Assembly (NCBI GenBank): GCA_022791495.1
Contig: JAAVZE010000046.1
Coordinates: 1-48,964, forward strand
Source of the DNA: Eubacterium sp.
Lineage (GTDB): Bacteria > Bacillota > Clostridia > Lachnospirales > Lachnospiraceae
DNA length: 48,964 nucleotides
Direction of reading: 5' to 3'
Each line of letters begins with the position of its first letter. Position 1 is the first letter of the stretch. A program made the translations under genes and the position numbers. Below, piece after piece: positions 1 through 48,964 of the stretch. The notes beneath the pieces were generated by a model that saw only the letters and a program-made list of their open reading frames with translations, searched no databases and was not told where the DNA came from.

Positions 1-38
1 AAGGCAAGTGCCAGTAAGTTACGAATCAATTTTTTCAA
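1..38 (-). CDS. Start of a secreted or membrane protein (partial)
   Basis: Only the first dozen codons are inside the window. On the minus strand a GGAGG at 50-46 is followed after 7 nt by a TTG codon at 38-36, and the reading MKKLIRNLLALA stays open to the left edge. The Lys-rich start followed by Leu/Ala looks like the beginning of a signal peptide. The gene lies 20 bp downstream of the pheT stop on the same strand, so it may be read from the same transcript. No function can be assigned, and the call depends on the ribosome site and the signal-like residues. Confidence 0.45.
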   Translation of the reverse strand, partial: MKKLIRNLLALA

Positions 39-58
39 AACAATCCCTCCAAGGAATA

Positions 59-2497
59 TTATTGACGTATTTTTACTCCTAAGCTTTCCATTTTCTTCAG
101 TATTTTATCCATCACCGCCGCCACATCCTTATCCTCCAATGTGCGGTCCGCAGCGCGGAATTGAATGGAGTAAGCCAGTGACTTCTCATCTGCTGCCAGC
201 TGCTCTCCCTCGTACACGTCGAACAGCTTAAAACTCTCCAGAATCTTTCCGCCATTTTTGCGGATAATCTCCTCCACCTGTCCGGCGAGAACATTCTTTT
301 TCATCACAAGAGAAATGTCTCTGGTAACAGCAGGGAATTTGGCAACTCCCTTATATTTGATATCAAAATCTGCGAGCTCTGCCAGCATCTCCACATTCAG
401 AACTGCCACATACGCCTTGGTTCCAATGCTGTAATGATCCAGCACCTCCGGATGAACTTCGCCCAGAAATCCAAGGGTTTTTCCGTCCAGTACAATATCT
501 GCCCGGCGCCCCGGATGCAGATAGGGACGGTCATCCTCCGGTGTGTAGGAAAGAGTCTGATGAATTCCCAGCTTATCAAAGATTCCCTCTAACACACCTT
601 TCATATCAAAGAAATCGCCCTCTCCGTACATACCCAGTGTCAGCTGCAGACGCTCTTCCGGAAGTTCCTCCAGTGGAAGGCTCTTGGGAAGATAAATATT
701 TGCCAGCTCATACAGCCTTACATCTTTATTTCTGCGGTTGTAATTCGTGGAAAGAGAAGTCAGCATTCCATTCAGCGACAGGGTTCTCATAATACTGTAG
801 TCCTCTCCCAGAGGGTTGGAGATCACGATGGCCTTCCGCAGATCACTCTGCTCCGGGATCAACAGTTTGTCAAATACTTTCGGACTCTCAAAGGAATAGC
901 TCATGCCCTCGCAGAAGCCCGCCTGCTCCACTACATTTCTCGCTATATTGCTGATCTCTGTCTGATAAGATAATTTTCCGGCTGTCGCCTCACCGCTGGG
1001 AAGTGTGGCAGGAATTTTGTCATAGCCGTAAAATCTTGCCACTTCCTCTGCCAGATCAGCCAGACGGTGAACGTCCTGTCTCCAGGTAGGCACATGCACC
1101 AGACGCTTTTCCCGGTCCACCGGAAGATCTACCATCTCAAAATAACGGATCATTTCTTCCTCACTGATATCGGTACCAAGAAGAGCGTTGATTTTATCTG
1201 GATCGTATGCCACTGTCTCCTCTTCCCGTTTCACCGGATAAATATCCACACAGCCACCTACAACAGTGCCGGCGCCCAGCTCCTCGATCAGCTGACAGGC
1301 GCGGTTCATCGCCTCCATAGTGGTATTGGGATCCAGTCCTTTTTCAAACTTCGCCTGGGCGTCGGTACGCATACCCAGCTTTTTCCCGGACAGACGGATA
1401 TTGGTGCCGTCAAAGCACGCCGCCTCAAAAAGCATCGTTTTCACGTCGTCGGTGATCTTGGAATTTTCGCCCCCCATGATACCGGCGATACCCACCGCCT
1501 TCTCTCCGTCGCAGATCATCAGGATGGAATCATCCAGCTGACGCTCCTGTCCGTCCAGAGTCATAAAAGTCTCACCCTGCTTTGCATTTCTCACAACGAT
1601 CTTTCTGCCGGCAATGGTATCCAGATCATAGGCATGCATCGGCTGGGAATATTCCTCCATCACATAGTTGGTGATATCTACGATGTTATTGATGGGGCGG
1701 ATTCCGCATGCCGCCAGCCTTCTCTGCATCCACTCCGGTGACGGCGCCAGTTTGATATCTTTTACCACCCGCGCCACATAACGGGAGCAGAGCTCCCTAT
1801 TTTCTATCTCTACGGAGATATAATCCTCTGTCTTCTCGTCGTTGCCCACCGCTTTTACTTCCGGCGGACAGAAGGGTTTGCGGAAGGTTGCCGCTGCCTC
1901 TCTGGCGATACCGATCACACCAAAGCAGTCCACACGGTTAGAGGTAACTTCGTATTCAAAATTGGCATCCCGCAGTCCCAGAAGCGCGATGGCGTCGCTG
2001 CCTACTGGTGCATCTTTATATTCTGGATTGTCACTGAGGATATAAATGCCATTCTCCGGGGCGTCGGGATAAAAATCTCTGGAGGACCCCAGTTCCTCGA
2101 TGGAACACATCATGCCACAGGACTCCACTCCGCGGAGCTTTCCCTTTTTGATCTTAATCCCCCCTGGTGTCTTAGATCCATCGTGGCCGCCTGCCACACG
2201 TCCCCCGTCCAACACCACAGGAATCTTCTGCCCTTCTTTCACGTTAGGCGCTCCTGTCACGATCTGTACCTGGGTTCCCTGCTCATCCACTGATACCTGG
2301 CAGATAACCAGCTTATCCGCATCCGGATGTTTTTCGATCTTGTCGATCCTTCCCACGATGATCTGATCCAGATCCTCGTCAAATTTTTCATATCCTTCCA
2401 CCTTGGTACCGGACAAAGTCATGGCGTCCATGTACTCCTTTTCGGTACATTCCAGTTCCGGAACATATGCTTTTATCCACGATAATGGTGTATTCAT
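59..2497 (-). CDS. pheT: Phenylalanine--tRNA ligase beta subunit
   Basis: Beta chain of the cytoplasmic (alpha-beta)2 PheRS that charges tRNA-Phe. The 812 residues are full length for a bacterial PheT. The order is the family's: an N-terminal tRNA-binding OB fold (about 40-150, with IIVGRIDKIEKHPDADKL), the B3/B4 editing region (about 210-380), the B5 domain (about 410-475), a catalytic-like core, and a C-terminal FDX-ACB anticodon-binding domain (about 720-812, starting near KFPAVTRDISLV). It starts 59 bp after pheS on the same strand, the standard pheST order, and should share the T-box control upstream of pheS. Nothing looks broken. Confidence 0.98.
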   Translation of the reverse strand: MNTPLSWIKAYVPELECTEKEYMDAMTLSGTKVEGYEKFDEDLDQIIVGRIDKIEKHPDADKLVICQVSVDEQGTQVQIVTGAPNVKEGQKIPVVLDGGRVAGGHDGSKTPGGIKIKKGKLRGVESCGMMCSIEELGSSRDFYPDAPENGIYILSDNPEYKDAPVGSDAIALLGLRDANFEYEVTSNRVDCFGVIGIAREAAATFRKPFCPPEVKAVGNDEKTEDYISVEIENRELCSRYVARVVKDIKLAPSPEWMQRRLAACGIRPINNIVDITNYVMEEYSQPMHAYDLDTIAGRKIVVRNAKQGETFMTLDGQERQLDDSILMICDGEKAVGIAGIMGGENSKITDDVKTMLFEAACFDGTNIRLSGKKLGMRTDAQAKFEKGLDPNTTMEAMNRACQLIEELGAGTVVGGCVDIYPVKREEETVAYDPDKINALLGTDISEEEMIRYFEMVDLPVDREKRLVHVPTWRQDVHRLADLAEEVARFYGYDKIPATLPSGEATAGKLSYQTEISNIARNVVEQAGFCEGMSYSFESPKVFDKLLIPEQSDLRKAIVISNPLGEDYSIMRTLSLNGMLTSLSTNYNRRNKDVRLYELANIYLPKSLPLEELPEERLQLTLGMYGEGDFFDMKGVLEGIFDKLGIHQTLSYTPEDDRPYLHPGRRADIVLDGKTLGFLGEVHPEVLDHYSIGTKAYVAVLNVEMLAELADFDIKYKGVAKFPAVTRDISLVMKKNVLAGQVEEIIRKNGGKILESFKLFDVYEGEQLAADEKSLAYSIQFRAADRTLEDKDVAAVMDKILKKMESLGVKIRQ

Positions 2498-2556
2498 TCT
2501 ACTAACCTCTTTTCTTTTATTTACAGATGTCCGTCGGCGTCAGGCCGCATCCTCTC

Positions 2557-3576
2557 CTAAAACTGCTCCAGGAACCGTTTATCATTCTCATAGAGCAGAC
2601 GCATATCGTCAATTTCGTATTTCAGCAATGCGATTCGCTCCAGACCGACTCCGAAGGCAAAACCTGTGTATTCATCCGGGTCAATGTGACTCATCTCCAA
2701 TACGTGGGGATGAACCATTCCGCAGCCCAGAATCTCGATCCAGCCCTCGCCTTTACAGAAGCGGCAGCCCTTTCCGCCGCATTTAAAACAAGTCACATCC
2801 ATCTCCGCGCTCGGCTCTGTAAACGGGAAATGATGGGGGCGGAATTTTACTTTTGTTCCCTCCCCAAACAACTCTTTTGCAAACTCTGCCAGGGTTCCCT
2901 TCAGATCTGCAAAGGTAATATTTTTATCGATCACAAGCCCCTCGATCTGATGGAAGGAAGGAGAATGGGTGGCGTCCACCTCATCGGAACGGAACACTCT
3001 TCCCGGTGCGATCATGCGGATCGGAAGCTTCCCTTCTTCCATCACCCGGACCTGTACCGAAGAGGTCTGGGTCCGCAGCAAAAACTTATCATTGATATAA
3101 AAGGTATCCTGCTCATCCTTCGCCGGATGGTTCGCCGGAATATTCAATGCTTCAAAGTTATAATAATCATATTCCACTTCGGGGCCTTCCACAACCTCAT
3201 AACCAAGTCCCACAAATATTTTTTCCACTTCTTCCAGTGCAATGGTATTCGGGTGTCTGTGTCCCAGTTTCGGTTTCTTTCCTGGAAGAGTCACATCGAT
3301 CACTTCGGCTTTCATCTTCTCTTCACGGAGAGCTTTGGCAAATGCAGTCTTTTTCGCCTCCAGCTTTGCCTCAATGTCTTTTCTCGCCTCGTTCACCAGC
3401 TGTCCCACCTTCGGTCTGTCCTCCGGCGCCACATCCTTCATGGATTTAAGCACGCTGGTAAGTTCTCCTTTTTTACCAAGAAATGCCACCCGGATATCAT
3501 TCAGCTTATCCAGTCCTTCGGATGTCTCGATCTGAGACAGGGCATCCTTCATGATCTTTTCAAGTTTTTCTTTCAT
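2557..3576 (-). CDS. pheS: Phenylalanine--tRNA ligase alpha subunit
   Basis: Catalytic alpha chain of PheRS, a class II aminoacyl-tRNA synthetase. The start chosen is ATG at 3576 (MKEKLEKI), which has GAGGAG three bases upstream. A longer frame reaches 3648 but its extra 24 residues are unlike PheS and run into leader RNA. The 339 residues match the family. They comprise an N-terminal coiled coil (about 1-85), then the catalytic core with motif 2 ([20 protein letters not shown]) and motif 3 ([14 protein letters not shown]). A Cys cluster [12 protein letters not shown] sits near residue 260, as in many Firmicute PheS. It is first gene of pheST and is controlled by the T-box leader. Confidence 0.97.
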
Positions 3577-3659
3577 GATCTCCTCATTTCCGCAGGATAC
3601 ACATTTTATCCTGCTGCTTGTTTTATAATCTGTATCCGGAAATAACATGCCTCAAAAAA

Positions 3660-3707
3660 GCGGCGGCTGAGTATCGCGCCGCTCCAAGAATCGCAAGGCG
3701 ATTCTTG
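3660..3707 (-). repeat. Two adjacent palindromic hairpins in the pheS 5' leader
   Basis: Between the T-box terminator and the pheS ribosome site lie two GC-rich inverted repeats. GCGGCG at 3660-3665 pairs with CGCCGC at 3677-3682. A 10-bp perfect arm at 3685-3694 pairs with 3698-3707 across a 3-base loop. Neither has a following U-run in the direction of pheS, so they are not typical terminators. They look like a small dispersed (REP-like) repeat lodged in the leader, but dispersal cannot be seen in one window. Confidence 0.6.
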
Positions 3708-3735
3708 CTCCGCAGATGTTGAACTTTCCTGCTAA

Positions 3736-3791
3736 AATCAAAAAGTCCATCCCCCACAGGCATGTTCTCCATGCTTACAAGGGACGGACTT
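3736..3791 (-). terminator. T-box regulated terminator
   Basis: On the minus strand an 11-bp arm (3791-3781) pairs, with one G-U, to 3753-3743, followed by a T-rich run (TTTTTGATTTT). The 5' arm begins just after the T-box sequence, so formation of the antiterminator with uncharged tRNA would compete with this hairpin. Confidence 0.88.
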
Positions 3792-4047
3792 ATATTTCCG
3801 CGGTACCACCCTGATTCCTACCACTCACAAAGAAGCTCTTTTCTCTCCTCTGTCCACAGCAGACACTCATTATCGCTTAACGCGCAGCCACGCCGCTCCC
3901 TACTGAATTTCAGAAACGGAACTCCGGTGTGAATGTCAATGACCCAGGGAACCTGACAGAACTTTCAGCCGGTGATTCTGTCTCTCTGATGGAAATGGAT
4001 CATATCTGGAGAATATCCTCCTGCACCATCTTCGTCTTTATCAATTT
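3736..4047 (-). promoter_or_regulatory. T-box leader, tRNA-Phe responsive
   Basis: The diagnostic T-box AGGGTGGTACCGCG lies at 3812-3799 on the minus strand, immediately before a strong terminator. The roughly 300-nt transcript upstream is the right size for Stem I to III plus antiterminator. By family knowledge, uncharged tRNA binds the specifier codon in Stem I and the T-box bulge and lets transcription read into the operon. The specifier is inferred to be UUC because the genes are pheST. The UUC followed by A at 3933-3931 is a candidate, but I could not fold Stem I with certainty. Confidence 0.93.
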
Positions 4048-4053
4048 GGATTA

Positions 4054-4083
4054 ATAGTATCACATTTTGGGCCGTGGTGTCAA
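4054..4083 (-). promoter_or_regulatory. pheST promoter
   Basis: TTGACA (4083-4078) and TACTAT (4059-4054) are spaced 18 bp on the minus strand, placing the transcript start just upstream of the T-box leader. Confidence 0.7.
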
Positions 4084-4184
4084 TAATTTTTTAGTTCGTA
4101 CTCCAGGTCCTTTCCATTATAATTCTCCTTTTCACAAATTATATCACTATACTCTTTATCAGTCAATATACTTACATTAACCTT

Positions 4185-4445
4185 TCACCACTTCCTCCTG
4201 ACATGGGGACAATATCCATTCTTCCTCACCGCCCGCACTGCCACATAACAACCGCACTGTCCGCAGATCCCACTACGAAGCTCTGGACAGGTGTCACAGA
4301 TCAAAAGCCTTCTCTCATGCTCCTCGGGAGATATCTTGTCTTCCTCCGGAATATTGGCGATGTAATCCTCCAGCTTGATCCGTTCCTTTTCCAGCATCTC
4401 TTTTGTCCACATACACTTGCGGCAAAATGGTATCTGTTTTCCCAT
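4185..4445 (-). CDS. Small Cys-rich, probably zinc-binding protein (DUF6171-like)
   Basis: The 86-residue protein has paired cysteines throughout: CRKC near residue 8, CDTC near 50, then C-G-x-C-G-C near 60-65 and a final YCP near 78. This suggests two zinc sites. I recognise the pattern as the DUF6171 group of Firmicutes, which has no known function. ATG at 4445 is preferred because AGGGGG lies just upstream; a second ATG four codons earlier (4457) overlaps that site and is less likely. It lies upstream of the pheST promoter on the same strand and downstream of the arabinofuranosidase, with no obvious link to either. Confidence 0.72.
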   Translation of the reverse strand: MGKQIPFCRKCMWTKEMLEKERIKLEDYIANIPEEDKISPEEHERRLLICDTCPELRSGICGQCGCYVAVRAVRKNGYCPHVRRKW

Positions 4446-4463
4446 GATCCCCCTCATTTCTCC

Positions 4464-4575
4464 AATCCACGAGCGTCACGCTTCGTGAGACCACTCGGGT
4501 TAGCGGGTGCGCTGGAATACCCTGCGTGCAAGCTCACTGGTATTCTCACTTTAGCTCGACGGCGCCGTCGAGCTA
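4464..4575. repeat. Cluster of palindromes between genes
   Basis: A GC-rich intergenic stretch holds a perfect 24-bp palindrome at 4552-4575 and a 7-bp inverted repeat GAATACC/GGTATTC (4515-4521 and 4539-4545). A short CACG/CGTG hairpin lies near 4470. It is unlike the surrounding AT-rich spacers and resembles a small dispersed palindromic element. No T-run follows, so it is not obviously a terminator. Confidence 0.55.
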
Positions 4576-4595
4576 CCCTCGCGTAAATTATATAA

Positions 4596-4616
4596 GGGCG
4601 GCACAGAGCGCCGCCC
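4596..4616 (-). terminator. Probable terminator of the arabinofuranosidase gene
   Basis: GGGCGGC (4596-4602) pairs with GCCGCCC (4610-4616) over a 7-nt loop, starting 18 bp after the stop codon. The minus-strand tail TTATATAATTT is only moderately T-rich. Confidence 0.65.
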
Positions 4617-4633
4617 CACACAAATAATATCCA

Positions 4634-6112
4634 TTATTTCAGAATCAGTGTCACCACACTGCATGGAGGCATTTTCACCGACAGGCAGCCTTCTGTCAGC
4701 GAAGCGCCATCAAATTCTACCGGCTTCACCACGTCTTCCTTCTCAAAGGAATTGAAATCATCCATCTTTCCGGTTAGAATCCTTCCACTCACAGCAGAAA
4801 ATGCGCCTTCTACGCCCGTAGAAATTTCAATTTCTTCGGAGAGGGAAGCATTTGCCAGGGTAACGGTCAGCTCACCCTCTTCGTTGATGGAAGCAGAAGA
4901 AGAAATCAGTGGAATGCTGTGGCCTTCGCATTCTTCCACCGGAGTATCCACAAAACAGTCTACAAGTGTAGCATTCTGGTGGCGTTTGTACATCTCAAAC
5001 ACGTGATAGGTCGGTGTCTTAACGATTTTAGCACCTTCGGTCAGGATCACTGCCTGAAGTACATTTACTACCTGGGCGATGTTTGCCATGGCGATGCGGT
5101 CGCAGTGGCGGTTGAAGATATTCAGGTTCAGTGCCGCTACCATAGCATCCCGCATCGTATTCTGCTGATACAGAAATCCCGGATTCGTCCCCTCTTCTAC
5201 CTGGAGCCAGGTGCCCCACTCGTCCACGATCAATTTAACCTTGTGCTCTGGATCATATTTACTCATGATCTCCAGATGGCGGTCGATCATCTCCTCAATG
5301 CGCAGGGTTAAATCAATGGTCTCATAGTATTCCTTCGTATCAAACTGTGTTGCCTTGCTTTTCTTCTCCCAGCCTCCGGGCACCGTATAATAATGCAGGC
5401 TGATGGCATCCGCAAAACGGTCCCCGATAATACTCATGAGTTTATCCGTCCACTCATAATTCGCCCCATCCGGTCCGCAGGCGATCTTGTAAAGCTTATT
5501 GTCGCCGTAATCCCGGCAGTATGTCTGGTATCTGCGGTAAATATTCGCATAGTAATCCGGCGTCATATTGCCGCCGCAGCCCCAGTTCTCATTGCCCACA
5601 CCAAAATATTTTACCTTCCAGGGCTCTTTTCTGCCGTTTTTCTGGCGCAGTTTCGACATCGGTGACTCACCGTCAAAGGTCATGTACTCGATCCATTCTG
5701 ACATTTCCCGAACGGATCCGCTGCCCACATTTCCATTTATGTAGGGTTCACACCCCAGCTGGTCGCAGAGTTCAAAAAATTCATGGGTTCCAAAGCTGTT
5801 ATCTTCTACCACGCCGCCCCAGTGGGTATTGATCATGCGCTTTCTGTTCTCCTTCTCACCGATTCCATCCATCCAGTGATACTCATCGGCAAAGCAGCCG
5901 CCCGGCCAGCGAAGTACCGGGATCTCCAGTTCCTTCAAAGCCTCTACCACATCGTTTCTCATTCCATTTGTATTAGGGATCTCAGAATCCTCTCCCACAA
6001 ATATCCCCTCATAGATACATCTTCCCAGATGCTCCGAAAAATGACCGTAAATTTCCCTGTTGATCTTTCCCATTTTACGCTTTGCGTTAATCATTCCTGT
6101 AATCTTTTTCAT
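4634..6112 (-). CDS. abfA: Alpha-L-arabinofuranosidase, GH51
   Basis: Releases terminal L-arabinose from arabino-oligosaccharides or arabinoxylan fragments. ATG at 6112 follows AGGAGG by 7 bases; the frame stays open 23 codons further but that part is not protein-like. The 492 residues have the GH51 (beta/alpha)8 barrel, with acid/base Glu175 in GVGNENWG and nucleophile Glu298 in VDEWGTW, then a C-terminal beta-sandwich (about 390-492). There is no signal peptide, so it is cytoplasmic and must act on imported oligosaccharides. No transporter or other arabinose gene is next to it. A close alternative is a GH51 enzyme with mixed arabinofuranosidase/xylosidase activity. Confidence 0.95.
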
Positions 6113-6165
6113 GATAATACCTCCTGAATTTATTATTTTCAATTGATGTCTGGACCTCTTGCCCC

Positions 6166-6183
6166 TTGTATTATCATACATAA
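6166..6183. promoter_or_regulatory. Inverted repeat upstream of abfA, possible operator
   Basis: TTGTAT, a 4-base spacer and ATACAT form an imperfect palindrome about 54 bp upstream of the abfA start, in the region where a promoter is expected. Its TTGTA/TACA arms resemble sites of GntR/AraR-type arabinose repressors, but no regulator gene is nearby. This is an inference from the symmetry only. Confidence 0.3.
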
Positions 6184-6312
6184 CTAAGCAGCCAAAGAAA
6201 ATAGATTATTTTGGTGCTCTTATGTATTTTTTTGTATGGATACCACTCTTCTTCGTCAAAGAGAGCGGCCTGGTTCCGTCAGTCCTGGTCAAAATAGCCC
6301 TTATACTTGACC

Positions 6313-6578
6313 TCATATTTCCCGTCGGGAAATATCATCATTCCGGTATGCGGAAAGCACCTGAGTCTTATCCGAATAGCAGTTGTAATAGGGATTGTGC
6401 AGGATCCGCTCCGTGTCTCTCACAAAAGCAGGACGCCACAGATTCGCCTCCTCGTGGTCACTCCGCCGCCGGATGGCATTTTCATCTACAAAGGCACAGG
6501 GATTTTTACCCAGTGACATCTCCGATCCTCCCTGATACGCTCCTGAAGCTCCTTACTGAGCCCGTGGTCGGCAGCCAT
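6313..6578 (-). pseudogene. Broken dGTPase-like HD hydrolase (5' part only)
   Basis: An ATG at 6578 with GAGGTG upstream opens a frame reading MAADHGLSKELQERIRE. The family-like continuation GSEMSLGKNPCAFVDENA lies one frame over, so a single base (a G in GAGGGATC) appears to be missing near 6530. The second frame shows the N-terminal hallmarks of deoxyguanosinetriphosphate triphosphohydrolases (FVRDTERILHNPYY, then DKTQV) and ends at 6313, before the HD residues of the active site. The rest of a gene of about 1 kb is absent. It sits 12 bp after pdxK, so it was probably the last gene of that operon. Confidence 0.75.
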
Positions 6579-6590
6579 ATGATCACCTCG

Positions 6591-7421
6591 CTATCGTAAT
6601 TTATGAAGTACCTCTTCAAAACATACTCCATCTGTCTCTGGTATATCAAATTTCTCTGTCGCCCGGATACACTCCTGCACAAAGGCCGCCGCCTTGCGGA
6701 CAGAGGTCTCAAAATCCACCCCATTGACACAGTCAGCGGCGATAATAGACGAGAAAATATCGCCGGTGCCGGAGCGCACCTTCCCCACTCTCTTCTGCCG
6801 TAACAACTTACACTCTCCAGGAACCTCACTTACCGCATTGGAGATGAACTGCCCGGAATCCAGTCCGGATACTACGATCTTCTTCGCTCCCAGCTCCCGC
6901 AGTCGTGCCATCATCTCCAGTAATTCTTTCCGCTGCCAGTTCCTATCCTTAAAAGGCATGCCGGTGAGCATACAGGCTTCTGTTACATTGGGCGTGAGAA
7001 TATCGGCATACTCCACCAGATGCTTCATCTTGTCACACATTTCCGCCGTATAAGTGGGATAAGCTTTTCCATTTTCTCCCATGACCGGATCGATGATCAC
7101 CTGGGTCCTCTCATCCCGGAACTGACGGATAAATTCTCTCACGATCTCGATCTGTTCCGCCGATCCCAGGAATCCGCTGGCGATGCCCTCAAAGCAAAGA
7201 TCCAGCTTTTTCCACTCCTCCATAAACCTCGGCATTTTATCAGTAAAATCATTATAATAATACGAGGGAAAACCCGTATGATTGGAAAATATGGAAGTTG
7301 GCAGCAGACAGGCCTGTACCCTCATATGAGAGATCACCGGAAGGGAAACGGCGGCTGAACACCTTCCAAAACCCGATATATCATTGATGACAGCTATTTT
7401 TTTCTGCTTATTGTGCGACAT
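6591..7421 (-). CDS. pdxK: Pyridoxamine/pyridoxal kinase
   Basis: Ribokinase-fold kinase of the PdxK/PdxY/ThiD group that phosphorylates B6 vitamers to supply PLP. The start is ATG at 7421, eight bases after AGGAG; a GTG three codons earlier overlaps that site and is rejected. The 276 residues carry an early glycine motif (NDISGFGRCS), IIDPVMGENG for substrate and Mg, LTPNVTEA, and the anion-hole/catalytic GTGD (VRSGTGDIFSS). The sequence resembles the Firmicutes pyridoxamine kinase group rather than ThiD. Its first codons overlap the end of the symporter gene by 14 bp, so translation is probably coupled. Confidence 0.92.
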   Translation of the reverse strand: MSHNKQKKIAVINDISGFGRCSAAVSLPVISHMRVQACLLPTSIFSNHTGFPSYYYNDFTDKMPRFMEEWKKLDLCFEGIASGFLGSAEQIEIVREFIRQFRDERTQVIIDPVMGENGKAYPTYTAEMCDKMKHLVEYADILTPNVTEACMLTGMPFKDRNWQRKELLEMMARLRELGAKKIVVSGLDSGQFISNAVSEVPGECKLLRQKRVGKVRSGTGDIFSSIIAADCVNGVDFETSVRKAAAFVQECIRATEKFDIPETDGVCFEEVLHKLR

Positions 7422-8832
7422 TGCTTCCACTCCTGTATTTTTGAAAAAATTCCCTGGTTTCCTTCACAACCACGCCACCCAGGGCAAACAGCGCGATCAT
7501 ATTCGGTATCGCCATCAAACTGTTAAAAATATCCGCTATGGTCCACACCGCGGCCACCGTCATATACGGCCCGATAAATACCGCGGCAATGTAGAGCCAG
7601 CGGTATACTTTTACTACCTTCCGGCTTCCCGAGAGATATTCAAGGCACCGCTCCGAATAGTAATCCCAGCCCAGAATCGTAGTAAAGGCAAAAAACACCA
7701 GACAGAGCATCAGGACAAAAGAGGCCGCCTGCGCCGGAATCGGCAGACCGTTCTGAAAAGCAAAGGTGGTGACCTGGACTCCCTCCAGTCCTTCCACACG
7801 CCATGCCCCAGTGAGAACGATGGAGATCCCCGTCATGGAACAGATAATAATGGTATCGATAAAGGTTCCTGTCATGGACACAAGCCCCTGTCTCACAGGT
7901 TGCTTCGTCTGGGCCGCTGCCGCTGCGATGGGCGCCGACCCCAGTCCCGCCTCGTTAGAAAAGATTCCTCTGGCAACTCCCTTCTGTACCGCAACAATCA
8001 TGCTTCCCACGACCCCTCCTGTCACAGCAGAGGGATCAAAAGCTCCCCGCAGGATCTCTCCCACAGCCGCCGGGATTTTTTGGATATTGCACACCATAAG
8101 AAGGACACAGAAGAATATATAAGTAACAGCCATCAGCGGTACTACCACCTGAGACACGCTGGCGATCCTGCGAATCCCCCCGATGACTACCAGCGCCACA
8201 CATATGGCAAGGAGTACCGATGAGATAACTACCGTCCAGGAATACTCCCCCAGTCCGGGAATATCTACCGTATGTACCTGATCCGGGTCAAAAAAGCCCT
8301 GAATCGCCGATGAAATACCGTTGACCTGGGAAAATGTCCCGATTCCAAAAAGCCCCACACAAGCTCCAAAGAAGGCAAATACTTTTGCCAGCGGCCGCCA
8401 TTTTTTCCCCATACCTAATTCAATATAGTAAAATGGTCCTCCCAATACATGGCCGTCTTTATCCACCGTCCGGTATTTCACTGCGAGAAGTCCTTCTGCA
8501 TACTTGGTTGCCATGCCAAAAAACGCCGCTGTCACCATCCAGAAAAGGGCCCCTGGTCCCCCCAGACAGATCGCCGTCGCCACTCCTACGATATTTCCTG
8601 TGCCGATGGTGGCAGAAAGGGCAGTACATAATGCCGCAAAAGAAGTGACTTCTCCGGTCCCTCCCTCTTCATTTTTCACCATCCACTTGAGAGCCAGGGG
8701 CAGCCTGCACATCTGCAGAAACCCCAGCCGGAATGTCAGATACAATCCGCCGGCAAGGATCAGAACCATAAGTGGAACACCTGTTATAAACTCATTTACC
8801 GCTACAAGAATTTCATCGATCTGTGACAGCAT
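7408..8832 (-). CDS. Alanine/glycine:cation symporter, AGCS family
   Basis: Inner-membrane carrier importing alanine or glycine with Na+ or H+. The 474 residues hold about 11 hydrophobic spans and AGCS signatures: GLYLTFRLGFLQM in TM1-2, ATIGTGNIVGVATAI, GGPGALFWM, and FSNEAGLGSAPIAAAAA near residue 290. GGAGGAGG lies shortly before ATG 8832. It is first gene of an operon with pdxK. A symporter for an amino acid coupled to a PLP-precursor kinase suggests linked amino acid and B6 use, though this is inference. Substrate (Ala, Gly or D-Ala) cannot be told from sequence. Confidence 0.93.
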   Translation of the reverse strand: MLSQIDEILVAVNEFITGVPLMVLILAGGLYLTFRLGFLQMCRLPLALKWMVKNEEGGTGEVTSFAALCTALSATIGTGNIVGVATAICLGGPGALFWMVTAAFFGMATKYAEGLLAVKYRTVDKDGHVLGGPFYYIELGMGKKWRPLAKVFAFFGACVGLFGIGTFSQVNGISSAIQGFFDPDQVHTVDIPGLGEYSWTVVISSVLLAICVALVVIGGIRRIASVSQVVVPLMAVTYIFFCVLLMVCNIQKIPAAVGEILRGAFDPSAVTGGVVGSMIVAVQKGVARGIFSNEAGLGSAPIAAAAAQTKQPVRQGLVSMTGTFIDTIIICSMTGISIVLTGAWRVEGLEGVQVTTFAFQNGLPIPAQAASFVLMLCLVFFAFTTILGWDYYSERCLEYLSGSRKVVKVYRWLYIAAVFIGPYMTVAAVWTIADIFNSLMAIPNMIALFALGGVVVKETREFFQKYRSGSNVAQ

Positions 8833-8865
8833 AAATTACTTCCTCCTCCAAATCCAGTTAAAAAA

Positions 8866-8894
8866 ATAATAACGATTTTAAGTAAAAAAGTCAA
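8866..8894 (-). promoter_or_regulatory. Promoter of the symporter-pdxK operon
   Basis: TTGACT (8894-8889), 17 bp, TATTAT (8871-8866) on the minus strand, about 33 bp before the start codon. Confidence 0.75.
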
Positions 8895-8912
8895 GCCAAA
8901 GCAAAATACTAC

Positions 8913-8941
8913 TTCCCATTTTATAAAACATTTGCTATACT
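8913..8941 (+). promoter_or_regulatory. Possible promoter of the diguanylate cyclase gene
   Basis: TTCCCA (8913-8918), 17 bp, TATACT (8936-8941). The -35 is weak (4 of 6). Confidence 0.4.
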
Positions 8942-9019
8942 TACCTCAATAGCTATGTTCAAACAACATTTATAAGGAATATGATTAAGGGATACAACAG
9001 AAAGAATGGGGGACTGACT

Positions 9020-10306
9020 ATGATCCGGGAAGTAGATTATGCTACATATGCCGTTGATCATCGTGATAATCTGCGTATTATCAGTTTTAATGATTATTTC
9101 TCAAAACTTACAGGCTATACCGCCCAGGATGTCTATGCCGGTAAAATGACTTTACGGGACCTGATTCCCTCCAGCATATGGGAAGAATATATGATAGCAG
9201 TAAACCGCGCCTCAAAGACTGATGATGGCTCTGGGTATTTTGAACATCCGATTCTTTGTAAAGATGGCAGCAGCCTTGTAGTACTCTGCTATGGCAGACT
9301 CCGGGACGATGGCTCCGACGTCAGTGATATTCTGATCACAGATATCACAAGCCACATTGAAGCACATAATGCGGTGGTCCAGCAGGAAAAAGAACTCCGC
9401 CTGCTGCTAAAAAAATTAAGCTTTATTTCAGAGAGAAAAGAAGAATATACGGTGGACTATAATTATACTACTGATCATTTTGACATCACCATCATAAAAA
9501 ATGGAGAAGCAAAGAACATATACTCCGTAGACAATTATTTGGAGAATCTTTATCAGATACCAACGATTCACCCGGATGATTTGGAAGACTATGCCAACAT
9601 CCTGCGTAATCTGCCCAACCTGAAAGAAGGTTTTGCCTTTGATTTCCGGAGTTCACTGTTTACCGAGGGAAAATTCTGCTGGTACCGTACCACCTACGCC
9701 CCCTATCACGATAAGGAAACGGATGAAACACATATCATTGGACGAATCGTAAATATCGATGAAGAGGTTATGAGAAATCAGGAATTAAAAAGACAGGCAC
9801 AGATCGATACACTGACTTCTCTGTATAACCAGGGAACCTCTCGTAACAAGATCGACGAAATTGCTCTTCAAAACCCGGAGAACTGTATCAATGCATTTAT
9901 TATCATGGATCTGGATAATTTCAAACAAGTCAATGATAACTACGGACATATCCGGGGAGATGATGTTCTAAAACACGTCGGAAAAACCCTGCGGCATTTT
10001 TTCAAATTTGGTACCGATATTATCGGACGCCTTGGCGGCGATGAATTTGTTATTTTTATGAGAGATGTGCCATCTATCAGCCACATTAAAAAATACTGCA
10101 ATGACCTGTGCCAGGAACTGAGCAAACCTTTATGTTTGCAGGAAGATAACATACGTATCACCATAAGCATAGGAATTGCCCTTCAGAACAATGGACCAGA
10201 CAGCTTTGACCACCTGTATAAGTGTGCAGATGACGCCCTGTACCAGAAGAAAAAAGAGGGAAAGAATGGTATTTGTTTTTACAAACACACAAAAAAAGAA
10301 ATATAA
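9020..10306 (+). CDS. PAS-domain diguanylate cyclase
   Basis: Makes c-di-GMP from two GTP in response to an unknown signal. The start is ATG 9020, seven bases after GGGGG; an in-frame ATG at 8981 has a poorly spaced site. The 428 residues have an N-terminal PAS fold (about 5-115, with ISFNDYFSKLTGYTAQDV), a second PAS-like region (about 145-260, ending IIGRIVNIDEEV), and a C-terminal GGDEF domain. The active-site loop is intact (GRLGGDEF) and the Mg/GTP motif IMDLDNFKQVNDNYGH is present. The RxxD inhibitory I-site expected just upstream of GGDEF reads FGTD, so product inhibition may be lacking. No membrane segment is seen, so it is cytoplasmic. Confidence 0.93.
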   Translation: MIREVDYATYAVDHRDNLRIISFNDYFSKLTGYTAQDVYAGKMTLRDLIPSSIWEEYMIAVNRASKTDDGSGYFEHPILCKDGSSLVVLCYGRLRDDGSDVSDILITDITSHIEAHNAVVQQEKELRLLLKKLSFISERKEEYTVDYNYTTDHFDITIIKNGEAKNIYSVDNYLENLYQIPTIHPDDLEDYANILRNLPNLKEGFAFDFRSSLFTEGKFCWYRTTYAPYHDKETDETHIIGRIVNIDEEVMRNQELKRQAQIDTLTSLYNQGTSRNKIDEIALQNPENCINAFIIMDLDNFKQVNDNYGHIRGDDVLKHVGKTLRHFFKFGTDIIGRLGGDEFVIFMRDVPSISHIKKYCNDLCQELSKPLCLQEDNIRITISIGIALQNNGPDSFDHLYKCADDALYQKKKEGKNGICFYKHTKKEI

Positions 10307-10315
10307 AAGGAAAAT

Positions 10316-10360
10316 CCCCCATCAAATGAAAAGATTTTTCAAATGATGGGGGTTCTTTTT
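10316..10360. terminator. Bidirectional terminator
   Basis: CCCCCATCA (10316-10324) pairs with TGATGGGGG (10344-10352), with T-runs on both sides. It separates the converging cyclase and deacetylase genes. Confidence 0.85.
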
Positions 10361-11543
10361 ACTCACATCTCGAAATTTTTACACCCTTCATCAGCTTCTT
10401 GCCGCGAATGGCAAACAGTTCCGATACAGACACCACCTGGATTCCCTTCTCCTGGAAATAAGCGAGAATCTCCGGCACAGCTTCTACTGTCTTCTCATAG
10501 GTAGAATGCATGTTGATAATGTCTCCATCCCTGGCTGCCTTTACATTTTTAACGATCTGATCCTTCGTCACTGAATCCTGATAATCATGGCTCCAGTTAG
10601 ACACGTCAATGATCGGAGCATCGATCACTTCAAACATCGTATCGCCGTATGCCACATTCGGCGCCCGGAACAGAAAACTGGAATACCCGCTTATCTCTGT
10701 GAGGAGTGCGTCAGTCTTGCCAAGGCTGTCTTGGATCTGTTCTGCGGTTGCTTTATCCAGGCTGGCCCAGCCATAGGAGTGGTTCGCGATCTCAAATCCC
10801 CAGTCCAGGGCCTGTTTTACTTCCTGCCTGTGCTCTTCGCTTTTTTCAATACTGCTGCCAATATAGAAAAATGTCGCATGAGCCCCCGCATCCTTCAGCG
10901 CCTGCTGGATCCTCAAACCATAATCCACAAAAGTATTTCCACTATTGCCCGGTCCATCGTCAAAAGTCATAGCTACAACAGGCTTTGACGGATCAATATT
11001 TTCCTCGATCCATGCCCGGTCCAGACCTTCATAACGGAATTCACCTGGCTCCAGAGACTCCTCTGGTTCTGGAGATTCTGTTACCTCTGGAGTAGTAACC
11101 GGAGTCTCCGACGGGGTCTGGGACGGTGATGGAGTTATGGTCCCAGCAGGTGTCGATGTTGGCACTGCCGGCGTCACCGTTGCTGTCGGAGCTGTCGTTG
11201 GCACATTCGGTTTCTTAGCATCTGCTTTTTTAATCGTAACCTGACAGGTAAGTTTTTTCTTCCCTACCTTCGCCAAAACAACTGCTTTTCCCTGTTTTTT
11301 TGCCTTTACCACTACACTCGTTTTCTTTTTACCAGACAGTGATATGTACTTTTTCCCACTCTTAGTAGACCATTTCACTTTTTTAGCGGTATTCTTCACA
11401 TCCAATTTTTTCTTCTGCCCAACCTTCAGCGTAATCTTTTTGCTGCTTAACTTCATTTTTTTCGCCGCGGACACCGGTACTGTGATCCCTGCTACAAGAG
11501 CACATACCAGAACCAGGCTTAAACCTTTCACCATTTTCTTCAT
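10359..11543 (-). CDS. Secreted polysaccharide deacetylase (NodB/CE4) with Ig-like domain
   Basis: Probable cell-wall or exopolysaccharide deacetylase, exported. ATG 11543 is chosen because AAGGAGG lies 11 bases upstream; the ATG at 11552 is too close to it. The 394 residues comprise a signal peptide (about 1-26, ending VPVSA), a Lys-rich Big_2/Ig-like domain (about 27-105), a Pro/Thr/Ser-rich linker (about 110-170), then NodB. NodB motif 1 is TFDDGP, motif 3 RAPNVAYG, motif 4 DVSNWSHDY and motif 5 INMHS. Motif 2 reads HSYGW where the family has HxxxH, so the second metal His is missing. It may be weakly active or bind metal differently. Confidence 0.88.
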   Translation of the reverse strand: MKKMVKGLSLVLVCALVAGITVPVSAAKKMKLSSKKITLKVGQKKKLDVKNTAKKVKWSTKSGKKYISLSGKKKTSVVVKAKKQGKAVVLAKVGKKKLTCQVTIKKADAKKPNVPTTAPTATVTPAVPTSTPAGTITPSPSQTPSETPVTTPEVTESPEPEESLEPGEFRYEGLDRAWIEENIDPSKPVVAMTFDDGPGNSGNTFVDYGLRIQQALKDAGAHATFFYIGSSIEKSEEHRQEVKQALDWGFEIANHSYGWASLDKATAEQIQDSLGKTDALLTEISGYSSFLFRAPNVAYGDTMFEVIDAPIIDVSNWSHDYQDSVTKDQIVKNVKAARDGDIINMHSTYEKTVEAVPEILAYFQEKGIQVVSVSELFAIRGKKLMKGVKISRCE

Positions 11544-11592
11544 GAGTAACATGACCTCCTTATAAATTTGACACAACATAACTTGTATTCAT

Positions 11593-11619
11593 ATTATAAC
11601 ATTTTGAGGGTCAGGTCAA
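11593..11619 (-). promoter_or_regulatory. Promoter of the deacetylase gene
   Basis: TTGACC (11619-11614), 15 bp, TATAAT (11598-11593). With GTTGAC as -35 the spacing is 16. Confidence 0.65.
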
Positions 11620-11641
11620 CACTCATTTAAGGATGTTAGGT

Positions 11642-11695
11642 AAAAAGATGAAACTGCCTTATCATGCAAGCATAATAAGGCAGTTTCATCTTTTT
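11642..11695. terminator. Strong terminator after trkH
   Basis: A 21-bp perfect inverted repeat (11642-11662 with 11675-11695) begins with A5 and ends with T5, so it can act on both strands. It lies 35 bp past the trkH stop and upstream of the deacetylase promoter. Confidence 0.9.
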
Positions 11696-11730
11696 ATCCT
11701 GGTATCATTTAATGGTTATTTTGCCTGTCT

Positions 11731-13170
11731 TTATTTTTTCCAGGTAGCTTTTGAAAACAGCAGCAGGATCGGAAATAGTTCCAGTCTTCCCGCGATCATA
11801 TCAAAAATTAGAACACATTTAGAAAAGGGTGAAAAAATAGAAAAGTTTTCCATCGGCCCCACTGCATTAAATCCCGGTCCTACATTATTAATAGTAGCAG
11901 ATACACCGGAAAAATTGGTAGTAAAATCAAATCCATCCATACTCACCAGCAAAACAGAAACCGCATAGGTAAGAATATAAGCCACCAGGAATACATTTAC
12001 CGAACGGATCACCTCGTGCTCCACCTTCCTGCCATCCACCGAAACTTTATAGATGTTCCTGGGATGGACCATAACTTTCAGCTCCTTACAGAATGTCTTC
12101 AGCCATATGATCAAACGGGAAACCTTCATTCCTCCGCCAGTACTTCCAGCACAGGCGCCGACAAACATCAACATGAGAAGAATGGTTTTGGAGAACTCCG
12201 GCCACTGGTTGAAATCCACAGTAGAAAATCCCGTGGTGGTAATGATGGAAGCCACCTGAAAAGCTGAATGCTTTACCGCTTCAAAAGCACTTCCATATAT
12301 GTGGTATATATTAAGACTGATCGCTGCCGCTGCCACCAGGATAATCAGAATATATGCTCTGACCTCCGCCATCCGAAGGGCATCCTTCCAGCGGCGCCCA
12401 ATGACAACCAGATAATAGAAGGTAAAGTTCACGCCAAAGGCGATCATAAATATAGTTACCACGATCTGGATATAAGAGGAAAATCCTGCGATACTGTCAC
12501 TATAAATACCAAAACCTCCAGTACCTGCGGTTCCGAATGTCGTCGTCATGGCATCGTAGACGCTCATTTTACCCGCCAGCAGAAAGATAAATTCTACCAC
12601 TGACAGGGCGATGTACATTCCATATAAGATTTTCGCCGTAGATTTGATCCTGGGAACCAGTTTTCCCACTGTAGGCCCCGGACTTTCTGCCTTCATCAGA
12701 TACATATTACGCCCGTCCGCCAAAGGAACTACCGCCATCATAAATACAAGGACACCCATACCGCCGATCCAGTGGGTAAAGGTGCGCCAAAAGTTGACTG
12801 CCTTGGACATCACTCCCACATCTGCTAAAATCGTAGCACCTGTAGTCGTAAATCCCGAAGCCGTCTCAAAGACCGCATCCACAAAAGAGGGGATCGCTCC
12901 GGACATCACAAAGGGCAGCGCCCCGAACAAACTAAGTAAAAACCAGCTGAGCGCCACGATCACAAACCCTTCCCTGGCGTATAAAGATTTATTTTCAGGC
13001 CGGAACCGGGTAATAATAAATCCCAGCACAAGGCAGATCAGAGAAGACAGCGCAAAATAAAGGGCATCCTCTTCCCGATAAATCAATCCTACCAGACATG
13101 GCAGTAATAAAAATGCTCCCTCAAAGTTAAGAAGCCAGCCAAGAAAATATATAACGATGCGAATATTCAT
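11731..13170 (-). CDS. trkH: Trk-type potassium uptake protein, membrane subunit
   Basis: Pore-forming subunit of the Trk/Ktr K+ uptake system. The 479 residues hold four repeated membrane-pore-membrane units. Each has a selectivity-filter turn: FTTTGATI (about residue 108), GTAGTGGFGI (about 218), TTTGFST (about 315) and NNVGPGFN (about 430). The conserved WIGGMGVLVF follows the first filter, which is typical of TrkH. It lies 15 bp after trkA on the same strand, so the gating subunit and the pore are co-transcribed, and the strong hairpin beyond its stop ends the operon. Confidence 0.96.
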   Translation of the reverse strand: MNIRIVIYFLGWLLNFEGAFLLLPCLVGLIYREEDALYFALSSLICLVLGFIITRFRPENKSLYAREGFVIVALSWFLLSLFGALPFVMSGAIPSFVDAVFETASGFTTTGATILADVGVMSKAVNFWRTFTHWIGGMGVLVFMMAVVPLADGRNMYLMKAESPGPTVGKLVPRIKSTAKILYGMYIALSVVEFIFLLAGKMSVYDAMTTTFGTAGTGGFGIYSDSIAGFSSYIQIVVTIFMIAFGVNFTFYYLVVIGRRWKDALRMAEVRAYILIILVAAAAISLNIYHIYGSAFEAVKHSAFQVASIITTTGFSTVDFNQWPEFSKTILLMLMFVGACAGSTGGGMKVSRLIIWLKTFCKELKVMVHPRNIYKVSVDGRKVEHEVIRSVNVFLVAYILTYAVSVLLVSMDGFDFTTNFSGVSATINNVGPGFNAVGPMENFSIFSPFSKCVLIFDMIAGRLELFPILLLFSKATWKK

Positions 13171-13185
13171 CTCACGCTTTCTCCT

Positions 13186-14553
13186 TTACTGCTTTCTCAC
13201 ACTGATCACATCCCGGATATCTTTCAGCCCCAGCGTCGTAGTCACCACAACCACCGAGTCTCCCACCCGCATTTCATCCTTTCCTCTCGGAATAATGATC
13301 TGCCGTCCGCGTATGATACAGGCTACCAGCGTATTTTCCTTGATCTTAAGCTTCTCCAACGGAATCCCTGGCAATTCTGAACTCTCCTTTACCACAAATT
13401 CCAGAGCCTCCGCCTTATCATCCAGAATCCGGTACATCGTCTCCACATTACAACCGATGGAATTCTTCATCGCCCGCACAAACTGAAGGATGTACTGCGC
13501 CGTGATCTTCTTCGGATATACGGTAGTGTCCAGATCCAGTTCCTTGATCACACGGTCAAAATCCATCCGGTTTATTTTTGTCGCGATCTTTCCAGAGGTC
13601 TGACTTCTGGCAAAGAGCGAAAGCATGACATTTTCTTCATCAATATTAGTCAGCGCCACAAAGGCCTCAGCCTGTCCCACACCTTCTTCGATCAGTACGA
13701 TCTGTTCCGAGCCGTCGGCATGTATGATCTGTGCCTTTGGCAACAGCTCCGAAAGCAGGTTGCACCGCTCCTCATTCTGCTCGATCAGTTTGATCCCGAT
13801 TCCCATAGGCTGAAGCAGCTTCGCGAGGTAATACCCTGTATCTCCTCCTCCTACAATCATCGTATCCTTAACCTGATGTGTCTCAATCCCTATCTTCTTA
13901 AAGAAATCGCTGGCCTTCTTGGGTCCGGCAATAATTGACACCACATCCTTCTCCTGCAGCCGGAAATCTCCCTTCGGGATAAAAATCTCACCATCCCTCT
14001 CCACGGCACAAACCAGCACATCTGCACCCAGCTTCGGTGCAATATTCATGACCAGCATGCCATTGAGACGAGATTCTCCCGGCACACGGAACTTCAGCAT
14101 CTCCACCCGGCCCTTGGCAAAGGTATCGATCTTGATCGCAGATGGAAAACGCAGCACCCTTGCAATCTCCTGCGCCGCCGCAAATTCCGGATTGATGGTC
14201 ATCGCCAGCCCCAGCGCGCCCTTCACAAATCCGATCTCCTCACTGTACTCCGGATTTCTTACCCGCGCAATGGTCTGGCAGTTCCCCGCCCGCTTCGCGA
14301 TCAGACAGCACAGCAGGTTCAGCTCATCCGATCCCGTAACCGCGATGAGTATATCCGCTTTCTCGATGCCCGCCTCCATCTGTGTCTTATAACTGGCTCC
14401 GTTTCCCACAACTCCCATCACATCAAATTTATTTGACAGCGACTCCACCTCTGCATAACGGCGGTCAATCACTGTCACCTCATTATCTTCTTTGTTCAGC
14501 TCCTCCGCCAGCGTCTTGCCAACCTTACCGCAGCCCACAATGATAATCTTCAT
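13186..14553 (-). CDS. trkA: Trk system regulatory subunit TrkA
   Basis: Cytoplasmic NAD(H)/nucleotide-binding ring subunit that gates TrkH. The 455 residues make two RCK repeats. The first Rossmann fold opens with IIIVGCGKVGKTLAEEL, the second near residue 233 with MIVGGGDTGYYLAKLL, and each is followed by a TrkA_C ligand domain (the last about 370-455). Full length for the two-RCK type. It is first in the trkA-trkH operon with a promoter 56 bp upstream. GAGGAG lies about 12 bases before the ATG, slightly far. Confidence 0.96.
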   Translation of the reverse strand: MKIIIVGCGKVGKTLAEELNKEDNEVTVIDRRYAEVESLSNKFDVMGVVGNGASYKTQMEAGIEKADILIAVTGSDELNLLCCLIAKRAGNCQTIARVRNPEYSEEIGFVKGALGLAMTINPEFAAAQEIARVLRFPSAIKIDTFAKGRVEMLKFRVPGESRLNGMLVMNIAPKLGADVLVCAVERDGEIFIPKGDFRLQEKDVVSIIAGPKKASDFFKKIGIETHQVKDTMIVGGGDTGYYLAKLLQPMGIGIKLIEQNEERCNLLSELLPKAQIIHADGSEQIVLIEEGVGQAEAFVALTNIDEENVMLSLFARSQTSGKIATKINRMDFDRVIKELDLDTTVYPKKITAQYILQFVRAMKNSIGCNVETMYRILDDKAEALEFVVKESSELPGIPLEKLKIKENTLVACIIRGRQIIIPRGKDEMRVGDSVVVVTTTLGLKDIRDVISVRKQ

Positions 14554-14608
14554 TTTCTTTTGACTCTCCTCTTATCCTCTTGAAAAGTAGTGTGTTCCCC
14601 TACTGAAT

Positions 14609-14637
14609 AAAGTATCATATCAGAGGCAAAAAGTCAA
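14609..14637 (-). promoter_or_regulatory. trkAH promoter
   Basis: TTGACT (14637-14632), 17 bp, TACTTT (14614-14609). Confidence 0.7.
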
Positions 14638-14688
14638 TGAAGGGGAGAGGTGGGAAGAGCAATTCTAGAAAAGTTACAACAATAAGCG

Positions 14689-15936
14689 CTACTGATATCC
14701 CTCGTAGTATGCCCTCATCCTACACTGAAAGTTTCTATTATCATTATTTTCCAAACTCTCAAACCATCCATCAATATTTGATGAGGTAATAGAATTTTTC
14801 CGTAATATACCTGCAATATCTGTAGCTGATACAATTAATATCGGATGGCCATCTTCCGTTACTTCTCTATAAGCCTGGTTATGCACATAACTAGTCGTAA
14901 TCAATACACCAAATTGCCTATATCTTATTCTTGATATAAGACGAGACATTTCTCGTACTCCAACCGAATGATTTTTTGAATAACACTTAGCCTCCATTGC
15001 GCAGTCAATTCTTAGCGGATAGTTAGCTTTGCTGCCACCACCAATTATGTAATATCCCAAAGCATCCCGTCCACCATCTCTCCATGGTCTTGTAAGTGAA
15101 AAATCCTGAAAACGCTCATCCATTTTTTCTAAAATATCCTTTGCACAATTTTCAAAACCATATGGATTCTCATGATAATGTTCTCTGATTTTCGTTAAAC
15201 ATAGAGTTCCTTCATTATCACTTTGCAACTGATCATATTTTGTAGGTACTTTAGGTATTTTTTTTGCAATTAACGGTATTATCCCATTACGCCCATGCAT
15301 AATAAAATTCTTCCAAACATCTGGGGCATATTGAATGCTCTCGTCATGATTGTATATAAGAGCATTTAACCATTTTCTACTAATGGGCGACACAGTTTCC
15401 AAAACTGTGAAATATGCCTCATAATTTTGAAAACGCTTATCATCCATTGTCCTCCAAAAAGCTACCAAATCTTTATCTGGAGAGATTTTAGGATTACCCG
15501 GCGCAGCTAATCCCAAAAACTGTACATCCCATCCTTGTCCGCCTTTTTTGAATATTAGAAAAGGCGGAATATTTTTAATAGATCCATCTATACTATTGAG
15601 ACAATTATATACAAATTCTAACAATAAATTTCCTTTTCTGGGGGTATCAAGTATGGTCTTCCCAGGTGTACGATTATCTCCATAATATCGAAAAACACCT
15701 GTTTCTTCATCCAAATAATCCGGCCAAGCAAGTTCTTGCATTGATGTGTAAAGTACAACATACGCAGGCAGCCCACTACCATCCTTCCGCATCACCTTAC
15801 GAAAACCGCCAGAGTTACTGCAATTAGGAAGCAATTTTGAAAGTACCTCTGAGGCCTTACCACTAATATTACCACCTTTATATATTGTATCAACTACTAA
15901 ATCTGCACTTTGCAATTCGTTAAAGGATACTTCCAT
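14689..15936 (-). CDS. AspBHI-like modification-dependent restriction endonuclease
   Basis: Probable type IV enzyme cutting DNA with modified cytosine. ATG 15936 follows GGAAGG by five bases; the frame stays open to 16020 without a ribosome site. The N-terminal half (about 1-200, ELQSADLVVDTIYKGG and TPGKTILDTPRKG) resembles the AspBHI recognition domain. The C-terminal part is an Mrr-like PD-(D/E)XK nuclease: GRDALGYY near residue 300, EAKCYSK near 325, then VREMSRLISRIRYRQFGVLITT. No methyltransferase is adjacent, as expected for an enzyme attacking modified DNA. The gene is visibly more AT-rich than the trk and ABC genes around it, which suggests transfer. The exact specificity cannot be read. 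Confidence 0.82.
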   Translation of the reverse strand: MEVSFNELQSADLVVDTIYKGGNISGKASEVLSKLLPNCSNSGGFRKVMRKDGSGLPAYVVLYTSMQELAWPDYLDEETGVFRYYGDNRTPGKTILDTPRKGNLLLEFVYNCLNSIDGSIKNIPPFLIFKKGGQGWDVQFLGLAAPGNPKISPDKDLVAFWRTMDDKRFQNYEAYFTVLETVSPISRKWLNALIYNHDESIQYAPDVWKNFIMHGRNGIIPLIAKKIPKVPTKYDQLQSDNEGTLCLTKIREHYHENPYGFENCAKDILEKMDERFQDFSLTRPWRDGGRDALGYYIIGGGSKANYPLRIDCAMEAKCYSKNHSVGVREMSRLISRIRYRQFGVLITTSYVHNQAYREVTEDGHPILIVSATDIAGILRKNSITSSNIDGWFESLENNDNRNFQCRMRAYYEGYQ

Positions 15937-16009
15937 AATTACCTTCCCTTTCCTATTTTTATTCTTGTTTACCATAATATCTTCTTTGTTAAAAATCAGG
16001 ATTGCAAAC

Positions 16010-16135
16010 TTATTTAGCAATTATTTGCCATAAATTTGTTTGATCTCCCGAATTAGATTCAACAAGTTTTTCCCAATCAATAGCCCCATCCTCTTTACAG
16101 AAACTATTTATAAACTCTCTGATTAATCTGTCTAC
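16010..16135 (-). pseudogene. Short coding remnant before the restriction gene
   Basis: A 41-codon stretch without a usable start reads VDRLIREFINSFCKEDG and continues IDWEKLVES to a TAA. It has protein-like composition and follows a separate short open stretch (IENVEVIEVNLF, stop) closer to the promoter. This looks like the end of a degraded gene, once upstream of the restriction enzyme. Family not recognised. Confidence 0.35.
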
Positions 16136-16182
16136 TTAATTTAAAACAAATTTACCTCAATTACCTCAACATTTTCAATACA

Positions 16183-16211
16183 ATTATAAAATATCATACT
16201 TAAACAGTCAA
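16183..16211 (-). promoter_or_regulatory. Promoter reading into the restriction gene
   Basis: TTGACT (16211-16206), 17 bp, TATAAT (16188-16183), nearly consensus. The transcript would have a leader of over 200 nt before the start at 15936, crossing the coding remnant. Confidence 0.8.
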
Positions 16212-16261
16212 CTCTCAATGATATTAGGGGAAAAGATATCTTACAGTTTCCCTTTCTCCTT

Positions 16262-16591
16262 TTATTTCCCCGTCAATCCATAGCTCTCCCGGATCATCCG
16301 CTTTACGTCCTCCTCCGGCACAGTGCCATCTAAAATAATCGAGTTCCAATATTTCTTATTCATATGGTAAGCCGGGATCACCGAATCAAATGCCTGACGC
16401 CAGAATTCCCGCCATTCGGGATCACATTTGACATTGATCCATATATTTCCCTCCCTCTCAAAGATCCAGGCAAAAACCTTACGGCTGTCATTATGCCGGA
16501 TCACCGTCCAATTTGTATCCCGAAAGGGATAATCTTCATAACAGCTGCCCAGTGACAGGCAATACTGGATGGCTTCTTGTCGTGTCCTCAT
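16262..16591 (-). CDS. MmcQ/YjbR-fold protein
   Basis: Small protein of the MmcQ/YjbR (double-wing) family, of uncertain role and often called DNA-binding by fold. The start at ATG 16591 has GGAGG five bases upstream; an earlier in-frame ATG at 16609 lies upstream of that site. The 109 residues show the family pattern: RQEAIQYCLSLG, FRDTNWTVIRH, KVFAWIFEREGNIWINVKC, then AYHMNKKYWNSI and the final IRESYGLT. It is divergent from the ABC transporter operon and has no evident partner. Confidence 0.88.
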   Translation of the reverse strand: MRTRQEAIQYCLSLGSCYEDYPFRDTNWTVIRHNDSRKVFAWIFEREGNIWINVKCDPEWREFWRQAFDSVIPAYHMNKKYWNSIILDGTVPEEDVKRMIRESYGLTGK

Positions 16592-16726
16592 TTTTTCCTC
16601 CGTGCTCATTTAATTATGTTTTCAACTTAGTAATAAGTCTATCACAATTTACTGCTGCTTTCCATCTTTTTCTAAAATCCCCTCCTCTCTCTTTCCCATT
16701 TTCAGCACTCTGGGACGCTCAAACGA

Positions 16727-16755
16727 TTGACACCAATCTCTCCCTATGTTAAGAT
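16727..16755 (+). promoter_or_regulatory. Promoter of the amino-acid ABC operon
   Basis: TTGACA (16727-16732), 17 bp, TAAGAT (16750-16755), about 95 bp before the first start codon. Confidence 0.75.
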
Positions 16756-16849
16756 TATCTTTGTTATGATAATACATACCGTCCTGGTTTTTGACTTATG
16801 GACAATCCGGCAAAACACTGGCGGTACAAGAAAACAAGCGAGGTATATT

Positions 16850-17665
16850 ATGAAAAAAAAATTACTGGCATTACTGCTTATGAGCGCATGCGTATTCACA
16901 TCCCTTACCGGCTGCGGCGGGGAAGATGCAAAAGAAGATCAGACTTCTACTGGCGGACAGAAATTTACCGTAGGGTTTGACGCGGAGTATCCCCCTTACG
17001 GTTATATGGATGACAACGGAGATTACACCGGCTTTGACCTGGAACTGGCTGCGGAAGTGTGCAAATTAAACAACTGGGAACTGGTCAAACAGCCCATCGT
17101 CTGGGACAACAAGGACAACGAGCTGAATTCCGGTGCCCTGGACTGTATCTGGAACGGTTTCACGATGAATGGCAGGGAAGATAAGTACACCTGGTCCGAT
17201 GCTTACGTTGACAACAGCCAGGTAGTCGTTGTGGCAAAGGATTCCGGAATCTCTGCTCCGGCAGATCTGAAAGATAAAACCGTAGGCGTTCAGGCTGCAT
17301 CTGCTGCCCTGGATCTGCTGAAAAGCGATGAAGAGGGCGGACAAAAAGCACTCTCCGACACCTTTAAGGCACTTCAGGAGTTCGCTGATTACAACACCGC
17401 TTTTGTCGAGCTGGAAGCAGGCTCTATCGATGCTATTGCCATGGATATCGGTGTGGCACAGTACCAGATCAAAAACCGCGGAGACGGCAAATACATCGTT
17501 CTGGATGAGCACCTGAACTCAGAAAAATATGCCATTGGCTTCAAACTTGGCAACGAAGAGCTTCGCGACAAAGTGAATAAATCTCTTCACGACCTGAAAG
17601 CAAATGGCAAATTTGATGAATTGGCAAAAAAATACGATTTAAGCGAAATGACCTGCTTAGAATAA
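16850..17665 (+). CDS. Amino-acid ABC transporter substrate-binding lipoprotein
   Basis: Captures a polar amino acid outside the membrane and delivers it to the permease. ATG 16850 follows GAGGT by five bases. The signal peptide ends in the lipobox LTGC (Cys22), followed by a short linker and a SBP_bac_3 domain. That domain begins FTVGFDAEYPPYGYMDDNG, with GFDLELAAEVC, the ligand-loop SDAYVDNSQVVVV, and LKDKTVGVQAASAA. The 271 residues are normal length. It is first of three co-directional genes (binding protein, permease, ATPase). The substrate could be cystine, glutamine or another polar amino acid and cannot be chosen from sequence. Confidence 0.94.
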   Translation: MKKKLLALLLMSACVFTSLTGCGGEDAKEDQTSTGGQKFTVGFDAEYPPYGYMDDNGDYTGFDLELAAEVCKLNNWELVKQPIVWDNKDNELNSGALDCIWNGFTMNGREDKYTWSDAYVDNSQVVVVAKDSGISAPADLKDKTVGVQAASAALDLLKSDEEGGQKALSDTFKALQEFADYNTAFVELEAGSIDAIAMDIGVAQYQIKNRGDGKYIVLDEHLNSEKYAIGFKLGNEELRDKVNKSLHDLKANGKFDELAKKYDLSEMTCLE

Positions 17666-17678
17666 GGAGCAATTACAT

Positions 17679-18326
17679 ATGAGTTTTTCCATGATGCTTT
17701 ACCAGATATCTAAGGGTATGTTAAATACCCTCGGCGTCTTTGTTCTCACCCTTCTGTTTTCCATGCCCTTCGGTTTCGTAGTGGCATTTGGAAGAATGTC
17801 AAAATGCCGGCCGGTCAGCGGCTTTACCCGCATCTTTATATCCATTATGCGGGGGACACCTCTGATACTGCAGCTTATGGTGGTGTACTTTTTTCCCTAT
17901 TACCTGTTCGGTCTTTCCATCGGAGCCTGGCGATTTCCCGCTATTATCTTTGGATTTTCCATAAACTATGCGGCATATTTTGCAGAAATATACCGTTCCG
18001 GCATCGAAGCGATTCCAAAGGGACAGTACGAAGCCGCTGCCATCCTGGGATACAACAAGGTACAGACCTTTTTGAAAATCATTCTTCCCCAGGTCATCAA
18101 GATCATTCTTCCTTCGGTGACCAACGAGGTCATTACCCTCGTCAAAGATACTTCTCTTGCCTACTCCCTTTCCTATATGGAAATGTTCAGCATAGCAAAG
18201 CAGATCGCTGCAGGAGAGACTACTTTGATGCCTTTTGCGATCTCCGCCGTCTTCTATTACATCTTTAACCTCCTGGTGACATTTGTAATGGAAAAGCTGG
18301 AGAAAAAAATGAATTACTACAAATAG
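17679..18326 (+). CDS. Amino-acid ABC transporter permease
   Basis: Membrane subunit of the HisM/GlnP type. The 215 residues have about five hydrophobic spans. The start region matches the family (MLNTLGVFVLTLLFSMPFG), followed by RGTPLILQLMVVYF and the EAA loop EAAAILGYNKVQTFLKIILP that contacts the ATPase. TLVKDTSLAYSLSYMEMF is also typical. It has AAGGAG before ATG and is 13 bp after the binding-protein gene. The gene looks intact even though its ATPase partner carries a stop codon. Confidence 0.94.
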   Translation: MSFSMMLYQISKGMLNTLGVFVLTLLFSMPFGFVVAFGRMSKCRPVSGFTRIFISIMRGTPLILQLMVVYFFPYYLFGLSIGAWRFPAIIFGFSINYAAYFAEIYRSGIEAIPKGQYEAAAILGYNKVQTFLKIILPQVIKIILPSVTNEVITLVKDTSLAYSLSYMEMFSIAKQIAAGETTLMPFAISAVFYYIFNLLVTFVMEKLEKKMNYYK

Positions 18327-18334
18327 AGGAGGAA

Positions 18335-19099
18335 ATGGCTTTGAATTATTTACTGGAAATGAATCATGTAAAAAAATCCTTTGCGGATCTGGAAGTACTC
18401 AAGGATATTTCCCTAAAAGTAGCAGAGGGCGAAGTGCTCTCCATCATCGGTCCCTCCGGTTCCGGCAAATCCACTCTTCTGCGCTGTGCCACCCTGCTGG
18501 AAAAAATGGATTACGGGGATCTGAGCTATCTGGGCAGAACTGCGGCTTCCATCCAGGGAGATACCTGTGTCTATGCCAAAAACACATAACTTGAGACCAT
18601 CAAAGAATACTTTGGACTGGTTTTTCAGAACTTTAACCTGTTTCCTCACTACACCTTTATGAAAAATAGTACAGATGCGCCGCTTCATGTGCAGAAACGC
18701 CCGAAGGCAGAAGTGATGAACGAGGCAGAGGATCTTTTGGGAAAAATGGGTTTGAGCGATAAAGCGGACTATTATCCCCACCAGCTCTCCGGCGGACAGC
18801 AGCAGCGCGTCGCCATCGCCAGAGCTCTGGCGCTGAATCCAAAGGTTCTCTTTTTCGACGAACCAACCTCTGCGCTGGATCCGGAACTCACCGGAGAAGT
18901 CCTGAAAGTGATCCGCTCCCTGGCAGAAGCCAAAATGACGATGGTGATCGTAACCCACGAAATGGAATTCGCCAGAAATATTTCTGACCGAATCATTTTT
19001 ATGGATCAGGGCGTGATTGCAGTGGAAGGCACCCCAGAAGAGGTATTCCATTCTGATCATGTGAGGATGAATGAGTTTCTGGGGAAACTGAATCGGTAG
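18335..19099 (+). pseudogene. Amino-acid ABC transporter ATPase with in-frame TAA
   Basis: One reading frame of 254 sense codons encodes a GlnQ/HisP-type ATPase: Walker A GPSGSGKSTLLRC (about residue 45), signature [15 protein letters not shown], Walker [15 protein letters not shown], and the switch His in VTHEM. Codon 85 (18587-18589) is TAA, in a place where relatives have Glu or similar, so a single base change (for example GAA to TAA) explains it. The first product (84 residues) has Walker A only. A restart at ATG 18659 would lack Walker A. Without read-through or another ATPase the transporter should not work. Confidence 0.88.
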
Positions 19100-19111
19100 G
19101 AGGCAGAAGAT

Positions 19112-20983
19112 ATGTCTGTATGTTTTACATGGATTAAAAATGAAAAAAGTTATTTAATAGCAGATACTCTTATGTCTTCAACCCAAAATATAATAACATC
19201 TTCTTATACACCTTTTCATCAACGCAAGGAATTTGTAAATGGATATTATATTGAAGAGGATGGGTTAAAAATATACGAAATTTCCAACGATATGGTCATT
19301 GCTGTTGCCGGTAATGTTCCTTCATACACTGAAATACTCCAGCAAATATATAATATTAATGATACTTTAACTATCCATAAGTTATTAGAGTTACTGCAAC
19401 TAAATTTTATGCATTTGTTAGAAAATGTTAAAATGCTTTTTTTGTATAAAGAATTTGGAAAGAATAAAATAATTGTTTGGGATGGTAATTGTTCATATGA
19501 ACCTACTAATACATCCATACCCATTTTTATTGGGTGTGGTGCAGACAATATCAAATTTACAGAAGCTGTTAAAAAAGCAATTTTATGTAATAACGATCAT
19601 GATTCAAACCAGTATCTTTCATTAATTATATCTTATGTTCAATGCCTATCCATGAAATTGAAAACAATACGAAATGGATTTGGTGGTACATTTTATGGTC
19701 TTTTTATATCTTCAAAAATTCAATGGATGCGTGATTTAGAGTATGTCTTACTAACACGAAATGGAAGAATTTCACAATTAATATCAGTTATTATTAGAAA
19801 AAGTTCTGTCATTATTTCCTCATCCATGGAAAATACTACACGCCTGTTAACCAATTTTTATAAAAGTACTGAGTGGTTTAGTGAATACCATAACATGAAA
19901 TCCGTATTGCGGGCTGTAGATACAAAAGAAGCCTTCTATTATATTTTTTATGGTCTAAAAAGCAACCAAATTTATTTATGGGAAGCAAAAGGAATACTTA
20001 TTAGAAATGATTTCAGAAAATGGATTAAACGAGGTGAAAAAAAAGTTGATTATCTATATGCAATAGACACTTCTCTTGCAAATATGATTACTAGTGGAAA
20101 AGGCAAAATTCTTGAACCACAGGGTCATATTTTGTCAATCATTGGAAGTACTTATCTCTCTTTAGACGCAGTTTCAACTGATGTTATCAAACAGTTACAT
20201 AAAACAAAAATACTAGTTGGATATGACTATGATTTTGTTGCGTTAAATTGCTCATCTTTTAACAAAGATCATATAAAAATGATACGCAGAAATATCAATA
20301 ATTTTTATAACATAGTTGTGATAGATTATGATTTCTTTTGCAAGAAAATATTAGAAGAAAACCTTGCATTTTATCAAGATTATAATTTTGATTTGACCAA
20401 TATGCACTTAGAATTATTATTAAGACATTGTTTGCAAAATGATTATTATGTTGAATATTCAAAAATTAAAATTGTAGTTGTTAAAAGTACGAAAGATTAT
20501 ATCATAAATAACGTTAATATAACTTCATGGTTTCAAAATTATCATAACTGTTCATTTATTATAACTGATAATAAGGAAAAAGATTTATCTGAATTGCTTA
20601 TTTATTGGATAAAAGAATATTATATCAACGAAAAATACTTTCATCTGGGAATGAATATTCTAATTGCAGATAATTTAGTCTTTGGTCAAATATTAGATTT
20701 GCTAGTTCCTCTTGAACGCCGACATTATAAATGCGCAGATTGGATACTCGTAAGACTAAATAACAGCAATACTTCCATGCCTGGTGGTTTCAATTATGTT
20801 AATGAAGAATGGGCCTTTTTAGATTTACTTAATTTAGATACAGGATATCCACTCCAAAAAGAAATTGCAGTTACAGAAAGGGAACAAGAATTATTATCCG
20901 GAATAGGACAAAACACTATTCATGATTGGACTCAAAATAAAAGTTTATTTAATAACATTAAACTAGTTGATCCCACAAAGTAA
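19112..20983 (+). CDS. Large uncharacterised protein with Ntn-hydrolase (proteasome)-like N-terminus
   Basis: A 623-residue protein with no family I can name. AGGAGG lies eight bases before the ATG and only 12 bp separate it from the ABC ATPase gene. Codon use is strikingly AT-rich compared with both neighbours. Residues 1-210 follow the HslV/Anbu/proteasome pattern: FTWIKNEKSYLIADTLMSS, then KIYEISNDMVIAVAG, FIGCGADNIKFTEAVKKAI and NGFGGTFYGLFI. The position of a catalytic N-terminal Thr, Ser or Cys is unclear (the start reads MSVC), so it may be inactive or processed. The remaining 400 residues show no motif I recognise. No signal peptide or membrane span is evident. A role in conflict or stress is inference from its setting. 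Confidence 0.6.
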   Translation: MSVCFTWIKNEKSYLIADTLMSSTQNIITSSYTPFHQRKEFVNGYYIEEDGLKIYEISNDMVIAVAGNVPSYTEILQQIYNINDTLTIHKLLELLQLNFMHLLENVKMLFLYKEFGKNKIIVWDGNCSYEPTNTSIPIFIGCGADNIKFTEAVKKAILCNNDHDSNQYLSLIISYVQCLSMKLKTIRNGFGGTFYGLFISSKIQWMRDLEYVLLTRNGRISQLISVIIRKSSVIISSSMENTTRLLTNFYKSTEWFSEYHNMKSVLRAVDTKEAFYYIFYGLKSNQIYLWEAKGILIRNDFRKWIKRGEKKVDYLYAIDTSLANMITSGKGKILEPQGHILSIIGSTYLSLDAVSTDVIKQLHKTKILVGYDYDFVALNCSSFNKDHIKMIRRNINNFYNIVVIDYDFFCKKILEENLAFYQDYNFDLTNMHLELLLRHCLQNDYYVEYSKIKIVVVKSTKDYIINNVNITSWFQNYHNCSFIITDNKEKDLSELLIYWIKEYYINEKYFHLGMNILIADNLVFGQILDLLVPLERRHYKCADWILVRLNNSNTSMPGGFNYVNEEWAFLDLLNLDTGYPLQKEIAVTEREQELLSGIGQNTIHDWTQNKSLFNNIKLVDPTK

Positions 20984-21017
20984 ATAAAAGATTTAACCAT
21001 GAGGCCCTATTCCTTAC

Positions 21018-22507
21018 CTAATCTCTCATTGCCTCCTCCAGAAACTGCTTAAAATCCTCTTCTGGATAGTTCTCTGTATACACCATCTCCAGATTTTTAT
21101 AACTGATTTGTGTGTTTGGATGATCCCGTCCAAGTTTTAATTTACAAATTTTATATGCTTTTAAATAATAATTTATTGCTTCTTTGTACCTTCCCTGGCT
21201 CTCATACACTCCTGCCAGATTATTATAACCCGCAGCTATTTTCGGGTGCTCCTTCCCAAGCACTCTTTTACTTATAATTAGAAATTTTCGATATAATTCT
21301 TCCGCTTCCTTATACCTTCCCTGTCTATCATACACCCTGCCAGATTATGATAACCCACGGCTGTATCCGGATGCTCTTCCCCCAAAACTTTTTCACTTAT
21401 ACTCAAACTTTTTTGATACAGTTCTTCCGCTTCCTTATATCTTCCCTGATCCCCATACACCACTGCCAGATTATTATAACTTGCAACTGTATCTGGATGC
21501 TCTTCTCCCAATACCTTTTCTTTTATCCTTATACTCTTTAGATGCAATTCTTCCGCTTTCTTATACCTTCCCTGGCTCTCATATACCAATGCCAGATTGC
21601 TATAGCTCTCAGCTGTTTGTGGATGCCCCTCTCCCAGCACCTTTTCTCTTATACTAAGGCTCTTTTTATTCAGTTCTTCCGCTTCTTTATACCTTCCCTG
21701 GCTCTCATACACCACTGCCAGATTATTATAACCCGCGGCTGTGTCCGGATGTTCTTCTCCCAGCACCTTTTCTCTTATACTAAGGCTCTTTTGATTTAGT
21801 TCTTCCGCTTCTTTATACCTTCCCTGATTTATATACACCTCTGCCAATTCGGAATCAATTTCTGCCATCTCCAAGTGCTCTGGTCCAAGCAGTTTTTCTT
21901 TTATCTTTCGCGCACGCAGCAACATTTTTTCGCTCTCAAAATAATGCCCTTTATCTTTCTCCTCCTTTGCCTGCTCGATCAGATCATATGCCTCTGCTAA
22001 TTTTTGTTTTAATACCTCTGGTTCTTCTACATTCTCTAACACCAGTTCTTCTTCCTCTGGAAGCAGTCTCTCCGCTTTTACAGATTCCGTTTCATCATCA
22101 AATAAAATGCGGAGCTTTACAAAGGAATAAAAATCATATGCTCCACATACCAGGCTGTCATCCCCGTAGGGTGTAATTAGAAAAATAAAATTTTTTCCAA
22201 GTCCGTCGATCATATCCCTGCTGAAATTCAGGCGTCTCAGACTCTCCTCATCCTGTAATGCAAGATGAAAGTTGGCGATCATAAAAACCCGGGTCTCCGG
22301 CAGGCTGAGAACCCACTCCTGCAGATCACGAAAAGAATAAGCCCCCGGATGCTGCTTATAATCATAAATCTCCACTCCCCCCCTCCGGTAAATTCCAACA
22401 ATCTCCTTCTGTATCCTTTCCTCTGCCACCACAAGATACAATCCCTGCTCTGATTTATCAATGATCCACCCCAGTGTCTGAAATCCATCCTGGCTATTTT
22501 TCAGCAT
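21018..22507 (-). pseudogene. TPR protein partner of the ATPase, one frameshift
   Basis: ATG 22507 begins a protein with a 170-residue N-terminal globular region (LGWIIDKSEQGLYLVVAEER, then FMIANFHLALQDEESL and FIFLITPYGDD) that I do not recognise. A charged helix follows, then about seven kinesin-light-chain-type TPRs of 42 residues (AASYNNLAVVYESQGRYKEAEEL style). Near 21340 the frame breaks: GGG appears where sister repeats require GGGG or GGAG. The array resumes one frame over (YDRQGRYKEAEEL) and ends at 21018. The start overlaps the ATPase stop by 14 bp, so the two are translated together. It is either a pseudogene, a shorter 409-residue product, or a read error. Confidence 0.82.
21030..21870 (-). 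repeat. Tandem 126-bp repeats encoding TPRs
   Basis: About six and a half head-to-tail units of 126 bp are visible, each encoding a 42-residue TPR with RYKEAEEL and EKVLGEEHPDT. The middle units are nearly identical in DNA (for example around 21400-21530 and 21660-21790), which suggests recent duplication or homogenisation. The last units toward 21018 diverge. Confidence 0.88.
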
Positions 22508-23807
22508 CCTGTATCAACCCCTGTTCTCTGAAAAATTTGATAACTAACGGATGTACATTATGCCACCGTTTTCCGTTATATTCCAACACCACGGAAGCCT
22601 GGAGCATATTCAGCAGCATCTCCTTATCTTCGATCCGTTCCTTGTTTTCATTATATATATTCAATAAAAACTTATAATCCTTTTCCTCGATGCGTCTTGT
22701 CAGCAACGTCTTTACCTCTTCCAGGGCACGCCCTGCATCTTCCATGGAGACGGTATCACTCCCCCTGCGCTTTGCCCGGTTTGCCGATGTATTGATCACA
22801 TGGAACAGATCCCGAAGGGAACCTCCAGTATACTGAATCAGTGAATCCACAACGCCAGTCTCAAACAGGGCTAAATCCGCACGCTTCTTTACGATATCGC
22901 GTATGATATCTATCCCGTCCTGGAAAGGCTTGCCTTCTATCGTTTCGATCTTTATCATGGGGAGTGTCTTGGTTGTAAAATAACTCTCCATCGCCGAGAA
23001 CCTTTTGTCATAGGAAAGACCAATAGGAAAAGTATAGATCACCGGAAAGGTCATCCCCGAAAGAATCGCCGCATAATTATAAAATACCGTCCAAGCGTCT
23101 TCTGGATTCAGTTTATCAAGATCCTCAAAAATGATGATCGGATGCTTCCCACCGGTTTCACCGGTGATTTTTTCCGCTAACTGTCTTAAAATCCCTATCC
23201 ATTCACTGGAACGAATGCTAATTTTTTTCCGGTACTCTTTCCTGGTTTCTTCGTTTAATTTTAAGTCTGCCCTGATTTTTGCGAACACACTTAATATCCC
23301 TGCCAGTATCCCTCCGGTTTCAAAGGACATCCCTGTCTCCACAGAAACTCCCCCTGTTTCCTGGGACATCAACATTTCTGTTCCCTCAAACCAAAAATTC
23401 TTAATGTTCTCAAGAACCTTGTCCTCTATCTCACATTTTAATTCTTCCGCAATTTTTAGCAACGCCTCTCCCAGCAATATAAAAAGGTCAGAATATACAA
23501 TATTAAACAGATCCAAATCCAGACTGCAGTTAATGGTTTTCACCGGATATCCGTCGGCAGCCAGTCTTTCGGACATTCTGTTCAGCTCCGTACTCTTTCC
23601 ACACCCTCTGTGTCCCAGCAACAGGTAAGCACCGCATTCATCAAAACTCCTGCAGCTGTCATAAATATCCTCGATGGGAGAGTCGTACTTATCACTTGTA
23701 CGGTATTCCATCGTATTCTCACAGTAAAATTCTTCCATCTGATCTGCCTGCAAGGGAGCTGGGGAAAAAGCATTTAAAATTTCCGAGATCTGATCTGCAT
23801 ATTTCAT
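22494..23807 (-). CDS. STAND/AAA-type P-loop ATPase
   Basis: A 437-residue ATPase with Walker A LLLGHRGCGKSTEL near residue 65 and Walker B PIIIFEDLDKLNPEDAW near 225. A probable sensor-like GGSLRDLFHVINTSANRAKRRG lies near 330 and a winged-helix-like tail follows. Between the P-loop and Walker B there is a Gly-rich, possibly membrane-contacting stretch (FETGGILAGILSVFAKI). AGGAGG sits nine bases before ATG 23807. It overlaps the TPR gene by 14 bp. This arrangement of a sensor-type NTPase with a TPR partner is like prokaryotic STAND conflict or signalling systems, but no effector domain is recognisable, so the job is inferred. Confidence 0.75.
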   Translation of the reverse strand: MKYADQISEILNAFSPAPLQADQMEEFYCENTMEYRTSDKYDSPIEDIYDSCRSFDECGAYLLLGHRGCGKSTELNRMSERLAADGYPVKTINCSLDLDLFNIVYSDLFILLGEALLKIAEELKCEIEDKVLENIKNFWFEGTEMLMSQETGGVSVETGMSFETGGILAGILSVFAKIRADLKLNEETRKEYRKKISIRSSEWIGILRQLAEKITGETGGKHPIIIFEDLDKLNPEDAWTVFYNYAAILSGMTFPVIYTFPIGLSYDKRFSAMESYFTTKTLPMIKIETIEGKPFQDGIDIIRDIVKKRADLALFETGVVDSLIQYTGGSLRDLFHVINTSANRAKRRGSDTVSMEDAGRALEEVKTLLTRRIEEKDYKFLLNIYNENKERIEDKEMLLNMLQASVVLEYNGKRWHNVHPLVIKFFREQGLIQDAEK

Positions 23808-23838
23808 TTAATATCTCCTCCTGGATTTTTTCATCTCT

Positions 23839-23868
23839 ATTATATAGTATGCTGCCCAAATGTGTAAA
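23839..23868 (-). promoter_or_regulatory. Promoter of the ATPase-TPR operon
   Basis: TTTACA (23868-23863), 18 bp, TATAAT (23844-23839), about 32 bp before the start codon. Confidence 0.75.
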
Positions 23869-23921
23869 GTATTTTTCCTGCCTCCATCTAATCAGCCAAA
23901 TGACACCAGTTTAAACTAAAA

Positions 23922-23957
23922 GGGCCTTCTATGATTTTATTATATCATAGAAGACCC
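23922..23957 (-). terminator. Terminator of the secreted-protein gene
   Basis: GGG-C-CTTCTATGAT pairs with ATCATAGAAG-A-CCC around an 8-base loop, with TTTTAG following on the minus strand. It lies 26 bp past the stop of the gene that starts at 26091. Confidence 0.8.
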
Positions 23958-23982
23958 ATAAAAACACTATTTACAGAAAAAA

Positions 23983-26091
23983 TCACTGCACTTCATGGTA
24001 AACCTCAAATTCTGATATGGCAGGAAGTCTTTCACGTTCATCAGAAACCCTTGATGTTATAAGAAGCCGGATTTTATTCGTATAATTTGTTTCTAAGTTA
24101 CAGGAATAACTATCCCCAATCCCTGTTCCCGCTTTTACATCCACCCAGTCACCTTCGTCCCAGATCTGAATTTTATATCCTTTGATCTCAGTTCCATGTT
24201 CTTTAATCTTTACCGTATTAAAAAATATTTTCTTGGGGAAGGTCAAGGTATAAAACATTTCACCCTCATTTTCGTTAGAAAGTTTCCAATATGTATCTGT
24301 ATCCCCATCATTTCCTTTGGAGGCGATGTAAGTATTTACAGGCGAGGAGTTTTTGAAGGTATAATAACTACTCGCCGAAGCAGTTGCACTCAGAGCAAGA
24401 TTTTTTGACATTCCTTTCACTATTATATTACAGAATGCTAAATGACAACCGGACTTAGAAAGCGCAACGACAGAACCAAAACCTACTGCTTTTGCCTTTA
24501 CTTTTCCCTCTGAATCAACAGTGAATGCATCCGGATTCGTACTGACCCAGCGAATTTCCTTATTAGTTGCGTCTGCTGGAGCAATAGTCGCTGATAACGA
24601 GAACGTATCATCTACATTCATAACTTTCATAGCAGGACTAATACTTATATCCTCGACTTTAGTACCACCTTCACCCGTTCCAACTGTAATTCTGCATTCT
24701 GCCGTCTTGCCATTACTGGTAGTCAAGGTTATGACTGCACTGCCATTACCAACAGCGACCACCTGATTGCTTTTATTGATTACAGCAACAGATTTATCAC
24801 TCGTTGAAAATGTAACCGAAGTATCCGCTGCATTTTTCGGCAATATTTCATAGGATAGATCTAAAACATCATATAAATCCATATGCTTACTTGTGGGATT
24901 GACTGTAATAGATTCAGCCTCAATCTCTATTGGAACAACCGCAACCTCTTCCGGCATGGGTAGATCTCTTAAATATGGGTAGGTACAATCCTGCTTCATT
25001 GCCCATACTTTACTGAAATCCCAATTTACATAGGTACTTTGTTTCAGCATAGCACTTGTCATTTTACCATGGGTATAATCTGTAACATTATTATTTTTCT
25101 GTACATCAAAATAGCAATCCGTTGCCGCTTTTGCTTCTCGTAACCCATAATTCTTTACCGCATCTAGAGTTCCAGCAAAATAGCAGTTTACTAATTTAGC
25201 AGAAGTACCTTGCCCAAGGATCCCACCTGCTTTCGAAGTATAAGTACCTATCTGCTTTACCTTTATATCTGAAATAGAAAAACAATTTTCTATTGTCAGC
25301 GTACCACTACCTCCAGTTCCCACAATCCCACCTGCGTATGAATAAGAAAACAGTTTGCCGGTAGAATAACACTTTGAAATTGTAAGATTTTTACCATAAA
25401 AATTTCCGACAATACCTCCCACCCTGGAAGAGGTGACATTTTGAGTTGTCAAATTATTCGTAGCATAACAGTTTTCAATGGTAATTGTTCCGCCACAAGA
25501 CCCAACAATCCCTCCCGTTGTCGGATTATCTGTTATTGGAATCGTAACATAACAGTTTGAAACGGTTCCACTTGTAAGACATCCAACAATTCCGCCACCT
25601 ATAGTACGATTTTTGATATACCCCTCTCCGGTTACAGAGCAGTTTGTTATGGTTGAGTCAGCAACAGATGCAGCGATTCCTCCGATTATAGGTCCGCTTT
25701 TGTTACCTGTATATTCAATTTGCGGATTAAGCAATTTTATGTTCTTAATTTCTGCATTTTTACATAATCCAAATAATCCTATATAATGAGAATCAGTACT
25801 AATTTTGAGGTTTTCGATTTTATAATTCTTCCCGTCATATGTACCTTGAAAAGCAGGACTGCTTGTTAATGCAATCCCGGAAAACAATTCACCACCCAGA
25901 TCAATATCATTGGTCTGTTGATAGTGGGCGGTGGGATCCCCTGCAACAAGGCTCAAATCCTCCGCTGTACTGATAAGGTAGGGATCCTCCTTTGTTCCCG
26001 TTCCAGTTATTGCCTTTGATGTTTTACTTGTTGTGAGAAAGGTTAATGATGTCAATAAAAAAAGACAACATAATAAAAACTTTTTCTTCAT
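23983..26091 (-). CDS. Secreted GLUG-repeat / Ig-like / discoidin surface protein
   Basis: Probable extracellular carbohydrate- or surface-binding protein. ATG 26091 follows AAGGAG by eight bases. The 702 residues begin with a signal peptide (about 1-27), then a beta-helix region of GLUG-type repeats (about 40-300, repeated GGIVGxxxG and ITNCSVTG-like turns). Two Big_2 Ig-like domains follow (about 385-460 and 470-550, with VNPTSKHMDLYDVLDL and ISPAMKVMNVDDTF). A C-terminal F5/8 type C (discoidin) domain (about 560-702) ends ISEFEVYHE. No LPXTG anchor or catalytic domain is seen. It stands alone with its own promoter and terminator between two defence-type operons. Confidence 0.87.
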   Translation of the reverse strand: MKKKFLLCCLFLLTSLTFLTTSKTSKAITGTGTKEDPYLISTAEDLSLVAGDPTAHYQQTNDIDLGGELFSGIALTSSPAFQGTYDGKNYKIENLKISTDSHYIGLFGLCKNAEIKNIKLLNPQIEYTGNKSGPIIGGIAASVADSTITNCSVTGEGYIKNRTIGGGIVGCLTSGTVSNCYVTIPITDNPTTGGIVGSCGGTITIENCYATNNLTTQNVTSSRVGGIVGNFYGKNLTISKCYSTGKLFSYSYAGGIVGTGGSGTLTIENCFSISDIKVKQIGTYTSKAGGILGQGTSAKLVNCYFAGTLDAVKNYGLREAKAATDCYFDVQKNNNVTDYTHGKMTSAMLKQSTYVNWDFSKVWAMKQDCTYPYLRDLPMPEEVAVVPIEIEAESITVNPTSKHMDLYDVLDLSYEILPKNAADTSVTFSTSDKSVAVINKSNQVVAVGNGSAVITLTTSNGKTAECRITVGTGEGGTKVEDISISPAMKVMNVDDTFSLSATIAPADATNKEIRWVSTNPDAFTVDSEGKVKAKAVGFGSVVALSKSGCHLAFCNIIVKGMSKNLALSATASASSYYTFKNSSPVNTYIASKGNDGDTDTYWKLSNENEGEMFYTLTFPKKIFFNTVKIKEHGTEIKGYKIQIWDEGDWVDVKAGTGIGDSYSCNLETNYTNKIRLLITSRVSDERERLPAISEFEVYHEVQ

Positions 26092-26171
26092 AAGTTTCAC
26101 TCCTTTTCTTTTGAAAGCTATCATTTCCCTGAAATGAAAAAAACATTAAGCTTTTTCTAATTCCTTCCCTA

Positions 26172-26200
26172 ATTATAGTCCCGCCTGTGAAAATTATCAA
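26172..26200 (-). promoter_or_regulatory. Promoter of the secreted-protein gene
   Basis: TTGATA (26200-26195), 17 bp, TATAAT (26177-26172). Confidence 0.8.
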
Positions 26201-26259
26201 GAAAAAATAATATTTACTAGTAAAATTTAATATCGTGTGAACTATATGTACAATTCACA

Positions 26260-27486
26260 TCATATCTCCACTACCTCCTGTTCCAGTTTACAATTCTGTT
26301 CCAGCATATAGGCCAGGGTATCCCGGTAATCCTCCACAGCCGTCCCCTCTGCCACCTGCCTCGTCAGTTCATCATACAGTGACTGAAGCCGTCTGCGATC
26401 ATTCCCAGTCAGGGGCATGGTGCTTCCCCGATATTTCTCCAGCACTTTTCTATCCATCATCAAGGACATGAAAGAGATCCCTGTCTTTTTCTTTAGATGT
26501 TCTAATATGTAAAAACCTCCGGCATCGATGTCTCCGAAGTGGCGGTATTCCTTATGTGAATTCTGCTTATATAGGAACAGGAGAAACTCCCGTTTTACCT
26601 TATTGTGGAATCCCCCCAGGTAGACCACAAAGTCGCTGCCGGAAGGGAACTCATGAAAGGTGGTCAGATTCTCAATCGTGACAACCCGCTCTCCCAATAC
26701 CTCTGCCTGCCGCAATTCCTTTAGGGAACTGGTGGAAAGGGCCAGATCACCTTCGATTTGGGACAGGTCTATCCTCTGTGACCCGAGGCGGATCCGGGCA
26801 TTCCCTTTCATCACGACATAGGTCGGCGTCCGGACAATGCCGCATTCTTCTAACACAGAGTCCTTGTCTCCGTATTCGCCATAGCGGAATAACAAGGCTT
26901 TCAACCGGGGTGCCAGTTTCTCAAGACGTTTTGAATTCGCAAAAAGTTGTATGGAAAGGGTGCGGATAAATATTTCCTGTTCATTGGAAAGTGCTGCAAC
27001 CGCCAATTTTAGCAGATCTCTGTAATCCTCCAGATCCTGTTCATAGTATTCGACGTTCTTATTACCCGCTATCCGCTCTTTCTGCACTTCGATATAATCC
27101 CATAACGGCTGCAGTCTCCCGTCACCCCTCTGGGATTCATGGCACAATTCTTCCCAGAGCTCCGTGATGTGCGCCTGTTCTTCTTTCCGTGGGGTGCGCC
27201 CCAAGGCTTTGTAACATTCATCCAGCCTGTCCCGATTTAAAACCACCTTTTTCAGAATACCATTTCTTTCTCTTTCCAGAAAAACAAAGGAAAGGTTTTC
27301 TAATTCCTCCAGGGACTCATTGACACGGCAGAAGAAATCATACTCCGAGTCGTCCTTATACCGGGGAAACAGCCTGTCCACCGGGACGCTGAAACTCTGG
27401 CTGACCTTGTTGATCTCTAAAAATGTTTTACTTTTTTCGTATAAATCTAACAGGTGCTGCAGCACCTTACCCTGTAACTGGTTCAC
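26260..27486 (-). CDS. jetD: Wadjet protein JetD (TOPRIM nuclease)
   Basis: Nuclease subunit of the Wadjet (MksBEFG-like) anti-plasmid system. By family knowledge it cleaves circular DNA once the SMC motor has extruded it. GTG at 27486 overlaps the jetC stop by four bases (GTGA), so translation is coupled. The 408 residues have an N-terminal arm and winged-helix region (about 1-200) and a C-terminal TOPRIM domain with Glu272 (VVTIENLTTFHEF) and Asp319/Asp321 (HFGDIDAGG), the metal ligands. All key residues are present. It is last gene of the jetABCD operon. Confidence 0.93.
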   Translation of the reverse strand: MNQLQGKVLQHLLDLYEKSKTFLEINKVSQSFSVPVDRLFPRYKDDSEYDFFCRVNESLEELENLSFVFLERERNGILKKVVLNRDRLDECYKALGRTPRKEEQAHITELWEELCHESQRGDGRLQPLWDYIEVQKERIAGNKNVEYYEQDLEDYRDLLKLAVAALSNEQEIFIRTLSIQLFANSKRLEKLAPRLKALLFRYGEYGDKDSVLEECGIVRTPTYVVMKGNARIRLGSQRIDLSQIEGDLALSTSSLKELRQAEVLGERVVTIENLTTFHEFPSGSDFVVYLGGFHNKVKREFLLFLYKQNSHKEYRHFGDIDAGGFYILEHLKKKTGISFMSLMMDRKVLEKYRGSTMPLTGNDRRRLQSLYDELTRQVAEGTAVEDYRDTLAYMLEQNCKLEQEVVEI

Positions 27487-30400
27487 AGATCATATTCCTC
27501 CACAATGCTGTTTTGTCCCATCCGGATCGCAGTCAGGATCGTGCCCACCTGCTCGCCGATGATCTCGATCTTGGCCGGCGGAGTTGCCAGGATCACCTGA
27601 AGCCCCAGCCCATTGAAAAAGTCCATCATGGACTGGATGCGCTCGTCATCCATCTTGTCAAATGCCTCATCCAACAGCATCAGACGCACACTATTGCCAT
27701 AGTGGTACAGCTGATAAAAGGAAGCCGCGATGGCCACGTAATAGGGAACCTGTGTCTCGCTGCCGCTCTTTTCACCGTAAATATCAGAAAACCGCTGCAC
27801 GGAACCATCTTTTTTATGGATCTCGATGTCATAGTCCAGATAGGAGCGATAATCCGTATATTCCTCCACAATTTTATTTCCATTGTCATCACGGGTCATC
27901 AGTTTGTCAAACAGATCGGACATCTCTTCCTTATACTCCGCTTCAAATGCATTGGTCCAGAGATTGACGCCTTCGTGATTATTTTCCGATGTGATCATCC
28001 GGTAAAGGCCTTCTTTGTTTTTATCAAAGCTGATCTTAAAATGATAGTTATCATCCCCATAATAGATATTGCTCAATGCCTTGTTCAGACTGCGGAACTC
28101 ATTTCGAGCCGCCTCAATATGCTCTTTCATCCGGGACAAAAAGTCGCTGCGGAAAATTTCCTCACAATCTTCTTTCGCAGATTTTAGTTTCTCCTCGTAC
28201 CGGATAATGTCCACGGACTGCAGTTTTTGTCTGGCCTCCCGATATTCCGCCATCCCCTCTGTGCCCGTCATAAAATCCAGGGTGTAATTCTGATTAAACT
28301 GCATCTGCAATGCCCGGAGGCCGTGACTGCCGTTCAGCAGCTCATCCCTCTCATTCACAAACTGGGAATGCTGCGGGGCAAAATTTTCTGCGATCTTCCG
28401 CGCCGATTTCGTCTTATGGTTCTGCTGGTATTTTTCCTCCGCTTCTTTGTAGAGAAGACCCTCGGCATCCGATTGCTCCTGCAGCTGCCGTAAAAGAGAT
28501 TCGGATTCCTTTCCCATCCGGAGAGCTTCCTTCTCCGACTGTTCAATCTGGTTATCCAGCCGCATATTCTCTTTGCCAAGGGCATCCCTTTCATCCCGCA
28601 ATTTCTTTATTTCCTGCTGTTTTGCCTCCAGGCGGATCGTGAGTTCTATCAGCGTGGGGTCATTGGAAGCGGCCTTTAGTTCCGCTTCTGCTCCCGCAAG
28701 CTGTCCCTGCATATCCAGGAGATTTTCCGGAGCATACAAATACAGTTTGATCAGCTCCAGCTTTACTTCCCCGGCACTTTTCCTGACCTCAGAATACTGG
28801 GTTACCTTCTCCCGGAGCATGCTTCGCTGCCCGGTCATATCCTCAATCTCTTTCTTTACATTCTCGATCTGTACGCGGTATGCATTCTGGCCGATAAAGG
28901 GGTTCTTATAGTGTGCCGGATTAATGTGCCGCACCACATAGCCCTGATAGAGCATACACTCCGGCGTGATGGACACCGCATAATCCCCCAGCTCTCCCAC
29001 CGTATCACAGCGCATAACACGTCCCAGTATATAGTTTGCATAGGCTCTGGCATAACGGTTTTCGCTCTTAACCACATAGGCCAGCGACTGCTGTTCAACT
29101 TCACCATCCAGCGGAAGTTTTTTACTGTTGATAATACCGGCGGTATGGATCCGGCTGCGTTTTTTATCGTATACCTCCAGTGCCACATCGTAGTACTCCG
29201 GCTCTACCACCAGATAAAATTTCTGGGTGTGAAGATACCCTTCCACCGCATTGCTCCATTTCGTATCGGTAATTTCCAGCAATTCAGAAAGAAAATACAC
29301 CCCTGAGAGGATACCCCGTCTGGCAAACTCCTTTTCCACTGCATTCTTCAATCTTCCAGCATACTCCGGGTAGGGAAGGATCTGTTTTTTCAATTGTCGC
29401 AGACGCTCCTGGCAGGCGTCAATCCCATCAGAAATAACACGCATCTCTTCAGAGTATCTCGCCCATTCCAGCTCCAGTTCCTTTTGTTCCTTCTGTAAAA
29501 ATGCCTCCAGTTTCTCCATGATGGCATTCTTTTCCTCTTTCTCTCCCACATCCTTCAGGCACTCCCACTGCCTCTTGCTGACCGGTTCATAACCCAGTCG
29601 GGATACATTCCTAAGATATTCTCCCAGCCGCTGAAGCTGCTCCTCCAGCTTCTTCTTTTCCTTTTCTTTTTCTGTGATGGACAACTGCAGGGAGGCAATC
29701 TGCTTTTCTGCCTCTGCCCGCTGCCGGTTAGATGTGTTTGTCTCCTTATCCACGTTAATGGCGACAATCTGTTCTTCCACATTTCTTATGTTCCGCTCCA
29801 GGAGATCCAGCGCCTCGTTATTAGACTGCATTATCTGCCTTTTCAGACGGATCTGCTTCATGAGTCCCTCCCGTTCTTCCTGAAGGGCAGAACAGTTGGC
29901 GATCTGCAGAAGAATTTCATTCACCCGGATCGAATATTCCTTTGCCTCAATCTCGTCATGCTTCGCAATAATCTGTTCCAATCCTGCAAGCTGTCTCTTT
30001 GAACGGTCCAGAATGCCTTCCAGCTCGCTTAAGGTCTCTATATTTTCCCGAAGCGCCGCCACATCGATCTGCTTCTCCGATAGTACAAACTTATTAATAA
30101 ATTCTTTCACATTATCCATGGGCTTAAATGCCAGTGACTTGGGAATGATGTCAAAGAATTTATCATCCAGGTTTCCGAGGCGCCGCTTAAAACGCTCCCT
30201 GGCCGCCTGTTTCTGATCAATATAACGGATCTTACGGCCATTTACACGAAATTCTGCTGCCAGCGCCGGCCGCTGTCCCACGGTAAAGGATAATGCTTCC
30301 AATCGGCACTCTTCCACATACCATCTGGTTGCCACCGTACTTTCCTCATCCGGCGAGAGCATATGTACGCCAATAACAAAATATCGGTCATCCTTTTCTT

Positions 30401-30701
30401 CATAAAACTCTAATGCTACGTTAGCAGGTACCGCATTTTTCCTGAGATACGTCTCCCCTACATTTCCCATTTTACACCGCACATATCCCTTGAGATTCCG
30501 GTTTCCCTTTTCGTTTGCCGCCGTATTAAACCGACGTGTATTGGTTGTCAACACAAGCTGGACCGCATCCAGTATGGTAGATTTTCCTGCCGTATTTTCT
30601 CCGCTGATCAGGGTGGAACCATGAAAAGCTATTCTCTCATTTTCAAAATAGTGCCAGTTAATCAGCTGCACTCTCGTCAAAATTTTCTTCTGATTCTCCA
30701 T
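27483..30701 (-). CDS. jetC: Wadjet protein JetC (SMC/MukB-like ATPase)
   Basis: Loop-extruding SMC-like motor of Wadjet. ATG 30701 is preferred, with GGAGG eight bases upstream; an ATG at 30719 precedes that site. The 1072 residues show an N-terminal head with Walker A GENTAGKSTILDAV (about residue 40), long coiled coils (about 255-460 and 640-860) around a hinge (about 480-620, NAVEGYLHTQKFYLVVEPE), and a C-terminal head. That head has the ABC signature region (EKSGSETQVPYYVAIAASF) and Walker B LMLLDEAFDKMDDER. It overlaps jetB by 44 bp and jetD by 4 bp. The ATPase residues look intact. Confidence 0.95.
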   Translation of the reverse strand: MENQKKILTRVQLINWHYFENERIAFHGSTLISGENTAGKSTILDAVQLVLTTNTRRFNTAANEKGNRNLKGYVRCKMGNVGETYLRKNAVPANVALEFYEEKDDRYFVIGVHMLSPDEESTVATRWYVEECRLEALSFTVGQRPALAAEFRVNGRKIRYIDQKQAARERFKRRLGNLDDKFFDIIPKSLAFKPMDNVKEFINKFVLSEKQIDVAALRENIETLSELEGILDRSKRQLAGLEQIIAKHDEIEAKEYSIRVNEILLQIANCSALQEEREGLMKQIRLKRQIMQSNNEALDLLERNIRNVEEQIVAINVDKETNTSNRQRAEAEKQIASLQLSITEKEKEKKKLEEQLQRLGEYLRNVSRLGYEPVSKRQWECLKDVGEKEEKNAIMEKLEAFLQKEQKELELEWARYSEEMRVISDGIDACQERLRQLKKQILPYPEYAGRLKNAVEKEFARRGILSGVYFLSELLEITDTKWSNAVEGYLHTQKFYLVVEPEYYDVALEVYDKKRSRIHTAGIINSKKLPLDGEVEQQSLAYVVKSENRYARAYANYILGRVMRCDTVGELGDYAVSITPECMLYQGYVVRHINPAHYKNPFIGQNAYRVQIENVKKEIEDMTGQRSMLREKVTQYSEVRKSAGEVKLELIKLYLYAPENLLDMQGQLAGAEAELKAASNDPTLIELTIRLEAKQQEIKKLRDERDALGKENMRLDNQIEQSEKEALRMGKESESLLRQLQEQSDAEGLLYKEAEEKYQQNHKTKSARKIAENFAPQHSQFVNERDELLNGSHGLRALQMQFNQNYTLDFMTGTEGMAEYREARQKLQSVDIIRYEEKLKSAKEDCEEIFRSDFLSRMKEHIEAARNEFRSLNKALSNIYYGDDNYHFKISFDKNKEGLYRMITSENNHEGVNLWTNAFEAEYKEEMSDLFDKLMTRDDNGNKIVEEYTDYRSYLDYDIEIHKKDGSVQRFSDIYGEKSGSETQVPYYVAIAASFYQLYHYGNSVRLMLLDEAFDKMDDERIQSMMDFFNGLGLQVILATPPAKIEIIGEQVGTILTAIRMGQNSIVEEYDL

Positions 30702-31299
30702 TCCCTCGCCCTCCAGCATACTCCCTCAATTTTTGCTCCGTCAACGCAAAATACGCATTCACATCCTCAACAGGCACCGCCATAATGATCGACGGATAAA
30801 TAACAATCCGCGCGTCCGTCTGGGTTACGTCACTATCCAGATTCCGCAGCAGATTATATTTGCGGAACAGGCTGATCATATGCCGCTCCGTTCCTTTATC
30901 CAGAACCGGCTTTGCTTTTATTTTCAACATCGCATACTTTTCCCGTATCTCTTCCATCAGAACCGTAACTTCTTCCGAAAAAGTGGCAAGCTCTTTTCTT
31001 TTTTCTATGTATAACAATCGTATGATTAACAGAAAAATACTCTCATATTTCCCGAGGGACAGCCGCCCCGTGCCAAACTGACTGACCAGGCCAATTACAC
31101 CCTGTTCCTCATTTATTTTCAGATCGTAGCCCAGCAGATCAAAATACGGGATAAACATCTCCTTATTCTGCCGGACAAAAACATACTCTCTCCGTGTATC
31201 TTCCTTTTTCTTCAAAAGAAAGCACTGATTTAACAGCTTATTGGCCGCAACACGAAATTTTTCTTTTTGTGCCACAGACTCTTCAAACATCTCAAACAT
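30658..31299 (-). CDS. jetB: Wadjet protein JetB (DUF4194, kite subunit)
   Basis: MukE-like subunit that binds the JetC head and the JetA kleisin. The start is ATG 31299, one base after the jetA stop, with AAAGGA eight bases upstream. The frame stays open to 31407, but those 36 codons lie inside jetA. The 213 residues match DUF4194: KFRVAANKLLNQCFLLKKKED, EYVFVRQNKEMFIPYFDLLGYDL, then two winged-helix-like regions (TGRLSLGKYESIFLLIIRLLY and RHMISLFRKYNLLRNL). Tight packing with jetA and jetC fits a single translated complex. Confidence 0.93.
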   Translation of the reverse strand: MFEMFEESVAQKEKFRVAANKLLNQCFLLKKKEDTRREYVFVRQNKEMFIPYFDLLGYDLKINEEQGVIGLVSQFGTGRLSLGKYESIFLLIIRLLYIEKRKELATFSEEVTVLMEEIREKYAMLKIKAKPVLDKGTERHMISLFRKYNLLRNLDSDVTQTDARIVIYPSIIMAVPVEDVNAYFALTEQKLREYAGGRGNGESEENFDESAAD

Positions 31300-31300
31300 G

Positions 31301-32698
31301 TCATGTATCCTTTCTGATAATATCAAAATATGGCAGAGAAAAACCGGCAATCTGAGTACGCTCCCTGGTTCTGCGGATGGTATAATTATTTGACCGGTTT
31401 CCGGCATAAATACTAATATAAATGATCCGCAGCAGATCTCTGCGGGACTCTACCGATATTTCATTCACGGCCATCTGAGTACGGTCTTTCAGAATATCCA
31501 TAACATAAGCATTGATGTTTTTCCTGGAAAAGCGATTGCGGTTTTTAATACGGAGCGCCTCCTTATAGAGCTGACGCTCCTCTGCACTCATACGGTTTTC
31601 TTCCGACAGCTCGTCCACCCTGCCCAATGTTTTAGTAACCGGTATACTCTGCAGGGATTCCGGTGAAATATAATTCTGCGGATATAACGCGACAAGATTC
31701 TGTATTTCATTTTCAAACCCATCTTCTATCCCGTCACTATTTAACTGCTCTACATACCGATTTAATATCTGTGATAATTTTCCTTCCAGATTATTCCCAG
31801 TAGCCAAAAGGAACTTCGCCCGCATCACTGCATTTCTCATATACCGTGTATGTTTGCGGTCTATTTCATCTATAATATCGTCCAGACGATAAAAAGAAGA
31901 CTTCACATCCAGAAGCATCTGCACCAGGCGATCATACGCTGCTTCCTCGTCCGTCTCCTCCTCAACCTCTATATATCCAGCCACCGCCCGGTCCATAATA
32001 TCCGGCGTCTCCAATATATACTCCAGCCGTTCGATGATCGCACTCCGGAAGTAGGATATATTCTCACTGGTCTTCATACGCAGATATGCCTTCGAGCCAA
32101 TATTTTTATGATATTCAAAAAAATGATCCAGAATCTCATCCGCCTCCATCTCATTGGTCTGCTTTTCCATATGACGTTTTATACTGGCATTTAACTTTTT
32201 GAGCTCGGACAACAGCCTCTCCGTATTTTCCTGTACCCCCTTAATAATCAGCTCATAAGGTTTACTATACAGATCCTCATTCTGCAGGCTGGCATGAATC
32301 TGGGAAATGATGCCCTGATACTCTGCCTCCTCTTCCCGGATCACCCGGTTCATGCTCTCAATGATTGGGATGGCATATTCATACAGAACAACATTCAACT
32401 GATGATTTGTCTCCTGTTCATATTCTATCCAGCCACAGCTTTTTAACATTGCTATCACACCGTTTGCCTTTTCCCTTGCATCCCGGATGTACGTCTCATC
32501 ATCAAAAGTCATCTCCGAATCGTCTGCCTCAAAATAATCCGATAATATCCTGACAACAATCTCACGGTTTATCCCATAAGAAATCTCTGATTTAAAAGAG
32601 TTAAGAAGCAGCGTTATGCAGTCTGCATACTCCCGTCGGTATTTACTGGTCAACGGCCTGAAAAACTGAGAGGGAAGGATATCAAATAAATGTTTCAC
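31301..32698 (-). CDS. jetA: Wadjet protein JetA (kleisin-like, DUF5716 type)
   Basis: Kleisin (MukF-like) subunit bridging the JetC heads. The start is GTG 32698 (KHLFDILPSQFFRPL), eight bases after AGGAG; the ATG at 32740 would put that ribosome site inside the gene. The 465 residues have an N-terminal winged-helix region (about 1-120, with GWIEYEQE), a long helical middle, and a C-terminal domain (about 370-465, RFSRKNINAYVMDILKDR). They match the type of JetA found with DUF4194 and TOPRIM partners in Firmicutes. It is first gene of jetABCD. No adjacent gene suggests extra subunits. Confidence 0.9.
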   Translation of the reverse strand: MKHLFDILPSQFFRPLTSKYRREYADCITLLLNSFKSEISYGINREIVVRILSDYFEADDSEMTFDDETYIRDAREKANGVIAMLKSCGWIEYEQETNHQLNVVLYEYAIPIIESMNRVIREEEAEYQGIISQIHASLQNEDLYSKPYELIIKGVQENTERLLSELKKLNASIKRHMEKQTNEMEADEILDHFFEYHKNIGSKAYLRMKTSENISYFRSAIIERLEYILETPDIMDRAVAGYIEVEEETDEEAAYDRLVQMLLDVKSSFYRLDDIIDEIDRKHTRYMRNAVMRAKFLLATGNNLEGKLSQILNRYVEQLNSDGIEDGFENEIQNLVALYPQNYISPESLQSIPVTKTLGRVDELSEENRMSAEERQLYKEALRIKNRNRFSRKNINAYVMDILKDRTQMAVNEISVESRRDLLRIIYISIYAGNRSNNYTIRRTRERTQIAGFSLPYFDIIRKDT

Positions 32699-32730
32699 TT
32701 TCTTCTCTCCTTTAACAACTCTTATGATAT

Positions 32731-32759
32731 ATTTTCTCAAATTTTCAAACGGATGTCAA
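32731..32759 (-). promoter_or_regulatory. Possible Wadjet operon promoter
   Basis: TTGACA (32759-32754), 17 bp, GAAAAT (32736-32731). The -35 is consensus and the -10 is weak (4 of 6). Confidence 0.5.
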
Positions 32760-32807
32760 TCCGATATTCCCCAGCAATCAGAAATTTACTCTGTCAGCCT
32801 TTTTTAT

Positions 32808-32847
32808 CAAAAAAAATATGAGCCAATATCAGGTATCAGCTCATATT
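32808..32847 (-). terminator. Terminator of the ferredoxin gene
   Basis: AATATGAGC (32815-32823) pairs with GCTCATATT (32839-32847). On the minus strand it is followed by a T8 run. It ends transcription 12 bp after the ferredoxin stop and insulates the Wadjet operon. Confidence 0.88.
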
Positions 32848-32858
32848 ACTTAACTCTT

Positions 32859-33044
32859 CTATAATACTAAGGCCTTTTTAGGGCAGAAATCTGAACATTT
32901 TCCACATCTTATACACTTATCATCGTCTATAACAGGCGCTTCAAAATCTTCCTGACTTAACGCTCCAACCGGGCAAACATCTACAGCGGGGCATTTGTGA
33001 TTTTGTGGACAGTTCTCAATTACTATTTTTAATTTTTTTTCCAA
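32859..33044 (-). CDS. Small ferredoxin, 4Fe-4S type with altered first motif
   Basis: A 61-residue electron carrier. TTG 33044 is the start, with AAGGAG about seven bases upstream and no ATG available. The second motif is complete (CIRCGKCSDFCP, Cys44, 47, 50, 54). The first reads C-x5-C-x5-CP (Cys12, 18, 24), not the usual CxxCxxCxxxCP. Cys24 plus Cys44/47/50 can hold one 4Fe-4S cluster; Cys12, 18 and 54 leave one ligand short for a second, unless His16 or a 3Fe cluster is used. It is single-gene, ended by a strong terminator, with no obvious redox partner beside it. Confidence 0.88.
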   Translation of the reverse strand: MEKKLKIVIENCPQNHKCPAVDVCPVGALSQEDFEAPVIDDDKCIRCGKCSDFCPKKALVL

Positions 33045-33173
33045 TTTTTTCTCCTTCCAGATTACATAAAAATTATTTTTGACTGTTTTTTCTCTTATTT
33101 TACCATAAAAGCACCTGTTTATCCACTAAAATATTAGAATATGCATCACCTGCCAGCGATACATATATAACAA

Positions 33174-33734
33174 CTACATAGGCTTAAGATTTTTGTTGAG
33201 CCTGTCCACCATCCAGGCGATCCGCTTTTCCCGTCCAGCATCCGTCTTTGCGTCAAAATACGCCCGTGTGTAAGTTTTCTTTACTGATAAAGTCATGGCC
33301 TGAAAATTTGTGAAGGCTGGCTCATATGCTTCCAGCAGTGCAGATAAGAAAGCAATTTTTTCCTCTGTAATCTCCGTAGATTTTGGAGCGTACCACTGAC
33401 CGTTTTTTTTAGCTTCCTCTATTTTTTTTCTTCCAAAATCGGTCATAAGTCCCTGTTCTTCAAGTTTTTGGGTCAACGCCTTATTTTTCTCTGACCATTT
33501 GCTCTTCTCCCTGCGCATAGAAAAATATTTCTTATAAGTTTTATCGTCTATGCGCTGCATCTGCCCGTCAATCCATCCAAAACAAAGAGCTTCTTCAAGT
33601 GCTTCCCCTGCTTTTATTGTTTTCGGACCACCCGCTTTGCCAAACAAAAGCCAAATTCCAGCGTCTGACAGGCAGTGTTCATTCAGCCATTTCCTAAATT
33701 CTTCTCTGTCTGCAAATTGCATCATATTGCTCAT
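33174..33734 (-). CDS. YdeI/OmpD-associated family protein
   Basis: Family of unknown biochemical role, common in Firmicutes and once linked to bacteriocin or stress protection. ATG 33734 has AGGAGG seven bases upstream; the frame extends to 33818 but there is no ribosome site there. The 186 residues show the family pattern: FRKWLNEHCLSDAGIWLLFGK, EALCFGWIDGQMQRID, RREKSKWSEKNKALTQKLEEQG, and the C-terminal AYFDAKTDAGREKRIAWMVD. It has its own promoter about 120 bp upstream and no functional neighbour. Confidence 0.87.
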   Translation of the reverse strand: MSNMMQFADREEFRKWLNEHCLSDAGIWLLFGKAGGPKTIKAGEALEEALCFGWIDGQMQRIDDKTYKKYFSMRREKSKWSEKNKALTQKLEEQGLMTDFGRKKIEEAKKNGQWYAPKSTEITEEKIAFLSALLEAYEPAFTNFQAMTLSVKKTYTRAYFDAKTDAGREKRIAWMVDRLNKNLKPM

Positions 33735-33851
33735 AGGGCACCCTCCTTTATTGCTGATATTTAAACATCCTTTCATCAAAGTTCTACCAGCCAAAGAGAA
33801 TGTATCTTTTTTACTCATACATTTGTCTCTTTAGTAAACTTTACCTTATTT

Positions 33852-33880
33852 AGAATACCACAATACGATTCCAATTTCAA
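33852..33880 (-). promoter_or_regulatory. Promoter of the YdeI-like gene
   Basis: TTGAAA (33880-33875), 17 bp, TATTCT (33857-33852), giving a leader of about 110 nt. Confidence 0.55.
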
Positions 33881-34124
33881 GTTTCCTGCGAATGTTACCA
33901 AATCTGCCTGCCAACTAACTTTTTATTCAGTCTTGAAAGTACAGCCCTTCTTGTGGCACATCAATGGCACTACCATTTCGTATGTATTGGCTGCATTGTA
34001 AGCCCGTATTGACCTATAAGCATCTCAATCTGTCAAAATGTTTTTACATAGTTATGTTTCTTATTTTCCACTCTAAACAACTCCTCAATAAACCGGAAGT
34101 TGCCTAATCTTAATTGGAAATTAT
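33881..34124. other. Spacer with no supported gene
   Basis: About 240 bp between the YdeI-like promoter and the nitrilase-family stop. I see no convincing frame, hairpin with T-run, or repeat. Confidence 0.6.
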
Positions 34125-34967
34125 CTATTTTTTTGCAAGTATCCCATATAATTCTGGACGCCTGTTTTCCAAATTCTGATGCTCCCGTATTTGATATTCC
34201 CTTAACATATTTATGTCTAATTCAGCAAGGAACAATCCCTCTGACTCATCCGTCTCTAATATACAGGTATCTCTTGAATCTGATAATCCTGGCAGATATA
34301 CCACACCGTCAAACAATGTAGAGTGGCCATTGCAATCCGGGTGTGGGGCTGGATAATTGCAGGTTGCAATAGCAAACATATTTTCATATGCACGTCCCCG
34401 GAGCTGTGACAGGCGATTAATCTCCATTGGACAGGCATTCGGCACAAGCACCAACTCCGCCCCTTTGAGCATTAGTATTCTGGCACTTTCCGGAAATTCG
34501 CGGTCATAGCAGATCATGGAACCTACTTTGAGTTTTCCCTTTGCCGTATCCAATTCGGCAACTGTAAACTCGTCCCCCGCACATAATACACTCTCATCAC
34601 CCTCTTCTCCAAAATTACAGATATGTACTTTAGAATACTTGTAAACAGCTTTCCCATGACGGTCATAAAGACAAATTGTATTTCGCGGCTTAAACTCACA
34701 TCTTTCCAGAAAGGTGATTCCAATCGCCATGTCCAGCTCCTTTGCAAGTTCCGCATAACGTGTGACAAATTCACCACCAGCTGGAATAGCCAGTTCATTC
34801 AGCTTTTCCATATCGTAAGGGATATGATACCCACAACTCCACATCTCTGGGAATAAGGCAATATCTGCCCCTAGTTTCTTAGCCTCTTTGCAGTATTGAA
34901 TACCTTTTTCCATATTTTCTTTCACATTCTTAGATGGGAGCAACTGGAGAAATGCAATTTTTACCAT
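34125..34967 (-). CDS. Carbon-nitrogen hydrolase (nitrilase superfamily)
   Basis: Amidase-type enzyme using a Glu-Lys-Cys triad. All three are present: Glu41 in LFPEMW, Lys113 in YSKVHIC and Cys153 in MICYDREFPE. The 280 residues are full length and lack a signal peptide, so the enzyme is cytoplasmic. The RLSQLRGRAYENMFAIATCNYP segment fits branches such as N-carbamoylputrescine amidase-like or omega-amidase-like enzymes, but the substrate cannot be decided. It is followed downstream by untranslated spacer and has no pathway partner next to it. Confidence 0.92.
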   Translation of the reverse strand: MVKIAFLQLLPSKNVKENMEKGIQYCKEAKKLGADIALFPEMWSCGYHIPYDMEKLNELAIPAGGEFVTRYAELAKELDMAIGITFLERCEFKPRNTICLYDRHGKAVYKYSKVHICNFGEEGDESVLCAGDEFTVAELDTAKGKLKVGSMICYDREFPESARILMLKGAELVLVPNACPMEINRLSQLRGRAYENMFAIATCNYPAPHPDCNGHSTLFDGVVYLPGLSDSRDTCILETDESEGLFLAELDINMLREYQIREHQNLENRRPELYGILAKK

Positions 34968-35023
34968 AATATAGACACCTCCTCAGATGTTGATTTGTAG
35001 AACTAAAAAAATTGCAATTTATA

Positions 35024-35260
35024 TTAATTATCTTTATTTACATAGTTGTGTCTCTTAATTCTAACTATTAAATAAAGATAACAACTAAAAGAGATGACCG
35101 CCAGCGTAATTCCAATGGGCATAGCTGCTTCTGAAACTCCATTTATTGCTATACTGATAAATATAAAATCTAAAAATCCGACTATCAATGTAATCAAAAT
35201 ATACTTTATGATTTTAGGAACTTTGGTACTGTTGATTATATCAACAAAAATCCATTCCAT
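35024..35260 (-). CDS. Small two-span membrane protein
   Basis: A 78-residue hypothetical. ATG 35260 follows a G6 run by four bases; an upstream in-frame ATG at 35287 lies inside a hairpin. Two hydrophobic spans are visible (about 19-38, YILITLIVGFLDFIFISIA, and about 45-67, MPIGITLAVISFSCYLYLIV), with a basic C-terminus. No family is recognised. The hairpin at 35276-35313 lies directly before its ribosome site and may affect expression. Confidence 0.6.
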   Translation of the reverse strand: MEWIFVDIINSTKVPKIIKYILITLIVGFLDFIFISIAINGVSEAAMPIGITLAVISFSCYLYLIVRIKRHNYVNKDN

Positions 35261-35275
35261 TTTACCCCCCGATCC

Positions 35276-35313
35276 GCTCAGGCACAAAACGTTATGAAAA
35301 TGGTTGCCTGAGC
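35276..35313. repeat. Hairpin beside the start of the small membrane protein
   Basis: GCTCAGGCA (35276-35284) pairs perfectly with TGCCTGAGC (35305-35313). On the plus strand TTATTTTT follows, like a terminator, yet no plus-strand gene lies upstream. On the minus strand the hairpin ends just before the ribosome site of the gene starting at 35260. Confidence 0.6.
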
Positions 35314-35441
35314 TTATTTTTCCATTATATACTTCTTTGTAGGGAACCCGGTATACAATACATATATAATCAGCCTTACATTATATTCTAAACATATATA
35401 TGTTTTCTTCATTATTTATTCAATCCTTACTTTTCCTCATG

Positions 35442-36143
35442 TTAATTTGATAATCCACAAATAAGTGTTTGGAGTTCATCTACTTTTTTTTCCAACATAC
35501 TAATGCCCGTTTTTTCTTTTTTGCTAAACTGCTCTTTTAAAAGCTTTTGAAAATAACTAGACCACTGTTTTTTCAACATTTCTTCTATATCAGTTTCTTT
35601 TTTAAAAGGAAAAATATTATTTCCACAACCTCTTAATCTGACAATATTTATAAATTCAAAAATATATTTAGCCATATCTTGTTTTTCTATCGAAGGAAAT
35701 GTAATTTCACTAATAATTGACTTATTCTTATTTTTTTCGTACAATTTATGATCACTAAGTACATCATCTTTAATAAATGTATATACTGGAATCCCATATT
35801 CAATAGCTTTCAAAACTTCTAAATGTGTTATTGAAAGCCGTTCACCATCTATTACTGTTCCTGCTTTTACTTTTTCTTTAACTTTTTCAAAATCCACTAT
35901 AGATACAGCTTCACTTATAGCGTTTCCTCCAAAACGTCCACCTATAAGCAGGACAAGCATATCACAATTTTTGACTTCCTCTATACAACTGGTATGTGTA
36001 TGAATTCTGGGATCATATAAAACATCTCCATATTCACTCATCACAGGTTCATAGCCAATATTATAAATAAAATCTCTCAGACCATCCCTCATATTATCCA
36101 AATCATAACAAGTTGATGATATAAAAACCTTTAATATTGACAC
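35442..36143 (-). CDS. DUF4062 protein
   Basis: A 233-residue protein opening with the DUF4062 signature VFISSTCYDLDNMRDGL. NCDMLVLLIGGRFG and SITHLEVLKAIEYGIPVYTFI follow, giving a Rossmann/TIR-like fold across about residues 3-150. The C-terminal half is charged and helical (about 170-233). DUF4062 domains occur at the N-terminus of STAND NTPases and other conflict proteins; here the domain stands alone without an NTPase, so it may be a sensor or signalling piece. The gene is very AT-rich relative to the nitrilase gene nearby, suggesting transfer. The exact role is unknown. Confidence 0.82.
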   Translation of the reverse strand: MSILKVFISSTCYDLDNMRDGLRDFIYNIGYEPVMSEYGDVLYDPRIHTHTSCIEEVKNCDMLVLLIGGRFGGNAISEAVSIVDFEKVKEKVKAGTVIDGERLSITHLEVLKAIEYGIPVYTFIKDDVLSDHKLYEKNKNKSIISEITFPSIEKQDMAKYIFEFINIVRLRGCGNNIFPFKKETDIEEMLKKQWSSYFQKLLKEQFSKKEKTGISMLEKKVDELQTLICGLSN

Positions 36144-36290
36144 ATTATCCCCTCCCTATCGTGTACTAAATCTATTAATTTCTTCTTATATTGTAATATC
36201 TAGCATAAATAAGTTCTGCAAAATTATCTTGCGTTGTGTTTTCATCTTTGCTCCTATATATTACCATATAACTAATTATTTTTCCATAAA

Positions 36291-36328
36291 AATGTGGCAA
36301 TTTGCTTATCACTGCAAACTGCCACATT
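36291..36328 (-). terminator. Terminator downstream of the broken hydrolase
   Basis: A 15-bp arm (36291-36305) pairs with 36314-36328 with one mismatch; on the minus strand ATTTTTATGG follows. The plus strand also has T5 shortly after. Confidence 0.7.
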
Positions 36329-36427
36329 ACCATTTTTCCCTTATTGGCATAAACTTACATGGTGCTAGTCCTATGTTCAAAGCATTACTAAAGAAAATAT
36401 TATTCTAACTTCTTCATGCACTGAAAT

Positions 36428-36730
36428 TTAGCCTATTGCCTTTTTCATCCAGACATCTAAGAAGGCAAGCTGTTCATCTGTACGAAACCAATGTTCTCCA
36501 TTTTCCATTACAGTAAGATGTGCATTATGACTACTAATAAATCCATCTACTGTTTGACGAGATATGAGGTTATCATTTCCTACATATAAGATTTCTGTGG
36601 GCACATTCCATGTTATAGGATCTTCCCTAACAAAGCATAAATATTTCCATGATAATGTTTCCCCAAAGTCTGTAGGAATTTCCCCTTTCTCACACAAATC
36701 CTTTTCCGAGACTTTTGCCCAACTCATCAT
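36428..36730 (-). pseudogene. Alpha/beta hydrolase, C-terminal third only
   Basis: The frame reads MMSWAKVSEKDLCEKGEIPT and later VPTEILYVGNDNLISRQTVD and VMENGEHWF, which is the C-terminal part of a serine alpha/beta hydrolase. It includes the loop Asp (GNDN) and the catalytic His (GEHWF). The nucleophile region is missing. The frame continues upstream to 36772, but those codons are the complement of an IS256 transposase tail, so the junction is at 36731. The gene was therefore cut by the insertion or by a later deletion from it. Confidence 0.82.
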
Positions 36731-36731
36731 A

Positions 36732-36842
36732 TTCAATCTGTCAACCTTTGAGGCGACAAAGAAATGGACCATGCCGCTAAGGAACTGGGGACTATTCTAT
36801 GGGGAACTGAGCATTATGTACGAAGGACGGCTGCCCGAATAA
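36732..36842 (+). mobile_element. IS256-family transposase 3' remnant
   Basis: Plus-strand codons read TFEATKKWTMPLRNWG and then YGELSIMYEGRLPE, followed by a stop. This is the conserved C-terminus of mutator/IS256 transposases. Only about 36 codons remain. The right terminal repeat should lie shortly after 36842 but I could not delimit it. It abuts the truncated hydrolase. Confidence 0.82.
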
Positions 36843-36974
36843 ATTCTGAGAAAGCCTAATTAACAGGCGGATTCTTCAGCCCAAACATTATCATAGAAGA
36901 TTAGTAATTACAGACTTTTCTTCGCCCCCACTCTACAGAACAATAACAGCCTATCTTTACTATTTCTAACTCAA

Positions 36975-37616
36975 CTAATTTTCCTCCCAATAACCACATT
37001 CATTACTTACATCATTTATAGTTCTTGCATATACCGACCTAGACTTGTCATTGGGAAACTTATTTTTGTATTCTTTATATTTGTACCTCACATATTGCCA
37101 TTCATTTACATCAGAACTCTTTAACCATTCAGCTTTATCCTCTAAATCATCCTCTTCTGATTGTGGCTCCCATAAGTATCTATTATTCTTCTTATCATAA
37201 TATATATATTCACGATAGCCATCAATATCTTTTCTAACAATGCAAAAATCAACGCTATGTAATATCTTAGAATGTTTAAAATCCTTGACTTTAATAGTTG
37301 CCACCCTTTTGCTGTCTTCCGAGTTATCATATTGAAAACACTTTACAAATTTGTCCAAACCTCGTCTGAAAATTTCTTTCACCTTTTTTGGTGGCATATC
37401 CCAACATGTTTCATCAATTTCAATATTAATATCAAAATCATAGCCTTTGTTTGAATTATAATCCCTTGTAACCATATTTCGGGATGCACTGCCAACAAAA
37501 TAAAAATTGAATTTCAGCGTTCCTCTAAGTTCGTTCTTTAGCATCTGAATTAACTTAATAACCTTCTGCTTTCTCATACCTACTTCTTTCTTGTGTACAT
37601 ACCTATAATCTGCCAT
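36975..37616 (-). CDS. Nucleotidyltransferase-fold protein
   Basis: A 213-residue pol-beta-type nucleotidyltransferase. The signature is FVGSASRNMV followed by YDFDINIEI (Gly-Ser, then Asp-x-Asp about 14 residues on), with a third acidic residue in SVDFCIV near residue 125. All three catalytic acids are present. AGGAGG lies eight bases before ATG 37616. There is no HEPN or cap gene beside it, so it is not an obvious MNT-HEPN or CBASS pair. RNA, protein or nucleotide signalling targets are all possible. It is AT-rich like the DUF4062 gene. Confidence 0.78.
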   Translation of the reverse strand: MADYRYVHKKEVGMRKQKVIKLIQMLKNELRGTLKFNFYFVGSASRNMVTRDYNSNKGYDFDINIEIDETCWDMPPKKVKEIFRRGLDKFVKCFQYDNSEDSKRVATIKVKDFKHSKILHSVDFCIVRKDIDGYREYIYYDKKNNRYLWEPQSEEDDLEDKAEWLKSSDVNEWQYVRYKYKEYKNKFPNDKSRSVYARTINDVSNECGYWEEN

Positions 37617-37674
37617 AATTTTATCCTCCTGTTCCCCAAGCCATCCATTTAGAACTAAAGAACTAAATCATTAT

Positions 37675-37704
37675 AATATAGCACTATTTTTTGAGTGTTG
37701 TCAA
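37675..37704 (-). promoter_or_regulatory. Promoter of the nucleotidyltransferase gene
   Basis: TTGACA (37704-37699), 18 bp, TATATT (37680-37675), with an overlapping TATAAT three to five bases on. Confidence 0.75.
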
Positions 37705-37790
37705 GTAAAATTTTCAAAATTCTATATAAAACTATTTTGTCACATAACCTAACATATTCCCATTCCGATAACCATTGCTTTCCCAGCAAT

Positions 37791-38333
37791 TTATACCCCA
37801 AGTCTTTGCCTAATGTCATTCAACCATTCACCCTTATATTTGAAAAACCTCGGTCCTGCAATAGAATACTTCACGCCTGATAACCTTTTGGCTAAAGCCG
37901 TTAAAGAATATATTTCGTCTTCATATTCCACCTTTTTATCATCAACTACTTTTGCCTTGATACTTTCATCATCACAATATGTAATTTCCTCGCCAACCGC
38001 TATATTACATTTTCCAAATGAAAAATTGGCTGCTCTCTCACAATTCTCGCTATCTATTTCTTGTGCCAATTCTTCAGCCTGCATTTCGTTTTCTGTCATC
38101 TCATACAATTTCAACTTATCTGTGCAGCCATGAATTTCTGCAATTGCTTCCAGAATTCCATAAGCATTTTCAGGAGTCATAGCATAAAATTCTCTAACCC
38201 TTGTTTTACCATCAAAGTTTTCAATAGAACGAAGATTTGGATTAATGCGGTCTATGATAGAGTGTATTTTCAAATCTGATAAATACCATAACATATTTTG
38301 TTCCGTTCTCCGTTGCTGCACAATGTATCTCAC
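37791..38333 (-). CDS. Hypothetical protein with RAMA/DUF4357-like C-terminus
   Basis: A 180-residue protein. Residues 130-180 (VEYEDEIYSLTALAKRLSG, then GPRFFKYKGEWLNDI) resemble the small RAMA/DUF4357 domain found in restriction-modification and GIY-YIG proteins. Residues 15-80 (LWYLSDLKIHSIIDRINPN, REFYAMTPENAYGILEAIAE) are conserved-looking but I cannot name them. The start is uncertain: no strong ribosome site stands before 38333 and the protein may have lost its N-terminus, since broken genes surround it. Function unknown. Confidence 0.55.
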   Translation of the reverse strand: MRYIVQQRRTEQNMLWYLSDLKIHSIIDRINPNLRSIENFDGKTRVREFYAMTPENAYGILEAIAEIHGCTDKLKLYEMTENEMQAEELAQEIDSENCERAANFSFGKCNIAVGEEITYCDDESIKAKVVDDKKVEYEDEIYSLTALAKRLSGVKYSIAGPRFFKYKGEWLNDIRQRLGV

Positions 38334-38358
38334 AATGCTCTGTTAATTCTGTATATAA

Positions 38359-38595
38359 TTCCATACAAAAACATTTGTTCCTGTTTATAATATCCGCCTT
38401 TCCGAACTTATAAAAGAAAAGGGACTGAGTAAAAATAAACTTTCTTACAAAGCTGAAATGAATTGGAAACAGATAGATAATTATTGCAAAAACAAAATTA
38501 CCCGTCTGGATGTCTTTGTTCTCTGCAAACTTTGTACCGTGTTAGATTGCAAAATTGAAGACTTGCTCGTCTTCCACCCACCAGAAAAGAAATAA
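38359..38595 (+). pseudogene. Headless XRE-family regulator
   Basis: A plus-strand frame reads VYNIRLSELIKEKGLSKNKL, then EMNWKQIDNYCKNK and LCKLCTVLDCKIEDLLVF to a TAA at 38593-38595. That is a complete Cro/CI-type helix-turn-helix of the small 70-residue kind. No ATG, GTG or TTG is available before the domain (the frame opens after a stop at 38356-38358), so the start has been lost or mutated. A hairpin follows 22 bp later. It lies antisense to the flanking genes. Confidence 0.65.
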
Positions 38596-38617
38596 AGTTA
38601 TGTTATAACGATAAAAC

Positions 38618-38647
38618 GAGCGGACTATAAATTTATTATGTCCGCTC
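38618..38647. terminator. Hairpin terminator after the XRE remnant
   Basis: GAGCGGAC (38618-38625) pairs with GTCCGCTC (38640-38647); short T-rich tails occur on both strands (ATTTTC and GTTTTA). Confidence 0.65.
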
Positions 38648-38768
38648 ATTTTCTCAATTCACGCCATATCCATAAACTCGCTCATCCCCAATTGGAAAAT
38701 AACTTAACAACTTCCACCTGCCATGCTAACTCCTTGACAAACTTGAATCTATCTATCCCCACATAAAA

Positions 38769-39344
38769 TTATCCTTTTATAACCATAAGGTCTGACTTTT
38801 CGTAACGGTTATGTCCTTTTAATTGCTTTTTGTATTTCCAACACTTTATTGCTTCTTCCAAAGATTTTCCCTGATTATCTGCAAAAAAATCTCTAATATA
38901 GTTATTATACTCAAATTGTTTATCTATTTTTGTTCTTCCTTTTTTCCTATCTTCAAGGATTTTATAATATGCTTCAATCGCTTCTTTATACGTTTTTCCC
39001 GCATTGCTTTTTAACCATTTCTGAAAAGCGACATTAAAAGAAAAACCATTTCCAATATGCTCCTTAAAAAATGCTCTGTGCTTTTCCGAACATACAAAAG
39101 CCGCTTCAATCTTTGTTTTTTCGGTTATATTGGATAATGGTCTTGCTTTTTTCTTTACTGCCAAAACAGCTTGTACCTCACCCGTATCAAGGAAATTCGC
39201 AATCCTTTCTGTTATTTCTATTTTCCCACCAGAAACAGGCAGATTTTTTTTTCTGCAAAAGTCTACTAATTCTTCTTTTAGGTAATAGAAATCACGAAAT
39301 GTTTTGCTATCTAATTCTTTATTTAAAATAGGTCTTTCGCTCAT
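38769..39344 (-). CDS. SAP-domain / DUF6434 protein
   Basis: A 191-residue protein. Residues 15-55 (YLKEELVDFCRKKNLPVSGG, ITERIANFLDTGE) form a SAP-like DNA-binding helix-turn-helix. Residues 75-125 (CSEKHRAFFKEHIGNGFSFN, FQKWLKSNAGKTYKEAIEAY) match DUF6434. A charged C-terminal tail repeats the KSLEEAIKCW idea. GAGG lies six bases before ATG 39344. Known only as a conserved accessory protein in gut Firmicutes; a nucleic-acid role is inferred from the SAP domain. Confidence 0.78.
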   Translation of the reverse strand: MSERPILNKELDSKTFRDFYYLKEELVDFCRKKNLPVSGGKIEITERIANFLDTGEVQAVLAVKKKARPLSNITEKTKIEAAFVCSEKHRAFFKEHIGNGFSFNVAFQKWLKSNAGKTYKEAIEAYYKILEDRKKGRTKIDKQFEYNNYIRDFFADNQGKSLEEAIKCWKYKKQLKGHNRYEKSDLMVIKG

Positions 39345-39368
39345 ATCAATCCTCTTTTCAAGTAATAA

Positions 39369-39573
39369 TTATCTATCACGTTCTTCTATTTCAATGCCAT
39401 CTACATTCCCATACCAATTCTTCCCTTTTCTTGTTATCACAGCATGAGCTAAATTGATTTTATCTTTACACCATGCCACAACATCTTCTGTATCTAAAGA
39501 CAGACTCTTTTTTATCCGCACAACACCTAACTTGGTTGTGTGCAATTGTTCCCAAATGATTTAACAACTCCAT
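39369..39573 (-). pseudogene. DUF3781 gene, frameshifted
   Basis: ATG 39573 starts MELLNHLGT, then the family continuation TKLGVVRIKKSLSLDTEDVV, AWCKDKI and RKGKNWYGNVDG lies one frame over and ends at 39369. This is the small DUF3781 protein with one frameshift near 39535. The last residues (EIEERDR) also depart from the usual end, so the 3' end may be altered too. Function of the family is unknown. Confidence 0.7.
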
Positions 39574-39588
39574 ATCCTGATTCAACTC

Positions 39589-40076
39589 CTATATATCCTG
39601 AACAAATAGCTGGTCTATCGTTTCATAATTACCCAATTTTATAAACCCATATTTCTCGTATAATCCAATTTCACCACTCATGATATATATTTTATCATAT
39701 TCAAGTTCTTTCGTATAAGAGATTATACTTTGATTCATCGTTTCCGACAACCTCCTGCCACGATATTTTTCATCTACAAAAACAAATCCTATAAATGTGC
39801 AAAGCCATACTCGTCAGACAACGCATCCTTTTCCGTAAATATAGAAAATATTTCCACTTCTCCATCCACACAGATGACACAGACTCTTTCCTATTCTTGA
39901 AATTCATTTTCTATCATTCTCTTTGCCAAAAAAGAACCTGACTTCCATGAACAATTTTCAGCAAAAGAAATCGTCTGGTTCCAAAATTTATGTTCTTCTG
40001 TCATCAAATAAATATTTATCACATTCTCCTCTGCTTTTCCTTTCAAGTCCTTTGCCATACACAACGATTCCGGCAT
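39589..40076 (-). pseudogene. GNAT acetyltransferase, stop and frameshift
   Basis: The frame from 40076 reads MPESLCMAKDLKGKAEENVI and KFWNQTISFAENCSWKSG. It reaches TAG near 39893, continues in the same frame (ERVCVICVDGEVEIFSIF), and shifts near 39795. The GNAT acetyl-CoA motif then follows (GFVFVDEKYRGRRLSETM) with YDKIYIMSGEIGLYEKYGF to a stop at 39589. At least one nonsense and one frameshift are needed, so this is a dead gene. Confidence 0.82.
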
Positions 40077-40132
40077 ATTTGTGTGGCAGTTCAGTCAATG
40101 GCTTCTTGTCTTTTACAAAAGGGGCATTTGCT

Positions 40133-41040
40133 ATGAAAGTTTCTTATCAAACCTGTTGTGGCGTCGATGTTCACAAATCTTTTCTCGTTGCCACAATCAT
40201 TAAAGCCACTGGTGGTATCGAGCCTTCTTATCAAAAGAAACGTTTTTCCACCTTCAACATTATCTTTGGGAAGTCATCCACATCCATTATTGACTATCTG
40301 CTTGAACAATCAGGTACGTCTGTCAACCACGAAGAAATCGCTTCCAAACTTCTTAAGAGCCTCAAATCGAAAGAAGAAGCATTGATTGAATCCATTGAAG
40401 GATATCAGATGACTGATGCCCAAAAATATCGTATGCGCCTCATCCGCACACATATGGATTATATCACAGCCGAAATAAATGATGTAGGCTCTATGATAAA
40501 AAATTTGATTTCTTCTGATCCTGATTATGAAAATTCTGTTCAGTTACTCTGTACCATTCCGGGTGTCAAACGTGATAGCGCAGTCACTATTATCTCCGAG
40601 ATTAACACTGACATGAAACAGTTTAACTCTTCCAAGCGTCTGTGCTGCTGGCGGGACTAACGCCTGGCAACAATGAATCTGCCGGTAAGAAAAAATCTGT
40701 TCGGATTACACGTGCCGGAGTCTACCTCAAACTGGCATTGGTACAGTGTGCCCATGCCGCCGTGAAATCCAGGACAACCCCTTACTACAGAAACAAGTAC
40801 GAACGCATTGTCAAAAGAAGAGGTAAAAAGAGAGCCATCATTGCCATAGCAAGGATGATTCTGACAGCAGTATACCATATGCTGTCCACAGGGGAAACAT
40901 GGAATCCCTGTGATCTATACAAAGCTGATACACCACCGGAAATGCGAGAGAAACAGAAACAAAAAGCAATCAAACAGGCTTACAGATTTTTAATCTCTGT
41001 TGGCGAGCTTTGTGCCGACTCTCTTGCCCCGCAAATATAA
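40133..41040 (+). mobile_element. IS110-family transposase with internal deletion and frameshift
   Basis: ATG 40133 opens with the IS110 DEDD-domain start CCGVDVHKSFLVATI. After about 45 residues the middle (most of the catalytic domain) is missing and the reading jumps to the coiled-coil and C-terminal half (QLLCTIPGVKRDSAVTIISE). The frame breaks near 40655, where one G seems missing from TGGGCGG. The C-terminal Tnp20 domain (AGLTPGNNESAGKKKS, RITRAGVYLKLALVQCAHA) continues in the next frame to 41040. Not functional. IS110 elements lack clear terminal repeats, so ends are not delimited. Confidence 0.88.
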
Positions 41041-41372
41041 CACGATGGGACTTACCACTAAATACAGTACCTCTTTCAGCCATTTTAAAAATTTAGGTTA
41101 CTGAATGGCTTGTTAAAGTGCGCCCCTCTACTCTCTCATAAGCTCTTTTTTCAATCTAAGGCTCTCCATAAAATTCCAAATTGTTGTTTTAAGCACATAA
41201 ACAGTATACCATACACCTCTTAACTATTCCACACTCAAAATACGGAGCAGTTATCCACTCCGCACACATTCACACATATATCAACTCCCTCAACATAATC
41301 TCCTCCGCAGCACTTTTCACATTATTCATAAACCCAAGTGCAAGCAAGCTTGCGTTTGGCTCGTTGCGTACG
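41041..41372. other. Spacer with mobile-element scars
   Basis: No intact gene. On the minus strand a short frame ends NNVKSAAEEIMLREL, similar in style to the gene tail at the right edge (RVEEIIVRNLL), and may be the last codons of a lost membrane protein. A small palindrome GCAAGCTTGC sits at 41344-41353 beside the integrase remnant. Confidence 0.4.
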
Positions 41373-41684
41373 CTAGTAGGAAACCGGCTTGTCTTTTACA
41401 GCCTCAATAAATTTCAAATATTCTTCCTTTGTCTAGAAATTCATTTCATCCGCCTTGCCTTTCCCCAGCGGTCCGGCTTTGACAACCGGACTTTCTTTCA
41501 ATTCATAAATCCGCACTGCATGGTTGAACAACGCAGACATCTCCGACTGAATTGTTTTCAAATCCAAGGCCTCTTTTCTGGTGTTAAACCCACGCTTCAG
41601 CTTGCGTTTGTTTTTACCTGTCCAGTCGTAGGAATGGAACGAAACATACCATGTGCCACGTTCCTCATCCTTGTATGCTGCCAT
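41373..41684 (-). pseudogene. Tyrosine-recombinase integrase remnant
   Basis: ATG 41684, with GGAGAG upstream, starts the arm-binding domain of ICE/phage integrases (AAYKDEERGTWYVSFHSYDW, KLKRGFNTRKEAL). The core-binding region is deleted and the frame resumes with LKTIQSEMSALFNHAVRIYE and AGPLGKGKADEMNF. The next codon is TAG where relatives have Trp, and TKEEYLKFIEAVKDKPVSY follows to 41373. The catalytic R-H-R-Y domain is gone. It marks a former integrative element. Confidence 0.82.
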
Positions 41685-41749
41685 GCACATCTCTCCTTCA
41701 TGTCAAAAATTTTCTGCAGACTTTATCAGCCTGCCCCCCTCCTGTGGAG

Positions 41750-41938
41750 ATGTGGTTCAATTACAGTTCCGTAAATGACTTCATGCACGAACAGATGACA
41801 CATAAGCAGGAACTGACAGAGGGTACAATCACACAGGCTGAATATCTGGAATGGAAACTCAACTGGCCCGATACCTGCTGCGAGCAGGGGCTCTCCCACG
41901 AACATGTAAACCACATTACTCTAAGTCATCAATGTTAA
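41750..41938 (+). other. Possible coding remnant opposite the PNPOx gene
   Basis: A plus-strand frame reads MWFNYSSVNDFMHEQMTHKQ and TQAEYLEWKLNWPDTC, which looks protein-like. It lacks a ribosome site and its end overlaps the converging PNPOx gene by 23 bp. It may be the tail of a mobile-element gene joined here by deletion. Family not recognised. Confidence 0.3.
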
Positions 41939-42344
41939 AACTTTCTGTTTGCAAATCACAATAATGCCTGCCTTTTATTGCTGTAAATTTCAGTACACAA
42001 TAGTCTGGGTCAGTTACACCCTGCTTATAATACATAGTATCGCCAGTACACCACATTTCCCGCTTTATACCATCATCTTGCAAAACTTCCATTATCCCTG
42101 TCAGCATAATGCCCTCATACTTAAAACGCCCTCTATGATAAGCATAGATACTTGCTTTTGGATTCTTCATAAACTGTTGTGCCCGCATGGAAGATGTATT
42201 CGTGGAAAAATAAAAACAATTCCCCTCTATCTTGCGTGGCGTAAACATGGCTTTCATATTTGGAAAACCATCTTCATCCACAGAACCGACAAAAGCTGTT
42301 TTTTGATTTTGAATAAATTCAATGATACTTTTTCTTGTTTTCAT
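41916..42344 (-). CDS. Pyridoxamine-phosphate-oxidase-like flavin protein
   Basis: A 142-residue split-barrel FMN-binding protein of the PNPOx-like/general stress 26 group. Motifs include TAFVGSVDEDGFPNMKAMF, FYFSTNTSSMRAQQFMKNPK and ASIYAYHRGRFKYEGIMLTG. Such proteins bind FMN, F420 or haem and often act as small reductases; the true substrate is not known. It lies 23 bp downstream of a MarR regulator on the same strand and is presumably repressed by it, a common pairing for redox or toxic-compound responses. Confidence 0.88.
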   Translation of the reverse strand: MKTRKSIIEFIQNQKTAFVGSVDEDGFPNMKAMFTPRKIEGNCFYFSTNTSSMRAQQFMKNPKASIYAYHRGRFKYEGIMLTGIMEVLQDDGIKREMWCTGDTMYYKQGVTDPDYCVLKFTAIKGRHYCDLQTESFNIDDLE

Positions 42345-42367
42345 TTATTATTCTCCTTGTTTTTAAA

Positions 42368-42808
42368 TTATTTGTTTTTATGCAGATTATCTGTCAAAGT
42401 TTCCAGTATTCGGGCAAGATACTCTTCAAATCGTTTTTGCTCCTCTTCCGAAAAACCTTGATAAAACAACATGTTCATTTGCTGAGATACAGTTTCATAT
42501 TTCGCTTGCAATGATTTTGCATACTCCGTAAGCGACACAATAGTCTGGCGGCGATTCTTAGGGTTGATATTCCTTTCCACAATCCCCTTATTAACCATGC
42601 CATTTATAACAACGGATACTGTATTTTTAGCAAGAGAGGTTTTCTTACTTATTTCGCTGATTGTAAGATTATCTGTTTTCCACAAAATAAATAAGATTCT
42701 TCCTTGTCCGCCACTTATTTCAATGCCATTTTCGAGTAATAACCTTTCAAAAATCCTATCTTGAAGCTGTTTTATCTGCGTAATATAAAATCCACCCTTT
42801 GTTTCCAA
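42368..42808 (-). CDS. MarR-family transcriptional regulator
   Basis: A 146-residue winged-helix repressor. TTG 42808 is the start, five bases after AGAGGTG; the nearby ATG is in another frame. The recognition region is NLTISEISKKTSLAKNTVSV, followed by the wing IVERNINPKNRRQTIVSLT, with dimer helices at both ends. It heads an operon with the PNPOx-like gene. A palindrome lies directly after the -10 of its promoter, so it probably represses its own operon and is released by a ligand or oxidant not identifiable here. Confidence 0.92.
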   Translation of the reverse strand: METKGGFYITQIKQLQDRIFERLLLENGIEISGGQGRILFILWKTDNLTISEISKKTSLAKNTVSVVINGMVNKGIVERNINPKNRRQTIVSLTEYAKSLQAKYETVSQQMNMLFYQGFSEEEQKRFEEYLARILETLTDNLHKNK

Positions 42809-42836
42809 TCCATCACCTCTAATCCTATTAGAACAA

Positions 42837-42848
42837 TTCTATATAGAA
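42837..42848. promoter_or_regulatory. Likely MarR operator
   Basis: Perfect palindrome TTCTATATAGAA next to the -10 element, with a degenerate second copy at 42823-42833 (TTCTAATAGGA on the minus strand). Both follow TTG, giving a direct repeat of TTGTTCTA on the minus strand. Confidence 0.65.
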
Positions 42849-42850
42849 CA

Positions 42851-42878
42851 ATTATAAGTTTACCATGATTTTGTTCAA
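42851..42878 (-). promoter_or_regulatory. Promoter of the MarR-PNPOx operon
   Basis: TTGAAC (42878-42873), 16 bp, TATAAT (42856-42851). Confidence 0.8.
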
Positions 42879-42937
42879 AAAGCAATTGAAATATTACGGC
42901 ACTTCTACAAAAGTACAGAAGTACCGCCATTTTCATT

Positions 42938-43155
42938 TTATAGATAAAGAGTTTCTCTCTCCACAATTTCCCTCACGCACATCCGGATATTATTCATTCT
43001 CCCGCCCCATTCAAGCTGATTTTCTGCCTTTAACCGTTCCGTCACTTCCTGCCTGTCGGCTTTTCTTCTTCGGATGGTAATGCAATATCTGGTAAATAAT
43101 AATCTCCAACTTTTACAAAAGTGTCGCCCATTTCCTCAAAAATTGTCTTTTTCAT
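42938..43155 (-). pseudogene. TnpV transposon protein with its middle deleted
   Basis: ATG 43155 starts MKKTIFEEMGDTFVKVGDYY and LPDIALPSEEEKPTG, the start of TnpV. The central part is missing; the sequence then reads, one frame over, VTERLKAENQLEWGGRMNNI and REIVERETLYL to a stop at 42938, the end of TnpV. Both termini are kept and the central part, apparently more than a third of the protein, is lost. TnpV belongs to Firmicute mobilisable transposons. Confidence 0.85.
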
Positions 43156-43164
43156 TATCTACTC

Positions 43165-43746
43165 CTACCTTTCCTCTTTGTTACTTCTAAAATGTTTCCC
43201 ACTCTGTTTAGACTGCTGTACTGCTTTTGCCTGCTCTAAAAGGCTGTTCATCTGTTTACTACTAAATGCTTTTGTTAGCAGCTTATAATCTTTGTTCTCT
43301 GCACGGAGATTTTCATTTTCTCCCTCCAGTTTCTCATTGATTTTCGTCAACCTTTCATTTTCACGGTGAAGATTTCCATTCATCTGCGTAAGCTGCCCCC
43401 GCACTTCTTTTAATTCCCAAATCGCTTTCCCAAACTGGCCTTCCATGTTCTCCAAATAAGGTGTTGACATACGTTCCTTTCCCTGCTCTATATAACCATT
43501 CCAGAGATTGAACGCAAGCCTAATAATCCGCACTGTTCCCCTTGTGTGCCATCCCTCGTGCAATCCTTCCGGTTTAATCCTGTCCTGTTCAAAATCAAAT
43601 ATCCGCCCCACATTTCTTCTAGTCGTATCTGAAATACCAATACAGTAAAAAAATGCCCGGTGATAGCTATCGCTGTGACCGGACTTCTGTATCATTAATG
43701 TATAAAATTCTTCACGTTCCTTTGATGTGAATTTAATTTCTGCCAT
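43165..43746 (-). CDS. DUF6075-like protein with coiled coil
   Basis: A 193-residue accessory protein of gut Firmicutes. ATG 43746 has GAGG six bases upstream. The N-terminal half (about 1-100; FTSKEREEFYTLMIQKSGHS, YHRAFFYCIGISDTTRRNV, GTVRIIRLAFNLWNGY) matches what I know as DUF6075. The C-terminal half is a long coiled coil (about 105-170). It appears intact, but its start lies only about 40 bp from the broken end of a dynamin-like gene, so its original promoter may be gone. Function unknown; the family travels with mobile elements. Confidence 0.75.
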   Translation of the reverse strand: MAEIKFTSKEREEFYTLMIQKSGHSDSYHRAFFYCIGISDTTRRNVGRIFDFEQDRIKPEGLHEGWHTRGTVRIIRLAFNLWNGYIEQGKERMSTPYLENMEGQFGKAIWELKEVRGQLTQMNGNLHRENERLTKINEKLEGENENLRAENKDYKLLTKAFSSKQMNSLLEQAKAVQQSKQSGKHFRSNKEER

Positions 43747-43788
43747 ATCTAACCTCATTTCTACTACAAAAAGGAATCTATCTCTTAC

Positions 43789-44322
43789 CTACTTTCCGCC
43801 CTTCTTAATCTGCTCTGCTACATACGATAAAAGTAAAGCATCGTCATTCGTGCTAAGCTGTGTTCCATTTAACACATATAGTATAAGGTTATTTGCATCA
43901 CTATTAATTGCTCTGTAAGTTGTATTTTTGTGAGCCTGATTTTGAGAATTATTAGGACCTGGAGTGTCTACAAGCATTAAAGCTGTGTTCTTCGCATCAA
44001 GAAACGGAATATTACCAGTTGCTGATATTCTGTGCGCATTTTCATCGTCATTTAGTTCGCTCATTACTTCATATGTAAGCTCTGGGATTTTCTGAAGAAC
44101 AACATCATCGACATCATGTACAACAGCCGTAAATGTCTCCATATCATTATCTAATATTTCAGTAATTGTTGCTGTACATGCTTCATTCTTTGATGGCATT
44201 AATTTTTTGTCTAGTAATGCGTTAATAAGTGTAGACTTGCCAGAACTCATTGTCGCAATTACATTTATAGGAAATACAGAATTGTTAATATTTGCAAATG
44301 CTCTTTTCTTCCTGCGACTCAT
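43789..44322 (-). pseudogene. Second dynamin-like GTPase, G1-G3 region only
   Basis: The frame has the dynamin-type P-loop NVIATMSSGKSTLINALL (G1), then KLMPSKNEACTATITEI (switch I Thr) and LMLVDTPGPNNSQN (G3). It ends at TAG (43791-43789) after EQIKKGGK. The following codons still read VRDRFLF, as expected before the G4 NKxD, then sequence homology stops near 43755 beside DUF6075. So a Gln-to-stop change and a large 3' deletion are both present. The 5' end overlaps the first dynamin remnant in another frame. Confidence 0.82.
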
Positions 44323-45478
44323 CTTCGATTATTATCTTTGGGAAACGAGTTTTGTAATATTCTTCCAATTTCATCCACTCAAACTTATCAATGTAATTGT
44401 ATAACTCTCGTTCCTCACTTCTAGATAATCCAGCAGATAAAAATTGTTTTGCCAAGTAACCAGCTCTTGCAGATACCAGACAAACCACAGGATCCTTGAA
44501 TCCTTTCTTCTTTAAATACTCCTTTTGCCTATTTATGGTTTCTATTACATCCTCATCTTCTACGTTAAATGAATCAATTTTATTCATAACAAAGATTACT
44601 GGTGTTCGACCTATGGTTTGCTTCACAAATTCCAAATGCCCTTGTTCATCATTTGTTGCAAGCTGCGTAGAATTCATAACATAAACTAATAAATTATATC
44701 TACGTCCTTTAATTAACCTATCTGCAATCAGCTTATGTTCACTGTCACCACTAAAGTTAACTCCAGGAGAATCATTTATAGCGATTCTTTCATTTGCTTA
44801 GCCCCCGACAAAGTGGGTTGAAACATATATTTTGTCTGACGTATTTAACTCATTATCATTCAGTAGCTCCTCTTTTCCTGCAGTCATTACCAAATCATGA
44901 TCATATTCATATGAAAAACCATCTTCAAATGGCTTATTTATTATGCTATGTATCTTACTCGTACATTCCATATTTTGTAATAGACATATATACTTGCCTG
45001 TTAATGAATTAATAAACGTAGATTTAAAAGGAAAAAAATCATATTTTTCTGTCCCAATATGCTCTGTACCATGCCTTTCATACCATTTCCGCAACTTTAC
45101 ATTTTCTTCTACAATTCCAATATTCATCTGTAGACATCCCATCTTTCTGGCTTCCGAAACGGCATGTTTCAAAAGCTGTTCTCCAATCTGTTTATGTCTG
45201 TATTCCTCTAACACACATAAATTATTCAGTTCACATTCCTTTTCATTTTGTTTCAACCAAGAATAATATCCTACCATCTTACCATTCTCATAGTATGCAA
45301 ACATCGATCTCTGTTCCTGCTCCAATTGATAAAGCAGACGTTCCTCTGTTGTCGCAAATGCTGTAAATCTTGGCGCGTTTTCTACCGTAAATCCAAACTC
45401 GTCTGCCGCTGTCATAAAACTTTTGCAAATGACTTCTACACAGTCTGGTATTTCATTTTTACTGATTTTATGAATCAT
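44285..45478 (-). pseudogene. GNAT acetyltransferase fused in frame to a dynamin-like GTPase, with internal TAA
   Basis: ATG 45478, with GGAGG seven bases upstream, starts a GNAT enzyme (acetyl-CoA loop ECELNNLCVLEEYRHKQIGE, about residues 80-105). At about residue 152 (FFPF) the frame passes directly into a dynamin P-loop tail, KSTFINSLTG, lacking its glycine part. MECTSKIHSII follows, then TAA at 44800-44798. The same frame continues with G3 INDSPGVNFSG and G4 VIFVMNKID to 44285. A deletion joined two genes without breaking frame; a later stop split it. The GNAT half could still fold and be active, with a 75-residue tail. Confidence 0.83.
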
Positions 45479-45493
45479 CAACCCACCTCCCTA

Positions 45494-45928
45494 TTAAATT
45501 CGCTTTGTAAAACAAATAATGCGATTGGCTTCTGTAAATCCCATATTCATATGAAAATCAAGGCTCACACCATTATCTAACTCACAATCACTCGCAAACT
45601 CAAAGCATCCCTTTTGTTTTGCCCATTTTTCACATTCAGCCAACAAATTCCCACCATATCCTCTTTTCCGATAGCCTTCTCGAATAAAAATCCCCTCTAA
45701 ATATCCAACCGGGCTGCTTCCCGTTCCCTCCACGTAATCATGCCGCAATCCACACTGTGCGAATCCGATTGGCATATGATCTATGCAATAAAGATATATT
45801 GTGCATTCCTCATTGTCCAACACTGTCTCAAATTCCTCTGCCAGTTCTTCAACTGAATGGCTATCCCACATCATAATTGCCATTTCAGCAATACATGTCA
45901 CATCTTGCTTCGTTGCCTTTCTTATCAT
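45494..45928 (-). CDS. Aminoglycoside 6'-N-acetyltransferase-like GNAT
   Basis: A 144-residue GNAT of the AAC(6') type, which acetylates the 6'-amino group of aminoglycosides. The recognisable core is GFAQCGLRHDYVEGTGSSPV, GYLEGIFIREGYRKRGYGG (acetyl-CoA loop) and FASDCELDNGVSLDFHMNMG. AGGAGC lies before ATG 45928. It is intact and full length. It is divergent enough that resistance is not certain; it may be a chromosomal relative with another amine substrate. It precedes the GNAT-dynamin fusion by 15 bp and may share a transcript with the Nudix and methyltransferase genes upstream. Confidence 0.85.
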   Translation of the reverse strand: MIRKATKQDVTCIAEMAIMMWDSHSVEELAEEFETVLDNEECTIYLYCIDHMPIGFAQCGLRHDYVEGTGSSPVGYLEGIFIREGYRKRGYGGNLLAECEKWAKQKGCFEFASDCELDNGVSLDFHMNMGFTEANRIICFTKRI

Positions 45929-45968
45929 ATCATTGCTCCTATTTTAATCACTACCAGCCAAATTACTT

Positions 45969-46460
45969 TTAAAACTCCGGCATCTCCGTAAATACTACTT
46001 TTTCACCATCCGCAATCCCGCCATATATCATATCTGTCTTGCATCCAACTTTCAGATAATGTTCTATCACATATTTTGATGTAAATGGCATTTCCAAAGT
46101 CGTCAATTCAGATACGGGAAACCATCTGTTGACACCTTCATCAGAAAAAAATTCCCCGCTCATACCATCTTTCAAATCGGCAAAGAAATAATAATTCTGG
46201 CGGATTTCCCCCTTGCTTCTTCGTAGCGTTACATAGCGCAGACACAAGTTTTCTATTTCCTTCCCTGTAATGCCTAATTCTTCTTCAAGCTCACGCAGCA
46301 CACAGGCTCTGGCATCATTTAATTCATATTCCTCAAAATGCCCTCCCGCAGAACCTACCCAGACATCATTGACCACTCTGCCTCCCTGCCGGTAAAGCAG
46401 CAACATTTTATCGCCTTTTGATATGTATATGGATGCCATATTTCTTAATGTTCCTTCCAT
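45969..46460 (-). CDS. Nudix hydrolase
   Basis: A 163-residue Nudix-fold pyrophosphatase. ATG 46460 follows GGGAGG by five bases; an earlier ATG at 46481 lacks a site. The Nudix box runs from SAGGHFEEYELNDARACVLR into ELEEELGI, giving the G-x5-E-x7-REL-x-EE-x-G pattern with all acidic residues. IYISKGDKMLLLYRQGG precedes it. Substrate (dNTP, nucleotide sugar, or other diphosphate) cannot be predicted. It is in a same-strand run of small-molecule modifying enzymes. Confidence 0.9.
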   Translation of the reverse strand: MEGTLRNMASIYISKGDKMLLLYRQGGRVVNDVWVGSAGGHFEEYELNDARACVLRELEEELGITGKEIENLCLRYVTLRRSKGEIRQNYYFFADLKDGMSGEFFSDEGVNRWFPVSELTTLEMPFTSKYVIEHYLKVGCKTDMIYGGIADGEKVVFTEMPEF

Positions 46461-46499
46461 GTAATCCTCCCGTTCATACAAACTTTTTCACAATATTCT

Positions 46500-47192
46500 T
46501 TATATCTTCCTCAATAAGATATGATGAAAAAATGCAATCTTCCGGTACTCTTCCATATCAGAAACCCTCTGCTCCAATCTCATCATCTCGCGCTGCCATT
46601 CTTCCTTTGTCTGCACTTCCTGATTTTGCTGCAAATCCCAAAAAGTCCGCATCCCCAATATCTTCTCTATCCACAGCCCTGGCGCCCACTTTACCAAATC
46701 ATCATCCTCATAATATGATATCTCTCCGTACTGTGAAGCTACTCCATCCTTTCCATCTAACAAGTCATTCGCATGTTCAAAGTTGTTCAAAAGGACTGCC
46801 ATCTGCATAACCCGCCCCGGTTTATTGTGCTTTAATACCGAAAGAAGCCCATTCCCCCTTAACAGCCTTTGAAACTCTTTCATAATTTCTGCACGCTCTA
46901 TAGCATACTCCAGAACATTATGACACAGAATTACATCAAATGTTTCGTCCTCATATTCTGTCAAAGTTTTGAGATCACCACAAATCTGTTCCAAATCTTT
47001 ATATGAATTGGCCCGCAAGGCCTGTCCATCCGGCTCAATGCCAACTACCGTATTTCCTTTGGCATAATGCGCTCCCATCACACCATTACCACAGCCAAAT
47101 TCCAATATCTTTTTCCCTGAAAACTCTCCTAACTGTTCCCACGTTATTTTTTTCTGGAGTTTCTCCCATACTCCTAATTCATCAACTTGCAT
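46500..47192 (-). CDS. Class I SAM-dependent methyltransferase
   Basis: A 230-residue methyltransferase with motif I KILEFGCGNGVMGAHYA, the ribose-binding VVGIEPD, motif IV FDVILCHNVLEYAIE and LLRGNGLLSVLKHNKPG after it. ATG 47192 is used; two TTG codons at 47198 and 47201 are closer to the GAGG site and cannot be excluded. The substrate is unknown, probably a small molecule. It starts 19 bp after the next methyltransferase, as if duplicated or co-regulated, though the two are not close copies. Confidence 0.88.
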   Translation of the reverse strand: MQVDELGVWEKLQKKITWEQLGEFSGKKILEFGCGNGVMGAHYAKGNTVVGIEPDGQALRANSYKDLEQICGDLKTLTEYEDETFDVILCHNVLEYAIERAEIMKEFQRLLRGNGLLSVLKHNKPGRVMQMAVLLNNFEHANDLLDGKDGVASQYGEISYYEDDDLVKWAPGLWIEKILGMRTFWDLQQNQEVQTKEEWQREMMRLEQRVSDMEEYRKIAFFHHILLRKI

Positions 47193-47210
47193 TTTCAACA
47201 ATCTACCTCT

Positions 47211-48026
47211 TCATTTTGAACACCAACAGGTTCCGCCCATTTTTTTCACATCCAATATTGTCACATAGTGCAATATATCAAAAACCTCCGGCACAGTCTG
47301 CATATATTCCAGATGCTCTTTCTCCCATGCCGCAATTTCATCCCTGCCCAGGGAAGATGCACCAATCCCCCGACAGGCTTTCATTCTGCCATGCCAACTG
47401 TCTCTGGTAAAAGTAACCTGCAAATCATAAGCCAGCATATGAACCGGTTCAAATAAATCCTTACACCATAACGGCGTTTCTAACGCATATCTTGTCATAT
47501 GCGCTCCCGTCCACGACGGATTATATTTTAAAACCATTTCTTCGCTGGTCTTTGCAATCTCACTTTCTTCCGGCAGCCACGCCATAAAAAGTACCGCAAA
47601 GTGCCCATCTGTTTTTAACATCCGGTGAATCTTAGGCAAAAGGATATCTATATCAAAATACATAAAACACTGGCAGGCAGTAATGACATCAAAACTTTCA
47701 TCCAGAAAATCAATGTCTTCTGCCGCAGAAACAAAATAATCAATATCCATTTGCCTATCCTGACTAAGTTGCCTTGCATATACAATTTGGTTTTCTGAAA
47801 TATCCGTTCCTGTCCAATCTGCACCATAAGCATACATATTTCTTGGTATCACACCTGTTCCCGTTCCTATATCCAATACATTTTGCCCCTTTACACCTAA
47901 AGAAAGTTCTGCTAATTTCTCATAAAATTCTTTCGGATAAATATCACGATATTTCGCATATTCTTCCGATGCCCTTCCCCAATCAAAAGCTTTTCCATGA
48001 TCAATATTTCTGTTTTGTATTTCCAT
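47211..48026 (-). CDS. Class I SAM-dependent methyltransferase
   Basis: A 271-residue methyltransferase. Motif I is NVLDIGTGTGVIPRNMY, the acidic ribose ligand is in WTGTDISENQI, and motif IV is FDVITACQCFMYFD. The C-terminal lid (about 150-250, with FTRDSWHGRMKACRGIGAS) is typical of small-molecule methyltransferases such as those annotated as ubiquinone-type or tellurite-type, which the family names poorly. GGAGG precedes ATG 48026. It is co-directional with the gene below it in the same run. Confidence 0.9.
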   Translation of the reverse strand: MEIQNRNIDHGKAFDWGRASEEYAKYRDIYPKEFYEKLAELSLGVKGQNVLDIGTGTGVIPRNMYAYGADWTGTDISENQIVYARQLSQDRQMDIDYFVSAAEDIDFLDESFDVITACQCFMYFDIDILLPKIHRMLKTDGHFAVLFMAWLPEESEIAKTSEEMVLKYNPSWTGAHMTRYALETPLWCKDLFEPVHMLAYDLQVTFTRDSWHGRMKACRGIGASSLGRDEIAAWEKEHLEYMQTVPEVFDILHYVTILDVKKMGGTCWCSK

Positions 48027-48065
48027 GCTAATGTACCTCCGTCCTAATCATCCAGGCAGTTCATA

Positions 48066-48580
48066 TCATTCATTCTGCCGAACCAATTCATAATACTCCA
48101 ATGTATAATGCTCTCCATTCCTCGGATCTGTTTTCATTTCAGAAGCAACGTAAACAAATCCAAGCGACCGACATAATAATCTTGACACCTCGTTTCCACT
48201 TCGGCAGGAATAAAGCATTTTATTTGCCTTTTCTCTTCAAACACATAACGAATCAGACATTGCAGTAATTGCCTTCCATAACCTTTTCCTGTAAAGTCAG
48301 GTCCAATTACAATCCCACAATCTTCCCAAACTCCTTCTTTAACCTCTGTAACACCTGCCCATCCAATTGCCTGATTGCTTTTTTTCTCATAAACCAGCCA
48401 TGCATCATGCGTCCGCTGAAATTCTATCGTTTTCTTTATATTATCTCTGGCATGTTCTTCATCATAAATTGGATTCCACAACATATATTTTGCACTTTCT
48501 TTTTGTGACAGAACATTTTGTAAAAGGTCTTTCCAATCTGTAAACACACCTTTTTTTACAATCAAATCCATTGTTTCCAT
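48066..48580 (-). pseudogene. GNAT acetyltransferase, frameshifted near its end
   Basis: ATG 48580, with GAGAGG upstream, begins METMDLIVKKGVFTDWKDLL and contains WAGVTEVKEGVWEDCGIVIG with the acetyl-CoA loop FTGKGYGRQLLQC. Near 48230 the frame slips. The family-like end (ANKMLYSCRSGNEVSRLL, LGFVYVASEMKTDPRNGE) is one frame over and stops at 48066. Read as is, the product has a 30-residue unrelated tail and stops at 48134. One indel separates it from an intact gene. Confidence 0.82.
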
Positions 48581-48655
48581 ATAAATCCTCTCATGCAAAT
48601 ACAATGATATTCCATCCTTATTCTAGCATAGTTTCCCGACCACATAAAGCAAAAC

Positions 48656-48807
48656 TTAATTCCGTAACAAATTCCTTACAATAATCTCTTCCACCCTCGC
48701 CTTTATCCCATTTATTCTCTGCCCCCACTCCAGCGGATTATTATATTTCTCCCAAAACTTATATATCACAAATCCAATCAATACTGCCGATATGGCCCAT
48801 AAGTTTG
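48656..48807 (-). pseudogene. C-terminal fragment of a membrane protein cut by an IS
   Basis: The fragment reads LWAISAVLIGFVIYKFWEKY and ends RVEEIIVRNLLRN. It has one hydrophobic span and a charged tail. The 5' part is replaced at 48808 by insertion sequence. Family not recognised. Confidence 0.6.
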
Positions 48808-48964
48808 TGTCAAGTACTCGTTGTGATTTTGTCAAGATTAGTTGACACTTTTTCCTCAAGGATTTTGCATCCTATGCTGCTTCTTTTAGGGAATCATAGT
48901 ATTGCTGTCGTTTTACCATTGGGGGAAGCCCTCCATTCGCTGAACAGATTCTCCGATTATTCCA
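48808..48964 (-). mobile_element. IS3-family insertion sequence (partial, runs off edge)
   Basis: From 48964 to 48872 the minus strand reads NNRRICSANGGLPPMVKRQQ and YYDSLKEAA, the conserved C-terminus of IS3 OrfB (DDE transposase). The stop is at 48874-48872. About 65 bp further, TGTCAAGT at 48808 starts what looks like the terminal repeat, rich in TTGACA/TGTCAA pairs. The rest of the element is outside the window. Confidence 0.85.

Follow-up and report, generated by a model that had tools for sequence, protein, structure and literature searches.

What is a 623-residue protein with a proteasome-like start doing 12 bp behind the end of an ABC transporter operon, with defence genes upstream and downstream? 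The question arises in Eubacterium sp. (Lachnospiraceae; assembly GCA_022791495.1, contig JAAVZE010000046.1), in a stretch of 48,964 nucleotides that was analysed as a whole and is called the window here. The open reading frame (623 open codons starting at ATG) and the proteasome-like beginning of its product, P0001, were confirmed as first described from the letters and translations of the DNA (the sequence-only reading). Features are collected in Table 1.

Table 1 Features in and around the P0001 gene. Positions are counted from the first base of the window.
Feature	Position	Strand	Basis or remark
Inserted segment	19112..21004		Absent from G017, G024 and G001, which carry a strong GC-rich hairpin there
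P0001 gene, 623-aa proteasome-fold protein	19112..20983	+	ORF listing and full-length relatives L025 (596 aa) and L027 (608 aa from MTYC)
Shine-Dalgarno AGGAGG	19098..19103	+	8 bases 5' of the ATG; overlaps the stop of the ABC ATPase ORF; also in empty-site relative G017
Residues 1-213, proteasome beta-type Ntn-hydrolase domain (predicted)	19112..19750	+	
Ser2, candidate N-terminal nucleophile once Met is removed	19115..19117	+	Thr in the other 6 alignment rows
Asp18, equivalent of proteasome Asp17	19163..19165	+	7/7 rows
Residues 21-51, loop peculiar to the family, between Asp18 and Lys53	19172..19264	+	Low pLDDT
Lys53, equivalent of proteasome Lys33	19268..19270	+	7/7 rows; aligns with the archaeal beta KKIYQI region
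Residues 216-384, conserved middle region, low model confidence	19757..20263	+	No similarity to the N-terminal domain
Residues 385-600, alternating alpha/beta region	20264..20911	+	Invariant Asn400, Asp405, Glu416, Tyr421, Pro533
AspBHI-like modification-dependent restriction enzyme	14689..15975	-	PADLOC mREase_II 1e-132; Pfam RE_AspBHI_N 4.7e-51
Wadjet JetD, JetC, JetB, JetA	26260..32740	-	PADLOC

The first ~210 residues had been read as an Ntn-hydrolase, and the predicted fold and the conservation of catalytic residues bear this out. Structure prediction and fold search, the check proposed with that reading, gave a proteasome-type Ntn fold for the N-terminal part, and the alignments to several proteasome chains and to Anbu (5nyw) start at P0001 residue 2, set against chain residue 1; on this model, a proteasome fold of residues 1-213 is close to certain. 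By sequence position, the equivalents of Ser/Thr1, Asp17 and Lys33 are kept in all seven alignment rows, the lysine aligning with an archaeal region that we take to be the place of Lys33. Because Ser/Thr2, Asp18 and Lys53 persist in every row despite full-length identities to the window protein of 21-31%, catalysis has apparently been retained; activity is not assured, since the residue at position 142, beside the Ser129 region of the proteasome, may be S, N, I or C and Gly67, the equivalent of oxyanion-hole Gly47, is kept in six of seven rows and is Cys in Jeotgalibacillus. Some catalytic activity is judged fairly probable. Used alone, P0001 gave no significant match in Pfam, PADLOC, NCBIfam, PHROGs or PDB sequences, and the Pfam Proteasome model did not pick it up in its own genome; among six relative proteins or pieces scanned, one (Paenibacillus) passed the PF00227 cut-off and two more fell below it, the window protein giving no match.

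The ~400 residues said to be fused behind this domain were likewise found, residues 216-623 being common to the full-length relatives. This sharing, together with the five residues unchanged in seven rows (Table 1), marks the fusion as characteristic of the family rather than the product of chance read-through; the same N-/C-terminal arrangement occurs in three full-length proteins from different genera. Compared pairwise with the C. ihumii piece, the C-terminal regions are 24-37% identical, except that of the MAG copy (54%). Structure prediction of the C. ihumii piece gave a mean pLDDT of 45, with blocks of 51-81 at its residues 151-240, where strands and helices alternate. Fold searches with the C-terminal region gave no confident match and no effector fold; NYN/PIN nucleases were considered, and the hhalign probability for NYN was 0.1%, against a shallow six-row NYN alignment.

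With the proteasome beta / Ntn-hydrolase superfamily (PF00227), the P0001 family shares the fold of residues 1-213, the Ser/Thr1, Asp17 and Lys33 equivalents and one relative above the Pfam cut-off; it differs in starting M-[ST] without a propeptide, in a ~30-residue loop between the Asp and Lys positions, in the long C-terminal part and in its defence-rich surroundings. Anbu has characteristic operon neighbours and a C-terminal coiled coil and, to our knowledge, no 400-residue C-terminal part; no Anbu operon was seen by eye in the ORF lists of the eight loci described below, part of whose ORFs were scanned. Fuchs, Alva and Lupas (2021) added 22 families to the proteasome-like proteins, a number of them with C-terminal domains, and reported few clues to what they do and no genomic context suggestive of a function (PMC8665760). 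In that survey FC1-FC5 are Firmicute clusters, FC5 also being found in Actinobacteria, FC1 being called 'diverse' and FC4 having extra C-terminal domains likened to phage tail proteins (PMC8665760). As proteasome-like homologues of Firmicutes these clusters resemble the P0001 family, which, compared through the descriptions in the paper's text alone, could belong to FC1 or stand outside it. Connectase is alike in being a proteasome-fold enzyme that acts as a single chain; it differs in that it ligates proteins, belongs to some methanogenic archaea and has a helical insertion above the active site (PMC8665760). The fusion of a proteasome-like domain to a large extra region is borne out, and several C-terminally extended homologues in the survey provide a precedent for it (PMC8665760).

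The family is rare. Among 61 relatives and 391 genomes of the class, the sole true relative outside the window's genome was in G226 (28%, E 3.6e-27); a further match, in a P-type ATPase, was dropped. Six of 194 genomes of G226's family had matches, five of them true, including G226, and the match in G566 was dropped as a helicase. A wide genome-contig collection yielded nothing to a single-protein scan and five loci to a profile scan: Clostridium sp. MAG bin.369, C. ihumii AP5, Jeotgalibacillus salarius, Paenibacillus sp. cl123 and C. frigidicarnis; together with the window, G226 and G588 these make the eight distinct loci. In genome sets that overlap, the protein was present in 1/295 genomes of the window's order (its own), 3/68 of the Clostridium-type genus, 1/246 and 1/249 of the orders of the two Bacilli (both the query genomes) and, by N-terminal profile, 1/398 of the phylum (its own). 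The 36 other genomes of the same genus searched did not have it; searches of plasmids and IMG/VR yielded no relative, and phages gave only a chance-level match (E 2). Copies look full-length at three of the eight loci (window, 623 aa; C. frigidicarnis, 608; Jeotgalibacillus, 596) and are split or short at five, the MAG copy ending at 510 aa, the Paenibacillus copy at 375, and those of C. ihumii, G588 and G226 lying in several ORFs, for which assembly error may be responsible. Costly accessory genes are commonly found split or shortened.

The window carries the gene as a clean and recent insertion. In G017, G024 and G001, DNA identity of ~91% extends to 19111, directly 5' of the ATG, and is taken up again at 21005-21018, 17-49 bases occupying the empty site. 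The empty-site hairpin folds at -18.5 to -19.7 kcal/mol (z -2.9 to -3.6); the window junctions are without a strong hairpin (-7.0 and -2.3 kcal/mol). With the 3' hairpin missing at the insertion, expression in the window would probably come from read-through and translational coupling from the ABC operon. The gene, as had been remarked, is more AT-rich than that operon, with 27.9% GC (20.4% at third positions) against 44-48% (53-57%) in two measured ABC genes. The ABC ATPase gene directly upstream is represented by two ORFs in the window (18335-18589, 18659-19099) and by one 254-aa ORF in G020 (L053 3370-4134).

The 12-bp gap and the Shine-Dalgarno sequence at the operon end could suggest a housekeeping partner of the upstream amino-acid ABC transporter, the alternative named with the sequence-only reading. 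Permease matches were found in 16 of 39 same-genus genomes; ten are distant (56-63% identity, longer ORFs), and the orthologue, at 96-97% identity, is in five of 38 others, genomes of a genus in which P0001 was found in 0/36. Three of these five show the empty site, and at the other seven loci no such operon adjoins the gene, ABC-ATPase relatives lying ~4-8 kb from it in three. Since relatives have the operon with an empty site, the gene is not part of it; an ABC-linked housekeeping role is excluded by the three empty sites, and such a partnership is given almost no credence. In G004 and G020 identity ends at 19098 and different sequence follows, an AT-rich ORF in G004, where the contig stops short of the far side, and in G020 ORFs that resemble ABC-2-type transporters; the operon end likely exchanges cargo, as seen from one side only in these two genomes. 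The G004 ORF (L056 164-1243) has 359 aa and 29% GC and looks pentapeptide-repeat-like by eye.

The tabulation of neighbours across genomes placed PADLOC-type defence genes within ~5.5 kb in seven of the eight loci and found no specific neighbour in common; the eighth locus, Paenibacillus, is unscanned, its contig ending 1.2 kb upstream and its neighbours looking unrelated to defence by eye only. In the window the restriction enzyme lies 3.1 kb upstream and Wadjet JetA-D starts 5.3 kb downstream. In C. ihumii, GajA and GajB (Gabija) end 1.2 kb upstream, and the gap holds an AbiJ_NTD3-like protein that scores below the Pfam cut-off; in Jeotgalibacillus, a DUF2326 ATPase (PADLOC PDC-M68B) lies 0.5 kb upstream and a CTD12 ABC-3C protein is also present; in C. 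frigidicarnis, a type IV restriction helicase lies 1.1 kb upstream and PtuA and PtuB (Septu) ~5 kb off; in the MAG, a metallo-beta-lactamase-fold protein like LmuA/Avs1a lies 3.4 kb and HamB 6 kb downstream. G588 has PDC-S31 at 0.2 kb, and G226 a kinase with PADLOC kinase matches 1.9 kb upstream and a weak HEPN_Swt1 protein adjoining; the G226 kinase and PDC-S31 speak for defence less strongly than Gabija or Septu do. At E<1e-20, PADLOC matched 15 of 29 neighbour proteins scanned (7/10, 5/9, 3/10) and none of ten control genes, for which ten stretches of G226 and G588 each supplied their longest ORF (three matched more weakly, best 7.8e-13), a contrast that is inflated because neighbours were chosen partly for their defence-like look. 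ORF comparison across the eight loci (for the window, its ORFs between 9 and 31 kb) gave no neighbour family specific to the gene; cross-locus matches were ATPases, regulators and helicase-like ORFs, the strongest (69.7% over 76 aa) joining a response-regulator-like ORF of the MAG to a Paenibacillus ORF. No family of PADLOC-DB 2.0.0 matched P0001 at E<=10. The support gained for the idea of a defence factor is that of genomic context, at seven of eight loci.

The window restriction enzyme is also present in G004 (DNA identity); in G017 and G024 it is replaced by two genes that look McrBC-like by eye (L055 15492-18931; L057 565-4001), and this upstream place is a probable defence exchange site. 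The MAG gene before HamB (L023 16099-17583) resembles models of RT-associated proteases over residues 5-184 (E 2e-7) and models of HamA over residues 226-323 (E 4e-5), and is possibly a protease-HamA fusion in a Hachiman-type system. Elsewhere in the window, 21018-23807 encodes a TPR-repeat protein, which has an AAA-like ATPase neighbour, is shared with relatives and has many off-diagonal DNA matches suggesting a repeat array of varying length; 35442-36143 encodes a DUF4062 protein (Pfam 2.6e-19); 36975-37616 has a nucleotidyltransferase-like GS...DFD motif by eye and no Pfam or PADLOC match; and 43789-44677 contains dynamin-like GTPase sequence by eye, across two overlapping ORFs.

Judged from genomic context, a defence role of any kind is somewhat probable. 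That P0001 is a stand-alone defence gene, moved as single cargo between defence islands, and that its product is a proteasome-type peptidase which carries a sensor or targeting region of its own at the C-terminus, stands just short of an even chance; that it is a single-gene anti-phage system, an infection-activated protease with a proteasome-type Ntn-peptidase as effector and trigger recognition in the same chain, is proposed tentatively. Peptidase nature, C-terminal control and action against phage are what we infer. Methionine aminopeptidase would take off Met1 and expose Ser1 (Thr1 in relatives), and Ser1-Asp17-Lys33, residues seen in a predicted fold, would act as a proteasome-type active site. 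The C-terminal part would hold this site off, or out of a working assembly, until it sensed a phage product or a disturbed host process; the released peptidase would then cleave a protein of the phage or one that the host cannot do without, and phage production would halt. No partner gene would be required.

For defence we counted the fold and residues, the fusion, the neighbours, the clean insertion, the low GC, the patchiness and the split copies; against it, the absence of a PADLOC model and of mobile-element relatives, the variable position 142 and Gly67, and a total of only eight loci. Defence islands also carry non-defence cargo, and P0001 might be a general accessory enzyme, a connectase-like ligase or a stress or quality-control peptidase, riding in variable regions that collect accessory genes; by eye the Paenibacillus locus has no obvious defence gene, what adjoins the same operon end in G004 and G020 is other sequence and no known defence gene, and connectase is an example of a monomeric ligase with this fold (PMC8665760). 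The presence of Gabija, ABC-3C, type IV restriction or a PADLOC-candidate gene within ~1.2 kb at four loci speaks against such an enzyme, which we consider possible but somewhat doubtful. It is unlikely that the proteasome-type domain is a scaffold and the C-terminal region the true effector of a defence gene: the conservation of that region across genera, with its five invariant residues, would fit, as would the variation at position 142 and the Cys at Gly67 in Jeotgalibacillus, but the nucleophile, Asp18 and Lys53 are kept throughout at such low overall identity, and the fold searches offered no effector.

Read as a defence gene, the P0001 family gives one proteasome homologue a testable hypothesis, phage defence, and the empty sites in close relatives are natural with/without comparisons. 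If the hypothesis is true, the proteasome fold would join the proteases of bacterial immunity, with a built-in regulator and in a form clonable as one gene.
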